A stretch of DNA of 64,000 nt, from NCBI RefSeq assembly GCF_018476645.1, contig NZ_JAHCTB010000001.1:310001-374000 (forward strand), in the 5' to 3' direction. This stretch comes from Aequorivita echinoideorum. Lineage in GTDB: Bacteria; Bacteroidota; Bacteroidia; Flavobacteriales; Flavobacteriaceae. Positions within the stretch are counted from its first letter, which is position 1, and each line of letters begins with the position of its first letter. Both the position numbers and the translations under genes were made by a program. This document shows, one piece after another, positions 1-64,000 of the stretch. The notes below the pieces were generated by a model. That model did no database searches and was not told where the DNA came from. It worked only from the letters and a program-made list of their open reading frames with translations.

Positions 1-81
1 CACCATTCCCCAAAGGAAGATTTTGCGTTCTTCCAGCAATTTTGCATCTATTCTATCTTGTACTTTATTATTTTTTTCCAT
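1..81 (-). CDS. ClpP-like serine protease, N-terminal fragment (cut by window edge)
   Basis: Only the first 27 codons lie in the window. The ATG is at 79-81 on the minus strand and the reading frame stays open to base 1. The visible peptide contains a run reading LEERKIFLWG, which resembles the start of Bacteroidota ATP-dependent Clp protease proteolytic-subunit-like proteins (ERK-hydrophobic-WG before the first strand of the Clp fold). The catalytic residues would lie outside the window, so the family call rests on this short motif only. A weakly supported partial gene. Confidence 0.45.
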   Translation of the reverse strand, partial: MEKNNKVQDRIDAKLLEERKIFLWGMV

Positions 82-146
82 AATTATTCCCGTGATAGCG
101 GGTATTTTTGAATTTTAACTTCCAATTTAAATTTCTCAACGAGCGC

Positions 147-164
147 TTCCGATAATTATCGGAA
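147..164. repeat. Perfect 18-bp palindrome in intergenic DNA
   Basis: TTCCGATAATTATCGGAA is a perfect inverted repeat between the ClpP-like fragment and trxA. A close relative, TCCCGATAGCTATCGGGA, occurs at 31086-31103. Neither is followed by a T-run on either strand, so they do not look like intrinsic terminators. They look like members of a small dispersed palindromic repeat family. Confidence 0.6.
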
Positions 165-194
165 CGAAAGATTTTTAATCATGTTTTTAGAAAA

Positions 195-246
195 GGTCTC
201 GACTGTATTTCTGTTACGCTCAGGGCAGGTTAACTTAACCTGACAT
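195..246. repeat. Dispersed intergenic repeat, copy 1
   Basis: This stretch begins GGTCTCGACTG and ends CCTGACATTTTT. The same two ends occur in a shorter copy at 31859-31884 next to leuS. In this copy the middle is expanded and also contains a small inverted repeat (GGTTAACTTAACC). It is probably a non-coding dispersed repeat of the kind found between genes in flavobacterial chromosomes; I see no reading frame or RNA signature in it. Confidence 0.5.
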
Positions 247-260
247 TTTTACTAATATAG

Positions 261-291
261 AAAAAGGCCCGGCATTGCGCCAAGCCTTTTT
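261..291 (-). terminator. Intrinsic terminator of trxA
   Basis: The stem AAAAAGGC..GCCTTTTT, with a short GC-rich core, lies 25 bases past the trxA stop. On the minus strand it ends in a T-run. It is nearly symmetric and could also stop transcription from the left. Confidence 0.75.
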
Positions 292-315
292 AAAATTTAT
301 TTTGTATTGAACGGA

Positions 316-633
316 TTACAAAAGCGAATCTATTGCTTCTGCGTACACATTTTTAGGGGCAACGCCAACTTGACGTCCTACTACCTCCCCATTTTGGAAA
401 ACCAATACCGTTGGTATATTCCGCACGCCATATTTTGCGGCAAACTCTTGGTTTGCATCCACATCTACTTTTCCCACAACGGCCTTACCGTCATATTCTT
501 TGCTTATCTCTTCAATTATAGGGCCCACCATTCGGCAAGGACCGCACCAAGCCGCCCAAAAGTCTACCAAAACTGGTTTATCACTTTTCAATACGGTTTG
601 TTCAAATGTTGCGTCTGTTATTTCTAAAGCCAT
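316..633 (-). CDS. trxA: Thioredoxin
   Basis: A 105-residue cytoplasmic thiol-disulfide reductant, normal length for thioredoxin 1. The active site WCGPC has its cysteines at residues 30 and 33, and the cis-proline region reads RNIPTVLVF. The start was set at the ATG at 633, giving MALEITDATF, because the longer frame to 687 would start upstream of a TACTTTTG promoter box (657-664) and has no thioredoxin character. It lies 104 bases downstream of dnaE on the same strand and has its own terminator. A standard housekeeping gene that reduces ribonucleotide reductase, peroxiredoxins and similar partners. Confidence 0.95.
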   Translation of the reverse strand: MALEITDATFEQTVLKSDKPVLVDFWAAWCGPCRMVGPIIEEISKEYDGKAVVGKVDVDANQEFAAKYGVRNIPTVLVFQNGEVVGRQVGVAPKNVYAEAIDSLL

Positions 634-656
634 AATCTTATGTTTTGTTTGATATT

Positions 657-664
657 CAAAAGTA
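657..664 (-). promoter_or_regulatory. Probable promoter -7 box of trxA
   Basis: On the minus strand this reads TACTTTTG, matching the Bacteroidota TAnnTTTG box, about 25 bases ahead of the trxA ATG. No clear TTTG -33 element was seen at the usual distance, so the call is moderate. Confidence 0.45.
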
Positions 665-736
665 GTCAATTTATGCCAAGTAAACACCCTCTTAATATTT
701 GTTTAGGAAATGGTTGCATTGGCATTTATTATTATT

Positions 737-3700
737 TCAATTCAGTTTGTACCGTATCTGCGCTAGTGCCAGGGCATCCAGTAATTCTTTGGAAATATTG
801 ATTTTATGTTTTCTGCTGGGCATCGTCAATTGTATTTTTTCATCCTTTTCATACACCACAAAATACAGTTGCTTTTCGCCTTTATGCGTTTTTACCAGAT
901 CTTTTAACGAATCAATCTTCCCATTTTCCAGATCCTTTAATGGAATTTGAAGGGTAAGTTTTTTTCCGTGGGTTTCCATTACATCATGAAGCAGCTGGAT
1001 GCTATTATACTGAAGTCGTGGTTCACCTTTCTTTCCGGTTTCACGGTTGGTCCACCCCTCTTTCACATAAACACGCCCATATATAAAACTATTCGGAACC
1101 AAAAAATGGCGCCATTTCAAATATTCTTCCCCAAAAATCTTGAATTCATAACTGTCTTCATAATCCTCAACGGTGAATATTGCCCAGCCTTTTCCAGCTT
1201 TGGATTCGCGGTGCTGCACATCGCTCACCACGCCACCAAAGCACAATTCCTTATTGATGAAATCTTCCAAATGATTAAAATCTGAAACCTTGCAGTTGGT
1301 AAAACTTTTCATTTCTATTTTGAAATCGTCCAGTGGGTGGCCAGAAATGTAAACGCCCACTACTTCGCGCTCCTGTTTTAATTTCTTCATAGTTCCCCAT
1401 TCTTCGCAGGGCGGAACTTCCGGCTCGGGGATCTGTACCTCACTTGCATCACCAAAAAGACTCACCTGAGCCGAATTCTGCGTTTCCTGGTATTTTGCGG
1501 CATAGCGCAGCACCTTTTCAAGAAACATAATTCCATCTCCATCATCGTGCAAATATTGGGCACGGTGCGTATCAAAACTATCAAACCCGCCCGCCAATGC
1601 CAGATTTTCAAAGGCTTTCTTGTTTGCGGAACGGAGATCGATCCGTTTGGCCAAATCAAAAACCGATTTGTATTTTCCATCCTTTCTGTTTTCCACAATG
1701 GTGGCTACGGCACTGCTGCCCACACCTTTTACGGCTCCCATTCCAAAGCGCACCGCACCTTCGGCATTAACCGTAAATTTATGGAAGGATTCATTTACAT
1801 CAGGGCCCAAAACCGTTAGGCCCATCCGCTTGCACTCGTCCATAAAAAAAGTGACCTGTTTTATGTCGCTCATATTATTTGAAAGCACTGCCGCCATATA
1901 TTCTGCGGGATAATGCGCTTTTAAATAAGCCGTTTGGTAGGCAATCCAAGCATAACAGGTGGAATGCGATTTGTTGAAAGCGTAGCTCGCGAATGCTTCC
2001 CAGTCTTTCCAAATTTTTTCAAGCTTTTCGGCATCGTGGCCTTTTGCAGAAGCCTGTTCCACAAACTGGGGTTTCATTTTGTCGAGAACGGCTTTCTGTT
2101 TTTTCCCCATTGCCTTTCGCAACACGTCCGCCTCGCCTTTTGTAAAGCCTGCCAATTTCTGCGAGAGCAACATCACCTGCTCTTGATAGACCGTAATTCC
2201 GTAGGTCTCCTTCAAATATTCCTCCATTGCGGGCAGATCGTACGCTATCTCTTCCTCGCCATGTTTTCTTCGCACAAAACTCGGGATATATTCCATTGGG
2301 CCGGGACGGTACAGTGCGTTCATAGCGATAAGATCCGCAAAAACCGTGGGCTTCAATTCCTTCATATACTTCTGCATTCCCGCAGATTCATATTGAAAAA
2401 TTCCCACTGTTTCCCCTCTTTGGAAAAGCTCGTAGGTTTTTTCATCATCGAGTGGAAATTCATCTGGATTTAGCTCGATATTATGTTTGTGCTTTACAAG
2501 TTTTACGGTATCCTTTATGAGTGTCAAGGTTTTCAAACCAAGGAAATCCATTTTCAGCAGTCCTGCACTTTCCACTACGGAATTATCGAACTGCGTTACA
2601 TACAAATCTGAATCCTTTGCCGTAGCCACGGGAACAAAATCGGTAATATCACTGGGAGTAATAATTACACCACAAGCGTGAATACCGGTATTCCTGACGG
2701 AGCCCTCCAAAATCTTTGCTTGGTTTATGGTCTGCGCCTCAAGATCACTTCCTTCGGAAAGATTTAAAAGCTCGTTCACTTTCGGAAGCTCATCGCTGCG
2801 GAAACGGCTACGCAATTCAGCATCACTTAGACCAAAAATCTTGTTCAGCTTGGTCATATTCGGAATAAGCTTCGCAATTCTATCGGCTTCGTTCAACGGT
2901 AGATCGAGTACCCTCGCCGTATCGCGAATGGATGATTTTGCGGCCATTGTTCCGTAGGTAATAATCTGTGCCACTTGATTGCTCCCATACTTTTTAATAA
3001 CGTAATCCATTACCTTACTCCGTCCTTCGTCATCAAAATCAATATCGATATCGGGCATACTCACACGATCCGGATTTAGGAAACGCTCAAAAAGCAAATC
3101 GTATTTAATTGGGCAAATATTGGTAATCCCCAAACAATACGCGACAGCACTTCCCGCAGCAGAGCCCCGACCGGGACCCACGGAAACACCCATCTTTCGG
3201 GCTTCGGCTATAAAGTCCTGCACGATTAGAAAATATCCGGGATAACCCGTATTTGCAATTACCTCAAGTTCAAAATCAAGTCGCTGCTTGATTTCCTCAG
3301 CTCTTTGTTTATCGGTTTCTGCTTCGCTGGTCAATTCTTGATATCGTTTTTTGGCGCCTTCATAAGTAAGGTGTCTCAAATACGCATTTTCGCCCCGCTT
3401 ACCACCGTCCAAATCAGCACCATCCAAGAAGGCCTCGGGAATCCCGAAATTGGGAAGCAAAACGTCCCGGTTCAGTGTAAAGGGTTCAATTTTAGAAACA
3501 ACTTCCTCAATATTCAAAATAGCTTCCGGCAGATCCTTGAAAAGAGTTTTCATTTCATCCGAACCTTTGAAATAATATTCCTGGTTCGGCAACCCATATC
3601 TGTACCCACGACCGCGACCTATGGGTGTATCCTGCTTTTCCCCATCTTTTACGCACAGTAAAATATCGTGGGCATTGGCATCCTCCTTCTTTACATAATA

Positions 3701-5116
3701 GGTATTGTTGCAGGCTACAAGCTTGACATTGTGTCGCTTGGCCATGGCAACCAACACTTCGTTTACGCGCTTTTCATCCTCTTGGTCGTGGCGCATTATT
3801 TCCATGTAAAGATCATCGCCAAAGGTTTCTTTCCACCAAAGCAACGCTTCCTCGGCCTGATTTTCACCTATGTTTAAAATCTTGCCGGGCACTTCGCCAT
3901 ATAGACTTCCGGTCAAGACAATAATGTCTTCCTTATATTTTTCGACTACTCTTTTATCAATCCGCGGCACGTAATAAAATCCTTCCGTGTAGGCTATGGA
4001 AGCCATTTTTGCTAAATTATGGTACCCATTTTTGTTTTTGGCAAGCATTACAATTTGGTAGCCGTTGTCTTTGTGCGATTTGTTTAAATGATCTTCGCAC
4101 ACAAAGAATTCACAGCCCACAATGGCTTTTAGCTCTTTACCTTTATTTTCTGGCGAAAGCGATCTATTGTAATTGGAAACAGCCTGCACAAAGTGAAACG
4201 CACCCATCATATTACCGGAATCTGTGATGGCGACCGCGGGCATATTGTTTGCGACGGCAGCATTTACCAAATCTGCCGTGCTGGATGTGGATTGAAGGAT
4301 TGAAAATTGCGAATGGTTATGTAAATGGACAAAAGGGGCGTCCTCCAGCGTGGCAATATTTTCCTTTATTTCTTCGGAAGAAATTTCTTGTGTTTCTGAA
4401 GAGGCCTGCATTTGCTTTCGGATTCTTTCCGAAGCTTTTTTCAGATTGATATGCTCTATCCCAATCAATTCAATAGTCTGCGGATTTTCTTCTGAAAAGT
4501 TTTCAAAATAATCCGGCTGCACGTCCAATTCTTCCTTCGTGAAAATCTGGCGGCGTACCAGTTCCAAAAAGCAACGCGTGGTTGCCTCCACATCTGCCGT
4601 TGCGTTGTGCGCTTCAGCAAAAGGCTCACTGAAAAGAAATTCGTGAAGTTCCGTTAATGTTGGCAATTTAAATTTTCCGCCCCTACCACCGGGAATCTGG
4701 CAAAGTTGTGCGGTAGCTTCAGTACAAGTATCCAAAACGGGAAGATTGGGCAACGGATTTTCCATTCCCAGTCGGAAAAATTCAGCACCCATAATATTGA
4801 TGTCGAAATCTACATTTTGACCAACGATGAATTTCGTTTTTGAAAGCGCAGTGTTGAATTTTTTCAAAACCTCTTCCAAGGAAATTCCTTTGGCAGCGGC
4901 CAATTCCGTAGAAATCCCGTGAATTTTTTCAGCATCAAAAGGAATATTGAAACCATCGGGTTGCACCAAATAATCTTGATGCTCAATTAAATTTCCCAAG
5001 GCGTCGTGCAATTGCCAGGCAATCTGGATACAGCGTGGCCAATTATCGCTATCGCTTACGGGAGCGTTGTAACGTTTGGGAAGACCAGTGGTTTCTGTAT
5101 CGAAGATTAAATACAT
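737..5116 (-). CDS. dnaE: DNA polymerase III alpha subunit with N-terminal proofreading exonuclease domain
   Basis: A 1459-residue replicative polymerase. Residues 1-190 form a DEDDh 3'-5' exonuclease: D6 and E8 in FDTETTG, D103/D105 in NVDFD, and H170/D175 in HNATADVE. A linker follows, then a PHP domain starting at HLHNHS (264-269). The palm catalytic aspartates lie in PDIDIDFDD (688-696), with further polymerase blocks near FDNSVVESAGLLKMDFLG. A helix-hairpin-helix and an OB-fold fill the C-terminus. E. coli DnaE is about 1160 residues; the extra length is the exonuclease, so polymerase and proofreader are one chain. This fusion is, to my knowledge, usual in flavobacteria. The start ATG at 5116 is directly followed by the exonuclease motif and is secure. 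Confidence 0.96.
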   Translation of the reverse strand: MYLIFDTETTGLPKRYNAPVSDSDNWPRCIQIAWQLHDALGNLIEHQDYLVQPDGFNIPFDAEKIHGISTELAAAKGISLEEVLKKFNTALSKTKFIVGQNVDFDINIMGAEFFRLGMENPLPNLPVLDTCTEATAQLCQIPGGRGGKFKLPTLTELHEFLFSEPFAEAHNATADVEATTRCFLELVRRQIFTKEELDVQPDYFENFSEENPQTIELIGIEHINLKKASERIRKQMQASSETQEISSEEIKENIATLEDAPFVHLHNHSQFSILQSTSSTADLVNAAVANNMPAVAITDSGNMMGAFHFVQAVSNYNRSLSPENKGKELKAIVGCEFFVCEDHLNKSHKDNGYQIVMLAKNKNGYHNLAKMASIAYTEGFYYVPRIDKRVVEKYKEDIIVLTGSLYGEVPGKILNIGENQAEEALLWWKETFGDDLYMEIMRHDQEDEKRVNEVLVAMAKRHNVKLVACNNTYYVKKEDANAHDILLCVKDGEKQDTPIGRGRGYRYGLPNQEYYFKGSDEMKTLFKDLPEAILNIEEVVSKIEPFTLNRDVLLPNFGIPEAFLDGADLDGGKRGENAYLRHLTYEGAKKRYQELTSEAETDKQRAEEIKQRLDFELEVIANTGYPGYFLIVQDFIAEARKMGVSVGPGRGSAAGSAVAYCLGITNICPIKYDLLFERFLNPDRVSMPDIDIDFDDEGRSKVMDYVIKKYGSNQVAQIITYGTMAAKSSIRDTARVLDLPLNEADRIAKLIPNMTKLNKIFGLSDAELRSRFRSDELPKVNELLNLSEGSDLEAQTINQAKILEGSVRNTGIHACGVIITPSDITDFVPVATAKDSDLYVTQFDNSVVESAGLLKMDFLGLKTLTLIKDTVKLVKHKHNIELNPDEFPLDDEKTYELFQRGETVGIFQYESAGMQKYMKELKPTVFADLIAMNALYRPGPMEYIPSFVRRKHGEEEIAYDLPAMEEYLKETYGITVYQEQVMLLSQKLAGFTKGEADVLRKAMGKKQKAVLDKMKPQFVEQASAKGHDAEKLEKIWKDWEAFASYAFNKSHSTCYAWIAYQTAYLKAHYPAEYMAAVLSNNMSDIKQVTFFMDECKRMGLTVLGPDVNESFHKFTVNAEGAVRFGMGAVKGVGSSAVATIVENRKDGKYKSVFDLAKRIDLRSANKKAFENLALAGGFDSFDTHRAQYLHDDGDGIMFLEKVLRYAAKYQETQNSAQVSLFGDASEVQIPEPEVPPCEEWGTMKKLKQEREVVGVYISGHPLDDFKIEMKSFTNCKVSDFNHLEDFINKELCFGGVVSDVQHRESKAGKGWAIFTVEDYEDSYEFKIFGEEYLKWRHFLVPNSFIYGRVYVKEGWTNRETGKKGEPRLQYNSIQLLHDVMETHGKKLTLQIPLKDLENGKIDSLKDLVKTHKGEKQLYFVVYEKDEKIQLTMPSRKHKINISKELLDALALAQIRYKLN

Positions 5117-5287
5117 AGGATTTGTGATTTTGAATTTTAATGATTCGATTTTCTATTTCCTCACATCGATTTAACATTTAGGGTTTGCCTAAAACAGAGA
5201 TGGAATGGTGAATTTCGGAAAAAAGTAAAAGTAGAAAAATAGTCGTCTTATACCCGTTAAAATTACTATGAGTTGTTCACAACAAAA

Positions 5288-5316
5288 AACCGCTTCCCAT
5301 AATTTAGGAAGCGGTT
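5288..5316 (-). terminator. Intrinsic terminator after the DUF2383 gene
   Basis: A ten-base perfect stem, AACCGCTTCC/GGAAGCGGTT, with a nine-base loop lies 25 bases past the stop of the minus-strand gene that ends at 5342. On that strand it is followed by a short T-rich stretch. Confidence 0.75.
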
Positions 5317-5341
5317 CTAAAATTTTTTTATTCAAAAAATA

Positions 5342-5791
5342 CTATGAGATCACAGATTCAAAGTTTTTGGCGCTTTGCAACGCAGTCTGGATCGTGTCGC
5401 GATGGTTGGTCAATATTTTCTGGGTGGTGGGCGGTAATGTGGTATCTTTAATTACCTCATTATATTCTTCAATAGCGGCTTTTTCACCTTTTTGGACTTC
5501 ATTTAGAATGGTTTCCTCATTGTTGGAGGAAAAAGCTGTTTCAAGATCCATCCATACTCTGTGCATTGCTCCTTTCGCACTCCCACCTTTGTCTGGGCTC
5601 TCGCCGTAATTTCGGATTTCTGATTTTATCTCATGTCCGAAATCGTAACGCTTTTGGGCCTGTTCGTTAAAAAATTTTTTCAATTTTACGTTTTCAACAT
5701 TTTCAGCGGCTTTTTTATATCCTTTTTCCGCGTCGTAATTTTTCTCTAATAATTCGTTTAAGCTATGTGTCAATTTTTCGGTAAACTTCAT
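5342..5791 (-). CDS. PA2169-type four-helix-bundle protein (DUF2383)
   Basis: A 149-residue soluble, helix-rich protein. It has the pattern of the ferritin-like PA2169/DUF2383 family: a Glu/Lys-rich start, GYKKAAENV, a middle with GSAKGAMHRVWMDLE, and a GEKAAIEEYNE segment. Members are small stress-associated helical bundles of unknown biochemical role; conserved Glu residues may bind metal, but that is inference. The start at 5791 (MKFTEKL) was preferred over the ATG at 5815, whose extra residues are low-complexity Lys. It stands alone between two opposite or distant genes with its own terminator. Confidence 0.8.
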   Translation of the reverse strand: MKFTEKLTHSLNELLEKNYDAEKGYKKAAENVENVKLKKFFNEQAQKRYDFGHEIKSEIRNYGESPDKGGSAKGAMHRVWMDLETAFSSNNEETILNEVQKGEKAAIEEYNEVIKDTTLPPTTQKILTNHRDTIQTALQSAKNFESVIS

Positions 5792-5956
5792 CTTCTTTTT
5801 TTTTAAATTATGCAATGTTTATTTTTAAGCATTTCGAAATAAGCTCACTGTTCAACTTCATTTCGATATAAATCAATATACCGAAAATACTGGTGTTAAT
5901 CAAATTTATAAGAAAATTTTAGCGGAATTTAACAGGGTTTAACCTCTTAATCAATT

Positions 5957-6754
5957 CTATTGATACGTTACATTAAATGACCCTTCGGAAATTTCATTCA
6001 AATCGGTAATAAATGAAAATGTACCGCGAATATTCATAGTTGAAGTATTGTGTTCCGTGATTGTTACTTCACCTGCTTCCGCTCCATTGTTGCCATCGTT
6101 GGATTGGTATCTGGCTTGCACGATAGCATTTGGAAGTTCATAGGTGCCGGCTGTAATGGTATTTCTAAAAATAAAACCTATAATATTGTTTGAAGACCCA
6201 CCCGTAACCTGAATGGAATTATTCCTTCTGCGCGCAGTAACGTAAATAGGCAAGAAACTGGAGCCATCAATTTTAGCCGTAAAACTTCCCGCCGCCGTTG
6301 GGTCTGCCATTGGCTCATCCACGTATGGAATTTGATATATAAAACCATTTTCCACATAAACGGTGTCAATACCTGCCGATATTGCTGTGAAATTGAAATT
6401 GCCCGTCACCGTATTTGTGCCCGAGTTGAATTCCGTGATAACTACTTCTCCCTCTCCAGCCAACTGGGTGTTGAATGTTACACCTTGCCTATTTTCATAA
6501 ATGCCAAGATTGCCTCCTTCACCACCAAGCAAATACGTTCCCGGATTTACGGATGGAATCCTAAGCAAAATGGACTCCTCGCCCGTTAATCCTTGAACGG
6601 AAACAGTGCCATCTTCATTTTTAGCGGCACGGGCACCGCTTGCCACATAGCTTACGTCATCTATTTCTGCACGGAGCGCAACTTGATTATCTTCATTATC
6701 TTCACAAGAAATTATCGAGAAAGTAGTCAAAAGTATACATAGGAAACGTACCAT
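5957..6754 (-). CDS. Secreted DUF6252-like lipoprotein with two repeated domains
   Basis: A 265-residue predicted lipoprotein. A hydrophobic signal (residues 2-16) ends in a lipobox-like SIISC, followed by acidic residues that favour surface export in Bacteroidota. The mature part holds two copies of one beta-rich domain. Each opens with AEIDDVSY or AKIDGSSF, has a (N/T)PGTY/TAGTYEL segment, and closes with GEVVITEFN or GEVTITEHN followed by a GNFNF/GTFSF strand. The family resembles DUF6252; its function is unknown. The start at 6754 was chosen because a TACATTTG promoter box (6782-6789) overlaps the alternative ATG at 6784. Confidence 0.75.
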   Translation of the reverse strand: MVRFLCILLTTFSIISCEDNEDNQVALRAEIDDVSYVASGARAAKNEDGTVSVQGLTGEESILLRIPSVNPGTYLLGGEGGNLGIYENRQGVTFNTQLAGEGEVVITEFNSGTNTVTGNFNFTAISAGIDTVYVENGFIYQIPYVDEPMADPTAAGSFTAKIDGSSFLPIYVTARRRNNSIQVTGGSSNNIIGFIFRNTITAGTYELPNAIVQARYQSNDGNNGAEAGEVTITEHNTSTMNIRGTFSFITDLNEISEGSFNVTYQ

Positions 6755-6781
6755 AAATAAGGTGTGTTTTAGGGATTTAGA

Positions 6782-6789
6782 CAAATGTA
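6782..6789 (-). promoter_or_regulatory. Promoter -7 box of the DUF6252-like gene
   Basis: The minus strand reads TACATTTG (consensus TAnnTTTG) 28 bases before the ATG at 6754. It diverges from the rpsP promoter. Confidence 0.55.
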
Positions 6790-6808
6790 AAATAAAAACT
6801 TTAATCGG

Positions 6809-6840
6809 TTGAATTTCAAAAAGAAAAAATACTATCTTTG
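6809..6840 (+). promoter_or_regulatory. Promoter of the rpsP-rimM transcript
   Basis: TTG at 6809-6811, a 21-base spacer and TATCTTTG at 6833-6840 match the Bacteroidota -33/-7 pattern. The expected start is near 6846, giving a leader of about 45 bases that contains a small hairpin (6860-6874). Confidence 0.65.
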
Positions 6841-6859
6841 CCGTCCTTTAATTATAACC

Positions 6860-6874
6860 GGGGTCGGGAACCCC
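6860..6874 (+). other. Short hairpin in the rpsP leader
   Basis: GGGGT CGGGA ACCCC forms a five-base stem with a five-base loop about 16 bases ahead of the rpsP ATG. It could affect translation start or act in feedback control of the ribosomal-protein transcript; no known r-protein leader class was recognised. Confidence 0.4.
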
Positions 6875-6889
6875 AAAAATTAATTCAAT

Positions 6890-7468
6890 ATGCCTGTAAA
6901 AATCAGACTACAAAGACACGGAAAGAAAGGGAAGCCTTTTTTCTGGATCATCGCGGCGGACAGCCGTGCAAAAAGGGATGGTAAATTCCTTGAAAAAATT
7001 GGATCTTACAATCCTACTACCAATCCAGCACAGATTGAACTTGATGTGGACAGCGCTGTAAAATGGCTTCAGAACGGAGCACAACCTACGGATACTGCTA
7101 GAGCAATTCTTTCTTACAAAGGGGCTTTAATGAAAAACCATCTTGCTGGCGGTGTTCGCAAAGGCGCTTTGACCGAAGAGCAAGCTGAGGCTAAATTTAA
7201 CGAATGGCTGGAGCAAAAATCGGGCTCTATTGACCACAAAAAAGCATCACTTTCTGAAGCAAAAGAAAAAGCAAAAGCTGAAAAGCTTGCTGCTGAAAAA
7301 GCCGTAAGTGATAAGCGTGCTGCAGATGCTGCCGCCGCTAATGCTCCTGCGGAGGAAGCAACTGAAGAGGAAGCACCAGAAACTGAAGCTGCCGAAACAG
7401 CGTCTGAGGAAACTGCAACCACAGAGGCTCCTGCCGAAGAGGCAAAAGAAGAAGAAAAAGAAGCTTAA
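6890..7468 (+). CDS. rpsP: 30S ribosomal protein S16 with long acidic C-terminal tail
   Basis: 192 residues. The first ~80 are the S16 core (MPVKIRLQRHGKKGKPFF, then FLEKIGSYNP), which binds 16S rRNA in the body of the 30S subunit. Residues from about 120 to the end form a low-complexity, alanine/glutamate-rich tail. Typical bacterial S16 is 80-100 residues, so the tail doubles the protein. Long tails of this type are familiar to me from flavobacterial S16 sequences; their role is unknown. rimM follows 11 bases downstream in the usual rpsP-rimM order. Confidence 0.95.
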   Translation: MPVKIRLQRHGKKGKPFFWIIAADSRAKRDGKFLEKIGSYNPTTNPAQIELDVDSAVKWLQNGAQPTDTARAILSYKGALMKNHLAGGVRKGALTEEQAEAKFNEWLEQKSGSIDHKKASLSEAKEKAKAEKLAAEKAVSDKRAADAAAANAPAEEATEEEAPETEAAETASEETATTEAPAEEAKEEEKEA

Positions 7469-7479
7469 AACTATTAACG

Positions 7480-8004
7480 ATGCAAAAGGAGAATTGCTTC
7501 TACTTAGGCAAAATCGTTAAAAAATATAGCTTCAAGGGGGAACTGCTTATCAAACTTGATACAGATGAACCCGAAATCTTTACCGAAATGGAATCGGTTT
7601 TTGTGGAACAACGCAAAAACTTGATTCCATTTTTTATTGAAGAAAGCTCGCTTCATAAAAGTGAACTGCTGCGCGTGCGTTTTGAAGATGTAAAAAATGA
7701 AGAGGATGCAAATGCCCTAATTGGCGCACATTTATACCTTCCATTGGAATTTCTTCCAAAACTTACCGGAAATAAATTTTACTACCACGAAATAATTGGC
7801 TTTACGGCAGTTGATCAATCTTTCGGTGACATAGGTAAGATTACTGGAGTAAATGACACAACCTCACAGGCTCTTTTTGAAATTGACCGCGATGGAAAAC
7901 AGATTTTAATCCCGGTAATTGATCATTTTATCAAAAAAGTGGATCGCGGACAAAAATCTATTCTTTTCAATGTGCCGGAAGGGTTGATTGAAATGTATTT
8001 GTAA
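7480..8004 (+). CDS. rimM: 16S rRNA processing protein RimM
   Basis: 174 residues, normal length. The N-terminal RimM domain begins CFYLGKIVKKYSFKGELLIK and the C-terminal PRC-barrel part has YYHEIIGF and QILIPVIDHFI. RimM binds ribosomal protein S19 and helps mature the 3' major (head) domain of the 30S subunit. It is directly downstream of rpsP, the conserved bacterial arrangement, and shares its promoter. Confidence 0.95.
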   Translation: MQKENCFYLGKIVKKYSFKGELLIKLDTDEPEIFTEMESVFVEQRKNLIPFFIEESSLHKSELLRVRFEDVKNEEDANALIGAHLYLPLEFLPKLTGNKFYYHEIIGFTAVDQSFGDIGKITGVNDTTSQALFEIDRDGKQILIPVIDHFIKKVDRGQKSILFNVPEGLIEMYL

Positions 8005-8080
8005 AAATTTGAAAAAACAAATACGCTATTCCTTCTTAATTTCAACAATTGGCAATCCCAAATCGTAAATCCAAAATCAC

Positions 8081-8791
8081 TTGAAGCCTTTTCAATTCAA
8101 AAAATTTACCGTTGAACAAGACCGCTGCGCGATGAAAATTGGAACGGATGGAGTGTTGCTGGGGGCTTGGGTTTCTCTAGAAAATAATCCCTTTTCAATT
8201 TTAGATATTGGTGCTGGCACAGGAATTATTGCGCTGCAATTGGCGCAACGCAGCAATGCTGAAATGATTGATGCCATTGAAATTGAGGAAGATGCATACG
8301 AGCAGTGTGTTGATAATTTTGAAAATTCGCCGTGGGGCGATCGGCTTTTTTGCTATCACGCCTCGCTTGAAGAATTCGTGGAGGAAATAGATGATACCTA
8401 TGATATTATAATTTCCAATCCGCCCTTTTATTCCGAAGATTATAAAACATCCAGCGAATCACGGGACAAGGCACGTTTTGCTGAATCACTTCCTTTTGAT
8501 GAATTGATCGGGGGTGCATCGCAAATGCTTTCAGATGATGGGATTTTTGCAATTATCCTTCCGCGTAAGGAGGAAGAGAATTTTATATTTTTGGCTTCAG
8601 AAAAAAATCTTTTCCCTAAAAGAATTTGCCGTGTGCGCGGTACCGAAACTTCCGAAGAAAAAAGAAGCCTTATAGAGTTTTCTTTCAGAAATACACCTCC
8701 AAAAACCGAAAAACTCACCATAGAAATTTCTCGACATAACTATACTGAGGAATATAAAAATCTGGTGAAGGATTTTTATCTGAAAATGTAG
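8081..8791 (+). CDS. trmN6: tRNA1(Val) adenine-37 N6-methyltransferase family protein
   Basis: 236 residues with a TTG start at 8081. It has a class I SAM-binding fold: the glycine-rich motif LDIGAGTGIIALQL near residue 45, an acidic motif II, and the NPPFY catalytic motif of N6-adenine or N6-methyladenine-forming enzymes. The overall pattern (FKKFTVEQDRCAMKIGTDGVLLGAW at the N-terminus, given here only as its landmark) is that of YfiC/TrmN6, which methylates A37 of tRNA-Val. No upstream ATG fits. It follows rimM by 76 bases and may be cotranscribed with it. Substrate assigned by family resemblance. Confidence 0.85.
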   Translation: MKPFQFKKFTVEQDRCAMKIGTDGVLLGAWVSLENNPFSILDIGAGTGIIALQLAQRSNAEMIDAIEIEEDAYEQCVDNFENSPWGDRLFCYHASLEEFVEEIDDTYDIIISNPPFYSEDYKTSSESRDKARFAESLPFDELIGGASQMLSDDGIFAIILPRKEEENFIFLASEKNLFPKRICRVRGTETSEEKRSLIEFSFRNTPPKTEKLTIEISRHNYTEEYKNLVKDFYLKM

Positions 8792-8811
8792 GTGTTTAAG
8801 GTTGTGATTTC

Positions 8812-8819
8812 TACATTTG
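8812..8819 (+). promoter_or_regulatory. Promoter -7 box before the acyl-CoA dehydrogenase gene
   Basis: TACATTTG matches TAnnTTTG 23 bases before the ATG at 8842; a -33 element is not obvious. Confidence 0.45.
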
Positions 8820-8841
8820 TACTCCTTTAAATAAAGAGAAA

Positions 8842-10020
8842 ATGAAACCAGATTTATTCGAAGCACCAGATTATTACAATCTTGACGAATTACTTTCAGA
8901 TGAACATAAATTGGTACGCCAGGCGGCCCGCGAATGGGTAAAGCGTGACGTGTCCCCCATTATTGAAGAATACGCGCAAAAAGCCGAATTTCCAGAACAA
9001 ATAATAAAAGGTCTCGCCGAAATTGGTGCGTTTGGCCCCTACATCCCAGAAGAATACGGCGGTGCCGGACTGGATCAAATTTCATACGGCCTCATAATGC
9101 AGGAAATTGAACGCGGCGACAGTGGCGTGCGCAGTACAGCATCCGTGCAGTCATCCCTTGTTATGTACCCAATTTATAAATACGGAACTGAAGAGCAACG
9201 AAAAAAATATTTGCCGAAACTTGCTTCGGGTGAATGGATGGGATGTTTCGGGTTGACCGAACCCGACCATGGCAGCAATCCGGGCGGTATGACCACAAAT
9301 TTTAAGGATAAAGGCGATCATTATCTTTTAAATGGCGCCAAAATGTGGATAAGCAATGCCCCATTTGCGCAAGTGGCCGTAGTTTGGGCAAAAAATGAGG
9401 AAGGCAGAATTCACGGGCTTATTGTGGAACGTGGAATGGAAGGTTTTTCAACGCCTGAAACCCACAACAAATGGTCGCTTAGAGCTTCGGCAACCGGCGA
9501 GCTTATTTTTGATAACGTAAAAGTTCCGAAGGAAAATTTACTTCCGAATAAATCTGGACTGGGCGCGCCACTCGGCTGTTTGGATTCAGCTCGTTTCGGT
9601 ATAGCTTGGGGAGCCATAGGAGCGGCGATGGACTGTTATGACACCGCGCTTCGCTATTCAAAAGAAAGGGTTCAATTTGGCAAACCCATTGGTCAATATC
9701 AGCTTCAGCAGAAAAAATTGGCTGAAATGATTACCGAAATTACAAAGGCACAATTACTTGCTTGGCGTCTGGGCGTAATGCGAAATGAGGGCACCGCCAC
9801 CTCCGCACAGATATCTATGGCTAAAAGAAACAATGTGGAAATGGCCATTAACATAGCGCGCGAGGCAAGACAGGTCTTGGGCGGAATGGGAATTACTGGA
9901 GAATACAGCATTATGCGCCACTCCATGAATCTTGAAAGCGTTATTACATATGAAGGTACGCACGATGTACATTTATTGATTACAGGGCTCGACATTACTG
10001 GTCTCAACGCTTTCCAATAA
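8842..10020 (+). CDS. Acyl-CoA dehydrogenase, glutaryl-CoA dehydrogenase type
   Basis: 392 residues, FAD-dependent. The sequence has the three acyl-CoA dehydrogenase regions: an N-terminal helical part, the beta domain with GCFGLTEPDHGSNPGG, and the C-terminal helical domain with RVQFGKPIGQYQ and ARQVLGGMGI. The catalytic glutamate is E371 in TYEGTHDVH. The motif YEGTHD(V/I)H and overall spacing match glutaryl-CoA dehydrogenase, which oxidises and decarboxylates glutaryl-CoA to crotonyl-CoA in lysine and tryptophan breakdown. A saccharopine-dehydrogenase-like gene at 29625 would suit a lysine route, but the two are far apart. A strong hairpin terminator follows. Confidence 0.88.
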   Translation: MKPDLFEAPDYYNLDELLSDEHKLVRQAAREWVKRDVSPIIEEYAQKAEFPEQIIKGLAEIGAFGPYIPEEYGGAGLDQISYGLIMQEIERGDSGVRSTASVQSSLVMYPIYKYGTEEQRKKYLPKLASGEWMGCFGLTEPDHGSNPGGMTTNFKDKGDHYLLNGAKMWISNAPFAQVAVVWAKNEEGRIHGLIVERGMEGFSTPETHNKWSLRASATGELIFDNVKVPKENLLPNKSGLGAPLGCLDSARFGIAWGAIGAAMDCYDTALRYSKERVQFGKPIGQYQLQQKKLAEMITEITKAQLLAWRLGVMRNEGTATSAQISMAKRNNVEMAINIAREARQVLGGMGITGEYSIMRHSMNLESVITYEGTHDVHLLITGLDITGLNAFQ

Positions 10021-10045
10021 ATTTTAAAGAAATAAATAACCAAAG

Positions 10046-10083
10046 AAAACCACGAAAATGATTTAAATTTCGTGGTTTTTTTA
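10046..10083 (+). terminator. Intrinsic terminator after the acyl-CoA dehydrogenase gene
   Basis: AAACCACGAAA and TTTCGTGGTTT form an eleven-base stem ending in a T-run 25 bases past the stop. Confidence 0.85.
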
Positions 10084-10148
10084 TTGTGAATATTCTAAAA
10101 CCGAATGCCCATCTTTCTCGTTAATATTAGTCAAACCAAAGCTAAATT

Positions 10149-10838
10149 ATGAATTTCAAGATATTATTTCTGCTTATCCCATTTTTGCCATTGTCGTGCT
10201 CAGTCTCAAAAAATAAAAAGACTTCTGAAAATTCTGTATACGCGTATTTGGCACTTGGCGACAGTTATACCATTGGCGAAAGCGTTTGCAGCACTTGTAA
10301 TTATCCTGAGCAATTGACGGAGCGATTGAATAAAAATTCAAACAAAAAAACCTCAGTAAAAATTATCGCTAAAACCGGCTGGACCACTACAGATTTATTG
10401 GGCGCAATTCGGCTCGAAAATCCATCTACAGATTATGATTTGGTAACGCTTCTAATTGGTGTGAATAATCAATATCAAGGTAAACCCTTTTCAATTTATG
10501 AAGAAGAATTTAATCAACTTCTGAAAATGGCGATTGAATTTGCCAATGGAAAAAAAGAAAATGTAATTGTGCTTTCCATTCCAGACTATGCGTACACACC
10601 GTTTGGGCAACAATCTGGCAAGGCTGAAAGAATTACTTCGGAATTAAAACGGTACAACCAATACGCTGAAAAAACCGCAAAAGAGATGGGCATTTATTTT
10701 CAGGAAATTACTGATATTACGCAGCAGGGATTAGAAAATCCAGCCCTTGTAGCTTCAGATGGGTTACATCCTTCAAACGAAGCTTATTCAAAATTTGTAG
10801 ATAGAATGATTGAAAAAGTTTCAAAAATACTTCGTTAA
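10149..10838 (+). CDS. SGNH/GDSL hydrolase family lipoprotein
   Basis: 229 residues. The signal peptide ends in the lipobox LPLSC, with the lipidated cysteine at residue 17, so the enzyme is anchored to a membrane. SGNH blocks are present: catalytic Ser39 in LALGDSYTIG, the Asn of block III in LIGVNNQYQ, and the Asp-His pair in SDGLHPS near the C-terminus. Likely an esterase or deacetylase of lipids or carbohydrates; the substrate cannot be read from the sequence. Its stop overlaps the stop of the opposite ferredoxin gene by four bases. Confidence 0.85.
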   Translation: MNFKILFLLIPFLPLSCSVSKNKKTSENSVYAYLALGDSYTIGESVCSTCNYPEQLTERLNKNSNKKTSVKIIAKTGWTTTDLLGAIRLENPSTDYDLVTLLIGVNNQYQGKPFSIYEEEFNQLLKMAIEFANGKKENVIVLSIPDYAYTPFGQQSGKAERITSELKRYNQYAEKTAKEMGIYFQEITDITQQGLENPALVASDGLHPSNEAYSKFVDRMIEKVSKILR

Positions 10839-11164
10839 ACTTCCGGAGCCAATTCAACTTCAAGGCCATCCAATTCTTCTTTCAAAAAAATTTGGCAGCC
10901 CAAGCGGCTATTTTCTTTCACATTAAACGCTTCCGAAAGCATTAAATCCTCATCGTAACTCATTTCTGGCAAGTCGTGATTGCTCATAATATAACATTGG
11001 CAAGAGGCACACATCGCCATTCCGCCACAGATTCCAATAGTTCCTTCGGGTGCAAGTTCATAGGAGCGAACCACTTCCATTAGGTTCATATTCATATCTG
11101 TGGGAGCATCAACTATATGTGCCGTACCCTCGCGATCGATTATTTTTATTTTGATATCTGTCAT
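10835..11164 (-). CDS. 2Fe-2S ferredoxin (adrenodoxin type)
   Basis: 109 residues. Cluster ligands are C46, C52, C55 and C90 in the spacing C-x5-C-x2-C...C (ICGGMAMCASC and RLGCQIF), as in vertebrate/ISC-type ferredoxins. It donates single electrons. The start at 11164 (MTDIKIKIID) was preferred; an upstream ATG at 11209 would overlap the reductase gene and adds unlikely residues. It is the last gene of the Mrp-Nfu-reductase-ferredoxin run, 37 bases after the reductase, so the reductase is its probable partner. Confidence 0.93.
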   Translation of the reverse strand: MTDIKIKIIDREGTAHIVDAPTDMNMNLMEVVRSYELAPEGTIGICGGMAMCASCQCYIMSNHDLPEMSYDEDLMLSEAFNVKENSRLGCQIFLKEELDGLEVELAPEV

Positions 11165-11201
11165 AAAATCTTGAAACCCACTATTAATCCGAAAAAAATC
11201 G

Positions 11202-12254
11202 CTAGTCAATTGATTTTACAACCGCTTTGGGAGCTTCCTTTTTGCTTCCGTCGAAACCTTCCACGCCACCAACGGTGGTATATTTCATAACATAACGCTT
11301 CTCGGGGAAAATTCTCTGGAAGGCACTTTGGCACATTAACGTTGCTTCGTGAAAACCGCAGAGTATCAATTTCAATTTTCCGGGATACGTATTAACATCA
11401 CCAATGGCGTAAATTCCCGGAATGTTTGTTTGATAATCCAATGTATTATCAACTTTAATGGCATTTTTTTCAATTTCCAATCCCCAATCAGCAATGGGTC
11501 CGAGTTTTGGTGCCAATCCAAATAGCGGAATAAAGTGATCGCACTCTCTGTTAAAAACCTCAGCACCCTGTTTTATTACAACTTCTTCCAAATGATTTCT
11601 GCCTACCAAACCGATGACTTCTGCCGGGGTAATCATTTCAATTTTACCTAAATTTTTTAGTTCCTGCACTTTTTCAACGCTATCTAGCGCACCACGGAAT
11701 TCATTTCTTCTGTGAATGAGTGTCACGCTTTCGGCTATATCTGTTAAAAAAATACTCCAATCCAGTGCAGAATCGCCCCCTCCAGAAATAATCACGTTTT
11801 TTCCTCGATACATTTCGGGATCGCGAATAATGTATTCCACACCATTATCTTCATAATCTGAAATATTGGTGATGGGAGGTTTTCTGGGTTCAAAACTTCC
11901 CAGCCCGCCGGCAATTGCTATAACCGGAGCGTGGTGTTTTGTTCCCCTATCTGTGGTTACGATAAAGGATCCATCTTCAAGTTTCTCGATGGTCTCTGCC
12001 CTTTCGCCCAAGGTAAAACCGGGCTGGAATGGCTCAATCTGTTTCATTAAATTATTCACCAAATCTCCCGCAAGTACTTCGGGAAAAGCTGGAATATCAT
12101 AAATTGGTTTTTTGGGATATATCTCGGCGCATTGGCCGCCAGGTTGTGGAAGCGCATCGATTAAATGACATTTTAATTTTAACAATCCTGCCTCAAAAAC
12201 GGTAAAAAGACCTGTAGGGCCCGCACCAATTATGAGAATATCTGTTTTTATCAT
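11202..12254 (-). CDS. Ferredoxin-NADP+ reductase, thioredoxin-reductase-like (YumC type)
   Basis: 350 residues with two Rossmann folds. The FAD-binding GAGPTGLFTVFEAG is at the N-terminus, the NAD(P)-binding ISGGGDSALDW is mid-protein, and a second FAD contact IYAIGDVNTYPG is near the end. The CxxC of thioredoxin reductases is absent, which together with the length fits the YumC-type ferredoxin/flavodoxin-NADP+ reductase. It would pass electrons between NADPH and the ferredoxin encoded just downstream, probably in support of Fe-S enzymes made with Nfu and Mrp from the same run. Confidence 0.9.
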   Translation of the reverse strand: MIKTDILIIGAGPTGLFTVFEAGLLKLKCHLIDALPQPGGQCAEIYPKKPIYDIPAFPEVLAGDLVNNLMKQIEPFQPGFTLGERAETIEKLEDGSFIVTTDRGTKHHAPVIAIAGGLGSFEPRKPPITNISDYEDNGVEYIIRDPEMYRGKNVIISGGGDSALDWSIFLTDIAESVTLIHRRNEFRGALDSVEKVQELKNLGKIEMITPAEVIGLVGRNHLEEVVIKQGAEVFNRECDHFIPLFGLAPKLGPIADWGLEIEKNAIKVDNTLDYQTNIPGIYAIGDVNTYPGKLKLILCGFHEATLMCQSAFQRIFPEKRYVMKYTTVGGVEGFDGSKKEAPKAVVKSID

Positions 12255-12325
12255 GAAAGATTAACTCTTAAATTTCTGTTAGTAATAAATTTGGGACAAG
12301 AGAATTTTTAAAAAAATAGTTTGGC

Positions 12326-12568
12326 TTATGCAGTAACACTTACAACCTTTTCAATTTGCGGTGCGTATTTTTTTATGGTCATTTCCACGCCACTTTTTAG
12401 GGTCATTTGGTTAACGGAACACCCCACACAGGCACCCTGCAATTGAACATTCACCACTTTACCTTCTTCAATGGAGACCAATGAAATATCACCCCCATCA
12501 CCTTGTAAGAAAGGACGGATTTCAGCTAGTGCTTCCTCTACTTTTGTCTTTAATTCGTGTGCTGTCAT
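12326..12568 (-). CDS. NifU C-terminal domain Fe-S scaffold/carrier protein (Nfu)
   Basis: 80 residues, essentially a single Nfu domain. The cluster-binding pair C47-x2-C50 lies in GACVGCSVNQMTLKSGVE, preceded by GDGGDISL. Two subunits bridge a [4Fe-4S] cluster through these cysteines and hand it to apo-enzymes. It starts one base after the end of the mrp gene, so the two are cotranscribed. Confidence 0.93.
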   Translation of the reverse strand: MTAHELKTKVEEALAEIRPFLQGDGGDISLVSIEEGKVVNVQLQGACVGCSVNQMTLKSGVEMTIKKYAPQIEKVVSVTA

Positions 12569-12569
12569 A

Positions 12570-13709
12570 TTATTTTTTTACGGCGCTGCAACCGGCCATT
12601 GTAGTGATTTTAATTGCTTCGGTAGGAGGCAAATTTTCATTGCGCAACACCGTTTGCTGCACAACATTTTTGGTTATCGCCTCAAAAGCTTCTTCCGTTT
12701 TAGTAGCTGTTTGTAAAGCCGCGGGTCTGCCCACATCACCAGCTTCACGGATACTTTGAACCAAAGGTATTTCGCCCAGATAAGGTACGTTCAAGTCTTC
12801 TGACAGATTTTTTGCGCCTTCCTTTCCGAATATGTAATACTTATTTTCCGGCAGTTCTGCTGGGGTAAAATAGGCCATGTTTTCTATAATTCCCAAAACA
12901 GGAACATCAATATTTTCCTGCTGAAACATAGCAACTCCCTTTCTGGCATCTGCCAAAGCCACATTCTGGGGAGTACTTACAACCACAGCTCCAGTTATAG
13001 GAAGGGATTGCATGATGCTTAAATGAATATCGCCCGTTCCCGGAGGTAGGTCAATCAACATAAAGTCCAGTTCGCCCCAAGCCGCGTCAAAAATCAATTG
13101 ATTGAGGGCTTTAGCGGCCATAGGCCCACGCCAGATAACAGCTTGATTGGGCTGTGTGAAAAACCCAATGGATAGAATTTTGATTCCATAATTTTCAATG
13201 GGTCTCATTTTACTTTTTCCGCCCACATTAACAGATAGTGGCTTTTCCATCGCAACATCAAACATAATGGGGATTGATGGCCCATAAATATCTGCATCCA
13301 AAATACCAACCTTAAAACCCATTTTTGAAAGCGTAATGGCAAGATTTGCAGTTACAGTAGACTTACCAACACCGCCCTTGCCAGATGCTACGGCTACAAT
13401 ATTCTGTATTCCCGGAATGGGCTTGCCTTTTATAAGATTTGGATTTTGCGGTTTTGTGGGAGCCTCAACTTTTATATTGACTTGAACTTTTGCGTTTGGA
13501 TCCACATTTTCATGAATGGTTTTAATGATATCGGCTTCGGTCCTTTTTTTTATATGAAGTGCGGGTGTGGACAATTTCACATCCACAATTACCTCATCCG
13601 CAAAGGTTACAACATTATGAACCGCACCACTTTCAACCATATTTTTCCCTTCGCCAGAAACTGTTATATTTTCAAGGGCACTGAGGATATTCTGTTTTGA
13701 AATGTTCAT
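12570..13709 (-). CDS. Mrp/ApbC-type P-loop ATPase, Fe-S cluster carrier
   Basis: 379 residues. Residues 1-85 form a MIP18/DUF59 domain. The deviant Walker A GKGGVGKS is at 110-117, the switch regions follow, and IDLPPGTGD is the signature Mrp motif. These proteins carry Fe-S clusters in bacteria. The usual C-x2-C pair after the ENMAYF segment is replaced by TPAELPENKYYIF, which has no cysteine, so the standard cluster ligand motif is missing. I recall this as common in Bacteroidota. First gene of a four-gene Fe-S/redox operon with a TATATTTG promoter box upstream. Confidence 0.92.
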   Translation of the reverse strand: MNISKQNILSALENITVSGEGKNMVESGAVHNVVTFADEVIVDVKLSTPALHIKKRTEADIIKTIHENVDPNAKVQVNIKVEAPTKPQNPNLIKGKPIPGIQNIVAVASGKGGVGKSTVTANLAITLSKMGFKVGILDADIYGPSIPIMFDVAMEKPLSVNVGGKSKMRPIENYGIKILSIGFFTQPNQAVIWRGPMAAKALNQLIFDAAWGELDFMLIDLPPGTGDIHLSIMQSLPITGAVVVSTPQNVALADARKGVAMFQQENIDVPVLGIIENMAYFTPAELPENKYYIFGKEGAKNLSEDLNVPYLGEIPLVQSIREAGDVGRPAALQTATKTEEAFEAITKNVVQQTVLRNENLPPTEAIKITTMAGCSAVKK

Positions 13710-13744
13710 TATTTTACTGAAATATTTAGATTGATTCTAAAGTG

Positions 13745-13752
13745 CAAATATA
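13745..13752 (-). promoter_or_regulatory. Promoter -7 box of the mrp-nfu-reductase-ferredoxin operon
   Basis: The minus strand reads TATATTTG about 36 bases before the mrp ATG. Confidence 0.5.
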
Positions 13753-13867
13753 CTAAAATAAGTTGGCAGTAGTCTGTGAGAGCCAGTACTATCTATTCGA
13801 AGAAAATTACTATTTTATGTAAATTTTAAAAAAATTAGGAAATAATTTTTTCCAACATTTCTCTCCT

Positions 13868-14194
13868 TCATAATTCAATATTTGGGTCCCAAAAAATGTT
13901 TTTAAAATCCTGAACTTTATTATCCTTAATTTCTACACCTTCACTTTCAAGCAGCTGTTGCATCAAATTAGTTCCCTGGAAATGGTGTTTTCCAGTAAGC
14001 AAACCATTTCTATTTACAACTCTGTGCGCAGGAACATCTGGAAGTTTTCCGCTGGAATTCATAGCCCAGCCAACCATCCTGGCACTACCGGACGCACCCA
14101 AATAGATTGCAATGGCACCATAGCTGGTTACCCTGCCGAAGGGAATCTGCACGGCAACTTCATAAACTCTTTCAAAAAATCCTTCGATGGACAT
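13868..14194 (-). CDS. Alkyltransferase-like protein (ATL), MGMT family without catalytic cysteine
   Basis: 108 residues, equal to the DNA-binding domain of O6-alkylguanine DNA methyltransferase. The motif that would be PCHRV reads PAHRV (residues 55-59), with alanine at 56 where the methyl-accepting cysteine should be. The rest is intact: IPFGRVTSYGAIA and SARMVGWAMN for DNA binding, and NRNGLL after the motif. ATL proteins bind O6-alkylguanine without repairing it and pass the lesion to nucleotide excision repair. Stop is followed closely by a LysE-type gene upstream on the same strand (2-base gap). Confidence 0.88.
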   Translation of the reverse strand: MSIEGFFERVYEVAVQIPFGRVTSYGAIAIYLGASGSARMVGWAMNSSGKLPDVPAHRVVNRNGLLTGKHHFQGTNLMQQLLESEGVEIKDNKVQDFKNIFWDPNIEL

Positions 14195-14196
14195 TT

Positions 14197-14823
14197 TTAA
14201 ATTTCGTTTAAAATTTTCAGAAAAGTAATGATTGAAATTATGGCGGTGATAATTCCCAAGAGATAATTAAAGTTCATTTTGAATTTACGCTGATGCTCCT
14301 TCGGCCTAAAAAATTGGACGTAAATGGCAAGCATCGCAAACGTACCCAAACCTGATGCAATTACCGCAACCAAAAGTGCGGGCTGCGTAAACGAAAACCA
14401 ATGAAAGGCTGAAAATGTGATGCTTACATATACCCAATAAGGCAAGGGCAATAAATTCAAAATAGCAAGAAACATTCCCGAAAAAAAGCGATTGGTCTTT
14501 GAGTGCACGGAATTTTCCCGGACTTCGCGGCGGGTATCCTTCGCAATAAAGAAAAAATAAATAGTAAGACTTATAAAAATACCCAGTGCTACTTTTTGAA
14601 GAACATTCACCACCTCTGGGTGCATTTCAATATACCGAGCAAAAAGAAGCGCAACATACGTCTGTACCAAAACCGTTGTGCAAACCCCCGCAGAAAAAAG
14701 AAAGGCTTTTTTGCGTCCTTCCTTCATACTTATCTTGGCAGCGTACATATTGAGCAAACCTGGTGGAATTACTCCAATAATAGCGCCCACAAAACCAATA
14801 AGGAAGTTGCTGAAAATGGTCAT
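14197..14823 (-). CDS. LysE family amino-acid exporter-like membrane protein
   Basis: 208 residues with about six hydrophobic segments. The first holds the family landmark GVIPPGLLNMYAAKISMKEG, where the GxxPPG near the N-terminus is typical of LysE/RhtB exporters. The substrate is unknown. The ATL gene begins two bases after its stop, so the two are cotranscribed, though no functional link is evident. Confidence 0.8.
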   Translation of the reverse strand: MTIFSNFLIGFVGAIIGVIPPGLLNMYAAKISMKEGRKKAFLFSAGVCTTVLVQTYVALLFARYIEMHPEVVNVLQKVALGIFISLTIYFFFIAKDTRREVRENSVHSKTNRFFSGMFLAILNLLPLPYWVYVSITFSAFHWFSFTQPALLVAVIASGLGTFAMLAIYVQFFRPKEHQRKFKMNFNYLLGIITAIISIITFLKILNEI

Positions 14824-14862
14824 TTTTTGGTTGTTATGCCCGTGAATATAAGAAATTAAAAC

Positions 14863-15537
14863 TTAACGGAAACCAAAGCGGATGTACGTTATCTTTTTAC
14901 CGATTTCCAAATATTGTTTCTCGTAAAATGTCTGAATATTGGTTACGGCCGAAGGAGAATAGCTGTTTCCATAAACATCGTGGTGCGCGTATTCAATGTT
15001 TTGCCCCATTCCCTGCAATAAACCCAAGGTATAACCGTGCATAAACTCGCTATCGGTCTTTAAGTGGACAACCCCACTTGGTTTCAGGATTTTTTTGTAT
15101 TTCTGAAGGAATTCGGGATTTGTCAATCGGTGTTTGGTGCGCTTGTATTTTATCTGCGGATCTGGAAAAGTAATCCAGATTTCGTCAACTTCATTTTCGG
15201 CAAAAATATGATCGATCAATTCAATTTGAGTCCTTAAAAAACCAACATTACTGTAACCTTCTTCCAATGCAGTTTTTGCTCCGCGCCAAAATCTGGCTCC
15301 TTTAATATCAATCCCCAAGAAATTTTTATCTGAAAAGGATTTAGCGAGATTCACGGAATATTCGCCCTTTCCACAACCAAGTTCCAACACAAGCGGGTTG
15401 TCATTTTTGAAGAAATTTTTCTTCCAATTTCCCTTTAAATTCAACGAATCCGCGATTACTTGCTCTCGTGAAGGCTGCACTACGTTTCCAAATGTCTCGT
15501 TTTCCTTGAATCTTTTAAGTTTGTTCTTACTTCCCAA
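14863..15537 (-). CDS. trmB: tRNA (guanine-46-N7)-methyltransferase
   Basis: 224 residues, normal size. The SAM-binding motif LVLELGCGKGEYSVNLA is followed by FLGIDIKGARFW. The substrate-binding motif WITFPDPQIKYKRTKHRL is the most diagnostic TrmB signature. The enzyme methylates G46 in the variable loop of tRNAs. It is the first of three minus-strand genes (trmB, LysE-like, ATL). Confidence 0.95.
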   Translation of the reverse strand: MGSKNKLKRFKENETFGNVVQPSREQVIADSLNLKGNWKKNFFKNDNPLVLELGCGKGEYSVNLAKSFSDKNFLGIDIKGARFWRGAKTALEEGYSNVGFLRTQIELIDHIFAENEVDEIWITFPDPQIKYKRTKHRLTNPEFLQKYKKILKPSGVVHLKTDSEFMHGYTLGLLQGMGQNIEYAHHDVYGNSYSPSAVTNIQTFYEKQYLEIGKKITYIRFGFR

Positions 15538-15590
15538 AATTTTAAATTTTTGGTAAAATTACGGAAATATAACAGCGTCGCAATTATAGC

Positions 15591-15598
15591 TACCTTTG
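15591..15598 (+). promoter_or_regulatory. Promoter -7 box almost touching the glycosyltransferase ATG
   Basis: TACCTTTG lies four bases before the ATG at 15603. Transcription would be expected to start at or within a few bases of the ATG, suggesting a leaderless or near-leaderless mRNA. Confidence 0.5.
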
Positions 15599-15602
15599 TT
15601 TT

Positions 15603-16676
15603 ATGCCGAAAAACAAGACCATTCTGGTTGCGCCGCTGCACTGGGGCCTGGGCCACGCCACACGTTGCATTCCCATAATTCGAGAATTGCTGAAAAATGA
15701 TTTCGATGTTATTTTGGCTTCAGATGGCGCTGCGCTTTTACTGCTTCAAAAGGAATTTCCGCAGCTGCAATCCTTGGAACTTCCTTCCTATAATATTAAG
15801 TACCCAAAGAAAGGAGAGTTCTTCAAAATGAAAATTTTTCTGAAGCTTCCTGCCATTCAAAAAACAATGGCCGAAGAAAAGAAAATTATAAAAAAATTAG
15901 TGGCCGCGAACAAAATTGATGGGATAGTAAGCGATAACCGCTTTGGTGTTCGCCACAAAGCAATTCCGTCAGTTTTTATCACGCACCAGCTCAATGTTTT
16001 GACCGGAAACACTACCTATTTTACAAGTAAGATGCACCAAAAAATCATAAAAAAATTTGATGCATGCTGGGTGCCCGATGTTAAAGATAGGGTGTTGAAT
16101 TTAAGCGGGGATTTGGGACATCTTAAAAAACCTGATTTTCCCGTAACCTACATTGGCATTTTAAGCCGAATGGAAAAGGAGAAACTTCCCAAAAAATATG
16201 ACATTCTTGCCGTTTTGTCCGGACCGGAACCGCAGCGTACCTTGCTTGAGGAAAAATTATTGGAGGAATTCAAAAATAGCCGAAAAAAAATTCTAATTGT
16301 TCAGGGAATTGTGGAAAAGGAACAAAAGTGGACTGAAAATTCCAATATTGAAATCGTCAATTTTATGCAGAGCAAAGAACTGGAAAAGGCCATTAATGAA
16401 AGTGAAATTGTTGTATCACGTTCAGGTTATACCACTATTATGGACCTTGCCGCACTAGGAAAAAAGGCATTTTTTATACCCACACCGGGACAATATGAAC
16501 AGGAATATTTGGCCAAACGATTAAAGAATCTTGGCATTGCGCCAAGTTGTAAACAGCATACATTTTCAGAAGAAAAATTGAATTCCACAACGCTGTATAA
16601 AGGGTTGCAATCCGTTAAATCCGAAACCAATTTTGAAGAATTATTTGGCTTTTTCCAAAGTAAAGGAAAACTCTGA
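15603..16676 (+). CDS. MurG-like GT-B glycosyltransferase
   Basis: 357 residues. The N-terminal lobe opens with a hydrophobic strand and APLHWGLGHATRCIPII, the GHxxR-type loop of GT28 enzymes. The C-terminal lobe has SRSGYTTIMDLAALGKKAFFIP and PGQYEQEYLAKRL, matching the nucleotide-sugar-binding region of the GT28 C-terminal domain. It probably transfers a sugar to a lipid or protein acceptor, but no neighbour points to a substrate. Not MurG itself: no cell-wall gene is near. It overlaps the 3' end of the opposite kinase gene by 36 bases. Confidence 0.78.
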   Translation: MPKNKTILVAPLHWGLGHATRCIPIIRELLKNDFDVILASDGAALLLLQKEFPQLQSLELPSYNIKYPKKGEFFKMKIFLKLPAIQKTMAEEKKIIKKLVAANKIDGIVSDNRFGVRHKAIPSVFITHQLNVLTGNTTYFTSKMHQKIIKKFDACWVPDVKDRVLNLSGDLGHLKKPDFPVTYIGILSRMEKEKLPKKYDILAVLSGPEPQRTLLEEKLLEEFKNSRKKILIVQGIVEKEQKWTENSNIEIVNFMQSKELEKAINESEIVVSRSGYTTIMDLAALGKKAFFIPTPGQYEQEYLAKRLKNLGIAPSCKQHTFSEEKLNSTTLYKGLQSVKSETNFEELFGFFQSKGKL

Positions 16677-17684
16677 GCCTATCCCGAATTGGCTCTCCAC
16701 GTAGATTTTTTCCTTATGAGCTTCCAGGATATGTTTTACAATGGAAAGACCCAAGCCGCTGCCGCCCTCTTTGCGGGACCCACTTTTATCCACACGAAAA
16801 AAGCGTTCAAAAACGCGGTGCATATTCTGTTTTTCAATCCCTTCGCCATTGTCGGTTACACGAACCATGAGTTTATTTTTTATGAAACTTTCAATACTTA
16901 CCTCTGTGGTTCCGTTCTCTTTACCGTATTTTATTGAATTGACAATCAGGTTTGTAACTACTTGCTGAATTTTTTCACGGTCGCCATAGGCCAGGATTTT
17001 TTCAGGATAATCTTTATCAAAAGTGAGGACAATATTCTTTTTGGCGGCCTTCATCTCTAGCAATTCAAAAACACCTTTTACCAATTTTACGATGTCGAAT
17101 TCCTCATAATTAAGATTTAAATCGCCAACTTCAAGTTTACTTATCATATCCAGATCTTTCACAATATAGATAAGCCTTTCCACGCCTTTACTTGCATTTT
17201 TGAGATATTTTTTCCGAACGGATTTATCTTTCATTGCGCCGTCCAAGAGGGTAAGAATATACCCTTGCACCGTGAAGAGCGGGGTTTTTAGCTCGTGCGA
17301 AATATTCCCCAAATATTCCTTTCTGTAATTCTCGCGAATTTTTAATGCTTCAATTTCCAGTTTTTTATCCCTTGCGAATTTCTCCACTTCACGGGTAAGC
17401 ACTTTCATATCAGTAGTTATGGGCGCTTGGGCAAGACTAGTTTCATCCAAAAGACGGACATCATCGTAGATTTTCTTTACCCTCCGGAAGATGAATTTTT
17501 CAATTCTGAATTGAATTATGAAGAATGATATGAAGAATGCGACAACGGCAAACAGAAGAATCCACCAGATACTGGCATCAGAAAAACTGAGAAGAAAAGC
17601 GCCAACGGCGACCGTTAAAATTAGGGCAACATAAAGTGAGGAAATAGCGGCAAAACTGTATTTGGGATTGAATTTTTCTGCCAT
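16641..17684 (-). CDS. Sensor histidine kinase, PhoR type
   Basis: 347 residues. Two adjacent membrane helices (about 12-33 and 39-58) with almost no periplasmic loop suggest sensing in or at the membrane. The phospho-acceptor is H130 in GNISHELKTPLF. The ATPase domain shows N-box VTNLIVNSIKYGKENG, DNGEGI, and GSGLGLSIVKHIL. The start codon shares one base with the stop of the response-regulator gene (TAATG), so they form one operon and a cognate pair. Its 3' end overlaps the opposite glycosyltransferase gene. Confidence 0.93.
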   Translation of the reverse strand: MAEKFNPKYSFAAISSLYVALILTVAVGAFLLSFSDASIWWILLFAVVAFFISFFIIQFRIEKFIFRRVKKIYDDVRLLDETSLAQAPITTDMKVLTREVEKFARDKKLEIEALKIRENYRKEYLGNISHELKTPLFTVQGYILTLLDGAMKDKSVRKKYLKNASKGVERLIYIVKDLDMISKLEVGDLNLNYEEFDIVKLVKGVFELLEMKAAKKNIVLTFDKDYPEKILAYGDREKIQQVVTNLIVNSIKYGKENGTTEVSIESFIKNKLMVRVTDNGEGIEKQNMHRVFERFFRVDKSGSRKEGGSGLGLSIVKHILEAHKEKIYVESQFGIGSEFSFTLEKAK

Positions 17685-18364
17685 TAAACTACAAACTTAT
17701 ATCCTACTCCTTTAACGGTTTTAAATTTATCATCACCTATTTTCTCGCGCAATTTACGAATATGGACATCAATAGTGCGGCCTCCCACAATCACTTCATT
17801 CCCCCAAATGGTATCCAGAATATCTTCCCTTTTAAAAACTTTTCCCGGTTTTGAAGCCAACAGTGCCAAAAGTTCGAACTCCTTTCGTGGCAAAATCATT
17901 TCTTCCTTGCCGAGCATTATTTTATATTCTTCCCGGTTAATGACCAAATTACCGAGTTTTATTTTATCATCCTCATCGGTTTCCTTGAATCTTCGCAACA
18001 AAGCCTTCACTTTACTTAGAAGGATTTTCGGCTTGATGGGTTTTGTGATATAATCATCCGCGCCCGCTTCAAAACCTGCCATCTGCGAGTAGTCCTCGCC
18101 GCGCGCCGTTAAAAATGTAATAACGGTTTCAGATAGTTCAGGGATTTTCCGCATTTTTTCGCAAGCTTCAATTCCATCCATCTTTGGCATCATAACATCC
18201 GGCACGATTAATTGCGGTCTGTATTTTTTAGCCTGTGCAATCCCCTCTGCTCCATTTTCTGCGGTTACTACATTATAACCTTCCGAAGATAAATTGTATT
18301 TAATTATCTCCAAAATATCCGGTTCATCATCAACCAAAAGTATAGTAATATCCTTTTTTTTCAT
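17684..18364 (-). CDS. OmpR/PhoB-family response regulator
   Basis: 226 residues. The receiver domain has D12/D13, phospho-acceptor D56 in LIVPDVMMPKMDG, and the Lys in DYITKPIKP. The winged-helix DNA-binding domain ends in GRTIDVHIRKLREKIGDDK and TVKGVGYKFV, as in PhoB. The start at 18364 (MKKKDITILL) was chosen because a TTTG-17-TATCTTTG promoter (18392-18420) covers the alternative ATG at 18394. With the PhoR-like kinase it forms a two-component system; phosphate starvation is a guess from family only. Confidence 0.93.
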   Translation of the reverse strand: MKKKDITILLVDDEPDILEIIKYNLSSEGYNVVTAENGAEGIAQAKKYRPQLIVPDVMMPKMDGIEACEKMRKIPELSETVITFLTARGEDYSQMAGFEAGADDYITKPIKPKILLSKVKALLRRFKETDEDDKIKLGNLVINREEYKIMLGKEEMILPRKEFELLALLASKPGKVFKREDILDTIWGNEVIVGGRTIDVHIRKLREKIGDDKFKTVKGVGYKFVV

Positions 18365-18391
18365 TTGTGAATGCTTATTTGTTCTGGGCTT

Positions 18392-18420
18392 CAAAGATAC
18401 TATTAAAAAACCGCAGCAAA
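18392..18420 (-). promoter_or_regulatory. Promoter of the PhoB/PhoR-like operon
   Basis: On the minus strand TTTG (18417-18420), a 17-base spacer and TATCTTTG (18392-18399) match the Bacteroidota sigma-A promoter well. It lies 28 bases before the ATG at 18364. Confidence 0.65.
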
Positions 18421-18538
18421 GTTTTGGCTTACTTATTGTTAATCCTGTGATAACCTTTTGGTAACATAAATAATAGGCTCATATTTTTTCAATGTTACTT
18501 TTCGGTTAAACCATGTAAACAAAGGTTATTTTAACCTT

Positions 18539-18566
18539 TTTGAAGTAAAACATTTATATATATTTG
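18539..18566 (+). promoter_or_regulatory. Promoter of the T9SS cargo gene at 18595
   Basis: TTTG (18539-18542), a 16-base spacer and TATATTTG (18559-18566) precede the ATG by 28 bases. Confidence 0.6.
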
Positions 18567-18594
18567 CACCCTAAAATTAAAAACAAATTTTACA

Positions 18595-19575
18595 ATGAAA
18601 AAAATTACTTTTTTAGCGGCTCTTTTATTGAGCGCTGCTTCATTTGCCCAAGTTGCAGGTACAAGCTTTGAGGAGCCTGCAGTATTTTCCGGTCAATATA
18701 CCGATACTGGAGATGCAAACGTTGCACATGATTTAGTGAATAATACAGATCAACCATTGGTTAACTTTGTTTCTATTGGTGGCGAATTAGGCTTCAGCGC
18801 TTCTTACACGCCTTATGATACTCCAGATGTAGGTCTTACTGATGGTGATTTTGTGGGTGTTACAAACTTTACACCTTCTGCTGATGTTATGTTTACAGAT
18901 GGTGAACAAGGATACCAAATAAGCGATGTGGATGGCAATTACATCCTTGAATTTGATATTGTTGATCTTTCTGGCGTGGCTAATCCTACCATTTCTTTAG
19001 ATTATTTAATGTCTATCAACACTAACAATCCAGCAAACGGAAACTACGAAGGTGATGGTACGCTAAACGAATCTGGATTTGATAGATTGCGTATTTATGT
19101 AAGAGACCTAACAAACAATACTGAGATTGATATTTTCAACTCTACTGGAAGTGATCTTGATGATTTCGTTCCTTTTGATACTGCATCTGGTGAATACCAA
19201 GTGGAGTGGTTGTCTGGAACTGCTGATCTTACAACGAACACAAACGTTCAATTGGTTGTGGAAGCTAGAACAAACGCTAGCGCAGAGACTTTCTTCCTAG
19301 ACAATATTGTATTTGGCGGTATATTGGGCGTAAATGGTCAATCAAGCAATCAATTCGCTATCTACCCAAATCCATCTACAAATGGTTTTGTGAACATTGT
19401 TTCAAAAGTTAGCGGAGCAAAAGCGGTTGCCGTGTACGATGTTCTTGGAAAAGAAGTAATCAACACTACAATCAACGGTGATAGACTTGATGTTTCAAAA
19501 CTTAACAGCGGTATCTACATTGTAAAAATCGCTCAAGGAAAAACTACAACTACACAAAAATTGATAGTTAAGTAA
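18595..19575 (+). CDS. Secreted protein with T9SS type A C-terminal sorting domain
   Basis: 326 residues. A clear signal peptide (MKKITFLAALLLSAASFAQ) takes it through Sec. Residues ~20-240 form a beta-rich, Asp/Asn/Thr-rich region with no motif I recognise; it could be a jelly-roll-like binding or adhesion module. The last ~75 residues are the type IX sorting domain: FAIYPNPSTNGFVNI, VYDVLGKEV, and LNSGIYIVKI ending in KLIVK. It is exported to the cell surface or medium. It has its own promoter and a strong terminator, so it is a single-gene transcript. Confidence 0.85.
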   Translation: MKKITFLAALLLSAASFAQVAGTSFEEPAVFSGQYTDTGDANVAHDLVNNTDQPLVNFVSIGGELGFSASYTPYDTPDVGLTDGDFVGVTNFTPSADVMFTDGEQGYQISDVDGNYILEFDIVDLSGVANPTISLDYLMSINTNNPANGNYEGDGTLNESGFDRLRIYVRDLTNNTEIDIFNSTGSDLDDFVPFDTASGEYQVEWLSGTADLTTNTNVQLVVEARTNASAETFFLDNIVFGGILGVNGQSSNQFAIYPNPSTNGFVNIVSKVSGAKAVAVYDVLGKEVINTTINGDRLDVSKLNSGIYIVKIAQGKTTTTQKLIVK

Positions 19576-19594
19576 TTCTTTTAAACCTATATTT

Positions 19595-19626
19595 AAAAGC
19601 CTCTGTTAGCGCAGGGGCTTTTTTAT
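19595..19626 (+). terminator. Intrinsic terminator after the T9SS cargo gene
   Basis: AAAAGCC(T)CTG and CAG(G)GGCTTTTTT form a stem with a T-run 20 bases past the stop. Confidence 0.8.
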
Positions 19627-19663
19627 TTTGATTAATTTTGGAGCCATTCTGAAATAGAAAATC

Positions 19664-20638
19664 ATGCTGGAAAATGATATTTTTAAAATAAATTCTTCGG
19701 AAGAATTTGAAAGGGCGGCCTTGCGGGTTTTTCAATTTCAGTATGAAAATGTAAAAGTATACAGAAACTTTTGCGATTTTTTAAAAGTGGATTTTTCTGA
19801 AGTAAATCAAATTGAAAAAATACCTTTTCTCCCCATCCAATTCTTCAAGTCACACCAAATTATCGCACGAGGCTTTCCTTCTGAAACAATATTTACCAGT
19901 AGTGGCACAACTGGAAGCATAACAAGCAAACACTTGGTCGCCAAGCCAGACCTATATATCAAAAGTTTTACAAAAGCATTTAAAAATCAGTATGGTGATC
20001 CATCGAAATTTGCGATACTCGCTTTGTTGCCCAATTATCTGGAACGTGAAGGGTCTTCATTGATTTATATGGTAGATTATCTCATAAAATCCAGCAAGAA
20101 TGAGCACAGCGGATTTTATTTGAACGATTATGAAGCATTAATAGAAAAGTTGCATTTCCTTGAAAGCAAAAACGAAAAGATGCTTTTAATTGGTGTTTCC
20201 TATGCATTATTGGATTTAATTGAGAAAGAAAATTTTAATCTGAAGTATATTATAGTAATGGAAACCGGCGGAATGAAAGGCCGTAGAAAGGAAATGATAA
20301 AAGAGGAATTACATAACGTATTAATATGCGGTTTTGGTGTAAAAAAAATCCACAGCGAATATGGAATGACGGAATTATTATCCCAAGCCTACTCTGTGGG
20401 CGATGGAATATTTGAGTGCCCGCCCTGGATGAAAATCTTGACCAGAGACCCAGAAAATGCGCTGGAGTTTGTAAACGGAAAAACGGGTGGAATAAACGTT
20501 ATTGATCTTGCAAACCTGTATTCCTGCTCCTTTATTGCCACTCAGGATTTGGGCAAAACCTATGATGATGGCTCTTTTGAAATTCTTGGCCGTTTTGATT
20601 CCAGCGATATTCGGGGATGCAATCTTATGGTTTTTTAA
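19664..20638 (+). CDS. LuxE/PaaK-like acyl-activating or acyl-protein synthetase-type protein
   Basis: 324 residues. The P-loop-like TSSGTTGS (79-86) and the later IHSEYGMTELLSQAY are adenylate-forming enzyme landmarks found in LuxE (acyl-protein synthetase). LuxE passes a fatty acyl group to a reductase in bioluminescence, but no luxC, luxD or luciferase genes are here. In Bacteroidota such stand-alone homologues are usually named acyl transferase; the substrate is unknown. It could activate a fatty or aryl acid for cell-envelope or secondary-metabolite work. It ends before a shared terminator. Confidence 0.75.
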   Translation: MLENDIFKINSSEEFERAALRVFQFQYENVKVYRNFCDFLKVDFSEVNQIEKIPFLPIQFFKSHQIIARGFPSETIFTSSGTTGSITSKHLVAKPDLYIKSFTKAFKNQYGDPSKFAILALLPNYLEREGSSLIYMVDYLIKSSKNEHSGFYLNDYEALIEKLHFLESKNEKMLLIGVSYALLDLIEKENFNLKYIIVMETGGMKGRRKEMIKEELHNVLICGFGVKKIHSEYGMTELLSQAYSVGDGIFECPPWMKILTRDPENALEFVNGKTGGINVIDLANLYSCSFIATQDLGKTYDDGSFEILGRFDSSDIRGCNLMVF

Positions 20639-20741
20639 TTCCAAAAAAAGTGGAAAGCCCTGTAAGTTTTAAGATTGGCACCCGACCAATAAAATGTGAA
20701 AAATGAAAATTTTTCATAATTTGGTTGGTTAGTTAATTGAG

Positions 20742-20775
20742 AAATCCCCGGCAACGTATTGCACGGGGATTTTTT
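20742..20775. terminator. Bidirectional terminator between the LuxE-like gene and tyrS
   Basis: AAATCCCCG and CGGGGATTT flank a loop, with T-runs on both strands. It serves the convergent genes and touches the tyrS stop codon. Confidence 0.85.
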
Positions 20776-22072
20776 ATTGAAATTTAATTATAAAATAATT
20801 TTTCTTCCCGCGCTGTAATAGCACAAACGTATTATTGATCAAATCAGATTCGGTGATTTTGAAGTCTTCAGAAACCTTTTCCCTGTTTACCGAAATTGAA
20901 TTTTCCTTCAGTGCGCGCCTTGCTTCTCCATTCGATTTTAAAAATCCTGTTTTTTCTGCCAGTGCACCAATAACATTCAATCCAGATTTCAATTCTTCTT
21001 TTGAAATTTCCGCTTGCGGAACACCATCAAAAACATCTAAAAATGTCTTTTCATCTAAGGCTTTTAAATCATCTGATGTTGAATTCCCAAACAGTATTGT
21101 CGATGCCCGAACCGCTTTTTCAAATTCTTCATTCCCGTGGACGGTGGTAGTCACTTCTTCAGCCAATTTCTTTTGAAGTGCCCGTAAATGCGGAGCTTCT
21201 TTGTGTTCAGTTACCAAATTTTCAATGGTCGCTCTATCTAAAAATGTGAAAATCTTAATATATTTTTCAGCATCTTCATCGCTGCTGTTCAGCCAGTATT
21301 GGTAGAATTTGTAAGGTGAAGTCCTATTTGCATCCAGCCAAACGTTGCCACCCTCGCTTTTACCAAATTTACTTCCATCACTTTTGGTAATCAACGGGCA
21401 GGTAAGTGCGTAGCCTTTGCCACTGCCAATCCTGCGGATGAGCTCGGTCCCGGTGGTTATATTACCCCATTGGTCGCTACCGCCCATTTGCAATGTACAA
21501 TCCAGATTTTTATATAAATGAAGAAAATCATACCCCTGCACCAATTGATAGGTAAATTCCGTAAAAGACATTCCGTCCGCACTTTCCCCCGTCAATCTGC
21601 TCTTTACCGAATCTTTCGCCATCATATAATTTACCGTAATGTGTTTGCCCACGTCGCGGATAAAATCAAGAAATGAAAATTCTTTCATCCAGTCATAATT
21701 ATTCACCAATCGTGCTTGGTTGGGCGCACCGGAAGAAAAATCCAAAAACTGGGAAAGCTGATTTTTCACGCATTCCTGATTATGCCGAAGTGTTTTTTCA
21801 TCCAGTAAATTGCGCTCATTGCTCTTCCCTGAAGGGTCGCCAATCATCCCCGTGGCACCGCCAACAAGGGCAACAGGTTTGTGTCCGCAACGCTGAAAGA
21901 AAGAAAGAAGCATAATGGGCACCAAATTACCAATGTGCAACGAGTCTGCCGTAGGATCAAAACCAACGTATGCAGAACGCATGGTTTCCATGAGGTGCGA
22001 TTCGGTTTCTGGCATCACATCATGCACCATTCCGCGCCATTTCAGTTCTTCAACAAAATTTTTGAGCTTCAT
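20774..22072 (-). CDS. tyrS: Tyrosyl-tRNA synthetase
   Basis: 432 residues, class I synthetase. The HIGH-type motif is HIGN (46-49) after [10 protein letters not shown], and the KMSKS-type loop is [33 protein letters not shown] is the region that binds tyrosine (named here by its landmarks [10 protein letters not shown]). The C-terminal ~70 residues form the S4-like tRNA-binding domain. It charges tRNA-Tyr. A TATCTTTG box on the minus strand lies 17-24 bases upstream of the ATG. Confidence 0.97.
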
Positions 22073-22088
22073 TTTTTTTGATTTTTGG

Positions 22089-22096
22089 CAAAGATA
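22089..22096 (-). promoter_or_regulatory. Promoter -7 box of tyrS
   Basis: The minus strand reads TATCTTTG, ending 17 bases before the tyrS ATG, giving a very short leader. Confidence 0.55.
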
Positions 22097-22256
22097 GGAT
22101 TATCAATTCAGAATTATAAAATATGGATTACGAATTGGCTGCCAATGCTCCCAGTTTAAAATTGCGAAGCAGTTTTAAATGAATGTTGCACGCTACATTT
22201 TGCCCCAATTGTTGATTTCGAATTCAGTTTCCGTTTTAATTTGAATTCCATTCCCT

Positions 22257-22264
22257 AATTTCGC
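22257..22264 (+). promoter_or_regulatory. Possible promoter -7 box at the epimerase gene start
   Basis: TAATTTCG, one mismatch from TAnnTTTG, ends three bases before the ATG at 22268. If used, the mRNA would be leaderless. Confidence 0.35.
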
Positions 22265-22267
22265 CAT

Positions 22268-23284
22268 ATGGTTTTAGTAACAGGCGGCACAGGTTTGGTG
22301 GGTTCGCACCTTTTGTATTTTCTTCTGAAGAAAGAAGAGCATGTTCGTGCAATTCATAGAAAGAATAGCAATCTGGAAGGTGTAAAGCGTATTTTTTCAG
22401 CATATACATCTTCCGCCGAAGCATATTTCAATAAAGTTGAATGGGTGGAAGCTGATATTCTTGACATCCCAGCACTTTCCAAAGCATTTTTGGGCATTGA
22501 AAAAGTTTACCATTGCGCGGCATTAATCAATTTTGAAGCGAAAAATTACAAATTGCTCAAAAAGGTAAATATTGAGGGAACGGCAAACGTGATAAATCTT
22601 TCACTTTCAAATAAAATTGAAAAATTTTGTTATGTAAGCTCGGTAGCGGTTTTCGGAAATGCATTGAATAATGAATTGATCACTGAAGAAACCGCATGGA
22701 ATCCCGAAGATGATAACAGTGTGTACGCGATTACAAAGTTTGGCGCTGAAATGGAAGTTTGGCGCGGCGCACAGGAAGGCTTAAAAACTGTGATTGTAAA
22801 CCCTGGATTGATTTTGGGTTCTGCCCCCAATGGTGATGGTAGCAGTTTTATAGTAAGTATTGGAGCCAGCGGCATCCCTTATTATCCATCGGGAGGGATG
22901 GGCGTTGTAGATGTGGAAGACGTCGCAAAAGCAATGATTTTGCTGATGAATTCTACGATTGAGAACAGACAATATATTTTAGTTGGCAATAATATTCTGT
23001 ACAAAGAATTGATTTCAAAATTGGCGCAACGTTTTCATAAAAAACCACCAACCAAAAAACTTTCCAGCAATGTTATGCTTTTCTTAAGCGCACTGGAATG
23101 GTTCTTTGCACGGATTTTTGGATGGAGTCAAAAATTGCAGAACCACAATGTGAAATCCATGTTCAAAAAATCATTTTACGACGCATCGCGCATACAGAAA
23201 GATTTGGATTTTAAATTTACACACATTGATGAGACTTTGGACAGAATTGCAAAATTCCATTCTGAAAATACTTCGGAAAACTAA
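22268..23284 (+). CDS. NAD(P)-dependent epimerase/dehydratase (extended SDR)
   Basis: 338 residues. The start MVLVTGGTGLVGSHLL is the extended-SDR dinucleotide motif (TGGTGLVG). The catalytic YAITKFGAE provides the Tyr-x3-Lys pair, and HCAALINFEA the substrate-side motif. The C-terminal part is close to family members that reduce or epimerise nucleotide sugars, or that act on 3-beta-hydroxysteroid-like or dihydroflavonol-like compounds. The substrate cannot be told from the sequence. It is convergent with the DUF4296 gene, eight bases apart at the stops. Confidence 0.8.
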   Translation: MVLVTGGTGLVGSHLLYFLLKKEEHVRAIHRKNSNLEGVKRIFSAYTSSAEAYFNKVEWVEADILDIPALSKAFLGIEKVYHCAALINFEAKNYKLLKKVNIEGTANVINLSLSNKIEKFCYVSSVAVFGNALNNELITEETAWNPEDDNSVYAITKFGAEMEVWRGAQEGLKTVIVNPGLILGSAPNGDGSSFIVSIGASGIPYYPSGGMGVVDVEDVAKAMILLMNSTIENRQYILVGNNILYKELISKLAQRFHKKPPTKKLSSNVMLFLSALEWFFARIFGWSQKLQNHNVKSMFKKSFYDASRIQKDLDFKFTHIDETLDRIAKFHSENTSEN

Positions 23285-23292
23285 ATTTCAAA

Positions 23293-23715
23293 TTAAATTA
23301 GACTGTCTTTTATGGGTTCTGTAGGTTCAACCTTCGGTGAAACATTATTGATGCTATCCTTAATGCGCTGAATTTTTTGAAGGCTGTCCAGGTTTTTCAC
23401 CATCCCCTCAAAACGCGCTTGCACTTCGCGGAAAATTTCAAGATATGTATTCATGTCTGCCGCGTAATACGCGTTGCTTTGGGCAAATTGCAAACTATCA
23501 ATATCATATTTTTGATACACCAAAGAATCGAGTTTTATCCCATTCCTCACTATTTCTCTATTGTCCACACTTCTGGCGGCATTGGCAAGATAGGCTTCAG
23601 AAATCACATCCACCATCTTCTCTTTTGGAATTAAATTTTCAGGCTTTTCAGGACGTTTTACATCTTGGCAAGCCGAAACAAAAATTACGAAAATGGCGAC
23701 TATATAAAATTTCAT
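23293..23715 (-). CDS. DUF4296 lipoprotein
   Basis: 140 residues. The signal segment ends in an FVSAC lipobox (MKFYIVAIFVIFVSAC), so it is lipidated. The mature part is helical and charged, with the DUF4296 landmark IPKEKMVDVISEAYLANAA. Its function is unknown. Its ATG shares one base with the pyrC stop (TAATG), so it is translationally coupled as the last gene of the glycosyltransferase-pyrC-DUF4296 run. Confidence 0.8.
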   Translation of the reverse strand: MKFYIVAIFVIFVSACQDVKRPEKPENLIPKEKMVDVISEAYLANAARSVDNREIVRNGIKLDSLVYQKYDIDSLQFAQSNAYYAADMNTYLEIFREVQARFEGMVKNLDSLQKIQRIKDSINNVSPKVEPTEPIKDSLI

Positions 23716-25058
23716 TATCTATTGAAGGTTAATCTTTCGGCATTGCTTTTATTCGGAAATTTTGAGTTTTCATAGACAACCGTGCCGTTTACCAAGGTGT
23801 GCGTGACGCGTGATTTGAAAATGGTTCCCTCAAATGGGGACCAGCCACACTTGTATAGTAAATTTTCCTTTTTTACCGTCCACGGAGAATTGAGATCCAC
23901 CAAAACCAAATCTGCCTTATAACCTTTTCTTATAAAACCGCGTTCCTTTATTTGGAATAAAATGGCGGGATTGTGTGCCGTTTTTTCCACAATTTTTTCC
24001 AAGGAAATCTTTCCTTTATGATACATTTCAAGTAACGCGACCAGCGCATGCTGGACCAGTGGACCCCCGGAAGGTGCATTCAAATAATTATTGTTTTTTT
24101 CCTCGAGCGTGTGGGGCGCGTGATCCGTAGCAATAACATCGATTCGGTCATCGAGCAGCGCTTTTAAAAGTCCATCCTTGTCCTTTTGCGTTTTAACCGC
24201 GGGGTTCCATTTAATTTTTGTGCCCTTGGTTTTGTAATCTTCTTCGGTAAACCAAAGGTGATGGATACAGACTTCAGCAGTTATTTTTTTCTCCGAAAGC
24301 GGTTTTTTATTGCTGAAAAGATGGGTTTCCTTTTCGGTGGAAAGATGAAATACGTGCAAGCGAGCCCCTGTTTTTTCAGCTAATTTAATAGCATTTGAAG
24401 ATGAAATATAGCACGCCTCCTCACTCCTTATCTTGGGATGGAGTTCCACCGGAATATTTTCACCATATTTTTCTTTATATTTTTCAAGATTCGCTTTTAT
24501 GGTTGCCTCGTCTTCGCAATGGGCAGAAATAAGCAATTTCGTTTTACTGAAAATTTCTTCCAAAATTTTCGGGTTATCAACCAACATATTTCCTGTGGAA
24601 GAGCCCAAAAAAAGCTTTAAACCAGCCACTTTTTGCGGATCTACTTTTAAAATTTCATCCAGATTATCATTTGTGCCACCAAACATAAATGAATAATTGG
24701 CCCACGAGGTTTTTGAAGCAATATCAAATTTTTCCTCAAGCAGCTCAATAGTTGTGGCCTGTGGGACGGTATTCGGCATTTCAATGAATGAAGTAATGCC
24801 GCCAGCCACCGCAGCTTTTGATTCGGTTTCAATGGTGGCCTTGTGCGTTAAACCCGGTTCCCGAAAATGGACTTGATCATCTATCATTCCGGGCAAGAGA
24901 TAACTTCCATCTGCATCGATAACCTTTGTGTCTGAGGATTTTGCGCTTATGGTTTCAGAAATTTCCGCGATGCGGCCATCCTGCACGAGCACGTCGCCAT
25001 TAAATATTTCACCTTCATTTACAATATTTGCGTTTTTTATTAAAACTGCTCTCATCAA
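23715..25058 (-). CDS. pyrC: Dihydroorotase
   Basis: 447 residues, amidohydrolase fold. It closes carbamoyl-aspartate to dihydroorotate in pyrimidine synthesis. Landmarks: DDQVHFREPGLTHK at the first metal site, GLKLFLGSSTG with the likely carboxylated lysine, SAHCED, HVFHLST and TDHAPHT. In the first motif the usual H-x-H pair reads Q-x-H, so one zinc ligand is missing; I recall the same DDQVHFREPG form in many Bacteroidota, so it may be a lineage feature and not a loss of activity. Start ATG at 25058 (MMRAVLIKNA); the second Met at 25055 is equally possible. Confidence 0.9.
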   Translation of the reverse strand: MMRAVLIKNANIVNEGEIFNGDVLVQDGRIAEISETISAKSSDTKVIDADGSYLLPGMIDDQVHFREPGLTHKATIETESKAAVAGGITSFIEMPNTVPQATTIELLEEKFDIASKTSWANYSFMFGGTNDNLDEILKVDPQKVAGLKLFLGSSTGNMLVDNPKILEEIFSKTKLLISAHCEDEATIKANLEKYKEKYGENIPVELHPKIRSEEACYISSSNAIKLAEKTGARLHVFHLSTEKETHLFSNKKPLSEKKITAEVCIHHLWFTEEDYKTKGTKIKWNPAVKTQKDKDGLLKALLDDRIDVIATDHAPHTLEEKNNNYLNAPSGGPLVQHALVALLEMYHKGKISLEKIVEKTAHNPAILFQIKERGFIRKGYKADLVLVDLNSPWTVKKENLLYKCGWSPFEGTIFKSRVTHTLVNGTVVYENSKFPNKSNAERLTFNR

Positions 25059-25116
25059 TCAATTCTTATTTTTCTTCGTTTATGGCGTGAACCCACTCTA
25101 TTTTTTCCAATTGGAA

Positions 25117-25866
25117 TTAGTTGAATGAAGTTTTTTCAAATTTTCTTCTTCCAAACACACTTTTAAATTTCATTTTAATAACGCCAAAAATGGCTTCGGA
25201 AATAATACCGGAGCTCATTTTTGATTCCCCTTTTGTGCGGTCCGTGAATATTACTGGGATTTCTTTTATTTTAAATTTTTTCAGAAATGCCTTAAATTTC
25301 ATTTCAATCTGAAAGGCATAGCCCACAAAACGGATGTTGTCCAGATTTATTTTTTCAAGCACCTCTCTTTTATAGCAAACAAATCCGGCAGTGGTGTCAT
25401 AAATATCCATTCCCGTAATAAAGCGCACATATTTTGAAGCGCCCCAAGACATTAAAACCCTATCCATAGGCCAATTGACCACATTTACCCCGCGTACGTA
25501 ACGGCTGCCGATAGCCATATCAAAACCATCTTTATAACATGCATTATACAGACGGATAAGATCATTGGGGTTATGCGAAAAATCTGCATCCATTTCAAAA
25601 ATGAATTTGTATCCACGGTGCAATGCCCATTTAAATCCCGCTATATAGGCAGTGCCAAGACCTGTTTTCTTCTTTCTTTTTAAAAGATGCAATCTATCCG
25701 GATACGTGAGCATGAGCTCTTCCACTATTTGGCCGGTGCCGTCCGGCGAATTGTCATCCACTACCAAAACCTCAAAGTCGCGCTGCAATGAAAATACCGT
25801 CCGCAGAAGGCGCTTTATGTTATCAGCTTCATTGTAAGTGGGTATTACAACCACGGCATTGGGCAT
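25117..25866 (-). CDS. Polyprenol-phosphate mannosyltransferase-like glycosyltransferase (GT2)
   Basis: 249 residues. The GT-A nucleotide-sugar site opens with VVVIPTYNEADNI, then VVDDNSPDGTG and the DxD-like EMDADFSHNP. AIGSRYVRG and a TTAGFVCYKREVL segment complete the DPM1-type pattern. It has no C-terminal membrane helices, as in short dolichol-phosphate mannose synthases, and would load a sugar onto a polyprenyl phosphate. The start at 25866 (MPNAVVVIPT) was preferred over an earlier TTG or ATG because a TACATTTG box sits at 25882-25889. Confidence 0.88.
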   Translation of the reverse strand: MPNAVVVIPTYNEADNIKRLLRTVFSLQRDFEVLVVDDNSPDGTGQIVEELMLTYPDRLHLLKRKKKTGLGTAYIAGFKWALHRGYKFIFEMDADFSHNPNDLIRLYNACYKDGFDMAIGSRYVRGVNVVNWPMDRVLMSWGASKYVRFITGMDIYDTTAGFVCYKREVLEKINLDNIRFVGYAFQIEMKFKAFLKKFKIKEIPVIFTDRTKGESKMSSGIISEAIFGVIKMKFKSVFGRRKFEKTSFN

Positions 25867-25881
25867 ACTGCAAATTTTGGG

Positions 25882-25889
25882 CAAATGTA
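25882..25889 (-). promoter_or_regulatory. Promoter -7 box of the GT2-pyrC-DUF4296 operon
   Basis: The minus strand reads TACATTTG 16 bases before the ATG at 25866, and argues against starts farther upstream. Confidence 0.5.
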
Positions 25890-25958
25890 CCGTTTTTTTA
25901 AAGAAATAGTAACCCGTAAAATCCAATTGGCAACAGGGCTGTGAAATTTATTTTCAAT

Positions 25959-25966
25959 TACCTTTG
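25959..25966 (+). promoter_or_regulatory. Promoter -7 box of the DUF4271-hemD operon
   Basis: TACCTTTG matches TAnnTTTG. It lies inside the longest reading frame of the DUF4271 gene, downstream of its first GTG (25941), which argues that translation begins later, at 25977 or 25983. Confidence 0.5.
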
Positions 25967-25982
25967 CTCAAAAAAATTGGCG

Positions 25983-26636
25983 GTGCAATTTGTTGAAAGA
26001 TTTCAAGATTCCACGGACTGGGCTACGCTTATGCTCGTTTCCTGTCTATTTTTATTTGCGGCCGCCAAATATTTCTATCCCAGAAGATTTGATGAGTTTG
26101 TTATGCTTTTGATAACCAACAAATATTTTTTGGTCCACGGGAAAAATGACGAAATAAACCATCCCTTCAATATTTTACTTTTTATAAGCCAAGTGATTTC
26201 GGTCTCACTATTCTTTTATTTGGTATTGAAAGCTGTGGCACCGGAAGAAACCGCTGGAAATCCTTGGTTATTCGTACAAATCTGCACAGCCTACACCGTA
26301 TTTGTACTTGCCAAATTTTCAATTGAAAAAATAATTGGCAACGTGTTCTCTATTGACCCATTGATCAACCAATATTTATATCAAAAACTGAGCTACCGGA
26401 ATTTTTTGGCAATTTTTTTATTTATTGGCAACTTATTTTTTCTGTACGTTTTGCCACAAACGGTTATAGGACTATCCATTTTTATCGCAATTGTGTTAGT
26501 GTTTAACGCTATTGCATTGTTTTACAGTTATAAGAATTACGGAAACATGATCCTCGGTAATTTCTTCTATTTTATTTTGTATCTTTGCGCACTTGAAATT
26601 TCACCCTATATTATTCTCTATAAAAGCTTTGTTTGA
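25983..26636 (+). CDS. DUF4271 integral membrane protein
   Basis: About 217 residues with six hydrophobic segments and the DUF4271 pattern (DWATLMLVSCLFLFAAAKYFYPRRF, shown as its landmark AAAKYFYPRRF). The frame is open from a GTG at 25941, but a promoter box at 25959-25966 would cut that version off; the GTG at 25983 is chosen here, and a TTG at 25977 is also possible. Function unknown. It precedes hemD by 33 bases, an arrangement I recall in other flavobacteria. Confidence 0.72.
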   Translation: MQFVERFQDSTDWATLMLVSCLFLFAAAKYFYPRRFDEFVMLLITNKYFLVHGKNDEINHPFNILLFISQVISVSLFFYLVLKAVAPEETAGNPWLFVQICTAYTVFVLAKFSIEKIIGNVFSIDPLINQYLYQKLSYRNFLAIFLFIGNLFFLYVLPQTVIGLSIFIAIVLVFNAIALFYSYKNYGNMILGNFFYFILYLCALEISPYIILYKSFV

Positions 26637-26669
26637 TAGAGAATTGTATTTAAAAAAATTCAAAATTGT

Positions 26670-27419
26670 ATGAAAGTGAAAACTATTTTGGTCTCTCAAC
26701 CTGAACCTAAAATTGAAAATTCTCCTTATTTCGATCTTATCGAAAAACAAAAGGTAAAAATAGATTTCCGCCCTTTCATACACGTTGAGGGCGTTTCCAG
26801 CAAGGATGTGAGAGCCCAGAAAGTTGATCTTTCAAAATATTCAGCAATAATACTTACCAGTAGAAATTCCGTGGATCATTATTTCAGAATTGCTGAAGAA
26901 TTACGTTTTAAGGTTCCGGATAGTATGAAGTATTTTTGCCTAAGCGAGGCGGTGGCTTTCTATCTTCAAAAATATGTAGTTTACAGAAAACGAAAGATTT
27001 ACGTTGGAAAGCGAACCTTCAGCGAACTTTCCCCACTTATTAAAAAATATAAAAACGAAAAGTTTTTGCTTCCATCTTCAGATAAATTGAAACCAGAGGT
27101 TCCAGAGGTTTTGAATGAACTGAAAGTTGATTGGAAAGAGGCAACATTCTACAGAACGGTGATTAGTGATCTATCTGATTTACGTGATGTTTATTACGAT
27201 ATTCTTGTGTTTTTCAGCCCAAGCGGGATTGAATCCCTATTTGAAAATTTTCCGGATTTTGACCAAAAGGACACGCGTATCGCGGTTTTTGGAAACACTA
27301 CCGTAAAGGCCGCAACCGAAAAGGGACTGCGTGTGGACATACAGGCACCCACACCCGAAACGCCTTCCATGACCATGGCTCTGGAAAAATATATTAAAGA
27401 AGTCAATAATAAGAAATAG
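26670..27419 (+). CDS. hemD: Uroporphyrinogen-III synthase
   Basis: 249 residues. HemD sequences are very divergent; the recognisable parts are the SAIILTSRNSVDHYF strand-loop, the region FLLPSSDKL, FFSPSGIESLF and a C-terminal IAVFGNTTVKAATEKGL. It closes hydroxymethylbilane into uroporphyrinogen III in haem and sirohaem synthesis. The upstream DUF4271 gene is probably in the same transcript. The bidirectional terminator at 27438-27470 follows. Confidence 0.85.
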   Translation: MKVKTILVSQPEPKIENSPYFDLIEKQKVKIDFRPFIHVEGVSSKDVRAQKVDLSKYSAIILTSRNSVDHYFRIAEELRFKVPDSMKYFCLSEAVAFYLQKYVVYRKRKIYVGKRTFSELSPLIKKYKNEKFLLPSSDKLKPEVPEVLNELKVDWKEATFYRTVISDLSDLRDVYYDILVFFSPSGIESLFENFPDFDQKDTRIAVFGNTTVKAATEKGLRVDIQAPTPETPSMTMALEKYIKEVNNKK

Positions 27420-27437
27420 AACTGAATTATTAGTTAC

Positions 27438-27470
27438 AAAAAAGGCTTGCCAATTGGCAAGCCTTTTTTT
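27438..27470. terminator. Perfect bidirectional terminator between hemD and pckA
   Basis: AAAAAAGGCTTGCC followed by AATT and GGCAAGCCTTTTTT is a perfect palindrome, with T-runs on both strands, placed between two convergent stops. Confidence 0.9.
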
Positions 27471-27487
27471 ATTCGTAAAACTATAAT

Positions 27488-29086
27488 TTAAGCCAAAGGC
27501 GCACCGCTCAAAATCTCATCATTTGCATAGGATTCAAACTTGGCGAAATTTTCCTTGAATGAATTTGCCAATTCCTTCGCCTGAATATCATAAGCCTTTT
27601 TGTTCTTCCATGTTTCCTTTGGGTTCAATATTTCCGAAGGGACATTGGGGCAGGTTTTTGGCATCATCAAATTGAAAATAGGGTGTTTTTCAAACTCAAC
27701 GTTTTGCAATTCGCCATTGAGCGCTGCAGCAATCATAGCACGGGTGAATTTCAATTTCATTCTATTACCAACGCCGTAGGGACCGCCCGTCCAACCAGTA
27801 TTTACCAGCCAAACATTCACTCCGGAAGCCTTCATTTTATCACTAAGCATTTCGGCATATTCGGTGGGGTGAAGTGGCATAAACGGCGCCCCAAAACACG
27901 CTGAAAAATTGGGGGTGGGTTCATTGATTCCATCTTCGGTACCCGCAACTTTCGCAGTGTAGCCACTTATAAAGTGATAAGCAGCCTGTCCCGGAGTAAG
28001 TTTTGAAATGGGAGGCAATACGCCAAAAGCATCTGCGGTAAGAAAGAAAATATTTTTTGGATTTTTACCTATAGATGGTTTTTGGATATTTTTAATGTGG
28101 TAGATTGGGTAACTTACGCGAGTATTCTGCGTGACGGAAGTATCTGTAAAATCAACTTCGCCATTTTCATCCATCACTACATTTTCAAGAATGGCTCCCG
28201 GTTTTATAGCGTTAAAAATATCGGGTTCCTGCTCTTCGGTAAGATTGATAACTTTAGCATAACAACCGCCTTCAAAATTAAATATGGTATTTTCTGCTGT
28301 CCAGCCGTGCTCATCATCACCTATAAGTTTACGTTCCGGATCTGCGGAAAGCGTAGTTTTCCCGGTTCCCGAAAGACCGAAAAAGATTGCGGTCTCGCCA
28401 TCTTCGCCAACGTTTGCCGAACAGTGCATAGGCATCGTATTCTTATAAACGGGTAAAATAAAATTTAACGCCGAAAAAATTCCTTTTTTGATTTCCCCGG
28501 TATAACCAGTACCGCCGATTAGTGCTATTTTTTTAGTGAAATTTAAAATTGCGAAATTATGCTGGCGTGTGCCATCCACTTCAGGATCTGCTTTAAATCC
28601 TGGGGCATTTACTACAAGCCATTCTGGATCAAAGGACTTCAATTCCTCTTCGTTGGGGCGAAGAAACATGTTATAGGCAAACATATTGCTCCACGGCATT
28701 TCCGTAATTACACGTATGTTCAATCTGTAATTTTCATCAGCGCAAGCGTAACTATCACGCACATAAATTTCTTTTTCAGAAAGATAATTTGTCACCTTTT
28801 CATATAAAGAATCAAACATATCTGTAGGAAATGGAATGTTTATATTTCCCCACCACACTTTGTCACGGGTAACATCATCCTTTACTATAAATCTATCTTT
28901 TGGAGAGCGTCCGGTAAACTCACCCGTGTTAATGGCGAGAGCTCCTGTGTTTGCTTCTGTTCCTTGTCCTTTTGAAAGTGTTTCTTGGTGAAGTTCTTCT
29001 GAAGAAAGTTGATAATTTACTTTGGCATTCTTGATTCCGTATTTATCAAGCGAAATCGTTTTCGTAGCTTGGGTTTTATCGACCAT
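27488..29086 (-). CDS. pckA: Phosphoenolpyruvate carboxykinase (ATP)
   Basis: 532 residues, normal size. It turns oxaloacetate plus ATP into phosphoenolpyruvate, the entry step of gluconeogenesis. The P-loop FFGLSGTGKTTLSADP, the metal-binding LIGDDEHGW, and the substrate site GEFTGRSPKDRF are all present, as is FEGGCYAKVI. The N-terminus starts MVDKTQATKT. A TATTTTTG box lies on the minus strand about 25 bases upstream. Confidence 0.97.
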   Translation of the reverse strand: MVDKTQATKTISLDKYGIKNAKVNYQLSSEELHQETLSKGQGTEANTGALAINTGEFTGRSPKDRFIVKDDVTRDKVWWGNINIPFPTDMFDSLYEKVTNYLSEKEIYVRDSYACADENYRLNIRVITEMPWSNMFAYNMFLRPNEEELKSFDPEWLVVNAPGFKADPEVDGTRQHNFAILNFTKKIALIGGTGYTGEIKKGIFSALNFILPVYKNTMPMHCSANVGEDGETAIFFGLSGTGKTTLSADPERKLIGDDEHGWTAENTIFNFEGGCYAKVINLTEEQEPDIFNAIKPGAILENVVMDENGEVDFTDTSVTQNTRVSYPIYHIKNIQKPSIGKNPKNIFFLTADAFGVLPPISKLTPGQAAYHFISGYTAKVAGTEDGINEPTPNFSACFGAPFMPLHPTEYAEMLSDKMKASGVNVWLVNTGWTGGPYGVGNRMKLKFTRAMIAAALNGELQNVEFEKHPIFNLMMPKTCPNVPSEILNPKETWKNKKAYDIQAKELANSFKENFAKFESYANDEILSGAPLA

Positions 29087-29110
29087 AACTTGGTTTTAAT
29101 TTGTAGGCTA

Positions 29111-29118
29111 CAAAAATA
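29111..29118 (-). promoter_or_regulatory. Promoter -7 box of pckA
   Basis: The minus strand reads TATTTTTG, 25 bases before the pckA ATG. Confidence 0.45.
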
Positions 29119-29155
29119 GGAAATCTTATACGGACTTTTTAAATTAAAGATGCAT

Positions 29156-29554
29156 TTATACGGACTTTAACGTAAAGATTCCGTAACCTAGCCGTAACCA
29201 TCCCACGATAAATAACAGTCCGCCGATGGGTGTTACGAAACCTATTTTTGTGGCATCAAAAGGTAAAATACTGTTCAAGGAAAGCAAATATATGGATCCC
29301 GAAAAAAGCAGAATACCGAATATAAATAACCAGAACACACTTCTTTTTAAGCCTGATGGAAGGTTCCCCAAAAAGCTGAGAAAGAGCAAAACTATAATAT
29401 GGTACATCTGGTAGCGCACTCCCGTTTCAAAAGTTGAAATTGCCGCGGCATCAACCAATTTTTTAAGTCCGTGAGCGCCAAAGGCACCAATGGCAATGGT
29501 AGCTGCGCCAAGTACAGATGCGGTTACAGCTATTTTTTTATCGTAATTGTTCAT
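29156..29554 (-). CDS. DUF423 membrane protein
   Basis: 132 residues with four hydrophobic segments. The landmark GAFGAHGLKKL near residue 25, then FETGVRYQMYH and FVTPIGGLLFIVGW, is the DUF423/YgdD pattern. Function is unknown. The start at 29554 (MNNYDKKIAV) was chosen over the farther ATG at 29644, because a TAAATTTG promoter box lies at 29603-29610 and the extra residues overlap the opposite gene. Confidence 0.85.
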   Translation of the reverse strand: MNNYDKKIAVTASVLGAATIAIGAFGAHGLKKLVDAAAISTFETGVRYQMYHIIVLLFLSFLGNLPSGLKRSVFWLFIFGILLFSGSIYLLSLNSILPFDATKIGFVTPIGGLLFIVGWLRLGYGIFTLKSV

Positions 29555-29602
29555 TGGCAGAGCGGTATTATTTAGTATTTTCGTGAACAGTTTTATACTT
29601 TT

Positions 29603-29610
29603 CAAATTTA
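29603..29610 (-). promoter_or_regulatory. Promoter -7 box of the DUF423 gene
   Basis: The minus strand reads TAAATTTG, 49 bases before the ATG at 29554. A TATTTTCG on the plus strand (29576-29583) may be the divergent promoter of the saccharopine-dehydrogenase-like gene. Confidence 0.45.
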
Positions 29611-29624
29611 CAAAAAACCTCTCG

Positions 29625-30992
29625 ATGCGAAACATTCTAATCATTGGCGCTGGCCGCTCGGCAACGAGCTTGATCCGCTATTTATTGGACAAAAGTGAAG
29701 AAGAAGAATTATTTATAACCATTGGCGATATTTCCATACAGGCCGCACAAAAATTTACTACAGGGCACCCGAACGCCCGCGGCATTATGCTGGATGTTTT
29801 CAATGATGTGCAACGAAAAAATGCAGTGGAAAACAGCGATTTGGTAATTTCCATGCTTCCGGCGCGCTACCACGTTGAAGTTGCCAAAGACTGTATTGAA
29901 TTCGGAAAACATATGGTTACCGCTTCCTACATTAGTGACCAAATGCAATCCCTAAATCACAAAGCGCAAGCAAAGGGATTGGTTTTTATGAATGAAATTG
30001 GCGTGGATCCCGGCATTGACCATATGAGCGCCATGCAGGTAATTGATAGGATTCGCGCCAAAGGCGGAAAAATGATTCTTTTTGAATCTTTTACAGGCGG
30101 GCTAATTGCCCCTGAAAGCGATAATAATCTTTGGAATTACAAATTCACGTGGAATCCCAGAAACGTCGTAGTTGCCGGACAAGGCGGTGCTGCCGAATTT
30201 ATACAGGAAGGAAAATATAAATACATTCCATACCACCGTCTATTCCGAAGAACGGAATTCATAAATATTGAAGGTTATGGAAAATTTGAAGTCTATGCCA
30301 ATAGAAATTCATTGAAGTACCAATCCATTTATGGACTTGACAATGTGCTTACTTTGTACCGCGGCACCATTCGCCGCGTAGGCTTCAGTCGTGCCTGGAA
30401 TATGTTCGTACAATTGGGAATGACGGATGACGGCTACACTATCCCCGATTCAGAAACTATGAGCTATCGCGAATTTGTAAATCTCTTTCTTCCCTATTCT
30501 CCTTCAGATACTGTAGAGTTGAAACTGCGCCACGCCCTTCGCATCGAGCAAGATGATTTAATGTGGGATAAGCTGGAGGAATTGGATCTTTTCAATAAAA
30601 ACAAAGTCATCGGGATTAAAGATGCAACACCCGCCATGGCGCTTCAGAAAATTTTGGAAGACAAATGGACCCTGGCCCCGAAGGACAAGGATATGATTGT
30701 TATGTACCACAAATTTGGGTATGAACTTGACGGCAAACAATATCAGATAGACAGCCACATGGCGTTGATTGGTGAAGACCAAACGCATACTGCAATGGCA
30801 AAAACCGTTGGGCTTCCCGTAGCCATCGCAGCTCTAAAAATTTTAAATGAAGAAATAACCACCCCGGGCGTTCAATTACCGATAACGAAAGAAGTTTACG
30901 AACCAATTTTAAAAGAATTGGAAGAAAACGGAATCATTTTCCACGAAGAAGAAGTAAAATATATGGGATACAACCCGGATAATGTTCATTAA
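29625..30992 (+). CDS. Saccharopine dehydrogenase-like oxidoreductase
   Basis: 455 residues. The NAD(P) motif ILIIGAGRSATSLI starts at residue 4, MLPARYHVEVA and NEIGVDPGIDHMSAM are landmarks of the saccharopine reductase/dehydrogenase family, and the C-terminal domain has MYHKFGYELDGK. It would act in lysine metabolism through saccharopine, or in a related condensation such as carboxynorspermidine formation; the family alone does not decide. The start at 29625 (MRNILIIGAG) was preferred because the earlier in-frame ATG (29547) lies inside the opposite gene's leader. Confidence 0.85.
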   Translation: MRNILIIGAGRSATSLIRYLLDKSEEEELFITIGDISIQAAQKFTTGHPNARGIMLDVFNDVQRKNAVENSDLVISMLPARYHVEVAKDCIEFGKHMVTASYISDQMQSLNHKAQAKGLVFMNEIGVDPGIDHMSAMQVIDRIRAKGGKMILFESFTGGLIAPESDNNLWNYKFTWNPRNVVVAGQGGAAEFIQEGKYKYIPYHRLFRRTEFINIEGYGKFEVYANRNSLKYQSIYGLDNVLTLYRGTIRRVGFSRAWNMFVQLGMTDDGYTIPDSETMSYREFVNLFLPYSPSDTVELKLRHALRIEQDDLMWDKLEELDLFNKNKVIGIKDATPAMALQKILEDKWTLAPKDKDMIVMYHKFGYELDGKQYQIDSHMALIGEDQTHTAMAKTVGLPVAIAALKILNEEITTPGVQLPITKEVYEPILKELEENGIIFHEEEVKYMGYNPDNVH

Positions 30993-31030
30993 AGAGTATT
31001 GAGATATTAGTATTGAGATATGAGAAATAA

Positions 31031-31055
31031 AAAACCCGCGAATTCGCGGATTTTT
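31031..31055 (+). terminator. Intrinsic terminator after the saccharopine dehydrogenase-like gene
   Basis: CCGCGAATTCGCGG forms a stem followed by a T-run, 39 bases past the stop. Confidence 0.75.
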
Positions 31056-31085
31056 CAATTCAAAAATTGACAATCGTCAATCTTA

Positions 31086-31103
31086 TCCCGATAGCTATCG
31101 GGA
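31086..31103. repeat. Perfect 18-bp palindrome in intergenic DNA, second copy
   Basis: TCCCGATAGCTATCGGGA is related to the palindrome at 147-164 (TTCCGATAATTATCGGAA), differing mainly by compensating changes that keep the symmetry. No T-run follows on either strand. Confidence 0.6.
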
Positions 31104-31114
31104 CGTTAATCATT

Positions 31115-31804
31115 TTATCTTCTTCCCAAGAAAATGGAAATGAAATAAAGCAAGGTTGCCAAGGAACCAATTGCCGCAACCACATAAGTTCTCGCTGCCC
31201 ATTTTAAAGCATCCTTTGCGCCTGCGTGTTCTTGTGGTGTAACCATATTATTGGTCTCTAACCAGACAAGCGCTCTTTTACTCGCATCAAACTCTACTGG
31301 AAGCGTAATAAACGCAAAAGCCGTGGTAACTGCAAAAAGTAAGATTCCAACACCAAAAATCCACGTTCCAAAATAGGAGCCGGTGGCAAAAAGGATAAGC
31401 CCTGCCATAATAATAAAATTGGAAAGTTTACTGGAAACATTCACGGCGGGCACAATAGTGGAGCGCAATTTTAACCAAGAATAGGCAGTTGCGTGCTGCA
31501 CGGCGTGTCCACATTCGTGAGCTGCAACTGCCGCCGCAGCAGCGTTTCGTTGCATATAAACAGGCTCACTCAAGTTTACGGTTTTCTTTGTAGGATCGTA
31601 ATGGTCTGTCAATTTTCCTTCAACCGAAATTACTTTAACATCAGTAATTCCATTGTCTGCCAGCATTTTTTCGGCAATTTCTTTTCCGCTCATTCCATTT
31701 TGAAGATGGATTTTGCTGTATTTTTCAAATTTGCTCTTCAGTTTGTGGCTTACGTACCAACTCACCAAAAAGATGATTCCTGCAATTATATAGTATCCAA
31801 TCAT
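31115..31804 (-). CDS. Neutral zinc metallopeptidase, YugP family
   Basis: 229 residues. Membrane helix at the N-terminus, two or three more near the C-terminus. The zinc site is HECGHAVQHAT (HExxH), embedded in AAAAVAAHECGHA, followed by the downstream segment SSKLSNFIIM typical of PF04298 peptidases. The active site would face the cytoplasm or membrane interface. The natural substrate is unknown. It is a single-gene unit. Confidence 0.87.
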   Translation of the reverse strand: MIGYYIIAGIIFLVSWYVSHKLKSKFEKYSKIHLQNGMSGKEIAEKMLADNGITDVKVISVEGKLTDHYDPTKKTVNLSEPVYMQRNAAAAAVAAHECGHAVQHATAYSWLKLRSTIVPAVNVSSKLSNFIIMAGLILFATGSYFGTWIFGVGILLFAVTTAFAFITLPVEFDASKRALVWLETNNMVTPQEHAGAKDALKWAARTYVVAAIGSLATLLYFISIFLGRR

Positions 31805-31858
31805 TTTTTTATGCCCGTTAAGATGGGTATTTATTAATTAATAATTCAATTTTGAATA

Positions 31859-31884
31859 GGTCTCGACTGCGCTCGACCTGACAT
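31859..31884. repeat. Dispersed intergenic repeat, copy 2, next to leuS
   Basis: GGTCTCGACTG..CTCGACCTGACA is an imperfect inverted repeat (TCGAC/GTCGA halves) sharing both ends with the copy at 195-246. It lies between the peptidase start and the leuS stop. Confidence 0.5.
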
Positions 31885-31922
31885 TTTCGGTGAATAAATT
31901 TAAACAAAAAGCGTGCTAAAAT

Positions 31923-34900
31923 TTACCCAACAATATTCACAATTTTTCCGGGAACTATAATCACCTTTTTCGGTTTTCTTCCCTCTAAATACTGGGCTGT
32001 TTTCTCGTGTGCCATTACGGCAGACTCAATTTCTTCTTTTGAAATACCTAACGGAAGTTCAAGCGTAAAACGCATTTTACCGTTAAAGGAAATGGGATAT
32101 TCCTTGCTGCTTTCAACCAAAAATTTCTCTTCAAATTTTGGGAAGGGTGCCGTTGAAATACTTTCGTTGTGCCCAAGTTTCTCCCAAAGTTCCTCCGCAA
32201 TGTGCGGTGTGTAAGGCGAAATAAGAATTGTCAACGGTTTCAAAACCTCGCGCGAATTGCAGTTTTGCGCAGTAAGTTCATTCACGGCAATCATAAATGA
32301 CGAAACCGAAGTATTAAAGCTGAAATTCTCAATGTCTTCCTGCACTTTTTTGATGGTTTTGTGCAAAACCTTAAGACTGTCTTTGGAAGCCGAATCCTCC
32401 GAGACATAGAATTCCAGCTCCCCTCCTTCGGAAAGGGCGGGGGAGGCCGAATGGTACAATTTCCAAAGTTTTTTTAGGAAACCTTGCACGCCCGTAATCC
32501 CGGCGGTGTTCCACGGCTTTGCCTGCTCCAATGGCCCTAGGAACATTTCGTACATCCGCAACGTATCGGCACCATACTGCTCGCAAATATCATCGGGGTT
32601 TACCACGTTGTATTTGCTTTTGGACATTTTTTCAACTTCGCGACCTACAATGTATTTCCCATTTATTCCAATGACTTCAGCGTCTTTAAATTCTGAAGAT
32701 TCATTTTTAAAACTATTTATATCTAGTTCATTCGAACTATTTACAAAAGAAACGTTTGTATGAATTGCTTGAGCGGAATATGAAATGCTAAAATTATTCA
32801 AATCAAAATAATGAATATCTTCTTTTGGAATTAAATGTTTAAATGAATTTATCCTTTCTTTCTCAAGATCTTTTTCTGTCAACTTTTTTATTTCATCTTC
32901 GCTAAAACCCTTACTTCTTTTCCATTTTTTAAATTCATCAAATTTGAAAAATTGAAGTGGAATTAGAATTTTATCATTTTTTAATTGAATGGTCTTAACT
33001 ATAAGTTTTCTTGTCTCTCTAGCCCATTCATCTCCCATTTGAGCAAATTTTTTCACATCCGGTATCTCTGAAATTGTAATTTTAGAATTCATTCGATACA
33101 CAAACGCACTCTCTCCCAAAATCATCCCTTGATTGATCAACTTTTTAAAAGGTTCGTCCACAGGCACCAAACCGCGATCGTGCATAAACTTCACCCAAAA
33201 ACGGCTATACAATAAATGGCCCGTGGCGTGCTCGCTGCCGCCAATGTATAAATCCACGTTTTTCCAATAGTCCAATGCTTCTTTTGAGGCGAAAACTTCG
33301 TCGCGCTTTTCATCTTCCATGTAGCGGAAAAAATACCAACTGCTGCCCGCCCAACCTGGCATAGTGTTCAATTCAAGCCCCCAAACCCCCGAAGGGGGCT
33401 TTTCGCCTTCCGGGACCGAAACAACTTCATTTTTGTTTTCGTCCCAATGCCATTTTGTGGCACGGCCCAAAGGCGGTTCGCCCTCTTCGGTGGGCAAGTA
33501 TTTTTCAACTTCAGGTAAGCGCAACGGCAAACATTCGGTGGGGATTGCGTGCGGCATTCCATCTTTATAATAAATAGGGAACGGCTCACCCCAATAGCGC
33601 TGGCGGCTGAAAACGGCATCGCGCAAACGGTAGTTTATTTTTCCCTTGCCTACGCCTTTTTCTTCCAAAGCCGCGATGATTTTTTCGGTCGCTTCGGAAT
33701 AGTTCAATCCATTTAAGAAATCGGAATTCTTCAAAACAAAGCCTGTTTTTTCCGAAAATGCTTCCGTTTCAATTAGATTTTCGTTCTCATTAATTCCCCC
33801 TTCGGGGACAAGGGGGCTGAAAATATTCGGAATCGGCAAATTGAAATGTTTTGCAAAATCATAATCGCGTTGATCGCCGCAGGGAACGCTCATCACCGCT
33901 CCGGTTCCGTAGCCCGCGAGAACGTAATCGCCAATCCAAATGGGTAATGGTTCTTTTGTAAATGGATGTTCCGCATACGCGCCCGTGAAAACACCGGTAA
34001 TACTTTTAACATCGGCCATTCGCTCGCGCTCGCTGCGTTTTGCGGTGGCTTCAATATAGTTTTCAACAGCTTCTTTTTGCTCCGAAGTCGTGATTTTTGA
34101 AACCAAATCGTGCTCTGGTGCCAAAACCATAAAGCTAACGCCGAAAATGGTGTCGGGACGTGTAGTAAAAACTGGGATTTTGAATTCTGAATTCTGAATT
34201 TTGAATTCTACAGTCGCGCCTTTGGAACGTCCAATCCAGTTGGTCTGCGAATCTTTTAAAGGTTGTGGCCAGTCGATGGTATCGAGACCGTCAAGCAAAC
34301 GCTGGGCATACGCGGTAATTCGCATACTCCACTGTTTCATTTTTTTGCGGACCACGGGATAGCCACCACGTTCGGAAACGCCGTTTACTATTTCGTCGTT
34401 CGCCAAAACGGTGCCTAGCTGTGGGCACCAGTTTACTTCGGTTTCGGCGAGGTATGTCAATCTATATTTTAAAAGAATTTCCTGTTTTTTAATTTCTGAA
34501 AAACCAAGCCAGTCCGAAGCGGTAAAATGTTCAACACCTTCATCGGCAACCGCATTTATATGGACATTTCCTTCCGAAGAAAAAATTCCGCGTAATTCTT
34601 CTATCGATCGCGCCTTGTCTGCATTTTTATCGTACCAACTTTCAAAAAGCTGGAGGAAAATCCACTGCGTCCATTTGTAATATTCGGGATTGCTGGTGCG
34701 CACCTCACGGCTCCAATCGAATGAAAAACCTATTTTGTCAAGCTGTTCTCGATAGCGGGCAATATTTTCCTCGGTTGTCTTCGCGGGATGCTGTCCCGTT
34801 TGAATGGCGTATTGCTCCGCCGGAAGTCCGAAAGAATCATATCCTTGCGGATGCAACACGTTGAAACCTTGATGGCGTTTGTAGCGCGCATAAATATCAC

Positions 34901-35075
34901 TGGCAATATACCCCAGCGGATGCCCCACGTGCAAGCCCGCGCCGGAAGGATAAGGGAACATATCCAAAACATAGTATTTTGGTTTTTTGCTTTGGTTCTC
35001 AGCCTTAAAGGTTTGGTTTTCGGCCCAAAATTTTTGCCATTTTGCCTCTATTTCGTTGAAGTGATATTTGCCCAT
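31923..35075 (-). CDS. leuS: Leucyl-tRNA synthetase with repeat-derived and unknown inserts
   Basis: 1050 residues, versus about 920-970 for the flavobacterial LeuRS I recall. HVGH is at 49-52, the editing domain has FTTRPDTIFGV, and KMSKS is near 816-820. Start set at ATG 35075 (MGKYHFNEIEAKW), with a TAAATTTG box at 35126-35133; the frame farther upstream is unrelated sequence. Between FVYR and the KMSKS loop sits a ~105-residue Lys/Glu-rich insert (about 662-767). Four other loops are encoded by short palindromic or repetitive DNA: near residues 290-300, 421-427, 559-567 and 877-886. All sites fall in variable loops and all catalytic motifs are intact, so I expect a working enzyme. Confidence 0.95.
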   Translation of the reverse strand: MGKYHFNEIEAKWQKFWAENQTFKAENQSKKPKYYVLDMFPYPSGAGLHVGHPLGYIASDIYARYKRHQGFNVLHPQGYDSFGLPAEQYAIQTGQHPAKTTEENIARYREQLDKIGFSFDWSREVRTSNPEYYKWTQWIFLQLFESWYDKNADKARSIEELRGIFSSEGNVHINAVADEGVEHFTASDWLGFSEIKKQEILLKYRLTYLAETEVNWCPQLGTVLANDEIVNGVSERGGYPVVRKKMKQWSMRITAYAQRLLDGLDTIDWPQPLKDSQTNWIGRSKGATVEFKIQNSEFKIPVFTTRPDTIFGVSFMVLAPEHDLVSKITTSEQKEAVENYIEATAKRSERERMADVKSITGVFTGAYAEHPFTKEPLPIWIGDYVLAGYGTGAVMSVPCGDQRDYDFAKHFNLPIPNIFSPLVPEGGINENENLIETEAFSEKTGFVLKNSDFLNGLNYSEATEKIIAALEEKGVGKGKINYRLRDAVFSRQRYWGEPFPIYYKDGMPHAIPTECLPLRLPEVEKYLPTEEGEPPLGRATKWHWDENKNEVVSVPEGEKPPSGVWGLELNTMPGWAGSSWYFFRYMEDEKRDEVFASKEALDYWKNVDLYIGGSEHATGHLLYSRFWVKFMHDRGLVPVDEPFKKLINQGMILGESAFVYRMNSKITISEIPDVKKFAQMGDEWARETRKLIVKTIQLKNDKILIPLQFFKFDEFKKWKRSKGFSEDEIKKLTEKDLEKERINSFKHLIPKEDIHYFDLNNFSISYSAQAIHTNVSFVNSSNELDINSFKNESSEFKDAEVIGINGKYIVGREVEKMSKSKYNVVNPDDICEQYGADTLRMYEMFLGPLEQAKPWNTAGITGVQGFLKKLWKLYHSASPALSEGGELEFYVSEDSASKDSLKVLHKTIKKVQEDIENFSFNTSVSSFMIAVNELTAQNCNSREVLKPLTILISPYTPHIAEELWEKLGHNESISTAPFPKFEEKFLVESSKEYPISFNGKMRFTLELPLGISKEEIESAVMAHEKTAQYLEGRKPKKVIIVPGKIVNIVG
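32418..32445. repeat. GC-rich palindromic piece inside leuS (a)
   Basis: CTCCCC and GGGGAG flank a TTCGG-containing centre. It encodes a run reading SPALSEGGELEF in LeuRS, at a point where other flavobacterial LeuRS proteins have an unrelated loop before the anticodon-binding domain (from recall). Confidence 0.55.
32775..33090 (-). other. ~105-codon in-frame insert in leuS before KMSKS
   Basis: This AT-rich piece encodes residues about 662-767, including FKFDEFKKWKRSKGFSEDE and KDLEKERINSFKHLIPKED. It falls in the leucine-specific region between the FVYR strand and the KMSKS loop. It has no intein splice motifs, no stop, and no domain I recognise. Flanking residues on both sides line up with ordinary LeuRS as I remember it. 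Confidence 0.55.
33376..33400. repeat. GC-rich palindromic piece inside leuS (b)
   Basis: AGCCCCC and GGGGGCT form a seven-base perfect stem around AAACCCCCGAA. It encodes KPPSGVWGLEL just before the TMPGWAGSSW motif. Confidence 0.6.
33796..33816. repeat. GC-rich palindromic piece inside leuS (c)
   Basis: CCCCC, TTCGGGGACAA and GGGGG form a short stem. It encodes SPLVPEGG in a loop before the SDFLNGLNY segment. Confidence 0.6.
34176..34209. repeat. GAATTCTGAATT-type short tandem repeat inside leuS (d)
   Basis: Three to four units of (T)TGAATTC run in a row. They encode EFKIQNSEFKI in front of FTTRPDTIFGV in the editing domain. Similar AATTC/AATTT strings are frequent between genes in this window. 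Confidence 0.6.
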
Positions 35076-35125
35076 GTTTCGCTTTTCTTTTTGAAAAAAT
35101 TGATTCCCCATTGCGGAAACCGCCG

Positions 35126-35133
35126 CAAATTTA
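35126..35133 (-). promoter_or_regulatory. Promoter -7 box of leuS
   Basis: The minus strand reads TAAATTTG, 51 bases before the ATG at 35075, supporting that start. Confidence 0.5.
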
Positions 35134-35164
35134 AGGTTTATTGAAGAAGTAAAACCTGAATGCT

Positions 35165-35965
35165 TCAAAAATTTGGATGCAGCAGATTGCCCGAATACAG
35201 CACCCAAGCCATTGAAATCAATGCCGAAATATTTATGGCGAAACCGAAAATTTTCATCTGTTTCAATGTGTAGGGTTTGTTTTTGAAAAAGATAAAAACA
35301 TCCAAAACCAACCACAGCGCAAATGCCGCCAGAAATGAAGAAAGTACCCAATCGTTAAACCAAAATTTCAAAATATAAGCTTCAAATAAAAGTAGGAAAA
35401 GCATCAGAAATTTTGATTTTTTTCGGCCTATAAATACGGCGGTAGTTTTCTTGCCTACCAATTTATCTGGCTCAATGTCCATAATTTCGCCTGCAATGTG
35501 CGCCTGAAATGCAAACAGTGTTAAATAGAGGAATGTTTGCCAGGAAATCATTTCCAAATCATTCAAAAGTATGCTGAAAAGCGCCGTAAAAACATAGCCA
35601 ACTTGGATTAAAATTTCAAATGGCGGCCGTTCCTTTAACCGAAATGGTTTGTAATTGTAGATAATGTTTATGACCACCATAAAAAGTAGCAGAATGAAAA
35701 GTTCCACGCCGCCCACGTATGAAAAATAGGCCAAAAACGGAATCATTACAATGGATATTTGCCACGGCACGTTTGCCAATTCCTTTTTGCTAAGCCGCGC
35801 ACCGAAAAGATAATTTCCTTTACGCGGATTGAGGGAATCTGCCTTGCCATCGGTAAAATCATTAAGGCCATAAACAAGAAAATTTAACGGAAAAGTGACA
35901 AAAAACAGACCGATCCAAAAAAGAGGCTTTTCCCAAAAGTGGGTTGACGGCACAAACGGAACCAA
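35165..35965 (-). CDS. UbiA-family prenyltransferase (start codon uncertain)
   Basis: 266 residues from a TTG at 35965, with seven or eight membrane helices. The first prenyl-diphosphate site reads NDFTDGKADSLNPRKG (D-x3-D type) and the second MDIEPDKLVGKKT. It attaches a prenyl chain to an aromatic or quinone precursor, or makes a lipid; the exact role is unknown. In-frame sequence upstream of the TTG (to about 36055) encodes a convincing family N-terminus, LLKLLKISRPGLWFATIWIY, but has no ATG, GTG or TTG. The true start may be a rare codon (ATC 36037 or CTG 36022). Confidence 0.82.
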   Translation of the reverse strand: MVPFVPSTHFWEKPLFWIGLFFVTFPLNFLVYGLNDFTDGKADSLNPRKGNYLFGARLSKKELANVPWQISIVMIPFLAYFSYVGGVELFILLLFMVVINIIYNYKPFRLKERPPFEILIQVGYVFTALFSILLNDLEMISWQTFLYLTLFAFQAHIAGEIMDIEPDKLVGKKTTAVFIGRKKSKFLMLFLLLFEAYILKFWFNDWVLSSFLAAFALWLVLDVFIFFKNKPYTLKQMKIFGFAINISALISMAWVLYSGNLLHPNF

Positions 35966-36157
35966 ATAAATCCAAATGGTTGCAAACCAAAGTCCCGGGC
36001 GGGATATTTTTAATAATTTCAGTAGGCGATTAAAGATAACTACAAAATTTAGAGCGCTTCAAAATTAATCTTATTATAACAAAATGGAAACTTTCGGCGT
36101 TGTTTAACACAGGATGCAAAATTACTTGTATTTTTACGCAAAAATTCCGCAGACGCT

Positions 36158-37036
36158 ATGAGTTCCTCATTTGAAAAATACCAAAAACGCAGGTTGATTT
36201 CCTCTTATTTTTCCGTGGTTATCAGTATTTCCTTGGTGCTTTTTCTTTTGGGACTTTTGGGGCTTTTGGTATTGAATTCAAAAAAAGTTGCCGATTATTT
36301 TAAGGAACAAATTGCCATTACCGTTTTCTTAAAAGATACCGCCAAAGAAGTTGAAATTACTCAACTTAAACAAAGTCTAGCACTAGCAGAATACACCAAA
36401 AGTGCCGAATTTGTTTCAAAAGAAGAGGCCGCAAAGGAACACCAAGAAACCCTTGGTGAAAATTTCATTGAATATTTGGGGGAAAATCCGCTTCAAAACA
36501 GCATAGACGTGTACATACTTGCCGATTATGTGACACCGCAAAAAATGGAAGAAATTACAACTGAACTGAGAAGCAAGGATTTTGTGGATGATGTAATTTA
36601 TGACAAGCCACTCATAGCGCAATTGACTGAAAATGTAAAAAGAATCAGTTTTTGGGTGCTTGTTGTAAGCGGAATATTCACATTTATCGCTGTATTGCTC
36701 ATAAATAGTAGCATTCGGCTTTCCATTTATGCCAAACGATTTACCATTAAAACAATGCAAATGGTAGGGGCCACAAAAAAATTTATCCGCAGGCCTTTTG
36801 TTTGGAAAAGCGTTCGCTTGGGGATAATTGGAGCCATTGTGGCAATGGTAGGGATGGGATTGGTTTTGTATTATTTGGACCAAAGTTTTCCGCAATTGCA
36901 ATTACTGAAAGACCATTTATTGCTTATCGTGCTTTTCGCATTTATTTTTTTGATGGGAATTATAATCACGTGGATAAGCACATTTATAGCCACACAGCGA
37001 TTCTTAAATCTTAGGACAGACGATTTATACTACTAA
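36158..37036 (+). CDS. ftsX: Cell division protein FtsX
   Basis: 292 residues. A cytoplasmic N-terminus (SSFEKYQKRRLISSYFS) leads to one helix, a periplasmic domain of about 120 residues, and three more helices, with the second at about 165-190 (MacB-FtsX arrangement). FtsX pairs with the ATPase FtsE to activate cell-wall hydrolases at the division site; ftsE is not in the window. It heads the ftsX-DUF3098-uppP-truB run, a gene order I recall across Bacteroidota. Confidence 0.93.
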   Translation: MSSSFEKYQKRRLISSYFSVVISISLVLFLLGLLGLLVLNSKKVADYFKEQIAITVFLKDTAKEVEITQLKQSLALAEYTKSAEFVSKEEAAKEHQETLGENFIEYLGENPLQNSIDVYILADYVTPQKMEEITTELRSKDFVDDVIYDKPLIAQLTENVKRISFWVLVVSGIFTFIAVLLINSSIRLSIYAKRFTIKTMQMVGATKKFIRRPFVWKSVRLGIIGAIVAMVGMGLVLYYLDQSFPQLQLLKDHLLLIVLFAFIFLMGIIITWISTFIATQRFLNLRTDDLYY

Positions 37037-37083
37037 AATTGATGTTCTTTATTTGAAAAATAAAACTTGAAAACTTCACAATA

Positions 37084-37347
37084 ATGGGAGAACAAAAAAG
37101 AAAAGAAGAAGCCGGAAAAATATTTGTTTTTGAAAGAAAAAATTACAAGTTTATGCTTATAGGCATTGCATTTATTGCACTTGGTTTTATTTTGATGACT
37201 GGCGGCGGCAGTGATGATCCCAACGTTTTTAACCCAGAAATTTACAATTGGAGAAGAATACGTTTGGCGCCAGCGCTTGTATTGCTGGGGTTTGCCATTG
37301 AAGTATATGCTATATTATTGAAACCGGACAGTAAAAAAGAAAGTTAG
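37084..37347 (+). CDS. DUF3098 small membrane protein
   Basis: 87 residues with two membrane helices (about 23-39 and 60-77) and a loop with GGGSDDPNVFNPEIYNWRRI. Function is unknown. Its stop shares one base with the GTG start of uppP (TAGTG), so translation of the two is coupled. Confidence 0.88.
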   Translation: MGEQKRKEEAGKIFVFERKNYKFMLIGIAFIALGFILMTGGGSDDPNVFNPEIYNWRRIRLAPALVLLGFAIEVYAILLKPDSKKES

Positions 37348-38141
37348 TGGATTATTTAGATGCCATTATTCTTGGTATTATTCAAGGTTTTACTGAATTT
37401 TTGCCCGTTTCCTCCAGTGGCCATCTTGAAATTGGAAAAGTAATTTTAGGAAATAAGGCAGTACCGGAGGAAAGTTTGCTTTTCACCGTCATTCTTCATT
37501 TTGCCACTGCATTAAGTACACTTGTAGTTTTCAGAAAAGATATTATTCAAATAATTGGCGGTATCCTGAAATTTCAATGGAACGAAGAAACACTTTTTGC
37601 AGTAAAAATTATGTTATCTATGATTCCAGCAGTAGTCATTGGATTGCTGTTTGAAGAACAATTGGAATCCTTTTTTGGTGGCAGCATTTTTTTTGTTGGG
37701 GCCATGCTTATTATTACTGCCATTCTTTTATGGTTGGCAGACAGAGCAAAAAATACCGGAAAACCCGTTACACTGCGGGATTCCGTAATTATTGGTGTTG
37801 CTCAGGCAATTGCAATGCTTCCGGGAATTTCACGCAGCGGTGCAACTATTTCAACTTCTGTTTTATTGGGAAATGATAAAACGAAAGCCGCCCGATTTTC
37901 ATTCTTGATGGTCGTACCATTGATTTTTGGAAAAATCGCGAAAGATGTTTTAAGCGGTGAAATTTCTACCCAGAATACTAATTTTGGGGTAATGGGCATA
38001 GGCTTCCTTGCTGCATTTGTCTGCGGGCTCGTGGCCTGCACTTGGATGATTTCTTTAGTGAAAAAAAGCAAATTGCGCTATTTTTCCGTTTATTGCCTTT
38101 TCGTAGGAATTATTGCCATAATTTTTAGCATATATTTTTAA
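37347..38141 (+). CDS. uppP: Undecaprenyl-diphosphate phosphatase
   Basis: 264 residues with eight membrane helices and a GTG start at 37347. The two catalytic repeats are GFTEFLPVSSSGHLEI and LPGISRSGATIS. The enzyme recycles the C55 lipid carrier used in peptidoglycan and other polymer synthesis, and gives bacitracin tolerance. The stop overlaps the truB ATG by one base (TAATG). Confidence 0.96.
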   Translation: MDYLDAIILGIIQGFTEFLPVSSSGHLEIGKVILGNKAVPEESLLFTVILHFATALSTLVVFRKDIIQIIGGILKFQWNEETLFAVKIMLSMIPAVVIGLLFEEQLESFFGGSIFFVGAMLIITAILLWLADRAKNTGKPVTLRDSVIIGVAQAIAMLPGISRSGATISTSVLLGNDKTKAARFSFLMVVPLIFGKIAKDVLSGEISTQNTNFGVMGIGFLAAFVCGLVACTWMISLVKKSKLRYFSVYCLFVGIIAIIFSIYF

Positions 38142-38830
38142 TGACCGAAGAAGACTTCAAAGAAGGCCAAGTATTGTTGATTGATAAACCACTGGAATGG
38201 ACATCCTTTCAAGTAGTAAACAAAGTGCGGTGGCTCATTAAAAAATCCTTCGGAATAAAAAAAATTAAAGTGGGCCACGCGGGAACGCTCGATCCACTGG
38301 CAACGGGACTTCTGATTATCTGCACGGGAAAATTCACAAAAAAAATTGATACCTATCAAGCTCAGATAAAAGAATATACCGGAACATTTACGCTTGGCGC
38401 AACTACGCCCAGCTACGATTTGGAAACTGAAATTGACCAAACTTTTGATATTTCTGAAATAACCTCAAAAAAAATATACGAAGCCACAAAACAATTTATT
38501 GGCGAAATACAGCAACAACCGCCCGTTTTTTCAGCATTGAAGAAAGATGGAAAACGGCTGTATGAATTTGCCCGAAGCGGTGAAAAAGTGGATGTACCCA
38601 GCAGAAATATCACTATTTCAGAATTCGAGATAACAAATATTGACCTTCCAAAAATCGATTTCCGTGTGGTCTGCAGCAAAGGAACTTACATTCGTTCATT
38701 AGCTTACGATTTTGGAAAAGCATTAAACAACGGCGCCCACCTTTCAGCGCTTCGAAGGACGAAAATTGGTGAGTTTAGCGTTGAAAATTCAGACACAATC
38801 GAAGGTTTTGAAGAATCGCTTCCGCGTTAA
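38141..38830 (+). CDS. truB: tRNA pseudouridine-55 synthase
   Basis: 229 residues. The catalytic aspartate is in VGHAGTLDPLATGLL, and PPVFSALKKDGKRLYE plus YIRSLAYDFG are further TruB motifs. It modifies U55 in the T-loop of tRNAs. It is the last gene of the ftsX run and lacks the C-terminal PUA extension of longer homologues. The next gene starts about 70 bases downstream. Confidence 0.96.
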   Translation: MTEEDFKEGQVLLIDKPLEWTSFQVVNKVRWLIKKSFGIKKIKVGHAGTLDPLATGLLIICTGKFTKKIDTYQAQIKEYTGTFTLGATTPSYDLETEIDQTFDISEITSKKIYEATKQFIGEIQQQPPVFSALKKDGKRLYEFARSGEKVDVPSRNITISEFEITNIDLPKIDFRVVCSKGTYIRSLAYDFGKALNNGAHLSALRRTKIGEFSVENSDTIEGFEESLPR

Positions 38831-38901
38831 AAAATTTTTAATACCATCTTAATTTTCAGCGTTTTTGTGGATTTTTGCTGAAAAATTCGGTACTTGCAAG
38901 G

Positions 38902-39624
38902 ATGAATTTTAATTATTCATATAGATCATTTCTAATAACTTCACTACTTACGGGAAGTTTGGTGCTTTTTCTCTACAGCATCAAATTAAAGGGCGAGATT
39001 GAGGAGGAAGAAGAAACCTACAATATGGTGGTTACCGAGGAAGAATTGATTCCAGAGGAAACCCAGATTGCATCACTTACCCCAGAAAAAGTAAAGATTG
39101 AAACCAACCGCGCTTATAACGAAGCCGAAAAATTCATTTCAGAAATTGAAAACGAAAACCGTGAGCTTACAGAAGAAACTGAAGGTGCCCAACAAGAAAT
39201 AAGCGAAAACGAAGAAACGGCAGATGGTGGAAGCGACTATATGGCGGCACTACGAAAGAAAAAACCCAAAGAGCTGAAAAAGAAGGATTTTTCAAATTCT
39301 AAAAGTTCCAAAAGCAATACTGCCGTAGTGCGCAGTGGCAATAGAAATACCACCATAAGTTACCAATTGGTAAACCGAAAGGACATTGATTTACCGAACC
39401 CCGTTTACACCTGTGATGGATTCGGAAAAGTAGTGATAAGTATAGAGGTCAATGCCAGCGGTAGGGTTGTAAAAAGCTCTTACAGTAAAGGCGCGAGCAC
39501 AACAACCAATCAGTGTTTGATTGATAGTGCGCTGGAGTATGCCTCACAGGCAAGATTTAATACCGAAGCTGGAAAAACTAGCCAACTTGGCACTATAACC
39601 TTCAACTTCCCCGGTCAGAATTAA
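38902..39624 (+). CDS. TonB C-terminal-like, single-anchor periplasmic protein
   Basis: 240 residues. One N-terminal membrane anchor (about 8-27) is followed by a Glu-rich segment with charged linker and a C-terminal domain with GFGKVVISIEVNASGRVVKS and ASQARFNTEAGK. The end looks like the TonB carboxy-terminal fold (VxxxV.I...G.V....), though the usual proline-rich spacer is replaced by acidic sequence. It might energise an outer-membrane receptor or be a TonB-like structural protein. The start was set at ATG 38902; a TTG at 38875 is also in frame. It lies downstream of truB but could have its own promoter. Confidence 0.7.
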   Translation: MNFNYSYRSFLITSLLTGSLVLFLYSIKLKGEIEEEEETYNMVVTEEELIPEETQIASLTPEKVKIETNRAYNEAEKFISEIENENRELTEETEGAQQEISENEETADGGSDYMAALRKKKPKELKKKDFSNSKSSKSNTAVVRSGNRNTTISYQLVNRKDIDLPNPVYTCDGFGKVVISIEVNASGRVVKSSYSKGASTTTNQCLIDSALEYASQARFNTEAGKTSQLGTITFNFPGQN

Positions 39625-39629
39625 AGATT

Positions 39630-39980
39630 TTAATTGAATGCCGTTCTATTTTCGGTCTGCAGATTGTCAGTTGCCGCAATTGCTTTTAAGGTTTGATTGT
39701 ATTGGTAGTCCAGAGCCGGGTCTGTATTATCTTCTTCTGAAAAAAGTTTTTCAAAAAAGGCCTTCGCCTTTAAAAATTCATTTTTAAAATAATAGGCCGA
39801 AGCTAATTTTTTGTAGATAAATGGGGTTCCATAGCCTTCCTTAACCACTTGTTCGTAAACCCGAACAATGTCGATGTCCTTATTTACATCTGTTTTTTTC
39901 GATTGTTTTACTTGAGAAAAGCCTACTGCGGAGATGCTTACAAACAAAAGTATTGCAAGCAGATTCTGCCTGTTATTCAT
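39630..39980 (-). CDS. Small secreted protein, paralogue of the gene at 40198 (copy A)
   Basis: 116 residues. The signal peptide ends near VGFSQ. The middle reads DVNKDIDIVRVYEQVVKEGYG and then TPFIYKKLASAYYFKNEF, which fits one or two TPR-like helix pairs. The neighbouring gene at 40198-40533 matches this core closely, so the pair arose by tandem duplication. Function is unknown. Such short TPR-bearing periplasmic proteins often act as binding partners, but this is a guess. Confidence 0.75.
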   Translation of the reverse strand: MNNRQNLLAILLFVSISAVGFSQVKQSKKTDVNKDIDIVRVYEQVVKEGYGTPFIYKKLASAYYFKNEFLKAKAFFEKLFSEEDNTDPALDYQYNQTLKAIAATDNLQTENRTAFN

Positions 39981-40197
39981 GGGGATATGTTATTTGGAGC
40001 TACCTTTTGCAGTATTGTGGGATTGCAAAAAGTGGCATGGTTTGTTATTTCAAAAAAACTGAAAAATCTTTCAATTATTGTATCAATTTCAATTTATGTG
40101 AAAAAAAATCACCAAGAATTATAGCTTGATTTACCACAATGCAAAATAGACCGAAAGAAAATTTCTCCCGGCCTTCCCAACTATCACGTGCCCTGCC

Positions 40198-40533
40198 CTA
40201 TATTTTTACCAAGGCCTTTTCGGTTTTTGTTGCGGCCACGGCTTTTTTTGCCTGTTTGTATCGTCGAGAGTTTTCCTCGGTTAATTGGATACCGTCCTCA
40301 AAAAGTTTTTCAAACCAAATTACTGCTTTGTTGTATTCGTTTTTGAAATAGTAGGCGGTGGCCAATTTTTCGTAGATAAATGGAGTACCGTATCCTTCAC
40401 GGACTACTTGCTCATAGACGCGCGTAACATCAATGTCTTTATTCACATCTGTTTTTGAAGCGGTCTGAGCGTTGGAAATAATTGAAATTCCCGCACATAG
40501 CAGGAACCCAAGTAGGTTAGACTTGAATTTCAT
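40198..40533 (-). CDS. Small secreted protein, paralogue of the gene at 39630 (copy B)
   Basis: 111 residues. The signal peptide ends near ISNAQ. The core DVNKDIDVTRVYEQVVREGYG and TPFIYEKLATAYYFKNEY is nearly the same as in copy A. The C-terminal third differs (Lys/Ala-rich here, Asn/Thr-rich there). The two genes lie head to tail with 217 bases between them; that gap has no recognisable element. Function is unknown. Confidence 0.75.
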   Translation of the reverse strand: MKFKSNLLGFLLCAGISIISNAQTASKTDVNKDIDVTRVYEQVVREGYGTPFIYEKLATAYYFKNEYNKAVIWFEKLFEDGIQLTEENSRRYKQAKKAVAATKTEKALVKI

Positions 40534-40616
40534 TTGGGGCTAAAATATTAATAACAGAGGGCTGCGGAAATGTAGGTATGCAGACTTTCTGTTATGGTTA
40601 ACGCTGTAAAAAAAAC

Positions 40617-40646
40617 AAAAAACCGCAACATAATGCGGTTTTTTGT
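40617..40646 (-). terminator. Intrinsic terminator after the deiminase-like gene
   Basis: AAAACCGCA and TGCGGTTTT form a nine-base stem with T-runs on both strands, just past the stop at 40666. Confidence 0.8.
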
Positions 40647-40665
40647 AAAATTTTCGATTAAATGC

Positions 40666-42405
40666 CTAAAGCTTAATTACTTTTTTGTGGATTTTTCCGA
40701 AGTCACCTTCAAAAGTTATAAGCAAAGTTCCTTTCCAGTTTGGGTTTAGATCCAATGTGATGATGCCGTTGCCACTTTCCACAATTCCATTATAAAGCTG
40801 TTGCCCGAGAATGTTTGAAATGTTGACCGAAATTGCTCCTTCAATTCCTTCCATTCTGAAATTGACCTTCCCAAAAGTGGGATTAGGGAAAGCCGAAGAA
40901 ATATGATTTTGAGCCCATTCTGCTATTGAAAGATTTTCAACCTGAATTGTCCAATAACCTTGCGGAGCCACGATGGGCCTTGCAATACTTTTTCCGGAAT
41001 TTGCTTCAGCCCAAACGTAATATTCAATATTTGTTGAAGAAATTGGCAAATCTGCTATCCAATTATCTCCGTTTGAAGGCGACATGGCTATTTCATTGTA
41101 GGTTGAACTGCCTTCTTCTCTCCAAAATACTTTGGCATTCGCAATTCCTGAAATATGCTTTATCATTGCCTCAATGGTAACTGTGCTACCCGCATTGGCT
41201 TCATCAATAGGTTGATGAACAATCCATAGCGGATCCGCTACTCCAATGGTATGCGTAATACAATGGATAGCACCCAATGAAGCAATAAGATTTTCACCGG
41301 GATTATCCACATCAATCCCTACAACGTTGTAACCCGGCAGTAATTCCTGCAAATAAGTGAGCGCGGGAGCATCCACCTCGGGTCTATAAGTGGGAACCAA
41401 AATTGTATTATTTATAAAAACCGAATTGCTAAATGTTCTGTAGGAACCTCCGGTATCTGGGTAACTTCCCGAAGCACTTGGCGGCGCATCAATCCATTTT
41501 ATATCGTACGGCGTGCCAAATGGCGACATAAAATTATTGAGCACGTAATCTATATTGGCTTCAATTTGGGGGCCGTCCGCAACACCATCCGGATATCTGC
41601 TAACTAAAATGGTTTCTTCATCCAGCAATTTCATGTGCATATCTATGTGATGGATCACGTCATACGGGAGCGCTTCCATTTTTACGTAACGCTGTATGCC
41701 CATATAATTTTCCATTATTCCATCTATTTGTGCCTCGGTTTTTGCACTAACACCGTATGGATTTCCGGGTGCATTTTCATCCAAAATTAAATCGGAAGCA
41801 AACGCATTTCCCATTCCGTCGCTCATATAATTTCCACCAGTATTCACCAAATCATTGGTGCCAGAATCTGTATTATAAATAGTAATACCAGTAGTGGCGG
41901 CGTGTGCCGCTGGCATAACATCATCAAAAGGGCGGGGACGATTGTAAATCCAATCTGTAATGGCACGTTCACCAACATCATTGGAATAAATAGTATTCCC
42001 TGCGTAATCCCGAATCCAAATACTATTCCACGGCGCATCCATAAAAATTACATTGGTAAGGTCAACACCGTTTGAAGTTAAATAGGTGCTAACCGTAGCT
42101 TCTTGCTGGGTGGTTATAATTACTTTACACTCCTGCACGCCCGCTTGGACTATTTGCCTTAAAATATTCTTGTAATTTGGATCCCAAGTGACTACCAAAT
42201 ACTCCACTTCCTCCCACTCAGCAGCTGCGCGAACAGGCCCGGAGGGCGGCGGGGTCAACCGCTGATTTGTAAACTGAAATTGCGATACAAGTCCTTTTTC
42301 TTCTTCGGTGAGATTATTTGGAAGTGATTTTCTTTCTTGTGAAAAAGAAACTGATTGAAAAATTACCGAAAGAATCAGTACTAGTTTGAAGGAATTATTT
42401 TTCAT
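40666..42405 (-). CDS. Secreted agmatine/peptidylarginine deiminase-family enzyme with T9SS sorting domain
   Basis: 579 residues. The signal peptide ends near VSFSQ. The guanidino-group-modifying core has D133 in IWIRDYAGN, the H253-x-D255 pair in HHIDMH, N327 in YRTFSNSVF and C382 in GAIHCITHTIG, in the order of the Porphyromonas gingivalis PPAD residues (Asp, His-Asp, Asn, Cys). An Ig-like module follows, then a type A sorting domain starting near FPNPTFGKVNF. It would deiminate arginine (to citrulline) or agmatine outside the cell. It is a single-gene transcript with its own terminator. Confidence 0.85.
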   Translation of the reverse strand: MKNNSFKLVLILSVIFQSVSFSQERKSLPNNLTEEEKGLVSQFQFTNQRLTPPPSGPVRAAAEWEEVEYLVVTWDPNYKNILRQIVQAGVQECKVIITTQQEATVSTYLTSNGVDLTNVIFMDAPWNSIWIRDYAGNTIYSNDVGERAITDWIYNRPRPFDDVMPAAHAATTGITIYNTDSGTNDLVNTGGNYMSDGMGNAFASDLILDENAPGNPYGVSAKTEAQIDGIMENYMGIQRYVKMEALPYDVIHHIDMHMKLLDEETILVSRYPDGVADGPQIEANIDYVLNNFMSPFGTPYDIKWIDAPPSASGSYPDTGGSYRTFSNSVFINNTILVPTYRPEVDAPALTYLQELLPGYNVVGIDVDNPGENLIASLGAIHCITHTIGVADPLWIVHQPIDEANAGSTVTIEAMIKHISGIANAKVFWREEGSSTYNEIAMSPSNGDNWIADLPISSTNIEYYVWAEANSGKSIARPIVAPQGYWTIQVENLSIAEWAQNHISSAFPNPTFGKVNFRMEGIEGAISVNISNILGQQLYNGIVESGNGIITLDLNPNWKGTLLITFEGDFGKIHKKVIKL

Positions 42406-42477
42406 TTTAAACTTGATTTTAAAACACGAATATACCGTTTAAGTTCCTTATTTTAAGAACTTCATAAACGGAAATAT

Positions 42478-43152
42478 TTATTCTTCATTTAAAAAATTTA
42501 AAAACGCTACTCTGGAAATTTCCTCGGCGCCTAAACTTTCCAAGTGTTCATTGTAAATTTGGCAGTCTATAAGTGTATAATTTTTGTCGAAAAGATTTTC
42601 GGCTAAATGATAAAATGCAACTTTTGAAGCATCGCTGACCACGCTGAACATACTTTCTCCGCAAAATATTTTCTTCTCCGGAAGATCAATCCCGTAAAGT
42701 CCACCCACCAATTCTTTGTTTTCCCAGACTTCGACGGAAATAGCTTGCCCACAGTTGTGAAGATTGATATAAGCTTCCTGCATTTCATTGGTAATCCAAG
42801 TACCCGATTGATTTTTCCGCGGAACGCTTGCACAGTTTCGAATCACTTCAGAAAAGCTTTTATTGAATGTAATTTCGAATTTTTCACTTTTCAAGGTTTT
42901 ACGAAGACTTTTGGAAACCTTGAATTTTTCGGGAAATAATACCATTCGTGGGTCTGGGCACCACCATAAAATTTCCTGTCCATCTTCAAACCAAGGAAAT
43001 ATCCCAGAATTATAGGCAAGTAATAGCCGCTCTTTTGAAAGGTCTCCACCCACCGCCAGCAAACCCTCGTTTTCATAATAATCCAGCTCTTCATTTTCTG
43101 GAAAAGCTTCTTCCGCAGAGGGAAACCACAAGGTTTTATCAAGCAGGAACAT
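42478..43152 (-). CDS. aat: Leucyl/phenylalanyl-tRNA-protein transferase
   Basis: 224 residues. WWCPDPRMVLFPEKFKVSKS near residue 70, WITNEMQEAY and GGLYGIDLPEKKIFCGESMF (key piece IFCGESMF) are Aat landmarks. It adds Leu or Phe from tRNA to proteins with an N-terminal Arg or Lys, feeding the N-degron path. The gene is separate from clpA here. The terminator at 43206-43241 belongs to the upstream DUF3127 gene. Confidence 0.93.
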   Translation of the reverse strand: MFLLDKTLWFPSAEEAFPENEELDYYENEGLLAVGGDLSKERLLLAYNSGIFPWFEDGQEILWWCPDPRMVLFPEKFKVSKSLRKTLKSEKFEITFNKSFSEVIRNCASVPRKNQSGTWITNEMQEAYINLHNCGQAISVEVWENKELVGGLYGIDLPEKKIFCGESMFSVVSDASKVAFYHLAENLFDKNYTLIDCQIYNEHLESLGAEEISRVAFLNFLNEE

Positions 43153-43205
43153 ATAACTTAAAAGTTGCTATTTTAAATTCAGAAAAAATTCAAAATGGGT
43201 TTATA

Positions 43206-43241
43206 TAAAAAAGCCCGAAAAACATTTTATTCTTTCGGGCA
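43206..43241 (-). terminator. Intrinsic terminator after the DUF3127 gene
   Basis: GCCCGAAA and TTTCGGGC form an eight-base stem followed by a T-run on the minus strand. Confidence 0.8.
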
Positions 43242-43260
43242 TTTCATTTTTTTATAAATT

Positions 43261-43641
43261 TTAAAAAGGAAGATCGTCGTGCTCGTCCTCGTTAAAATCA
43301 TTGGTAGATTCAAACGCCTCCGCCGGTGGCATTGGTGGCATCTCACCGCTTACACCCTGGCGTTGGGTTAGCGTTTCAACACGCCATCCTTGAATGCTGT
43401 TGAAATATTTTTTTTCGCCTTGCGGGTTTATCCACTCGCGGCCGCGAATGTTTATGCTCACTTTTACATCTTGCCCCACATTGAATTTGTTCAATAAATC
43501 TGTTTTATCCTGTACAAATTCAATTAGAATATCCTGTGGGTATTGCTCCTCCGTGGTTATTACCAACTCGCGCTTTCTAAAACCGTTGTTTCCGTAGGTT
43601 TTAGTTTCATCAATCATTTTAATTTTTCCTTGTAATTCCAT
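43261..43641 (-). CDS. DUF3127 single-strand DNA-binding-like protein
   Basis: 126 residues. The core resembles an OB-fold: LQGKIKMI, RKRELVITTEEQYPQDILIE and IRGREWINPQGEKKYFNSIQ, with a disordered acidic tail (EDEHDDLPF) like that of SSB proteins, which bind partners through it. It is likely a nucleic-acid-binding protein of unknown job. It is a separate transcript unit ending in its own terminator. Confidence 0.8.
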   Translation of the reverse strand: MELQGKIKMIDETKTYGNNGFRKRELVITTEEQYPQDILIEFVQDKTDLLNKFNVGQDVKVSINIRGREWINPQGEKKYFNSIQGWRVETLTQRQGVSGEMPPMPPAEAFESTNDFNEDEHDDLPF

Positions 43642-43692
43642 CTCTCTATATAATTTTTCTCAGTTTACTTTACTATTGAAGATTGGCCACAA

Positions 43693-44568
43693 TTACGCTT
43701 TGTAAAGCAATAATTTCCAAGCTTCGTTTACTTTTCCTTCACATAAAAATTCCTGTGCCCTTCTATGGATTGCCACACTGTTTTTCTGCGAAGCTAAATG
43801 TTTCAATTCTTCTGAAGCATTTATAAATGCATCAACTTCTTCCCCACTTGGAAAATTTTCAACGTTGCCGAGCATTCCCAAATCATTCCCGGTTAAAACC
43901 GTGCTATTTTTTATCTCTTCGGGCAATGAATCTACCCCGATGCCTAATGTTGTTAAAGGCTTTGGCACTTGAAACAGTCCTTCTTTGGCGCGGCCGTACC
44001 AATTGTCCCCCAACCTTGAGACTGTGTCAATTTTATGCGGATCTATGTGTCCATCTTCACCAAAAATGTGCTCCATCATATGGATTTTCACCACTTCACA
44101 GATTACCAGATTTCCCGCTCCGCCATTAGCTCCCAACGAAATCACTTCATTCACTTTGCATTCCATTTGTACGGGTGCTTCGGCCACGCGCGGTGGTTTT
44201 ATTATTTCTGAAGCCATTTCAGTAAAACCCGCTTTTTTGAATTCGTTTACGCCTTTGGCATATTCCGTGGAGGAAAGTGACATTTGCTGAACCATTGCGT
44301 AACTCACAATATTTATGACAACTTCTGGCACTTGCAGAATATTTTCGTACGTGTGTTTGGTAGTGTTGTCCCGTCCGCGCCGTGCCGGTGAAAATACCAG
44401 AATTGGCGGATTGGCGCTAAAAACATTGAAAAAGCTGAATGGAGAAAGATTTACGTTTCCGTCCTTATCTACGGTGCTGGCAAAAGCAATGGGCCTGGGC
44501 GCTACGGAACCTAAAAGATAACCGTGCAATTTTCCTACGGGTATGTCTTGTGGTGAAATTGAGATCAT
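43693..44568 (-). CDS. Flavin reductase-like FMN-binding protein
   Basis: 291 residues. GSVAPRPIAFASTVDKDGN near residue 20 and NLSPFSFFNVFSANPPI are the FMN-binding flavin-reductase pattern, with MECKVNEVISLG inside. The family reduces flavins or aromatic substrates; the substrate is unknown. The start at 44568 (MISISPQDIP) was preferred over an ATG at 44631 that adds a low-quality hydrophobic leader. Confidence 0.82.
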   Translation of the reverse strand: MISISPQDIPVGKLHGYLLGSVAPRPIAFASTVDKDGNVNLSPFSFFNVFSANPPILVFSPARRGRDNTTKHTYENILQVPEVVINIVSYAMVQQMSLSSTEYAKGVNEFKKAGFTEMASEIIKPPRVAEAPVQMECKVNEVISLGANGGAGNLVICEVVKIHMMEHIFGEDGHIDPHKIDTVSRLGDNWYGRAKEGLFQVPKPLTTLGIGVDSLPEEIKNSTVLTGNDLGMLGNVENFPSGEEVDAFINASEELKHLASQKNSVAIHRRAQEFLCEGKVNEAWKLLLYKA

Positions 44569-44670
44569 TGCCTGCAAATGTACCCAAAGATTACAGCTTC
44601 CAAAAATATGACGGCACAATAATATCAACATATTTGCTTTATATTTAACACTGAAAATCTTTTTTGATTT

Positions 44671-45825
44671 ATGCGAAGCAACCGGGCACTTACCCGCTGG
44701 ATTTTTATTCTGGCATCCATCTTTATCATTACCCTTATTTTATGGAACACCTATATTTTCTTTATTCAATTAAAGGAAAATGAACGCGCCAAGATGGAAA
44801 TATGGGCGTCTGCCTACCAAGAACTTCAGCAAAAAAGCATAGCAAACGACCCCACGGTGGGCGAACTCGTTCTTTCCGTAATACAGAGCAACAGCACTAC
44901 CCCAATGATTCTATATACCATAAAGGAGAAAACGTATACGGAGCGCAATATAGATTCCATCGATGTGAGTACGCTGGAAAAAAAACAAGAACTTATAGCC
45001 CAATTTTCTTCGGAATATACACCGATTGAAATTTACAATGATGATGCACTGCTATCTACTATCTATTACGGGAATTCGCCACTCATCAATAAATTGAAAT
45101 ATTATCCTGCATTTTTAATATTGATTATTTTTCTGTTCGTATTGGCCGTTTATCTTTTTTATAGAACTTCAAAATCTGCCGAGCAGAACAAACTTTGGGC
45201 AGGGATGGCAAAGGAAACTGCGCATCAAATAGGCACACCGCTTTCATCCTTGGTAGGCTGGACCGAACTATTAAAATCTGAAAATGTAAATCCCGAATAT
45301 ATTAAGGAGATGGAGAAGGATGTGGTACGGCTGGAGATGATTACCGATCGCTTCTCAAAAATTGGTTCCGTGCCCAATCTCGAGCGTAAGGATCTGGTCA
45401 CAGAAACAAAAAATTCATTTGAATATTTGAAAGCCAGAACTTCAAAAATGGTGAATTTTGAACTGGATGTTCCCGAAAACCCCATCTACGTTGAACTGAA
45501 CCAACAACTCTTTAGCTGGACCATTGAAAATTTGGTAAAGAATGGAATTGATGCTATGAAAGGTAAAGGAAATATCAAAATTTCAATTTCGCAGAATTCA
45601 AAATATGCTTTGGTGCGTGTGCAGGATAGCGGCAAGGGTATTCCGAAATCGCATTTCAAAAAAGTTTTTATGCCGGGATTCACAACGAAAAAACGCGGTT
45701 GGGGATTAGGTCTATCCTTGGCAAAACGCATCATTGAAGAATATCACAACGGTAAAATAAGAGTTTTGAAAAGTTCTGCTTCCGAAGGAACAATTATGGA
45801 AATTGCCATAAAACCAATAAGTTAA
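44671..45825 (+). CDS. Sensor histidine kinase
   Basis: 384 residues. Helix 1 is near residues 10-33 and helix 2 near 148-165, with about 110 periplasmic residues between, so it likely senses an external signal. The phospho-site H-box reads AKETAHQIGTPLSSLVGW, a Bacteroidota-type variant. The ATPase domain has NLVKNGIDAMKGKG, DSGKGI and RGWGLGLSLAKRI. No response regulator is adjacent; the next gene is a small zinc-ribbon protein two bases away, so the partner must be elsewhere. Confidence 0.88.
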   Translation: MRSNRALTRWIFILASIFIITLILWNTYIFFIQLKENERAKMEIWASAYQELQQKSIANDPTVGELVLSVIQSNSTTPMILYTIKEKTYTERNIDSIDVSTLEKKQELIAQFSSEYTPIEIYNDDALLSTIYYGNSPLINKLKYYPAFLILIIFLFVLAVYLFYRTSKSAEQNKLWAGMAKETAHQIGTPLSSLVGWTELLKSENVNPEYIKEMEKDVVRLEMITDRFSKIGSVPNLERKDLVTETKNSFEYLKARTSKMVNFELDVPENPIYVELNQQLFSWTIENLVKNGIDAMKGKGNIKISISQNSKYALVRVQDSGKGIPKSHFKKVFMPGFTTKKRGWGLGLSLAKRIIEEYHNGKIRVLKSSASEGTIMEIAIKPIS

Positions 45826-45827
45826 CT

Positions 45828-46166
45828 ATGGGCGATTTCCAAAAAACAATACACACTGCAAGGCTGAACAACAACTGCCCAACTTGCTTTGGAAAAGATG
45901 GTTTGGAAATAACTTTCAGCCAAAAATTGAAGGAAACTATTTTCTTCGAAAAAGCATCAAGGCAAATTGGGAAATCACTCTACTGCCATACGTGCAAAAA
46001 CACTATTTATCCAATAAACTGGACAGAAGACATAGAGCGTGTCTATGATTACAATTATAAAATAGCCGAAACAAAAAAGCAGTTTCCCAAAACGAAACCG
46101 CTATTTTATGTTTTAATAGTGGTGGCTATTGCCGTAATCGCTGCCGTAATCTATACAGTCATTTAA
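45828..46166 (+). CDS. Small zinc-ribbon membrane protein of unknown function
   Basis: 112 residues. C-x2-C pairs in NCPTCFG and YCHTCKN suggest a zinc ribbon, and a C-terminal helix (about 91-110) anchors the protein. It begins two bases after the kinase stop and is probably cotranscribed. It could act with the kinase or report on it, but nothing in the sequence shows this. Confidence 0.65.
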   Translation: MGDFQKTIHTARLNNNCPTCFGKDGLEITFSQKLKETIFFEKASRQIGKSLYCHTCKNTIYPINWTEDIERVYDYNYKIAETKKQFPKTKPLFYVLIVVAIAVIAAVIYTVI

Positions 46167-46169
46167 TTT

Positions 46170-46565
46170 TTAGGAGCCCATTTTTTCTTGGATTGCTTCG
46201 GCCAATTTCTCAAATTCCTCTGACGTCATTTTAGTTTTTTTCGTAAACCGAAAATCGTCCATATCGTTCAATGGAATTAAATGCACGTGGACATGAGGCA
46301 CTTCCAGACCAACAACTGCCATGCCTACCCTTTTACAGGCCACTGTTTTTTCAAGTGCTTTGGCAACTTTTCGTGAAAACTGCATCAATTGAAGGTACAT
46401 ATGCTCACCCATTTCAAAAATTTTATCCACTTCTTCCTTTGGCACGCACAGCGTGTGGCCCTTTGCGTTAGGGTTTATGTCCAAAAAAGCTATGAAGTTA
46501 TCATCTTCCGCGACTTTATAACTGGGTATTTCGCCTTCAATAATTTTTGTAAAAACTGTCGCCAT
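46170..46565 (-). CDS. HIT family nucleotide-binding protein
   Basis: 131 residues. The histidine triad is VPHVHVHLIPLND. The start FTKIIEGEIPSYKVAEDDN is typical of the Hint branch. Members cleave nucleoside phosphoramidates. It ends three bases before greA starts its minus-strand run, so it is likely cotranscribed after greA. Confidence 0.92.
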   Translation of the reverse strand: MATVFTKIIEGEIPSYKVAEDDNFIAFLDINPNAKGHTLCVPKEEVDKIFEMGEHMYLQLMQFSRKVAKALEKTVACKRVGMAVVGLEVPHVHVHLIPLNDMDDFRFTKKTKMTSEEFEKLAEAIQEKMGS

Positions 46566-46568
46566 CCT

Positions 46569-47045
46569 TTAATCTCTTGATATTTCTAAAATTTCGAATT
46601 TTAGCACGCCATTGGGCACTTTTATTTCAGCGACTTCGCCCACTTCTTTGCCCAGCAATCCGTGGCCAATGGGAGAATCTACGGAAATTTTTCCGGCTTT
46701 TAAGTCTGCTTCGCTTTGCGCCACCAGCTTATAGCTCATTTCCATCCCATTGTTTTGATTTTTTATTTTCACTAAGGAATGTACCAAAACTTTTTTTAAA
46801 TCTAGTTGAGATTCATCAATTAGCCTAGCATTGGCAAGTACTTCCTCGAGTTTTGCAATCCGCATTTCCAGCATTCCCTGCGCCTCCTTGGCTGCGTCGT
46901 ATTCGGCATTTTCACTTAAATCACCTTTATCGCGAGCCTCTGCAATGGCATTTGATGCCTTTGGCCGTTCCACATCTCTCAAATGGTCTACCTCATCCCT
47001 TAATTTTTTTAGGCCCTCAGCAGTATAATAGGATACTTTACTCAT
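46569..47045 (-). CDS. greA: Transcription elongation factor GreA
   Basis: 158 residues. The N-terminal coiled coil reads GLKKLRDEVDHL and ERPKASNAIAEARDKGDLSENAEYDAAKEAQG, ending with the acidic DLSENAEYDAAK tip that stimulates RNA cleavage by a backtracked polymerase. The C-terminal FKBP-like domain has SPIGHGLLGKEVGE. The HIT gene follows. The leader of about 140 bases carries two hairpins. Confidence 0.96.
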   Translation of the reverse strand: MSKVSYYTAEGLKKLRDEVDHLRDVERPKASNAIAEARDKGDLSENAEYDAAKEAQGMLEMRIAKLEEVLANARLIDESQLDLKKVLVHSLVKIKNQNNGMEMSYKLVAQSEADLKAGKISVDSPIGHGLLGKEVGEVAEIKVPNGVLKFEILEISRD

Positions 47046-47109
47046 AACTTCATCGTTTTAATTCTACAGCTATAAATTTTCAACGAGTTGAAAAGTTTAT
47101 ATAAATAAG

Positions 47110-47182
47110 ATTCCCGCCATACTTTATCGTGTGATAGCCGAACGGGCGGGAATAGAAAAATCCCATACGTTGACGGGATTTT
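47110..47182 (-). other. Two consecutive hairpins in the greA leader
   Basis: Minus-strand order: AAAATCCC...GGGATTTT with a T-run (47157-47182), then ATTCCCGCC...GGCGGGAAT (47110-47153). A TATATTTG box at 47190-47197 would put the RNA 5' end next to the first hairpin, so both lie inside the greA leader. The first looks like an intrinsic terminator placed at the very start of the transcript. Confidence 0.5.
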
Positions 47183-47189
47183 CGTTTAC

Positions 47190-47197
47190 CAAATATA
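47190..47197 (-). promoter_or_regulatory. Probable promoter -7 box of greA
   Basis: The minus strand reads TATATTTG, with the predicted start near 47184, about 140 bases before the greA ATG. Confidence 0.45.
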
Positions 47198-47258
47198 CTA
47201 AAAATTTACTTGTTGCGTATTTTATCGTAATTTCGGCAACAAATATTTCAATTTTATT

Positions 47259-47693
47259 ATGAAAAAAGTTGTGTTTGCAATTCTGGTTATTTTCATAGGG
47301 ATTTCCTGTTCCAACAATGATGATAGGCCTAACAATAATCCTTTTTTGATAGACCCTCCCGTAAATGCCGTTTTGAATTTGAGCCTGCCGGAATACAATC
47401 CCCTTCGTTTTGCAGGCAATTCAGTGGTGATAGATAATGGAATCAATGGCATTGTGGTGTACTGTGTTAATGAAACATTGTACACGGCCTTTGAACTTAG
47501 TGACCCAAACCACGAATTGCGTAACTGTTCCAGAATGACGGTTGACGGCGTGATCGCAAGCTGCCCTTGTAGCGATGACGACAATGAATATTTCATTACT
47601 TCTGGTCAGCATACTACAGAGCCGGACGTAAAATACCCAATGCAGCCATATCGCGTTGAAAGAAATGGAAATGTAATTACAGTTTCTAATTAA
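47259..47693 (+). CDS. Rieske-like lipoprotein with degenerate cluster motif
   Basis: 144 residues. The signal ends at the lipobox GISC, so it is lipidated. The C-terminal half has the layout of a Rieske domain (LSDPNHELRNCS..., GVIASCPC, ITSGQ..., YPMQPYRV), but the usual C-x-H and C-x2-H ligand pairs are not both intact: cysteines remain while the histidines are gone. It probably keeps the fold and may not hold a 2Fe-2S cluster. Other flavobacteria, as I recall, have a similar gene beside greA. Confidence 0.68.
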   Translation: MKKVVFAILVIFIGISCSNNDDRPNNNPFLIDPPVNAVLNLSLPEYNPLRFAGNSVVIDNGINGIVVYCVNETLYTAFELSDPNHELRNCSRMTVDGVIASCPCSDDDNEYFITSGQHTTEPDVKYPMQPYRVERNGNVITVSN

Positions 47694-47708
47694 TTCATTG
47701 TATTGGAA

Positions 47709-47757
47709 AATTTCGGCTTTGCAAATGCTGCTTCTGCATTTCACAAAGCCGAAATTC
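47709..47757. terminator. Long bidirectional hairpin between the Rieske-like gene and the receptor gene
   Basis: AATTTCGGCTTTG and CAAAGCCGAAATT form a 13-base perfect stem with an inner GCAAATGC-like loop, between convergent stops. Confidence 0.85.
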
Positions 47758-47761
47758 GTTT

Positions 47762-49951
47762 CTAAAACTTCACCGTTGCGCCTACTAAAAAGTTAATGGT
47801 TGCTTGCGGATAAAAGCCTGCACCTTCTATAGTTGTTACGGTTCCCGGATTGCTGAAATCATCATCAAAAGTGTAGAAATATCCATTGGATTCATATTCC
47901 ACATTAAAAATATTGTTCACCAATGTTGAAAACAAAACTTCTTTTACCCAAGGAAGCGTGTTCACCCTGTAAACAATATTCAAATCGTTGATGAAAAAAC
48001 TGTCAAGTTTTGAAACTTCGCTATCAATATTCCCCATAAATTGCTCGCCCACATATTTTGAAAGCAACCCTACCTGGAAATTGGGAGTAAAGGAATATTC
48101 AAGCATATTGCCGGCAACTACAGATGGTGAAAAGGAAATGTTGGTGTTCCCCAAATTTACAAGCGCACCGTCTATTGATGCAATGAAATCAACATTTTTG
48201 TTGGTGCTCAATGCAATATTTGGCATCGTTCTCAATTTGGTTAAAAGCTGCACTTCGCCGTCAATTTCGAGACCAAGCCTGTAGCTTTTTCCACTGCTCG
48301 TGCGCAAAGCTGCGCCCACATCGTTCAATTCGCCGGAAAGCACCAATTGATCTTTGTAATCCATATAATAAATGTTGGAATTCACCTTCACGTTATCTGA
48401 GGCGAAACGCCATCCCATTTCATAATCGTCCAGTTTTTCGGCAGTTGTAATATTCTGTTCGTAATCGTTTCGGGATGGCTCGCGGTGCGCCTTTCCGTAT
48501 GAAAAATAGAATTGGTTTTTTGGATTGAGCTTGAAAGAAGCCCCCGCTTTTGGATTAAAAAACGAATAATCCTCATCAATGGTTAAATCAATTAAATCTG
48601 AAGTTATCCCTGAAATATTATAATTGACAAACCTCCCTTGCAAATCCCCAAAAACGCTCCATTTTTCGTCAATTTTATATGTGGCTTTTGAAAAAACGGT
48701 GAATTCAGTCTTCTCGCCATTACCGTCATAATATCTATCCCTAATTTCAGAATTGCTGGCAAACCGCGCCCAGATTACTTCGCCATAATGATCGCCGGTA
48801 TAATAACTGAAAAACGCACCGGTATTTATGTCCAGTTCATCATCCTTGTAATTCACATTTGCATTTGCTGCGTAAAAATCATTATCCAGCCATCTTCTGC
48901 GGATTAAATCTGTTGTATTTATCGTTTCTTCGCCAATGGTGATGGGCTCAAAACCATAAGTTTCAAAATCCTCATCTTCACGGTATTGCTCAAAATAACC
49001 GCGCCCGTACGTGTAATTCAACGAAACATTGCTGCTCCAATTATTATTGAACCGCTGGTTCCACAGAAACTGATAGTGATCCTGCGCATAATTATCCACT
49101 TCGTTGTCATAAAATTTAATATTCCCGTCTTCATCCGTATACATCCCCACGGAATTATAGGTTCGGTCATTTTCCAGTTTCTCCGGGTCTTCCAACCCGT
49201 TCCAAGATTGGTATGTTTCTTCACGACCGCCGAAAATCAGGGTTTTTATCAAGGTGTTTTCATCTACATAGGCGCCTTGAAGAAAATAAGATTTTAAATC
49301 TGAAGTTGCCCTGTCAATATACCCATCACTTTGAATGGTTGAAAGTCTTCCAGCAATTTCAAAATGGTCTGAAAGCAAACCTGTACTGAATTTTAAATTG
49401 TGCTTGTGCGTATTGAAACTTCCGAAGGAATTGGCAATTTCGCCGTATGCTTCATTTGAAACTGCATCGCTCAATAAATTTAAGCTCGCTCCAAACGCGC
49501 CCGAACCGTTCGTGGAAGTGCCTACACCGCGCTGCAATTGAAGACTTTGAACAGAAGATGTAAAATCTGGCAGATTTACCCAAAAACTTCCCTGGCTTTC
49601 CGAATCGTTGAATGGAATTCCATTCAGCGTAACGTTTACGCGGGAGGCGTCACTCCCACGAACCCTAATATAAGTATAACCCACGCCTGCCCCTGCGTCG
49701 CTTGTGGTAACTACGGATGGCAAATGATTAAGCATATACGGAACATCCTGTCCCAAATTTCGTTTTTCCAAATCCTTCTTATTCAGATTTGAATGCGTAA
49801 TGGGTGAATCTGCCTCAACGCGAACGGAACGCACTAAAACCTCTTCCAATGCTTCAACCTTCGTGGAATCTTGTGGCCGTGGCAATGTGTCCTGTGCAGA
49901 GAGGGAAAATGCGAAGGCACTTAAAAGTGTGGTAATCAATAACTTTTTCAT
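47762..49951 (-). CDS. TonB-dependent outer membrane receptor, predicted thiamine transporter
   Basis: 729 residues. A signal peptide (MKKLLITTLLSAFAFSLSA) leads to a plug domain (SNLNKKDLEKRNLGQDVPYML, RGSDASRVNVTLNGIP) and a beta barrel ending in VGATVKF. The plug's start carries the TonB-box-like region near EEVLVRSVRVEAD. A TPP riboswitch with its own terminator lies in the leader (50011-50236), so expression should fall when thiamine pyrophosphate is abundant. The ligand is therefore most likely thiamine or a precursor. No inner-membrane partner is adjacent; a PnuC-type gene is at 57371. Confidence 0.9.
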   Translation of the reverse strand: MKKLLITTLLSAFAFSLSAQDTLPRPQDSTKVEALEEVLVRSVRVEADSPITHSNLNKKDLEKRNLGQDVPYMLNHLPSVVTTSDAGAGVGYTYIRVRGSDASRVNVTLNGIPFNDSESQGSFWVNLPDFTSSVQSLQLQRGVGTSTNGSGAFGASLNLLSDAVSNEAYGEIANSFGSFNTHKHNLKFSTGLLSDHFEIAGRLSTIQSDGYIDRATSDLKSYFLQGAYVDENTLIKTLIFGGREETYQSWNGLEDPEKLENDRTYNSVGMYTDEDGNIKFYDNEVDNYAQDHYQFLWNQRFNNNWSSNVSLNYTYGRGYFEQYREDEDFETYGFEPITIGEETINTTDLIRRRWLDNDFYAANANVNYKDDELDINTGAFFSYYTGDHYGEVIWARFASNSEIRDRYYDGNGEKTEFTVFSKATYKIDEKWSVFGDLQGRFVNYNISGITSDLIDLTIDEDYSFFNPKAGASFKLNPKNQFYFSYGKAHREPSRNDYEQNITTAEKLDDYEMGWRFASDNVKVNSNIYYMDYKDQLVLSGELNDVGAALRTSSGKSYRLGLEIDGEVQLLTKLRTMPNIALSTNKNVDFIASIDGALVNLGNTNISFSPSVVAGNMLEYSFTPNFQVGLLSKYVGEQFMGNIDSEVSKLDSFFINDLNIVYRVNTLPWVKEVLFSTLVNNIFNVEYESNGYFYTFDDDFSNPGTVTTIEGAGFYPQATINFLVGATVKF

Positions 49952-50010
49952 TCGTATAAAAAATTTTTGTACGAATAAAAGGGGCGTTATTCTTTGTTAG
50001 TTAAAATGAT

Positions 50011-50056
50011 AAAATAAAAAATCCCTGAAAAATTCACAATTCGTGAATTTGCAGGG
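50011..50056 (-). terminator. Riboswitch-controlled terminator
   Basis: CCCTG and CAGGG enclose AAATTCAC/GTGAATTT, and a T-rich stretch follows on the minus strand. It lies between the TPP aptamer and the receptor gene, 60 bases before its ATG, the usual place for a riboswitch expression platform. Confidence 0.75.
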
Positions 50057-50092
50057 GGTTTCCTTTTTTGGGATACACACGGTATCCTTAAA

Positions 50093-50236
50093 ATCCCTTG
50101 GCAGCATTACCTGCCCAGGTTCTTCGGGTATAATCTCAGCCCTAAAAGTTAAAAGATAAAAGCTAAAAGTTTACAGATTTTTATTCTGATAACTGTTAAC
50201 TGAAAACTGTTAACTGAAAAAGCACCCCTTTGAGAT
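50093..50236 (-). promoter_or_regulatory. TPP riboswitch (THI element)
   Basis: On the minus strand the conserved parts are in order: GGGGTGCT (50221-50228), CTGAGATTATACCC (50126-50139), AACCTG (50116-50121), GCAGGTAATGCTGC (50101-50114) and the 3' P1 strand GGGAT (50093-50097), which pairs with ATCTC (50232-50236). P3 is unusually long and is filled by repeats such as TTAACTG (about 50148-50220). A small hairpin (50071-50087) and the terminator follow. It controls the TonB-dependent receptor. Confidence 0.9.
50148..50220. repeat. AACTGTTAACTG and TTAAAAG-type repeats inside the TPP aptamer
   Basis: Units of AACTGTTAACTGAAA and of AAAAGTTAAAAG/AAAAGCTAAAAG fill the P3 region of the riboswitch. 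They resemble repetitive intergenic strings and do not belong to the conserved aptamer. Confidence 0.55.
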
Positions 50237-50337
50237 GTGCGGCAAAAGTACATTTCTTTTTTAAATTTCAAAGTGAAGTTGGATTTAGGTTGCAGTTTTT
50301 TACCATATAATTAATACTTCACTTTTATGATACTTTT

Positions 50338-50345
50338 TACATTTG
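50338..50345 (+). promoter_or_regulatory. Promoter -7 box of the hybrid kinase gene
   Basis: TACATTTG matches TAnnTTTG and ends seven bases before the ATG at 50353, implying a leaderless or nearly leaderless mRNA. Confidence 0.5.
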
Positions 50346-50352
50346 GGTTTTT

Positions 50353-52794
50353 ATGCGTAATTCTAAGAACAAATTTACCTTTAAAATTATCCTGAGCTAT
50401 CTGGTGCTCGGGGCGCTTTCTGTGCTGGTTGCGGTATTTGTCTATTCTGAATTCAAAAATTATACTGAGGGTATTTCTGAAAAAACCGGCGAAAAAAAAT
50501 TTATTGAAACCGGAACGCTTATCAATCTGGTTTACGAAACGGACGGTTTTTCGCGCTTGGCATTGCTTACCGAAAATGATGCTGAATACGAACAATTTAT
50601 AGCCAATACCGATTCGCTTTTTAAAAAAATTGAGGAAATTAAATTGCTTTCTACCAATAATTTCCAACTGAAGCAATTGGATAGCGTGAAAGCACTTTTG
50701 GAAGAAAAAACTCGGAATATTGAGCAGTTGCGTATTCTTCGGCTTACCAATAAAAAGGATACTTCGCTGGACGACATTCTTAAAGAAGTGAAAAAACTGG
50801 AAGCTTCTATAGGCTTGAATTCGGTAGAAACCTTGGTAAAAAATCCAAATCAATTATCCAAAAGAGATCGCAGAATTTGGCAAAATTATGCCGAATACCT
50901 CAACAATTCCATTCGCGATACTTCCCGCATCAAGTCAAAAACCGTGGATTCCATGCTTACGGCCTCCCGCTATATTGTGGCGGAAGCAAAAAAGGAAAAT
51001 TCCAGAATTCGTGAATCATTGATTCAAAAAGAAAATGAATTGATTCGTAACGACCTCAATATTTCTGCCCGTCTGCGCGAAATTATTGCCAGTTTTGACC
51101 GTGAGATAGCCCGTAATAATACAATTGAAAAAACACAACGCGACCTCTCCATTGAACGCACGACAACAATTTTGCGCTTCGCGGCAATCATTGGCGCCAT
51201 CGCCGTGCTGCTTTTTTCCTACTTTATTCTATCCGATTTTTTCAAGGCAGAAAAATTCAAAAATAATCTTGAAGAATCAAAAAATTATGCGGAATCACTT
51301 TTGAAGAGTCGCGAAATGTTAATTTCAACAGTAAGTCACGATCTAAAAACGCCTTTGAACACGATTACCGGATATTCTGAATTGTTTGAAAATTCAAGCC
51401 TTACGGAAAAACAGAAATATTATTTGCAACAAATAACTTCCAGCTCCCATTTTATTTCACATTTGGTGGATGATCTTTTGGATTTTTCAAAATTGGAGGC
51501 CGGAAAATTGCCTTTGGAAACGGTACCATTTTCTTTGGAAAACATAATAGTACAGGCCGGAAATGCTTCAAAACAGATTTATCTTCAGAAAAATGTAGAC
51601 CTCAAAATTTCGATTGCCGAAAAGATAAAATCCCAGATTTTTGAAAGTGATCCGCTTCGCATTCGGCAGATAATCAATAATCTGGTGGGCAATGCATTTA
51701 AGTTTACCGAAGAAGGAACTGTTGAAATAAGAGTGACCCAATTCTCTGAAATAAATAATAAAACGAACATCAAAATTGAGGTAATTGATACGGGGATAGG
51801 TATTTCAAAAGAAAAACAGGAACTTATTTTTCAAGAATTTACGCAGGCGGAGGTGGATACCGCCCATAAATTTGGTGGCAGCGGACTTGGGCTGGCCATT
51901 TCAAAAAAACTTACCGAATTGCTGGGCGGAAGTCTGGAAGTTACCAGTGTTTTAGGCGAAGGAAGCACCTTCACATTGATACTTCCATTGAAAGTTTCCC
52001 AAAGAATCCAGCATTCGAGACAGCCGGAAAAACAAGAGGATTCGCACGTGTTTGAAGGATTAAAAGCCGTAATTATTGATGACGACGACGCCATGCGTGC
52101 GCTTTTACAGGAAATTTTTGAACAATTTAAAATTACTTCCCAAGCTTTTAGCACATTTGAAAAATTTCAATTTTCAGGTGGGGAATTCAATTTTTTGCTC
52201 ACCGATATACAAATGCCAGGAACGGATGGATTTGCCGTGCTGCAAAAATTGAAAAATGGCGAAGCAAAAAATTATAATAATCAGCCCATCATAGCAATGA
52301 CAGGGAGTAGGGAGCACAACCGAAACTATTATTTGGATAAAGGATTTGCTGAAATGTTGCCCAAACCATTTTCGAAAAACGAGCTTTTAAGCGTATTGAC
52401 TGAAGTTTTAAATATTGAAAGTTCGCTTACTGTTAATGCAGAAGATGAAGAAATAAATTCGGAAGTTTCAGAAAAATATGATTTATCACTTTTGAAATCT
52501 TTCTTGGATTCAGATAAGGCACTCAATGAAATCCTCGAAGTTTTTTACCAACAAACGGAAAAGGATTTGCACCAATTGCATGAAGCAATTTCAGATAAAC
52601 ATTTTTCGAAAATCGAAGAAATTTCACACAGAATGCTAACGATGTTTCGCCAGATAAAAGCCCATTTTGTAGTACCAATTCTCGAAAAAATGGAAAATTA
52701 TTCGCATAATGAAACAGAGGCACAACTCCTTAAAGATTACAAAAAACTTACTACAGAGATTACAGTGCTGGAAAATTCTTTGAAAAATCGGTAA
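50353..52794 (+). CDS. Hybrid sensor kinase with receiver and HPt domains
   Basis: 813 residues. Helix 1 is near residues 12-30 and helix 2 near 275-297, with a large helical periplasmic domain between them. The HisKA phospho-site is H329 in TVSHDLKTPLN, then the ATPase with NLVGNAFKFTEEG, DTGIGI and GGSGLGLAIS. A receiver domain has phospho-acceptor D618 in LLTDIQMPG and the Lys in LPKPFS. The C-terminal HPt domain carries H759 in ISHRMLTMF. The whole His-Asp-His chain is in one protein, and the adjacent sigma-54 activator is the likely final acceptor. Confidence 0.93.
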   Translation: MRNSKNKFTFKIILSYLVLGALSVLVAVFVYSEFKNYTEGISEKTGEKKFIETGTLINLVYETDGFSRLALLTENDAEYEQFIANTDSLFKKIEEIKLLSTNNFQLKQLDSVKALLEEKTRNIEQLRILRLTNKKDTSLDDILKEVKKLEASIGLNSVETLVKNPNQLSKRDRRIWQNYAEYLNNSIRDTSRIKSKTVDSMLTASRYIVAEAKKENSRIRESLIQKENELIRNDLNISARLREIIASFDREIARNNTIEKTQRDLSIERTTTILRFAAIIGAIAVLLFSYFILSDFFKAEKFKNNLEESKNYAESLLKSREMLISTVSHDLKTPLNTITGYSELFENSSLTEKQKYYLQQITSSSHFISHLVDDLLDFSKLEAGKLPLETVPFSLENIIVQAGNASKQIYLQKNVDLKISIAEKIKSQIFESDPLRIRQIINNLVGNAFKFTEEGTVEIRVTQFSEINNKTNIKIEVIDTGIGISKEKQELIFQEFTQAEVDTAHKFGGSGLGLAISKKLTELLGGSLEVTSVLGEGSTFTLILPLKVSQRIQHSRQPEKQEDSHVFEGLKAVIIDDDDAMRALLQEIFEQFKITSQAFSTFEKFQFSGGEFNFLLTDIQMPGTDGFAVLQKLKNGEAKNYNNQPIIAMTGSREHNRNYYLDKGFAEMLPKPFSKNELLSVLTEVLNIESSLTVNAEDEEINSEVSEKYDLSLLKSFLDSDKALNEILEVFYQQTEKDLHQLHEAISDKHFSKIEEISHRMLTMFRQIKAHFVVPILEKMENYSHNETEAQLLKDYKKLTTEITVLENSLKNR

Positions 52795-52797
52795 CTT

Positions 52798-54174
52798 TTA
52801 AAGCTCAATATTGTAAAGTTCCAATTTGTTGTAAAGCGTTTTTCGGGTGATATTCAGAAGTTTTGCGGCCTTACTTTTATTGTAATCTGCTTCTTTTAAA
52901 GCATTTAAAATCAATTGCTTTTCATTACTTTCCTTTGAAAAATCTTTTTTTTCTGCATCCTTTTTTTCAGAAAAAATAACTTCTCGCGGAATCACATCCA
53001 AAGGAACCAACGTTCCCGGAGTCAATAAAACCGATCGTTTTATTACATTTTTCAACTCCCGTAAATTGCCGGGCCAGGCATAATTTTTAAAAGTTTCCTC
53101 CACTTCTTTTGAAAACCCCAAAACCTCCTTTCCCAATGATTTGTTTGCTTCAGCTAAAAAATATTCAGTGAATAAAAATAAATCATCCTTTCGCTCTCGA
53201 AGTGAAGGAATGTGGATAGAAAATTCATTCAAGCGGTGGTACAAATCTTCCCGAAATTTCCCTTCCGAAACGGCTTTCAGCAAATCTTCGTTAGTTGCCG
53301 AAAGTATACGCACATCCACATCAATTTCCTTATTGCTGCCAACAGGTTTGATTTTCCGTTCCTGCAAGGCGCGCAACAGTTGTACTTGATTTTCATAACT
53401 CAAGTTGCCTACTTCATCCAAAAATAATGTACCCCCGTGCGCTGCTTCAAAATGGCCTTTTTTATCATTTACGGCACCCGTAAAACTTCCTTTTACGTGG
53501 CCAAAAAACTCACTCGCCGCGATTTCCTTTGGGATAGCGCCACAATCCACGGCCACGAAATTGTTGGATTTCCGCATGCTGTACTTATGGATTGCCTTTG
53601 CCGCTACTTCCTTGCCTGTCCCGCTTTCACCTTGAATAAGAACACACATATCAGTTGGTCCAACAAGTTTTAAGTATTCATTGAATTTTTTGGAATTTTC
53701 ACTGATACCTGTAACAAAATTTTGTTTTTCTGAAGGAATTTTTGAGTCTTTCGGTTGCGTTTTTTTTGCAATTGATTCCTTTTTTGGAGCAATTTCAGAA
53801 GCCGGAATTACATCATTTTCAAAATCCTGCTCAATAACCATCAAAAGTTCCTCAGGCCGAAAAGGTTTGGAAATATAATCGAGCGCACCTTTTTTTATAG
53901 CTTTTACGGCTGTATCAACTTCAGAATAGGCCGTCATTAAAATCACCTTTGTGTCTGGCGAATTATTTTTCGCAAACTCGAGAATATCAAGACCTGTATC
54001 ATCCGGGAGCTTCAAATCTGTAATTAAGAGATCAATTTTTTTATTCTGAAGAACCAAGCGCGCATCCGTACCCGTAATAGAAGTGCCCACAGTAAATCCT
54101 TTTCTTTCCAAAAAAGTTATGAGCATTTTTCCAAATGCTACATCATCTTCTACAATATGGATATTTTTAACCAT
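52798..54174 (-). CDS. Sigma-54-dependent response regulator (NtrC family)
   Basis: 458 residues. The receiver domain has D53 in LLITDLKLPD. The AAA+ domain has Walker A GESGTGKE (182-189), the sigma-54-contacting GSFTGA (229-234) and Walker B FLDE (251-254). A C-terminal Fis-type helix-turn-helix ends in NKSKAAKLLNITRKTLYNKL. It activates promoters read by sigma-54. The start at 54174 (MVKNIHIVED) is supported by a TACTTTTG box at 54190-54197. Its stop is three bases from the kinase stop; the pair very likely forms one phosphorelay. Confidence 0.94.
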   Translation of the reverse strand: MVKNIHIVEDDVAFGKMLITFLERKGFTVGTSITGTDARLVLQNKKIDLLITDLKLPDDTGLDILEFAKNNSPDTKVILMTAYSEVDTAVKAIKKGALDYISKPFRPEELLMVIEQDFENDVIPASEIAPKKESIAKKTQPKDSKIPSEKQNFVTGISENSKKFNEYLKLVGPTDMCVLIQGESGTGKEVAAKAIHKYSMRKSNNFVAVDCGAIPKEIAASEFFGHVKGSFTGAVNDKKGHFEAAHGGTLFLDEVGNLSYENQVQLLRALQERKIKPVGSNKEIDVDVRILSATNEDLLKAVSEGKFREDLYHRLNEFSIHIPSLRERKDDLFLFTEYFLAEANKSLGKEVLGFSKEVEETFKNYAWPGNLRELKNVIKRSVLLTPGTLVPLDVIPREVIFSEKKDAEKKDFSKESNEKQLILNALKEADYNKSKAAKLLNITRKTLYNKLELYNIEL

Positions 54175-54189
54175 GAGTTTTCGTAACGG

Positions 54190-54197
54190 CAAAAGTA
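54190..54197 (-). promoter_or_regulatory. Promoter -7 box of the sigma-54 activator gene
   Basis: The minus strand reads TACTTTTG, 16 bases before the ATG at 54174, and rules out the in-frame ATG at 54216. Confidence 0.5.
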
Positions 54198-54241
54198 GTG
54201 AGTATGCAGTGCGCAATCTTTAAAATTTTCTTAAAAACACA

Positions 54242-54271
54242 GAAAAGGCGTTCAAAATTGAACGCCTTTTC
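54242..54271 (-). terminator. Intrinsic terminator after the PepSY-like gene
   Basis: GAAAAGGCGTTCAA and TTGAACGCCTTTTC form a 14-base perfect stem, 31 bases past the stop, with a T-rich edge on both strands. Confidence 0.85.
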
Positions 54272-54301
54272 AGAAGTATTGAATCTAAAAATACCTGCAG
54301 T

Positions 54302-54703
54302 TTACTGCTTCTTCATTGCTTTTACAGCTTTTTTATCGCTTTTAATCCATTCACCTTGTGCAGTTGCATACACAGTTGATGCTTTTTTGTCTGCGGTGGC
54401 AAGATCAATTTTATATTCTCCATTTGCATTTACATATGCTTTGGATATTGTTGCGCCACTAAAATCCTTTTTTACGGCCTCTCTTACTGGCACAGGAACA
54501 TCAGTCACCTTTACTTCTTTATAATCCTGTACTGGTTTGGAAGGAATTGCCGCATCCTGTGCTGCATCAAGTCTGTTTTCCATCTGCGCTTGTGTTGCAG
54601 ATTGTTTTTGCGCATTCATAGCCGTTGGCTCTTTCTCAGTTTGCGCGGTTGCTGCGGTTAAACCTCCTAATACAATCGCTGCACTTAAAATTAACTTTTT
54701 CAT
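54302..54703 (-). CDS. Secreted PepSY-like protein
   Basis: 133 residues. A signal peptide ends near LTAATAQ. The mature part has an Ala/Gln-rich linker (NAQKQSATQAQMENRLDAAQ) and a domain with VPVPVREAVKKDFSGATISKA and GEYKIDLATADKKA, which recalls PepSY-like domains of extracytoplasmic proteins. Function is unknown. A sigma-54-like promoter lies upstream (54767-54783), and the sigma-54 activator is the next gene, so I infer control by it. Confidence 0.7.
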   Translation of the reverse strand: MKKLILSAAIVLGGLTAATAQTEKEPTAMNAQKQSATQAQMENRLDAAQDAAIPSKPVQDYKEVKVTDVPVPVREAVKKDFSGATISKAYVNANGEYKIDLATADKKASTVYATAQGEWIKSDKKAVKAMKKQ

Positions 54704-54766
54704 AATGAGATTTTTTTTGTTTAAACTATTTATATATGTTTCTAAGTTTGTTTGTTGCTTCTGTTA

Positions 54767-54783
54767 TTGAAAAAGTAGTGCCA
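54767..54783 (-). promoter_or_regulatory. Possible sigma-54 promoter of the PepSY-like gene
   Basis: On the minus strand TTGGCAC, five bases, then TTTCA match the consensus TGGCACG-N4-TTGCA at most positions with correct -24/-12 spacing; the -12 G is T here. The start of transcription would be near 54757, giving a leader of about 54 bases. Confidence 0.4.
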
Positions 54784-54911
54784 AAGAAGCATTGCACAAC
54801 CCTACAGATAAAATATACTGACTATCAATTAGTTATTATTTAAGCGAGATAATATAAAAATGTATAAACTTGGAATTTCCGTGTAAATTTTATACACTTT
54901 CTGTGTAAGAA

Positions 54912-55316
54912 TTATTCAATTTTGGGTGGTTTACGTGAAGATTTTTTGAGCGCATTCTCCTTTTTTGATTTCAAACGCTTCTCGATAGCACTTTTTGAGG
55001 GTTTTGTTTTCTTCCGTGGTTTTGCAACTTTTATGTTTTGCTGAAGCAATTCAATTAAGCGTTCAATAACGATTGCTTTGTTTTTGTGCTGGCTTCGGGT
55101 TTCCCCACATTGCAGAAGAATTGTTCCTTCGGAAGAAATTTTTGTTGGAATTTTATTCCGAAGCCGTTCCTTTTCAACATCAGACAACGCTTCCGAAATT
55201 TCCAAATTAAAGGAAACCTCAACTTTTGAAGCCGTTTTGTTAACGTGCTGCCCGCCCGGCCCACTGCTGCGAATGGCCTTGAATGATAATTCAGAAAGTA
55301 AAATTTCGGTGTTCAT
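54912..55316 (-). CDS. arfB: Peptidyl-tRNA hydrolase ArfB (ribosome rescue)
   Basis: 134 residues. GGQ at 21-23 (SGPGGQHVNKTASKVE) is the release-factor motif that hydrolyses peptidyl-tRNA on stalled ribosomes. There is no codon-reading domain, and the C-terminal tail is basic (KPRKKTKPSKSAIEKRLKSK), which in ArfB enters the empty mRNA channel. Its ATG overlaps the DUF4301 stop by four bases, so it is the last gene of the five-gene operon. Confidence 0.93.
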   Translation of the reverse strand: MNTEILLSELSFKAIRSSGPGGQHVNKTASKVEVSFNLEISEALSDVEKERLRNKIPTKISSEGTILLQCGETRSQHKNKAIVIERLIELLQQNIKVAKPRKKTKPSKSAIEKRLKSKKENALKKSSRKPPKIE

Positions 55317-56839
55317 TGCGTTTGGTGTACTTCGTTCAAAAGATCGTTTACCGTCTTTACGGGATTGAAAGTTATCAGTGGCACTTCAACAAAAATAGTG
55401 TTCCAATTTGCCATCGCCCCATTCCAAAGTCCAGGGAGTTCCAAAGCTTTTATTGGTTTTCCGTTGTAACTCTTATTCGAAATAAAACCTGCGCTAGGGT
55501 CTGAAAATTGCAAGAGATCATATTTTTCGCCTTTATAATTACGAACGCCACAAACCAAATCAACCGGATTGAAGTGTGTCGCTTTTTCAGCTAGCGCCTT
55601 TTGTTGCGGATCATTGGTATCAATTTGGCTCATTTCCACAATTTGATAGGAAAGATTTCCTTGTTTATCTTTTATAAGAAATGGTCCGCCGCCCGGAGCG
55701 CCCGTATTTTCCACCACGCCGCAAACGCGGATTGGGCGTTCAAGAATCTTCAAAATCGCCTCCTTATATATAGGAGTATTTTTTATGAAAAGCTTTTCTG
55801 AAATAAATGTTTCTGCTTCTTTTATAATTTCTTCGGAAACTTTCTCTGAATGAAGTTTTTCTACAAGGCCAAAGATTTTTTGCTGCAGTGAAAGTAATTT
55901 TCCAGCAAGCACTTTTTTATGGAATGCGATCGTTTCAACATGCTTTTCCGAAACTACGTTATCTATATTTTTTATGAAAATGATGTCGGCATCTACGTCG
56001 TTCAAATTTTCAAGCAAAGCCCCGTGACCGGATGGACGGAATACCAAATTGTCGTTTTCATCCAAAAATGCTTCATTATCAAGGGTTGCTGCAATGGTAT
56101 CGGTTTCTTTTTTCTGAAATGAATATGAAATTTTAAACTTCACTCCCGTTTTCCTTTCAACTGTTTCCTGAATTTCCGCATATCGATTTCTAAATTTTTC
56201 CTCGTGCTCCTCGGAAACCGTAAAATGCAGATTGGCAATTCCGTTTGACGTGGCATAAAAAGCGGCTTCATGCAATTGCTCACCAAAGGCGGTAACATAA
56301 TTTTCGCCATATTTATGGAATGGCACCAATCCCTTCGGTGTGTTATTGAGATTTAAACCAAATTCCCCAATCATTTCGTTCACAAAAAAATGAAATTGTT
56401 TTCCTTTTTCGAATTGATGAAAATCGGGATATTTATTATGAAGATTTTCCATTACCAAGTCTGAAAATGGAAATTTTTCCAAAGCGGAAAAGAATTTTCT
56501 TAAATCACCATTTTCTTCTTTTTGAAGAAACTCTTCAATATTATCTTTCTTATATTTGAACTGTTCCAAAAAGCGATGCAAAAACTGGAACATTCTTGTA
56601 GCCGCGCCGGATGCGGGCGTAAATTTTAGCAGATCGAGTTCGTCCTTTTTACTTTCAAAAAGCGTTACAAATTCTTGCTGTTGCTTTTCAGAAAAAATGG
56701 CTATTCCATTTCCCGCGGAAGCGGCTTCAACCACATCTGCGAAAGGAATTCCATCCCTAAAAATTTTGAGCTGGCTCTGTATCTTTTCCTCGGTTAGCCC
56801 GTGATTTTTTATTTGTTCTTTATTTTTTTCAGTCAACAT
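55313..56839 (-). CDS. DUF4301 family protein
   Basis: 508 residues, soluble. FTPASGAATRMFQFLHRF near residue 80 and RPSGHGALLENLNDVDAD, then IKNIDNV, suggest a nucleotidyltransferase-like (sugar-nucleotide pyrophosphorylase type) fold: a Gly-rich N-terminal loop and an acidic I-K-N-I-D site. The family itself has no assigned reaction. It follows the NadR-like kinase gene by one base and overlaps arfB by four, so it is in the same transcript. Confidence 0.75.
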   Translation of the reverse strand: MLTEKNKEQIKNHGLTEEKIQSQLKIFRDGIPFADVVEAASAGNGIAIFSEKQQQEFVTLFESKKDELDLLKFTPASGAATRMFQFLHRFLEQFKYKKDNIEEFLQKEENGDLRKFFSALEKFPFSDLVMENLHNKYPDFHQFEKGKQFHFFVNEMIGEFGLNLNNTPKGLVPFHKYGENYVTAFGEQLHEAAFYATSNGIANLHFTVSEEHEEKFRNRYAEIQETVERKTGVKFKISYSFQKKETDTIAATLDNEAFLDENDNLVFRPSGHGALLENLNDVDADIIFIKNIDNVVSEKHVETIAFHKKVLAGKLLSLQQKIFGLVEKLHSEKVSEEIIKEAETFISEKLFIKNTPIYKEAILKILERPIRVCGVVENTGAPGGGPFLIKDKQGNLSYQIVEMSQIDTNDPQQKALAEKATHFNPVDLVCGVRNYKGEKYDLLQFSDPSAGFISNKSYNGKPIKALELPGLWNGAMANWNTIFVEVPLITFNPVKTVNDLLNEVHQTQ

Positions 56840-56840
56840 T

Positions 56841-57374
56841 TTAATTTTTCTTCAGCAATTCGTCAATAATTTCAATCGCACTTTTCAAACGCTCTGTTTT
56901 ATTTCCCTTTAAAATTTTATACGGAAAATTCTGTTTTTTCAATTCGGCCTCGAAAATACGAAACATTTCCTCGCGATTTTCAGGCCGGTCGCGAAGGTCG
57001 TCCGCTTCCCAAGGCGTGTCAACATACGTTAAAAGATAGATGCCGTACTTATTTTTGGTTGCTTCCTTTTTTATTTCCGAAGGACAAAATCCGTTGTAAT
57101 AATATTCGGAGTATACTTTCAACTCGAGCAAATTGGTATCACAAATCAACAGATTTTCAACTTTTTGCGAAGCTTCCTTTTCCAGTTTTAATTGCCCTTT
57201 GGCAATGGGAATTAAATCTTCTTTTTCGACTAATTTCTTTTCAGTATCCCACTTTTTTTGAAGGTATTCGCGCATAAATTCTGGCACCCAAAGCGTGTTG
57301 TAATGTTCAGCCAACTGTTTTGCGAGCGTGGTTTTACCTGTTGATTCGGGACCGTATAAAACTATTTTAATCAA
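56841..57374 (-). CDS. NadR-like P-loop kinase (TTG start)
   Basis: 177 residues. The P-loop GPESTGKT (8-15) is followed by YNTLWVPEFMREYLQ and LICDTNLLELKVYSEYYY, as in the nicotinamide riboside kinase domain of NadR. No ATG fits: the frame starts at a TTG that overlaps the PnuC stop (TTGA). It phosphorylates a nucleoside or vitamin, trapping what the PnuC-type transporter brings in. With a thiamine-binding protein in the operon the substrate may be thiamine and not nicotinamide riboside; the sequence does not decide. Confidence 0.78.
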   Translation of the reverse strand: MIKIVLYGPESTGKTTLAKQLAEHYNTLWVPEFMREYLQKKWDTEKKLVEKEDLIPIAKGQLKLEKEASQKVENLLICDTNLLELKVYSEYYYNGFCPSEIKKEATKNKYGIYLLTYVDTPWEADDLRDRPENREEMFRIFEAELKKQNFPYKILKGNKTERLKSAIEIIDELLKKN

Positions 57375-58009
57375 TTTAAAAGGCTGGTTTCGGGTACATT
57401 TACATTTTGTTTCCAAGCACGGTATCCGTAAATTGAAATGATGATAAAAAGTAAGAATTGAAAGGATGTAAAAATTAATCCTTTGTAAAAATATAAGGGT
57501 AGCGAAATGATATTTCCGACGAGCAAAAACGTCCAATTTTCAAGCTTTTTCCGCGCCAACAGCCACATTGCCACAAAAAATATAGCGGTTGTAAGCGTGT
57601 CAACATAAGCCGTCCAACTATTCCACCTGTCAAAAATTTCATAGACGGCGTAAATGAAAATCAGTGTTCCCACAAAAATAAAAAAGCAGATTTGCTTCTC
57701 TTTTGAGGTGGTGGTTGTGATTGGCGTGTAATGTTTGGCGTCAACTCTTCGCGTCCAAACGTACCAACCGTAAATGCTCATTGAAAAATAATACGCATTT
57801 ATGACCAAATCGCCCAACAGCCCGTAATATGCTAAAATGTAAACGAATATTGCCGTGCTTAAAATGCCTGTGGGATAGATTAAAATATTGTCCATTTTTG
57901 AAAACCAAGCGCTTGCCAAAGCTAATAAAACCGCAATGATTTCAAGAATTACAATGTGCGAGGAAACATTTTCATATTGCTGAAAAAACCAATCAAAAAT
58001 GGGGCTCAT
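57371..58009 (-). CDS. PnuC-family vitamin transporter (nicotinamide riboside or thiamine, PnuT-like)
   Basis: 212 residues with seven or so membrane helices. SMSIYGWYVWTRR is the conserved PnuC-family motif, and LIYPTGILSTAIFVYILAYY and YFYKGLIFTSFQF are typical helices. PnuC passes nicotinamide riboside, PnuT thiamine, by facilitated diffusion followed by phosphorylation. The operon pairs it with a thiamine-binding protein upstream (17-base overlap) and a kinase downstream (4-base overlap). I therefore lean towards thiamine, but no riboswitch precedes this operon. Confidence 0.85.
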   Translation of the reverse strand: MSPIFDWFFQQYENVSSHIVILEIIAVLLALASAWFSKMDNILIYPTGILSTAIFVYILAYYGLLGDLVINAYYFSMSIYGWYVWTRRVDAKHYTPITTTTSKEKQICFFIFVGTLIFIYAVYEIFDRWNSWTAYVDTLTTAIFFVAMWLLARKKLENWTFLLVGNIISLPLYFYKGLIFTSFQFLLFIIISIYGYRAWKQNVNVPETSLLN

Positions 58010-58253
58010 AGTCGCTGCGATCGGATTTTACGATTTTTATATAAAGCAAACCTCTTTCCACGGCTTCCAATGCAATTTTCATTTCCTTTTGAAGTAGGTT
58101 CATCACTGCATCATAATCGCCGAAAATCTGCGTGCTCAGCGGATTTTCCAAAACGGTAAGCCCTGAATTTCGCAAACTTTTTATGAAATTGATGATGGCG
58201 GGTTCGTAATCGTCCTGCAAAGGTGTAAGAGTGAGTTCAACTGAGATTTTCAT
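57993..58253 (-). CDS. Thiamine-binding (MTH1187/YkoF-type) protein
   Basis: 86 residues. The ferredoxin-like fold starts MKISVELTLTPL and has FIKSLRNSGLTV and a conserved NPLSTQIFGDYDAVM region, matching the MTH1187/thiamine-BP family. It is the first gene of the operon and overlaps the transporter gene by 17 bases. It may bind thiamine in the cytoplasm. A TAGTTTTG box (58268-58275) precedes it by about 15 bases. Confidence 0.8.
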   Translation of the reverse strand: MKISVELTLTPLQDDYEPAIINFIKSLRNSGLTVLENPLSTQIFGDYDAVMNLLQKEMKIALEAVERGLLYIKIVKSDRSDYEPHF

Positions 58254-58267
58254 TTTCCAATTTTTTC

Positions 58268-58275
58268 CAAAACTA
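58268..58275 (-). promoter_or_regulatory. Promoter -7 box of the thiamine-binding/PnuC operon
   Basis: The minus strand reads TAGTTTTG, 15 bases ahead of the ATG at 58253; the leader would be short, with no room for a TPP aptamer. Confidence 0.45.
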
Positions 58276-58350
58276 CGATTTTAAAAATTTTTCAGTCGCA
58301 ATCGCAGTTTTCAGTTTTTGGAATTTGGCATAGGAATTCCCCCTTCGGGC

Positions 58351-59055
58351 TTATTGGGCTTTTTCAAAAGCTGTTCCCATTACAACTATATCTGCTCCGG
58401 AATTGTACGCTTCTTCTTTTTGGATTTCGGTTTTTATTCCGCCACCAACAATCAAAGGAATGTTGATTTCCTTTTTTACTATTGAAATAATTTCAGGTTT
58501 TATTGGAAATTTCGCGCCGCTGCCCGCTTCCAAATATATAAGCTTTGAGCCCATAAATTGTCCCGCCAAAGCTGTGTGCACAATCAATTCTACATTTTCC
58601 TGCGAAAGTGGTTCCGTATTTGTCACTTTTGAAACTGCCGAATAATTTCCGCCGTCAATCAAAATATAGCCCGTGGGAATAATTTCCAAAGTAGTATTTT
58701 TCAATTTTGAAACGGATTTTATTTGCTGACCGATTAAATATTCGGCATTTCGACCGGAAAGCAGACTCAAAAATAAAAGCGCATCCGCAGAATCCGTAAT
58801 TTGCGAAAAATCTCCGGGAAACAAGAAAATGGGAAATTTTGTTTCAGCTTTCAACGCTTTCACGGTTGCTTCAGTTTCACCATTGGCGACCGTGCTTCCG
58901 CCCACAAAAATATGGGTGGTTTCCTTCGGGATTTTCTTCAAAAATGAATTCGTTTCAGAAATTTTGAATTTATCAGGGTCAATGAGGATGGCGAGTTGTT
59001 TCCTTTTTTCCGAAATCGATTTTAGAAGATTATTATATAAATTTTCTTCCATCAA
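58351..59055 (-). CDS. Geranylgeranylglyceryl/heptaprenylglyceryl phosphate synthase
   Basis: 234 residues, TIM barrel. LAILIDPDKF near the N-terminus binds phosphate, then HIFVGGST, YLEAGSGAKFPIKPE and the phosphate-gripping IVGGGIKTE complete the pattern. It joins glycerol-1-phosphate and a long prenyl diphosphate in an ether bond, the first step of archaeal-type lipids; Bacteroidota have a homologue whose physiological product is not settled. Its ATG lies directly after the stop of the phosphopantetheinyl transferase gene (no gap), so the two are cotranscribed. Confidence 0.9.
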   Translation of the reverse strand: MMEENLYNNLLKSISEKRKQLAILIDPDKFKISETNSFLKKIPKETTHIFVGGSTVANGETEATVKALKAETKFPIFLFPGDFSQITDSADALLFLSLLSGRNAEYLIGQQIKSVSKLKNTTLEIIPTGYILIDGGNYSAVSKVTNTEPLSQENVELIVHTALAGQFMGSKLIYLEAGSGAKFPIKPEIISIVKKEINIPLIVGGGIKTEIQKEEAYNSGADIVVMGTAFEKAQ

Positions 59056-59691
59056 TTACTCTTCAGCGATGAGCGCGTAGGCACACGTAAAACCTTCAAA
59101 CTCCAGAAAATCTACATTGTATTTTTCCTGTTTTTCTTCAAAAGAAACCGTTGCTGTGGTTTTTTTGTCTTCAAACATAAATTCCTCAACGTAAATATTC
59201 TCCAAAAAACTCACGCCTTTTTCAGCAAAACTTTTATACAACGATTCCTTTGCGCACCAAACAATCGTGAGCTTTCGTATCATGGCATCTTCATTTGCAA
59301 TCGTTCGGTATTCTTCAATTGGAGTGAATTTATGGGCAATCTTCAAGATTTTGTTGCGCTGCTTTTCGATATCGATTCCCACCTCAACATCGCTAATAAT
59401 AATTGCCGAAAAATTAAAGGAATGCGTGATAGAAATGTGTTTTTGATCCTTTAAATGTGGTTTCCCGTTTTCGTCATAATATAAATCATGATCTGTATAG
59501 CCCCCCAAATCCAATAAATGCCGGATGCTCATAAAACCGCGACGGTGCAGGTCGCTTTTCATATTTGAAACCCGGGCGGCACAATTTGAAGTAAGATCCA
59601 TTCCTTCCGATAACGACTCAAACGGCTCTTCGATCTTCCAAATGAAGACTTTAGTGTTTGGATTTACTGTTATAGTTTTGTAAAGCGGCAT
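59056..59691 (-). CDS. 4'-phosphopantetheinyl transferase superfamily protein
   Basis: 211 residues. Magnesium site VGIDIEKQRNKI and the motif IVWCAKESLYKSF (W-x2-KES) are characteristic of Sfp-type transferases, with two duplicated domains. It loads carrier proteins with the phosphopantetheine arm of coenzyme A. No carrier protein or synthase gene is in the window. The start at 59691 (MPLYKTITVNP) was preferred because the upstream frame is poor and overlaps the ahcY promoter region. Confidence 0.9.
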   Translation of the reverse strand: MPLYKTITVNPNTKVFIWKIEEPFESLSEGMDLTSNCAARVSNMKSDLHRRGFMSIRHLLDLGGYTDHDLYYDENGKPHLKDQKHISITHSFNFSAIIISDVEVGIDIEKQRNKILKIAHKFTPIEEYRTIANEDAMIRKLTIVWCAKESLYKSFAEKGVSFLENIYVEEFMFEDKKTTATVSFEEKQEKYNVDFLEFEGFTCAYALIAEE

Positions 59692-59711
59692 ATATTTAAA
59701 GGGATATTTTG

Positions 59712-59719
59712 TAGTTTTG
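59712..59719 (+). promoter_or_regulatory. Possible promoter -7 box of ahcY
   Basis: TAGTTTTG matches TAnnTTTG; the expected start near 59725 gives a 60-base leader with a short CCGC-ATTT-GCGG hairpin (59759-59770). No known SAH or SAM riboswitch was recognised. Confidence 0.35.
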
Positions 59720-59786
59720 CGGACTTTAGATTTTAAATAGAAATTTTTTAATAAAAACCCGCATTTGCGGTATAAAGATAACAAAT

Positions 59787-61103
59787 ATGTCAACTAAAAC
59801 TGTGCCTTACACGGCTTACAAAGTAAAAGATATTACCCTTGCAGATTGGGGAAGAAAGGAAATTGAACTTGCCGAGGCCGAAATGCCGGGGCTTATGAGT
59901 CTTCGCGAAGAGTATGGAAATGAGCAGCCATTGAAAGGTGCGCGTATTGCCGGATGTCTCCACATGACTATCCAAACCGCAGTACTTATTGAAACTTTGA
60001 AAGCTCTTGGAGCTGAAGTAACGTGGAGTTCGTGTAATATTTTTTCCACCCAAGATCACGCCGCTGCTGCGATTGCCGATGCAGGAATTCCAGTATATGC
60101 CTGGAAAGGTATGAATGAAGAAGAATTTGACTGGTGTATCGAGCAAACGCTTTTCTTTGGCGAAGATCGCAAACCGTTGAATATGATTCTTGACGATGGC
60201 GGCGATCTAACCAATATGGTTCTGGATAAATATCCTGAGCTTGCCGCTGGCGTGAAAGGGATTTCTGAAGAAACCACAACGGGTGTTCACCGCCTTTATG
60301 AACGTATGAAAAAAGGTACGTTGCCAATGCCGGCAATCAATATTAACGATAGCGTTACAAAAAGTAAATTTGACAACAAATACGGTTGCCGCGAAAGTGC
60401 TGTTGATGCTATCCGCCGGGCGACTGATGTGATGCTTGCCGGAAAACGGGTTGTTGTTTGCGGTTATGGCGATGTAGGTAAAGGTACCGCAGCTTCCTTT
60501 AAAGGTGCGGGAAGCATTGTTACCGTTACAGAAATTGACCCAATTTGTGCGTTACAAGCTGCTATGGACGGTTTTGAAGTGAAGAAACTGGAAACGGTTA
60601 TCGAAAATGCCGATATCGTAATCACAACTACAGGGAATAAAGACATCGTTCGTGGCGAGCATTTTGAAGCGATGAAGGATAAGACCATTGTTTGTAATAT
60701 TGGGCATTTTGATAATGAAATCGCCGTTGCTTGGTTGAAGAAAAACCACGGGAACACGCATGTTGAAATCAAGCCACAAGTTGATAAATATAGCATCAAT
60801 GGAAAAGACATCATCCTTTTGGCCGAAGGCCGTTTGGTGAATCTTGGTTGCGCCACCGGTCATCCAAGTTTTGTGATGAGCAACAGTTTTACCAACCAAA
60901 CTTTGGCGCAAATTGAGCTTTGGAAAAATGGCGAAAACTATGAAAACCAAGTATATATGCTGCCGAAACATTTGGATGAAAAGGTTGCAAAATTGCACCT
61001 TGAGAAAATTGGCGTTGAATTGACCGAGCTTCGCCCAGACCAAGCGGAATATATCGGTGTGGAAGTTGAAGGGCCATTTAAGCCGGAGTATTATAGATAT
61101 TAG
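59787..61103 (+). CDS. ahcY: Adenosylhomocysteinase
   Basis: 438 residues. The NAD site is [19 protein letters not shown], and the substrate region has [16 protein letters not shown] plus [23 protein letters not shown] (key piece [13 protein letters not shown]) and a C-terminal PFKPEYYRY. It splits S-adenosylhomocysteine into adenosine and homocysteine, keeping methyl transfer going. Divergent from the phosphopantetheinyl transferase gene; a terminator follows. Confidence 0.98.
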
Positions 61104-61127
61104 ACTTTAGATTTTAGAAGCTAGATT

Positions 61128-61157
61128 AAAACCCTTGCAGCAATGCGGGGGTTTTTT
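61128..61157 (+). terminator. Intrinsic terminator after ahcY
   Basis: AACCCTTGCA and TGCGGGGGTT (two G-T pairs) form a ten-base stem, followed by a T-run, 24 bases past the stop. Confidence 0.8.
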
Positions 61158-61208
61158 GTTGGAAAATATTTAACTTTTAAGCACGTAGAATATGTTTATT
61201 TTAAATGA

Positions 61209-61679
61209 ATGATTTATGACGAAGAAAAAATAAAAGTCCCAAGATTCAACGAAGCATCCGGCTTCTACACTACGAAAAAGCGTTCCAAAATGATGGGGAA
61301 AATCCGTGGGAAGAATACCAAACCCGAATTGCTCTTCCGGAAAGCACTTTGGAAAAAAGGAATCCGTTATCGGGTTGACAATAAAAAACTTCCCGGAAAA
61401 CCGGATGTTTCCATTATAAAATACAAACTTGCCATTTTCATTGACGGAGAATTTTGGCACGGTTACAATTGGCCCGACCGAAAGAAAACTTTAAAAAGCA
61501 ACCGTGGTTTTTGGATTCCCAAAATTGAGCGCAATATGCAGCGCGACCGTGAAGTGAATCGTCAACTCGAGGAAATGGGATTTACCGTTTTTCGCTTTTG
61601 GACCAACGAAATCAAGAATGATTTAGACCAGTGCATCAATGATGTTTTGGTTTTCATAAATACAGGACAGAATGATTAA
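61209..61679 (+). CDS. Very short patch repair (Vsr-like) mismatch endonuclease
   Basis: 156 residues. TTKKRSKMMGKIRGKNTKPE and LPGKPDVSIIKY with catalytic D66, then IFIDGEFWHGYNW with H84, match the Vsr endonuclease fold. Vsr nicks T:G mismatches made when 5-methylcytosine deaminates. The HGCFWHGH-type zinc cysteines of E. coli Vsr are altered here (GEFWHG, no nearby Cys). No DNA methyltransferase is in the window, so it is an orphan. It overlaps the aminotransferase gene by eight bases. Confidence 0.82.
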   Translation: MIYDEEKIKVPRFNEASGFYTTKKRSKMMGKIRGKNTKPELLFRKALWKKGIRYRVDNKKLPGKPDVSIIKYKLAIFIDGEFWHGYNWPDRKKTLKSNRGFWIPKIERNMQRDREVNRQLEEMGFTVFRFWTNEIKNDLDQCINDVLVFINTGQND

Positions 61680-62811
61680 CTCGAAATTACCCAATATTGA
61701 AACTTCCATTTTTGCAAAAATGAGCAAAATGGCGGCGGATCAGAAGGCATTGAATCTTTCGCAGGGATTTCCAAATTTTCCCAGCGACCCTGCGCTAAAT
61801 GCTTTGGTGGACGAAGCGATGCGCGAGGGTTTCAACCAATACGCCCCGATGCCGGGCGATTTTGGGTTGCGGATGGAAATTTCAAAAAAGATTGAAAAAC
61901 TGCACAACCATTTTTACAATCCCGAAACGGAAATCACGATAACTGCTGGCGCAACACAAGCTATTTTCACCATAATTGCAGCAGCAATAAATAAAGGCGA
62001 CGAGGTTATTATTTTCACTCCAGCCTATGATTGTTACGCGCCCACGGTAGAACTTTTTGGCGGAAATATTGTTCCAATTCAATTAAAACCTCCTTTTTAT
62101 AATGTGGATTGGCAGAAAGTTGAAGATAAAATTTCTTCCAAAACGAAAATGATAATCATCAATTCACCACACAACCCCAGCGGAATGCTTTTTTCAGAAG
62201 AAGATATGCTGCAGTTACAGGATTTGGCAGAAAAAAATAATCTTCTGGTTTTAAGTGATGAAGTTTATGAACATATTATTTTTGATGGAGAAGTGCACCA
62301 AAGCGCTTCAAAGTTTGAAGCATTGGCGAAACGTAGTTTTATAACAGCCTCTTTCGGAAAAACATTTCACAATACAGGTTGGAAAACGGGCTATTGTGCC
62401 GCGCCAGAAAACTTGATGAAAGAATTCCAAAAAGTGCATCAATTTGTGGTTTTCTGCGTAAATCATCCTATTCAAAAAGCATTGGCAACCTATTTGAAAC
62501 ATGAAAAAAATTATTTGAAAATTCCTGATTTTTATCAGCAAAAGCGGGATCTTTTTCTTCATTTGTTGCGAAGGAGCAATTTTAAAATCATTCCTTCAAA
62601 AGGAACTTATTTTCAAATGCTTGATTTTTCAGAAATTTCCAAAGAAAGCGATATAGCTTTTGCGGAAAGATTGACGAAGGAAATGAAAATTGCTACCATA
62701 CCTACATCGGTTTTTAATGAGGGAAAAAGTGATTTTAAACAAATTCGTGTTTGTTTTGCAAAAACTGATGAAACGTTGATTAATGCCGCCAAGATTCTGA
62801 ATTCAATTTAA
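61672..62811 (+). CDS. Class I/II pyridoxal-phosphate aminotransferase (methionine/kynurenine type)
   Basis: 379 residues. PLP-binding landmarks are GATQAIFTIIAA, NSPHNPSGMLF, LSDEVYEH and the Schiff-base lysine in SFGKTFHNTGWKTGY. The sequence resembles YbdL-type methionine aminotransferase and kynurenine/glutamine transaminase K relatives. It would move amino groups between methionine-like or aromatic amino acids and 2-oxo acids. The ATG lies eight bases inside the vsr frame, so translation of the two is coupled. Confidence 0.88.
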   Translation: MINSKLPNIETSIFAKMSKMAADQKALNLSQGFPNFPSDPALNALVDEAMREGFNQYAPMPGDFGLRMEISKKIEKLHNHFYNPETEITITAGATQAIFTIIAAAINKGDEVIIFTPAYDCYAPTVELFGGNIVPIQLKPPFYNVDWQKVEDKISSKTKMIIINSPHNPSGMLFSEEDMLQLQDLAEKNNLLVLSDEVYEHIIFDGEVHQSASKFEALAKRSFITASFGKTFHNTGWKTGYCAAPENLMKEFQKVHQFVVFCVNHPIQKALATYLKHEKNYLKIPDFYQQKRDLFLHLLRRSNFKIIPSKGTYFQMLDFSEISKESDIAFAERLTKEMKIATIPTSVFNEGKSDFKQIRVCFAKTDETLINAAKILNSI

Positions 62812-62906
62812 AATTTCTATTCAATAAATCTTTTCCATAGACAAAATCAATTGGTGGATTAGGACTTATAATTAAAATTGAAGTCCATATCCATCGAATT
62901 TGGTAA

Positions 62907-64000
<1,094 letters not shown>

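Follow-up and report, generated by a model that had tools for sequence, protein, structure and literature searches.

The leuS gene and its in-frame repeats

The window, a stretch of 64,000 nucleotides of the Aequorivita echinoideorum genome, contains a leucyl-tRNA synthetase gene, leuS, that is open throughout, without an internal stop, and whose product matches the LeuRS editing domain and class-I synthetase families of Pfam. A preliminary description of this DNA had proposed that four short repeats inside leuS are translated, and each of the corresponding peptides could be located in the leuS frame (Table 1). It had also called the repeats palindromic, which holds for the GC-rich sequences at sites B, C, and D; site A, as a direct array of a 7-bp unit, is ruled out as a palindrome. 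Nor is site A a net insertion, as had been assumed, since the array does not differ in length from the loop that two congeners have in plain form (VEFKIQNSEFKIPVF versus VTFNVKDHDAKIDVF); we therefore regard it as a replacement. Sites B and C coincide with gaps in the alignment to Thermus LeuRS. None of the six frames of B, C, or D contains a stop codon, but 66% of shuffled versions of C are equally stop-free.

Table 1. Features of leuS and its repeats, in window coordinates.
Feature	Position	Strand	Reading or length	Remark
leuS, leucyl-tRNA synthetase	31923-35075	minus	1050 aa	contains the repeats
Site A, heptamer array (RRATTCA)n	34176-34208	minus	EFKIQNSEFKI	in frame
Site B, GC palindrome	33796-33816 (peptide 33795-33818)	minus	SPLVPEGG	in frame; proposed solo end of element type
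Site C, palindrome AGCCCCCTTCGGGGGTTTGGGGGCT	33376-33400	minus	KPPSGVWGL	in frame; peptide KPPSGVWGLEL at 33369-33401; proposed solo end
Site D, GC palindrome	32409-32446 (peptide 32409-32444)	minus	SPALSEGGELEF	in frame

Recurrence of the repeats

When the leuS genes of 26 congeners are scanned with a strict palindrome pattern, 12 of them yield 23 elements in all; 20 synonymous-codon shuffles give 0.5 on average and 3 at most. The same pattern finds 7 elements in 7 genes among 79 named leuS loci (of 80; L046, a wrong ORF, was dropped), with a shuffle mean of 0.2 and a maximum of 1. Coincidence is ruled out by these shuffles as the source of the leuS palindromes. In the A. echinoideorum gene, the pattern scores B and C, and D escapes it.

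The palindrome type of site C does recur outside leuS: with at most one mismatch, it lies at 11 distinct places in the 2.93-Mb genome, B and C among them, while a reversed control pattern gave no forward match and one reverse match at up to three mismatches. The leuS copy of the D-type palindrome is the only one found in the genome, and the site-A heptamer is present at further places, including metH. Palindromes are translated in frame in the leuS, metH, HI0933-like, GH92, and class-II synthetase genes of this genome.

Site states among congeners

The comparison within the genus used one genome per species and, for leuS states, 26 congeners (G013 and G017, with partial leuS genes, were left out). 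At the same places in leuS, these species have other repeats or none. Eight hand-assigned states are distinguished at site A, which require 15 changes on a tree of leuS, recG, and metH and 17 on a tree of recG and metH. Three repeat types occupy site C in 9 of the 26, with 7 changes, and the palindrome of site B is confined to the A. echinoideorum gene and that of G023. At site D, a palindrome is present in six of the 26 (A. echinoideorum included), and nine have one a few codons further on. Close relatives thus differ in loops and DNA, and the idea of recurrent entry of repeats into leuS, at a small number of selected places, is borne out by the changes at sites A and C.

Exactly at site A, 8 of the 26 leuS genes contain, in frame, a DUF559 nuclease domain that is bounded by GC palindromes, a distribution that needs 8 changes, likewise on the tree without leuS. 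Since relatives carry this nuclease element at sites A and C, the leuS pieces did not necessarily arrive as small repeats, which had been the original suggestion. Sites B and D held no full element in any of the leuS genes examined.

The DUF559 element

In the leuS genes of the genus, a full element at site A lengthens the frame by about 116–168 codons, none of them a stop, and codes for a nuclease domain of the DUF559 (Vsr/PD-(D/E)XK-like) family, which is usually flanked, on one side or both, by GC-rich hairpins. The leuS insert matches DUF559 (PF04480) with an E value of 2e-34 and 118.2 bits, the curated cut-off being 20.6, and the only Pfam matches of the insert piece are DUF559 and MTES_1575. 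Among 28 congeners, in-gene DUF559 was found in leuS (8 genomes), metH (2), and recG (6). The full elements occupy fixed sites, namely A and C of leuS and others in metH, recG, and further genes. The domain lies at site C in 10 leuS genes of other Bacteroidia families, and metH site 2 is likewise occupied by full elements in other genera. No DUF559 domain turned up among the 80 named leuS loci, a set selected for matching over the whole length.

Over the Bacteroidia, we examined 117 in-gene copies from among the matches listed, located in leuS, metH, recG, ileS, recJ, mutS, acsA, hsdR, and other genes; host enzymes lacking a profile match were named from recognised motifs. By hand count, 44 of 150 matches in one list lie in ORFs of at least 346 aa, of which 40 loci were examined (the rows of G032 and G164 were left out), and 60 long-ORF loci, a subset among the matches listed, came from a further list; the set of 117 leaves out 17 loci that repeat other loci and matches under 60 bits. 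Six presumed catalytic residues, E/D/E/D/H/D, are invariant in all 117. Of the 117 copies, 79 have a GC hairpin on one or both sides no more than 180 nt from the core; in control windows from the same genes the figure is 37 of 1571. By the rule used, a perfect hairpin is lacking in the other 38, and it is present in 6 of 14 free copies. We base no claim on the AlphaFold model of a filled LeuRS (mean pLDDT 53.9; about 63–84 for the nuclease stretch, residues 331–444), and that of MetH (45.8) was set aside.

A nuclease-bearing, in-frame insert in conserved enzymes is what one would expect of an intein or of a self-splicing intron with a homing nuclease. We reject this explanation as scarcely credible here: no intein family was matched by the insert piece in Pfam or by a filled LeuRS and MetH in NCBIfam, and Rfam gave no match at gathering score for five loci. 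The insert ends, moreover, do not resemble the intein motif.

Complete, short, and empty sites in recG and metH

The states of recG in 27 congeners comprise 6 full, 5 short, and 16 empty sites. Two of the short forms, G016 and G026, read as internal deletions in which both flanks of the full element are kept. Since at least two of the five short recG inserts can be read in this manner, the leuS pieces, too, need not have entered small. Shorter states at the recG and metH element sites include solo ends, hairpin pairs, and internal deletions. A metH match was obtained in 22 of 28 genomes (G012 is among those without), three of the 22 being unread at metH site 1. The A. echinoideorum metH carries one DUF559 element, placed between two of the 11 C-type palindromes, and in G209 two sister copies (99/92), alignable from left palindrome to right palindrome, reside at two sites of a single metH.

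Are the short repeats, then, related to the nuclease element at all? Protein loops may simply be permissive, unrelated repeats of the genome landing in them, or expanding by slippage and ectopic repair, wherever extra residues are tolerated, with DUF559 as one passenger and not the cause of the short repeats. Indeed, leuS site A and site 2 of metH have in common at least three unrelated families of repeats, and heptamers and REP pieces occur there; B and D contain palindromes at places where the full element is unseen, and B and C fall at the gaps of the Thermus alignment. We nevertheless consider this explanation unlikely, because the short recG forms of G016 and G026 retain both full-element flanks, because leuS site C and metH site 2 hold full elements in other genera, and because two C-type palindromes flank the metH nuclease of this very genome.

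Age, selection, and descent of the copies

Fifteen pairs of full recG genes were compared. In four of them the insert dS is less than half the flank dS (0.08/0.51, 0.21/0.87, 0.26/0.84, and 0.37/0.92); in the five pairs with G003, the insert is not younger than its host. The leuS inserts are not younger than the host gene either, with dS near saturation. The suggestion that the repeats are still mobile can thus be kept for the full element in recG, but it receives no support for the short pieces of the A. echinoideorum leuS. As for co-conversion, the signal is weak: excess identity beside the site appears only in the first 60 nt to the right (recG 9/300, leuS type 1 29/300, uncorrected), two bins 300 nt away being as low (3/300 and 9/300), and bins farther out lose register through indels.

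The nuclease core is under purifying selection, with dN/dS mostly 0.03–0.13 (0.03–0.11 in 14 of 15 recG pairs), and its presence is patchy between close species. Such constraint, together with the invariant nuclease residues, might suggest that the domain is retained for a service to the host, such as repair, defence, or enzyme regulation. This is very improbable, given that unrelated enzymes share the domain, that the leuS of close species is missing it, and that its sites also hold meaningless repeats.

The copies cluster by insertion site (30 changes versus 84.5 when shuffled), those of metH (100/98) and of recG (91/39) each forming a cluster. In a tree of 70 copies, those of leuS, recG, metH, hisD, and ileS are split from the free and hemD copies by a branch (93/95) that is not starred. 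A one-clade origin of the leuS inserts of the genus is not rejected (p-AU 0.39), and for this reason we do not claim transfer between genera from that test. The same result, the clustering of the metH and recG copies, and the loss-like appearance of the short recG forms would all agree with old insertions inherited vertically, followed by many losses and with no recent movement. This history seems to us decidedly improbable in view of the four recG pairs whose insert is much younger than the host flanks and of the sister copies within the metH of G209.

A proposed origin of the leuS repeats

The small repeats of leuS have the appearance of end pieces or remnants of a mobile element that codes for a nuclease. 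From sequence comparison, we think it probable, although by no means assured, that at B, C, and D the palindromes represent solo ends, belonging to an element that enters conserved enzymes in frame and is carried, unspliced, in the protein; the best reading of these solo ends is that they would be scars or non-autonomous copies of a homing-like nuclease element. In such a process, the nuclease would cut the empty allele, and repair would copy the element in. Rare copying to a new site would also occur, of which the two sister copies inside one metH may be a case. The host enzyme would function unspliced thanks to linkers that have many P, G, S, and E residues and lie in loops. A solo end would then be what remains after an internal deletion or after mobilisation in trans, and this leuS may contain three. 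The heptamer array at site A would belong to another repeat family and may have arisen in repair, with the effect of shielding the site from the nuclease.

It is tempting, if more speculative, to extend the proposal to the phylum. Homing-type DUF559 elements with hairpin ends and readable linkers may be selfish elements that are permanent inside essential proteins, and the in-frame short repeats may be decayed or drive-resistant alleles in which the frame was kept. Were this so, neither intein nor intron would be needed, as the linkers can be read through, the short in-frame repeats would be the counterpart of the element in an arms race around a natural gene drive, and the leuS of the window would display three healed scars and one resistant replacement. 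The nuclease has apparently become a permanent extra domain of housekeeping enzymes, repeatedly and in many families of the Bacteroidota. With full, short, and empty states within one genus, selfish-gene invasion of an essential protein becomes testable, as do the gain and loss of a protein domain and the reading of in-frame repeats as scars of natural drive and resistance. For annotation, the caution is that an over-long leuS, metH, or recG gene in Bacteroidota is not necessarily a fusion of benefit to the host.

Comparison with known systems

We found no description of an in-gene DUF559 element in the open-licence PMC papers searched, and the abstracts of such papers on DUF559 do not mention in-gene or mobile copies. 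Among the closest known systems are free-standing DUF559 and endonuclease-like proteins such as 3hrl, which share the domain (E 8.9e-20 to 3hrl); they differ in that the free copies, with those of hemD, lie across the above branch from the leuS, recG, metH, hisD, and ileS copies. Rickettsia palindromic elements (RPE) are, according to PMC10969869, palindromic repeats of about 150 bp found in frame in many protein genes. They resemble the present repeats in being palindromes translated in frame inside several genes; here, however, a nuclease gene is part of the full form, and the short forms have 8–14 codons. RPEs are not known to carry a nuclease. REP and REPIN sequences with their RAYT share with our element the short hairpins, their occurrence as inverted pairs, and the placement of an enzyme gene between hairpins of this kind. 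The RAYT enzyme is a Y1-type tyrosine transposase, whereas here the enzyme is of the DUF559 type, no Y1-type transposase was matched by Pfam in the leuS insert piece, and many copies lie inside genes. Finally, the DUF559 piece has a weak sequence match (E 0.031) to the "Mobile intron protein" 3r3p, which we take to be I-Bth0305I. Homing endonucleases of this Vsr-like EDxHD kind are likewise encoded at a fixed site inside a conserved gene; the difference is that at our loci, where no intron or intein was found, the insert belongs to the reading frame of the enzyme.

Repeats within leuS and their state in the genus

The preliminary description reported four translated repeat elements in leuS of A. 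echinoideorum (genome G000, 2.93 Mb, in which the window is G000:C11:310001-374000), and all four are found, in the reading frame. At site A, 7-bp units follow one another in tandem (GAATTCA AAATTCA GAATTCA GAATTCA), and this unit length gives the peptide a seven-residue period, EFKIQNS; a scan of the window gave no second heptamer array of this kind. A GC palindrome occupies each of sites B, C, and D; the pattern is CCCCC-NNN-CCCCC-RAA-GGGGG, the reverse of this, or a longer-stemmed variant. The leuS palindromes are far from chance when compared with synonymous-codon shuffles: 12 of the 26 congeneric genes hold 23 elements (shuffle mean 0.5), and 7 of the 79 genes of named relatives hold 7 (shuffle mean 0.2). 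The intergenic TCGACTGCGCTCGA repeat downstream of leuS belongs to a family that is also in frame at sites A and C of congeners' leuS.

Features in the A. echinoideorum genome (window positions unless contig C11 is named)
Feature	Position	Strand	Remark
leuS	31923-35075	minus	single open frame, 1050 aa
Site A	34176-34208		heptamer array
Site B	33796-33816		GC palindrome
Site C	33376-33400		GC palindrome
Site D	32409-32446		GC palindrome
Leucine-specific domain	32631-33089		leuS residues 663-815
TCGACTGCGCTCGA repeat	31860-31883		intergenic
Vsr endonuclease gene	61209-61679	plus	Pfam Vsr, 2.8e-29
metH nuclease	C11:114420-114740		DUF559
C-type palindromes at metH nuclease	C11:114366 and C11:114823		flanking

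The closest named leuS genes are from Aequorivita. The gene was drawn from 28 genus genomes, of which two gave partial copies, and states were scored on 26. Repeat states differ between congeners at sites A to D. By hand-assigned classes, site A holds a heptamer array in 6/26 (ours among them), inverted heptamer arrays in 5, a plain loop in 2, a GAGCGCAGTCGA-type REP piece in 2, and other short forms in 3; the remaining 8 carry an insert of roughly 116-168 aa. The site B palindrome is confined to our gene and that of G023. The KPPSG type of our site C recurs in G016 and in L005, another named locus; the SPPSEG/SPPLEG type is found in 5/26, a REP piece in 2/26, and none of these types in 17/26, at least six of which show a CAGTTGT-type heptamer run. 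Site D has its palindrome in 6/26, ours counted, and another 9/26 have one a few codons on. The species G018, G021, G001, and G020 are close, yet three different site-A states occur among them. On a leuS+recG+metH core tree, eight changes account for the eight site-A inserts, a count no lower than with shuffled labels, and a tree without leuS again gives eight. In leuS of G016 (L102), residues 1-139 are in a different frame from the remainder, reflecting a frameshift or an assembly error.

The leucine-specific domain is hypervariable in the genus (25 genes): residues 663-762 have a mean pairwise identity of 0.16, compared with 0.88-0.97 in six flanking blocks, and the 69-166 aa stretch before KMSKS has a GC content of 0.25-0.38, against 0.38-0.44 for the whole gene. 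One guess is that an arms race produced this.

A genome search with at most one mismatch places the C-type palindrome at 11 distinct positions, the two in leuS included. Seven are in frame inside genes: leuS (two), metH (two), an HI0933-like flavoprotein, a GH92 glycosidase, and a class-II tRNA synthetase taken for AspRS. One more lies at the C terminus encoded by an amidohydrolase-like ORF, and three seem intergenic or at a gene start.

A DUF559 nuclease in host genes

The large site-A insert is a predicted nuclease: that of locus L100 matches DUF559 (PF04480) with E 2e-34. Long ORFs of the 28 genus genomes carry the domain in leuS (8 genomes), recG (6), and metH (2, ours included), and short free-standing DUF559 genes are also present. 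DUF559 was found in 130/249 Flavobacteriaceae genomes, 141/296 Bacteroidia genomes, and 109/198 genomes of a phylum sample, in which it also occupies long ORFs outside Bacteroidia. At least 44 Flavobacteriaceae copies are in ORFs of ≥346 aa (44/150 among the matches listed, by hand count). We fetched 40 Flavobacteriaceae and 60 Bacteroidia long-ORF loci, and in each the ORF that contains the domain is at least 300 aa long.

The 117 in-gene copies examined are in leuS at site A (38) or C (10), recG (13), three metH sites (17), hemD (7), ileS, recJ, and acsA (3 each), and others (23). Profiles identified as hosts HsdR, RecJ, acetate-CoA ligase, IcmF, IleS (IleRS), MutS, a UvrD/RecB-like helicase, a CoA-transferase, a PAS/SpoIIE protein, HisD, HemD, LeuRS, MetH, and RecG; the other hosts were named from motifs. 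The NCBIfam matches for LeuRS, MetH, RecG, and IleRS are split into at least two stretches around DUF559, and in HisD and HemD the domain is terminal, not internal. Six residues (E, D, E, D, H, D), taken for catalytic, are invariant in 117/117 copies. Of these copies, 79/117 have a GC hairpin no more than 180 nt from the core (left side 54, right side 70, both sides 45), compared with 37/1571 control windows.

Among free copies, 6/14 have a GC hairpin on either side. The free genes L189-L192 (G018, G023, G024, G004; equivalent to L115, L116, L118, L127) have repeated GC palindromes on at least one side, in a layout resembling that of REPINs. The window also holds a Vsr mismatch endonuclease gene, and weak C-terminal DUF559 matches of that kind occur in many congeners, several close to leuS.

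Short forms as possible remnants

In ten leuS genes from several other Bacteroidia families, DUF559 ends 20-31 residues ahead of the PGWAGSS motif, which is the position of our site C; our sequence there, AGCCCCCTTCGGGGGTTTGGGGGCT, is shaped like the right-hand end of elements from the genus. At metH site 2, our genome has the heptamer array IIQNLEFRIQNY and G209 a second full element. The two metH copies of G209 are sisters (99/92) and align from left palindrome to right palindrome, suggesting where the mobile unit begins and ends.

Among 27 congeners, recG is full in 6, short in 5, and empty in 16. In G016 the first part of the left end (AGCCCACCTCA) is fused to the right flank. Only a right end (CCTCCGGGGAGGTTGGAGGGGCC) is left in G026, whose sister G023 carries a full element. 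At metH site 1 (n=22) the states are full 2, hairpin pair 3, empty 14, and unread 3. From these short forms, an in-gene solo palindrome can be the remnant of a nuclease element. Sites B and D may be such remnants or inserted small copies; no full element was seen at either. The leuS gene of G180 (L161) has DUF559 at site A and two near-identical in-frame pairs (SPTLSEGKG...KSPSLGEGFRMGD), one of them in the leucine-specific domain.

Age, selection, and a possible mechanism

Insert dS is less than half of flank dS in 4/15 recG pairs (G011-G023, 0.08/0.51; G008-G023, 0.21/0.87; G008-G011, 0.26/0.84; G008-G019, 0.37/0.92), and the gap is absent in the five pairs with G003. The leuS inserts are mostly no less diverged than their host, with dS near saturation; their tree incongruence is not significant. 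Flanks in recG and leuS gave no convincing sign of co-conversion. Core dN/dS is 0.03-0.11 in 14/15 recG pairs; in leuS, where 11 of 28 pairs were computable, it is 0.03-0.13 in nine and 0.21-0.23 in two.

These sequences are best read as a homing-like element that uses no splicing vehicle. Its nuclease would be produced as part of the host enzyme and would cut empty alleles, into which the element would then be copied, while its hairpin ends would be translated as P/G/S/E-rich linkers within loops. Internal deletion would remove the element and leave solo ends. Heptamer and REP pieces found in those loops may have arisen through repair that abolished the target, in the manner of resistant alleles in gene drives. 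The rival explanation is that these loops tolerate anything.

Comparison with known systems

REP/REPIN systems use an enzyme other than DUF559. In-frame palindromes inside genes are already known from Rickettsia (PMC10969869), and homing nucleases in conserved genes are known in association with introns and inteins (PMC3943268). In the parts of the open-licence PMC literature that were covered, we found no description of an in-gene nuclease combined with in-frame palindromes.
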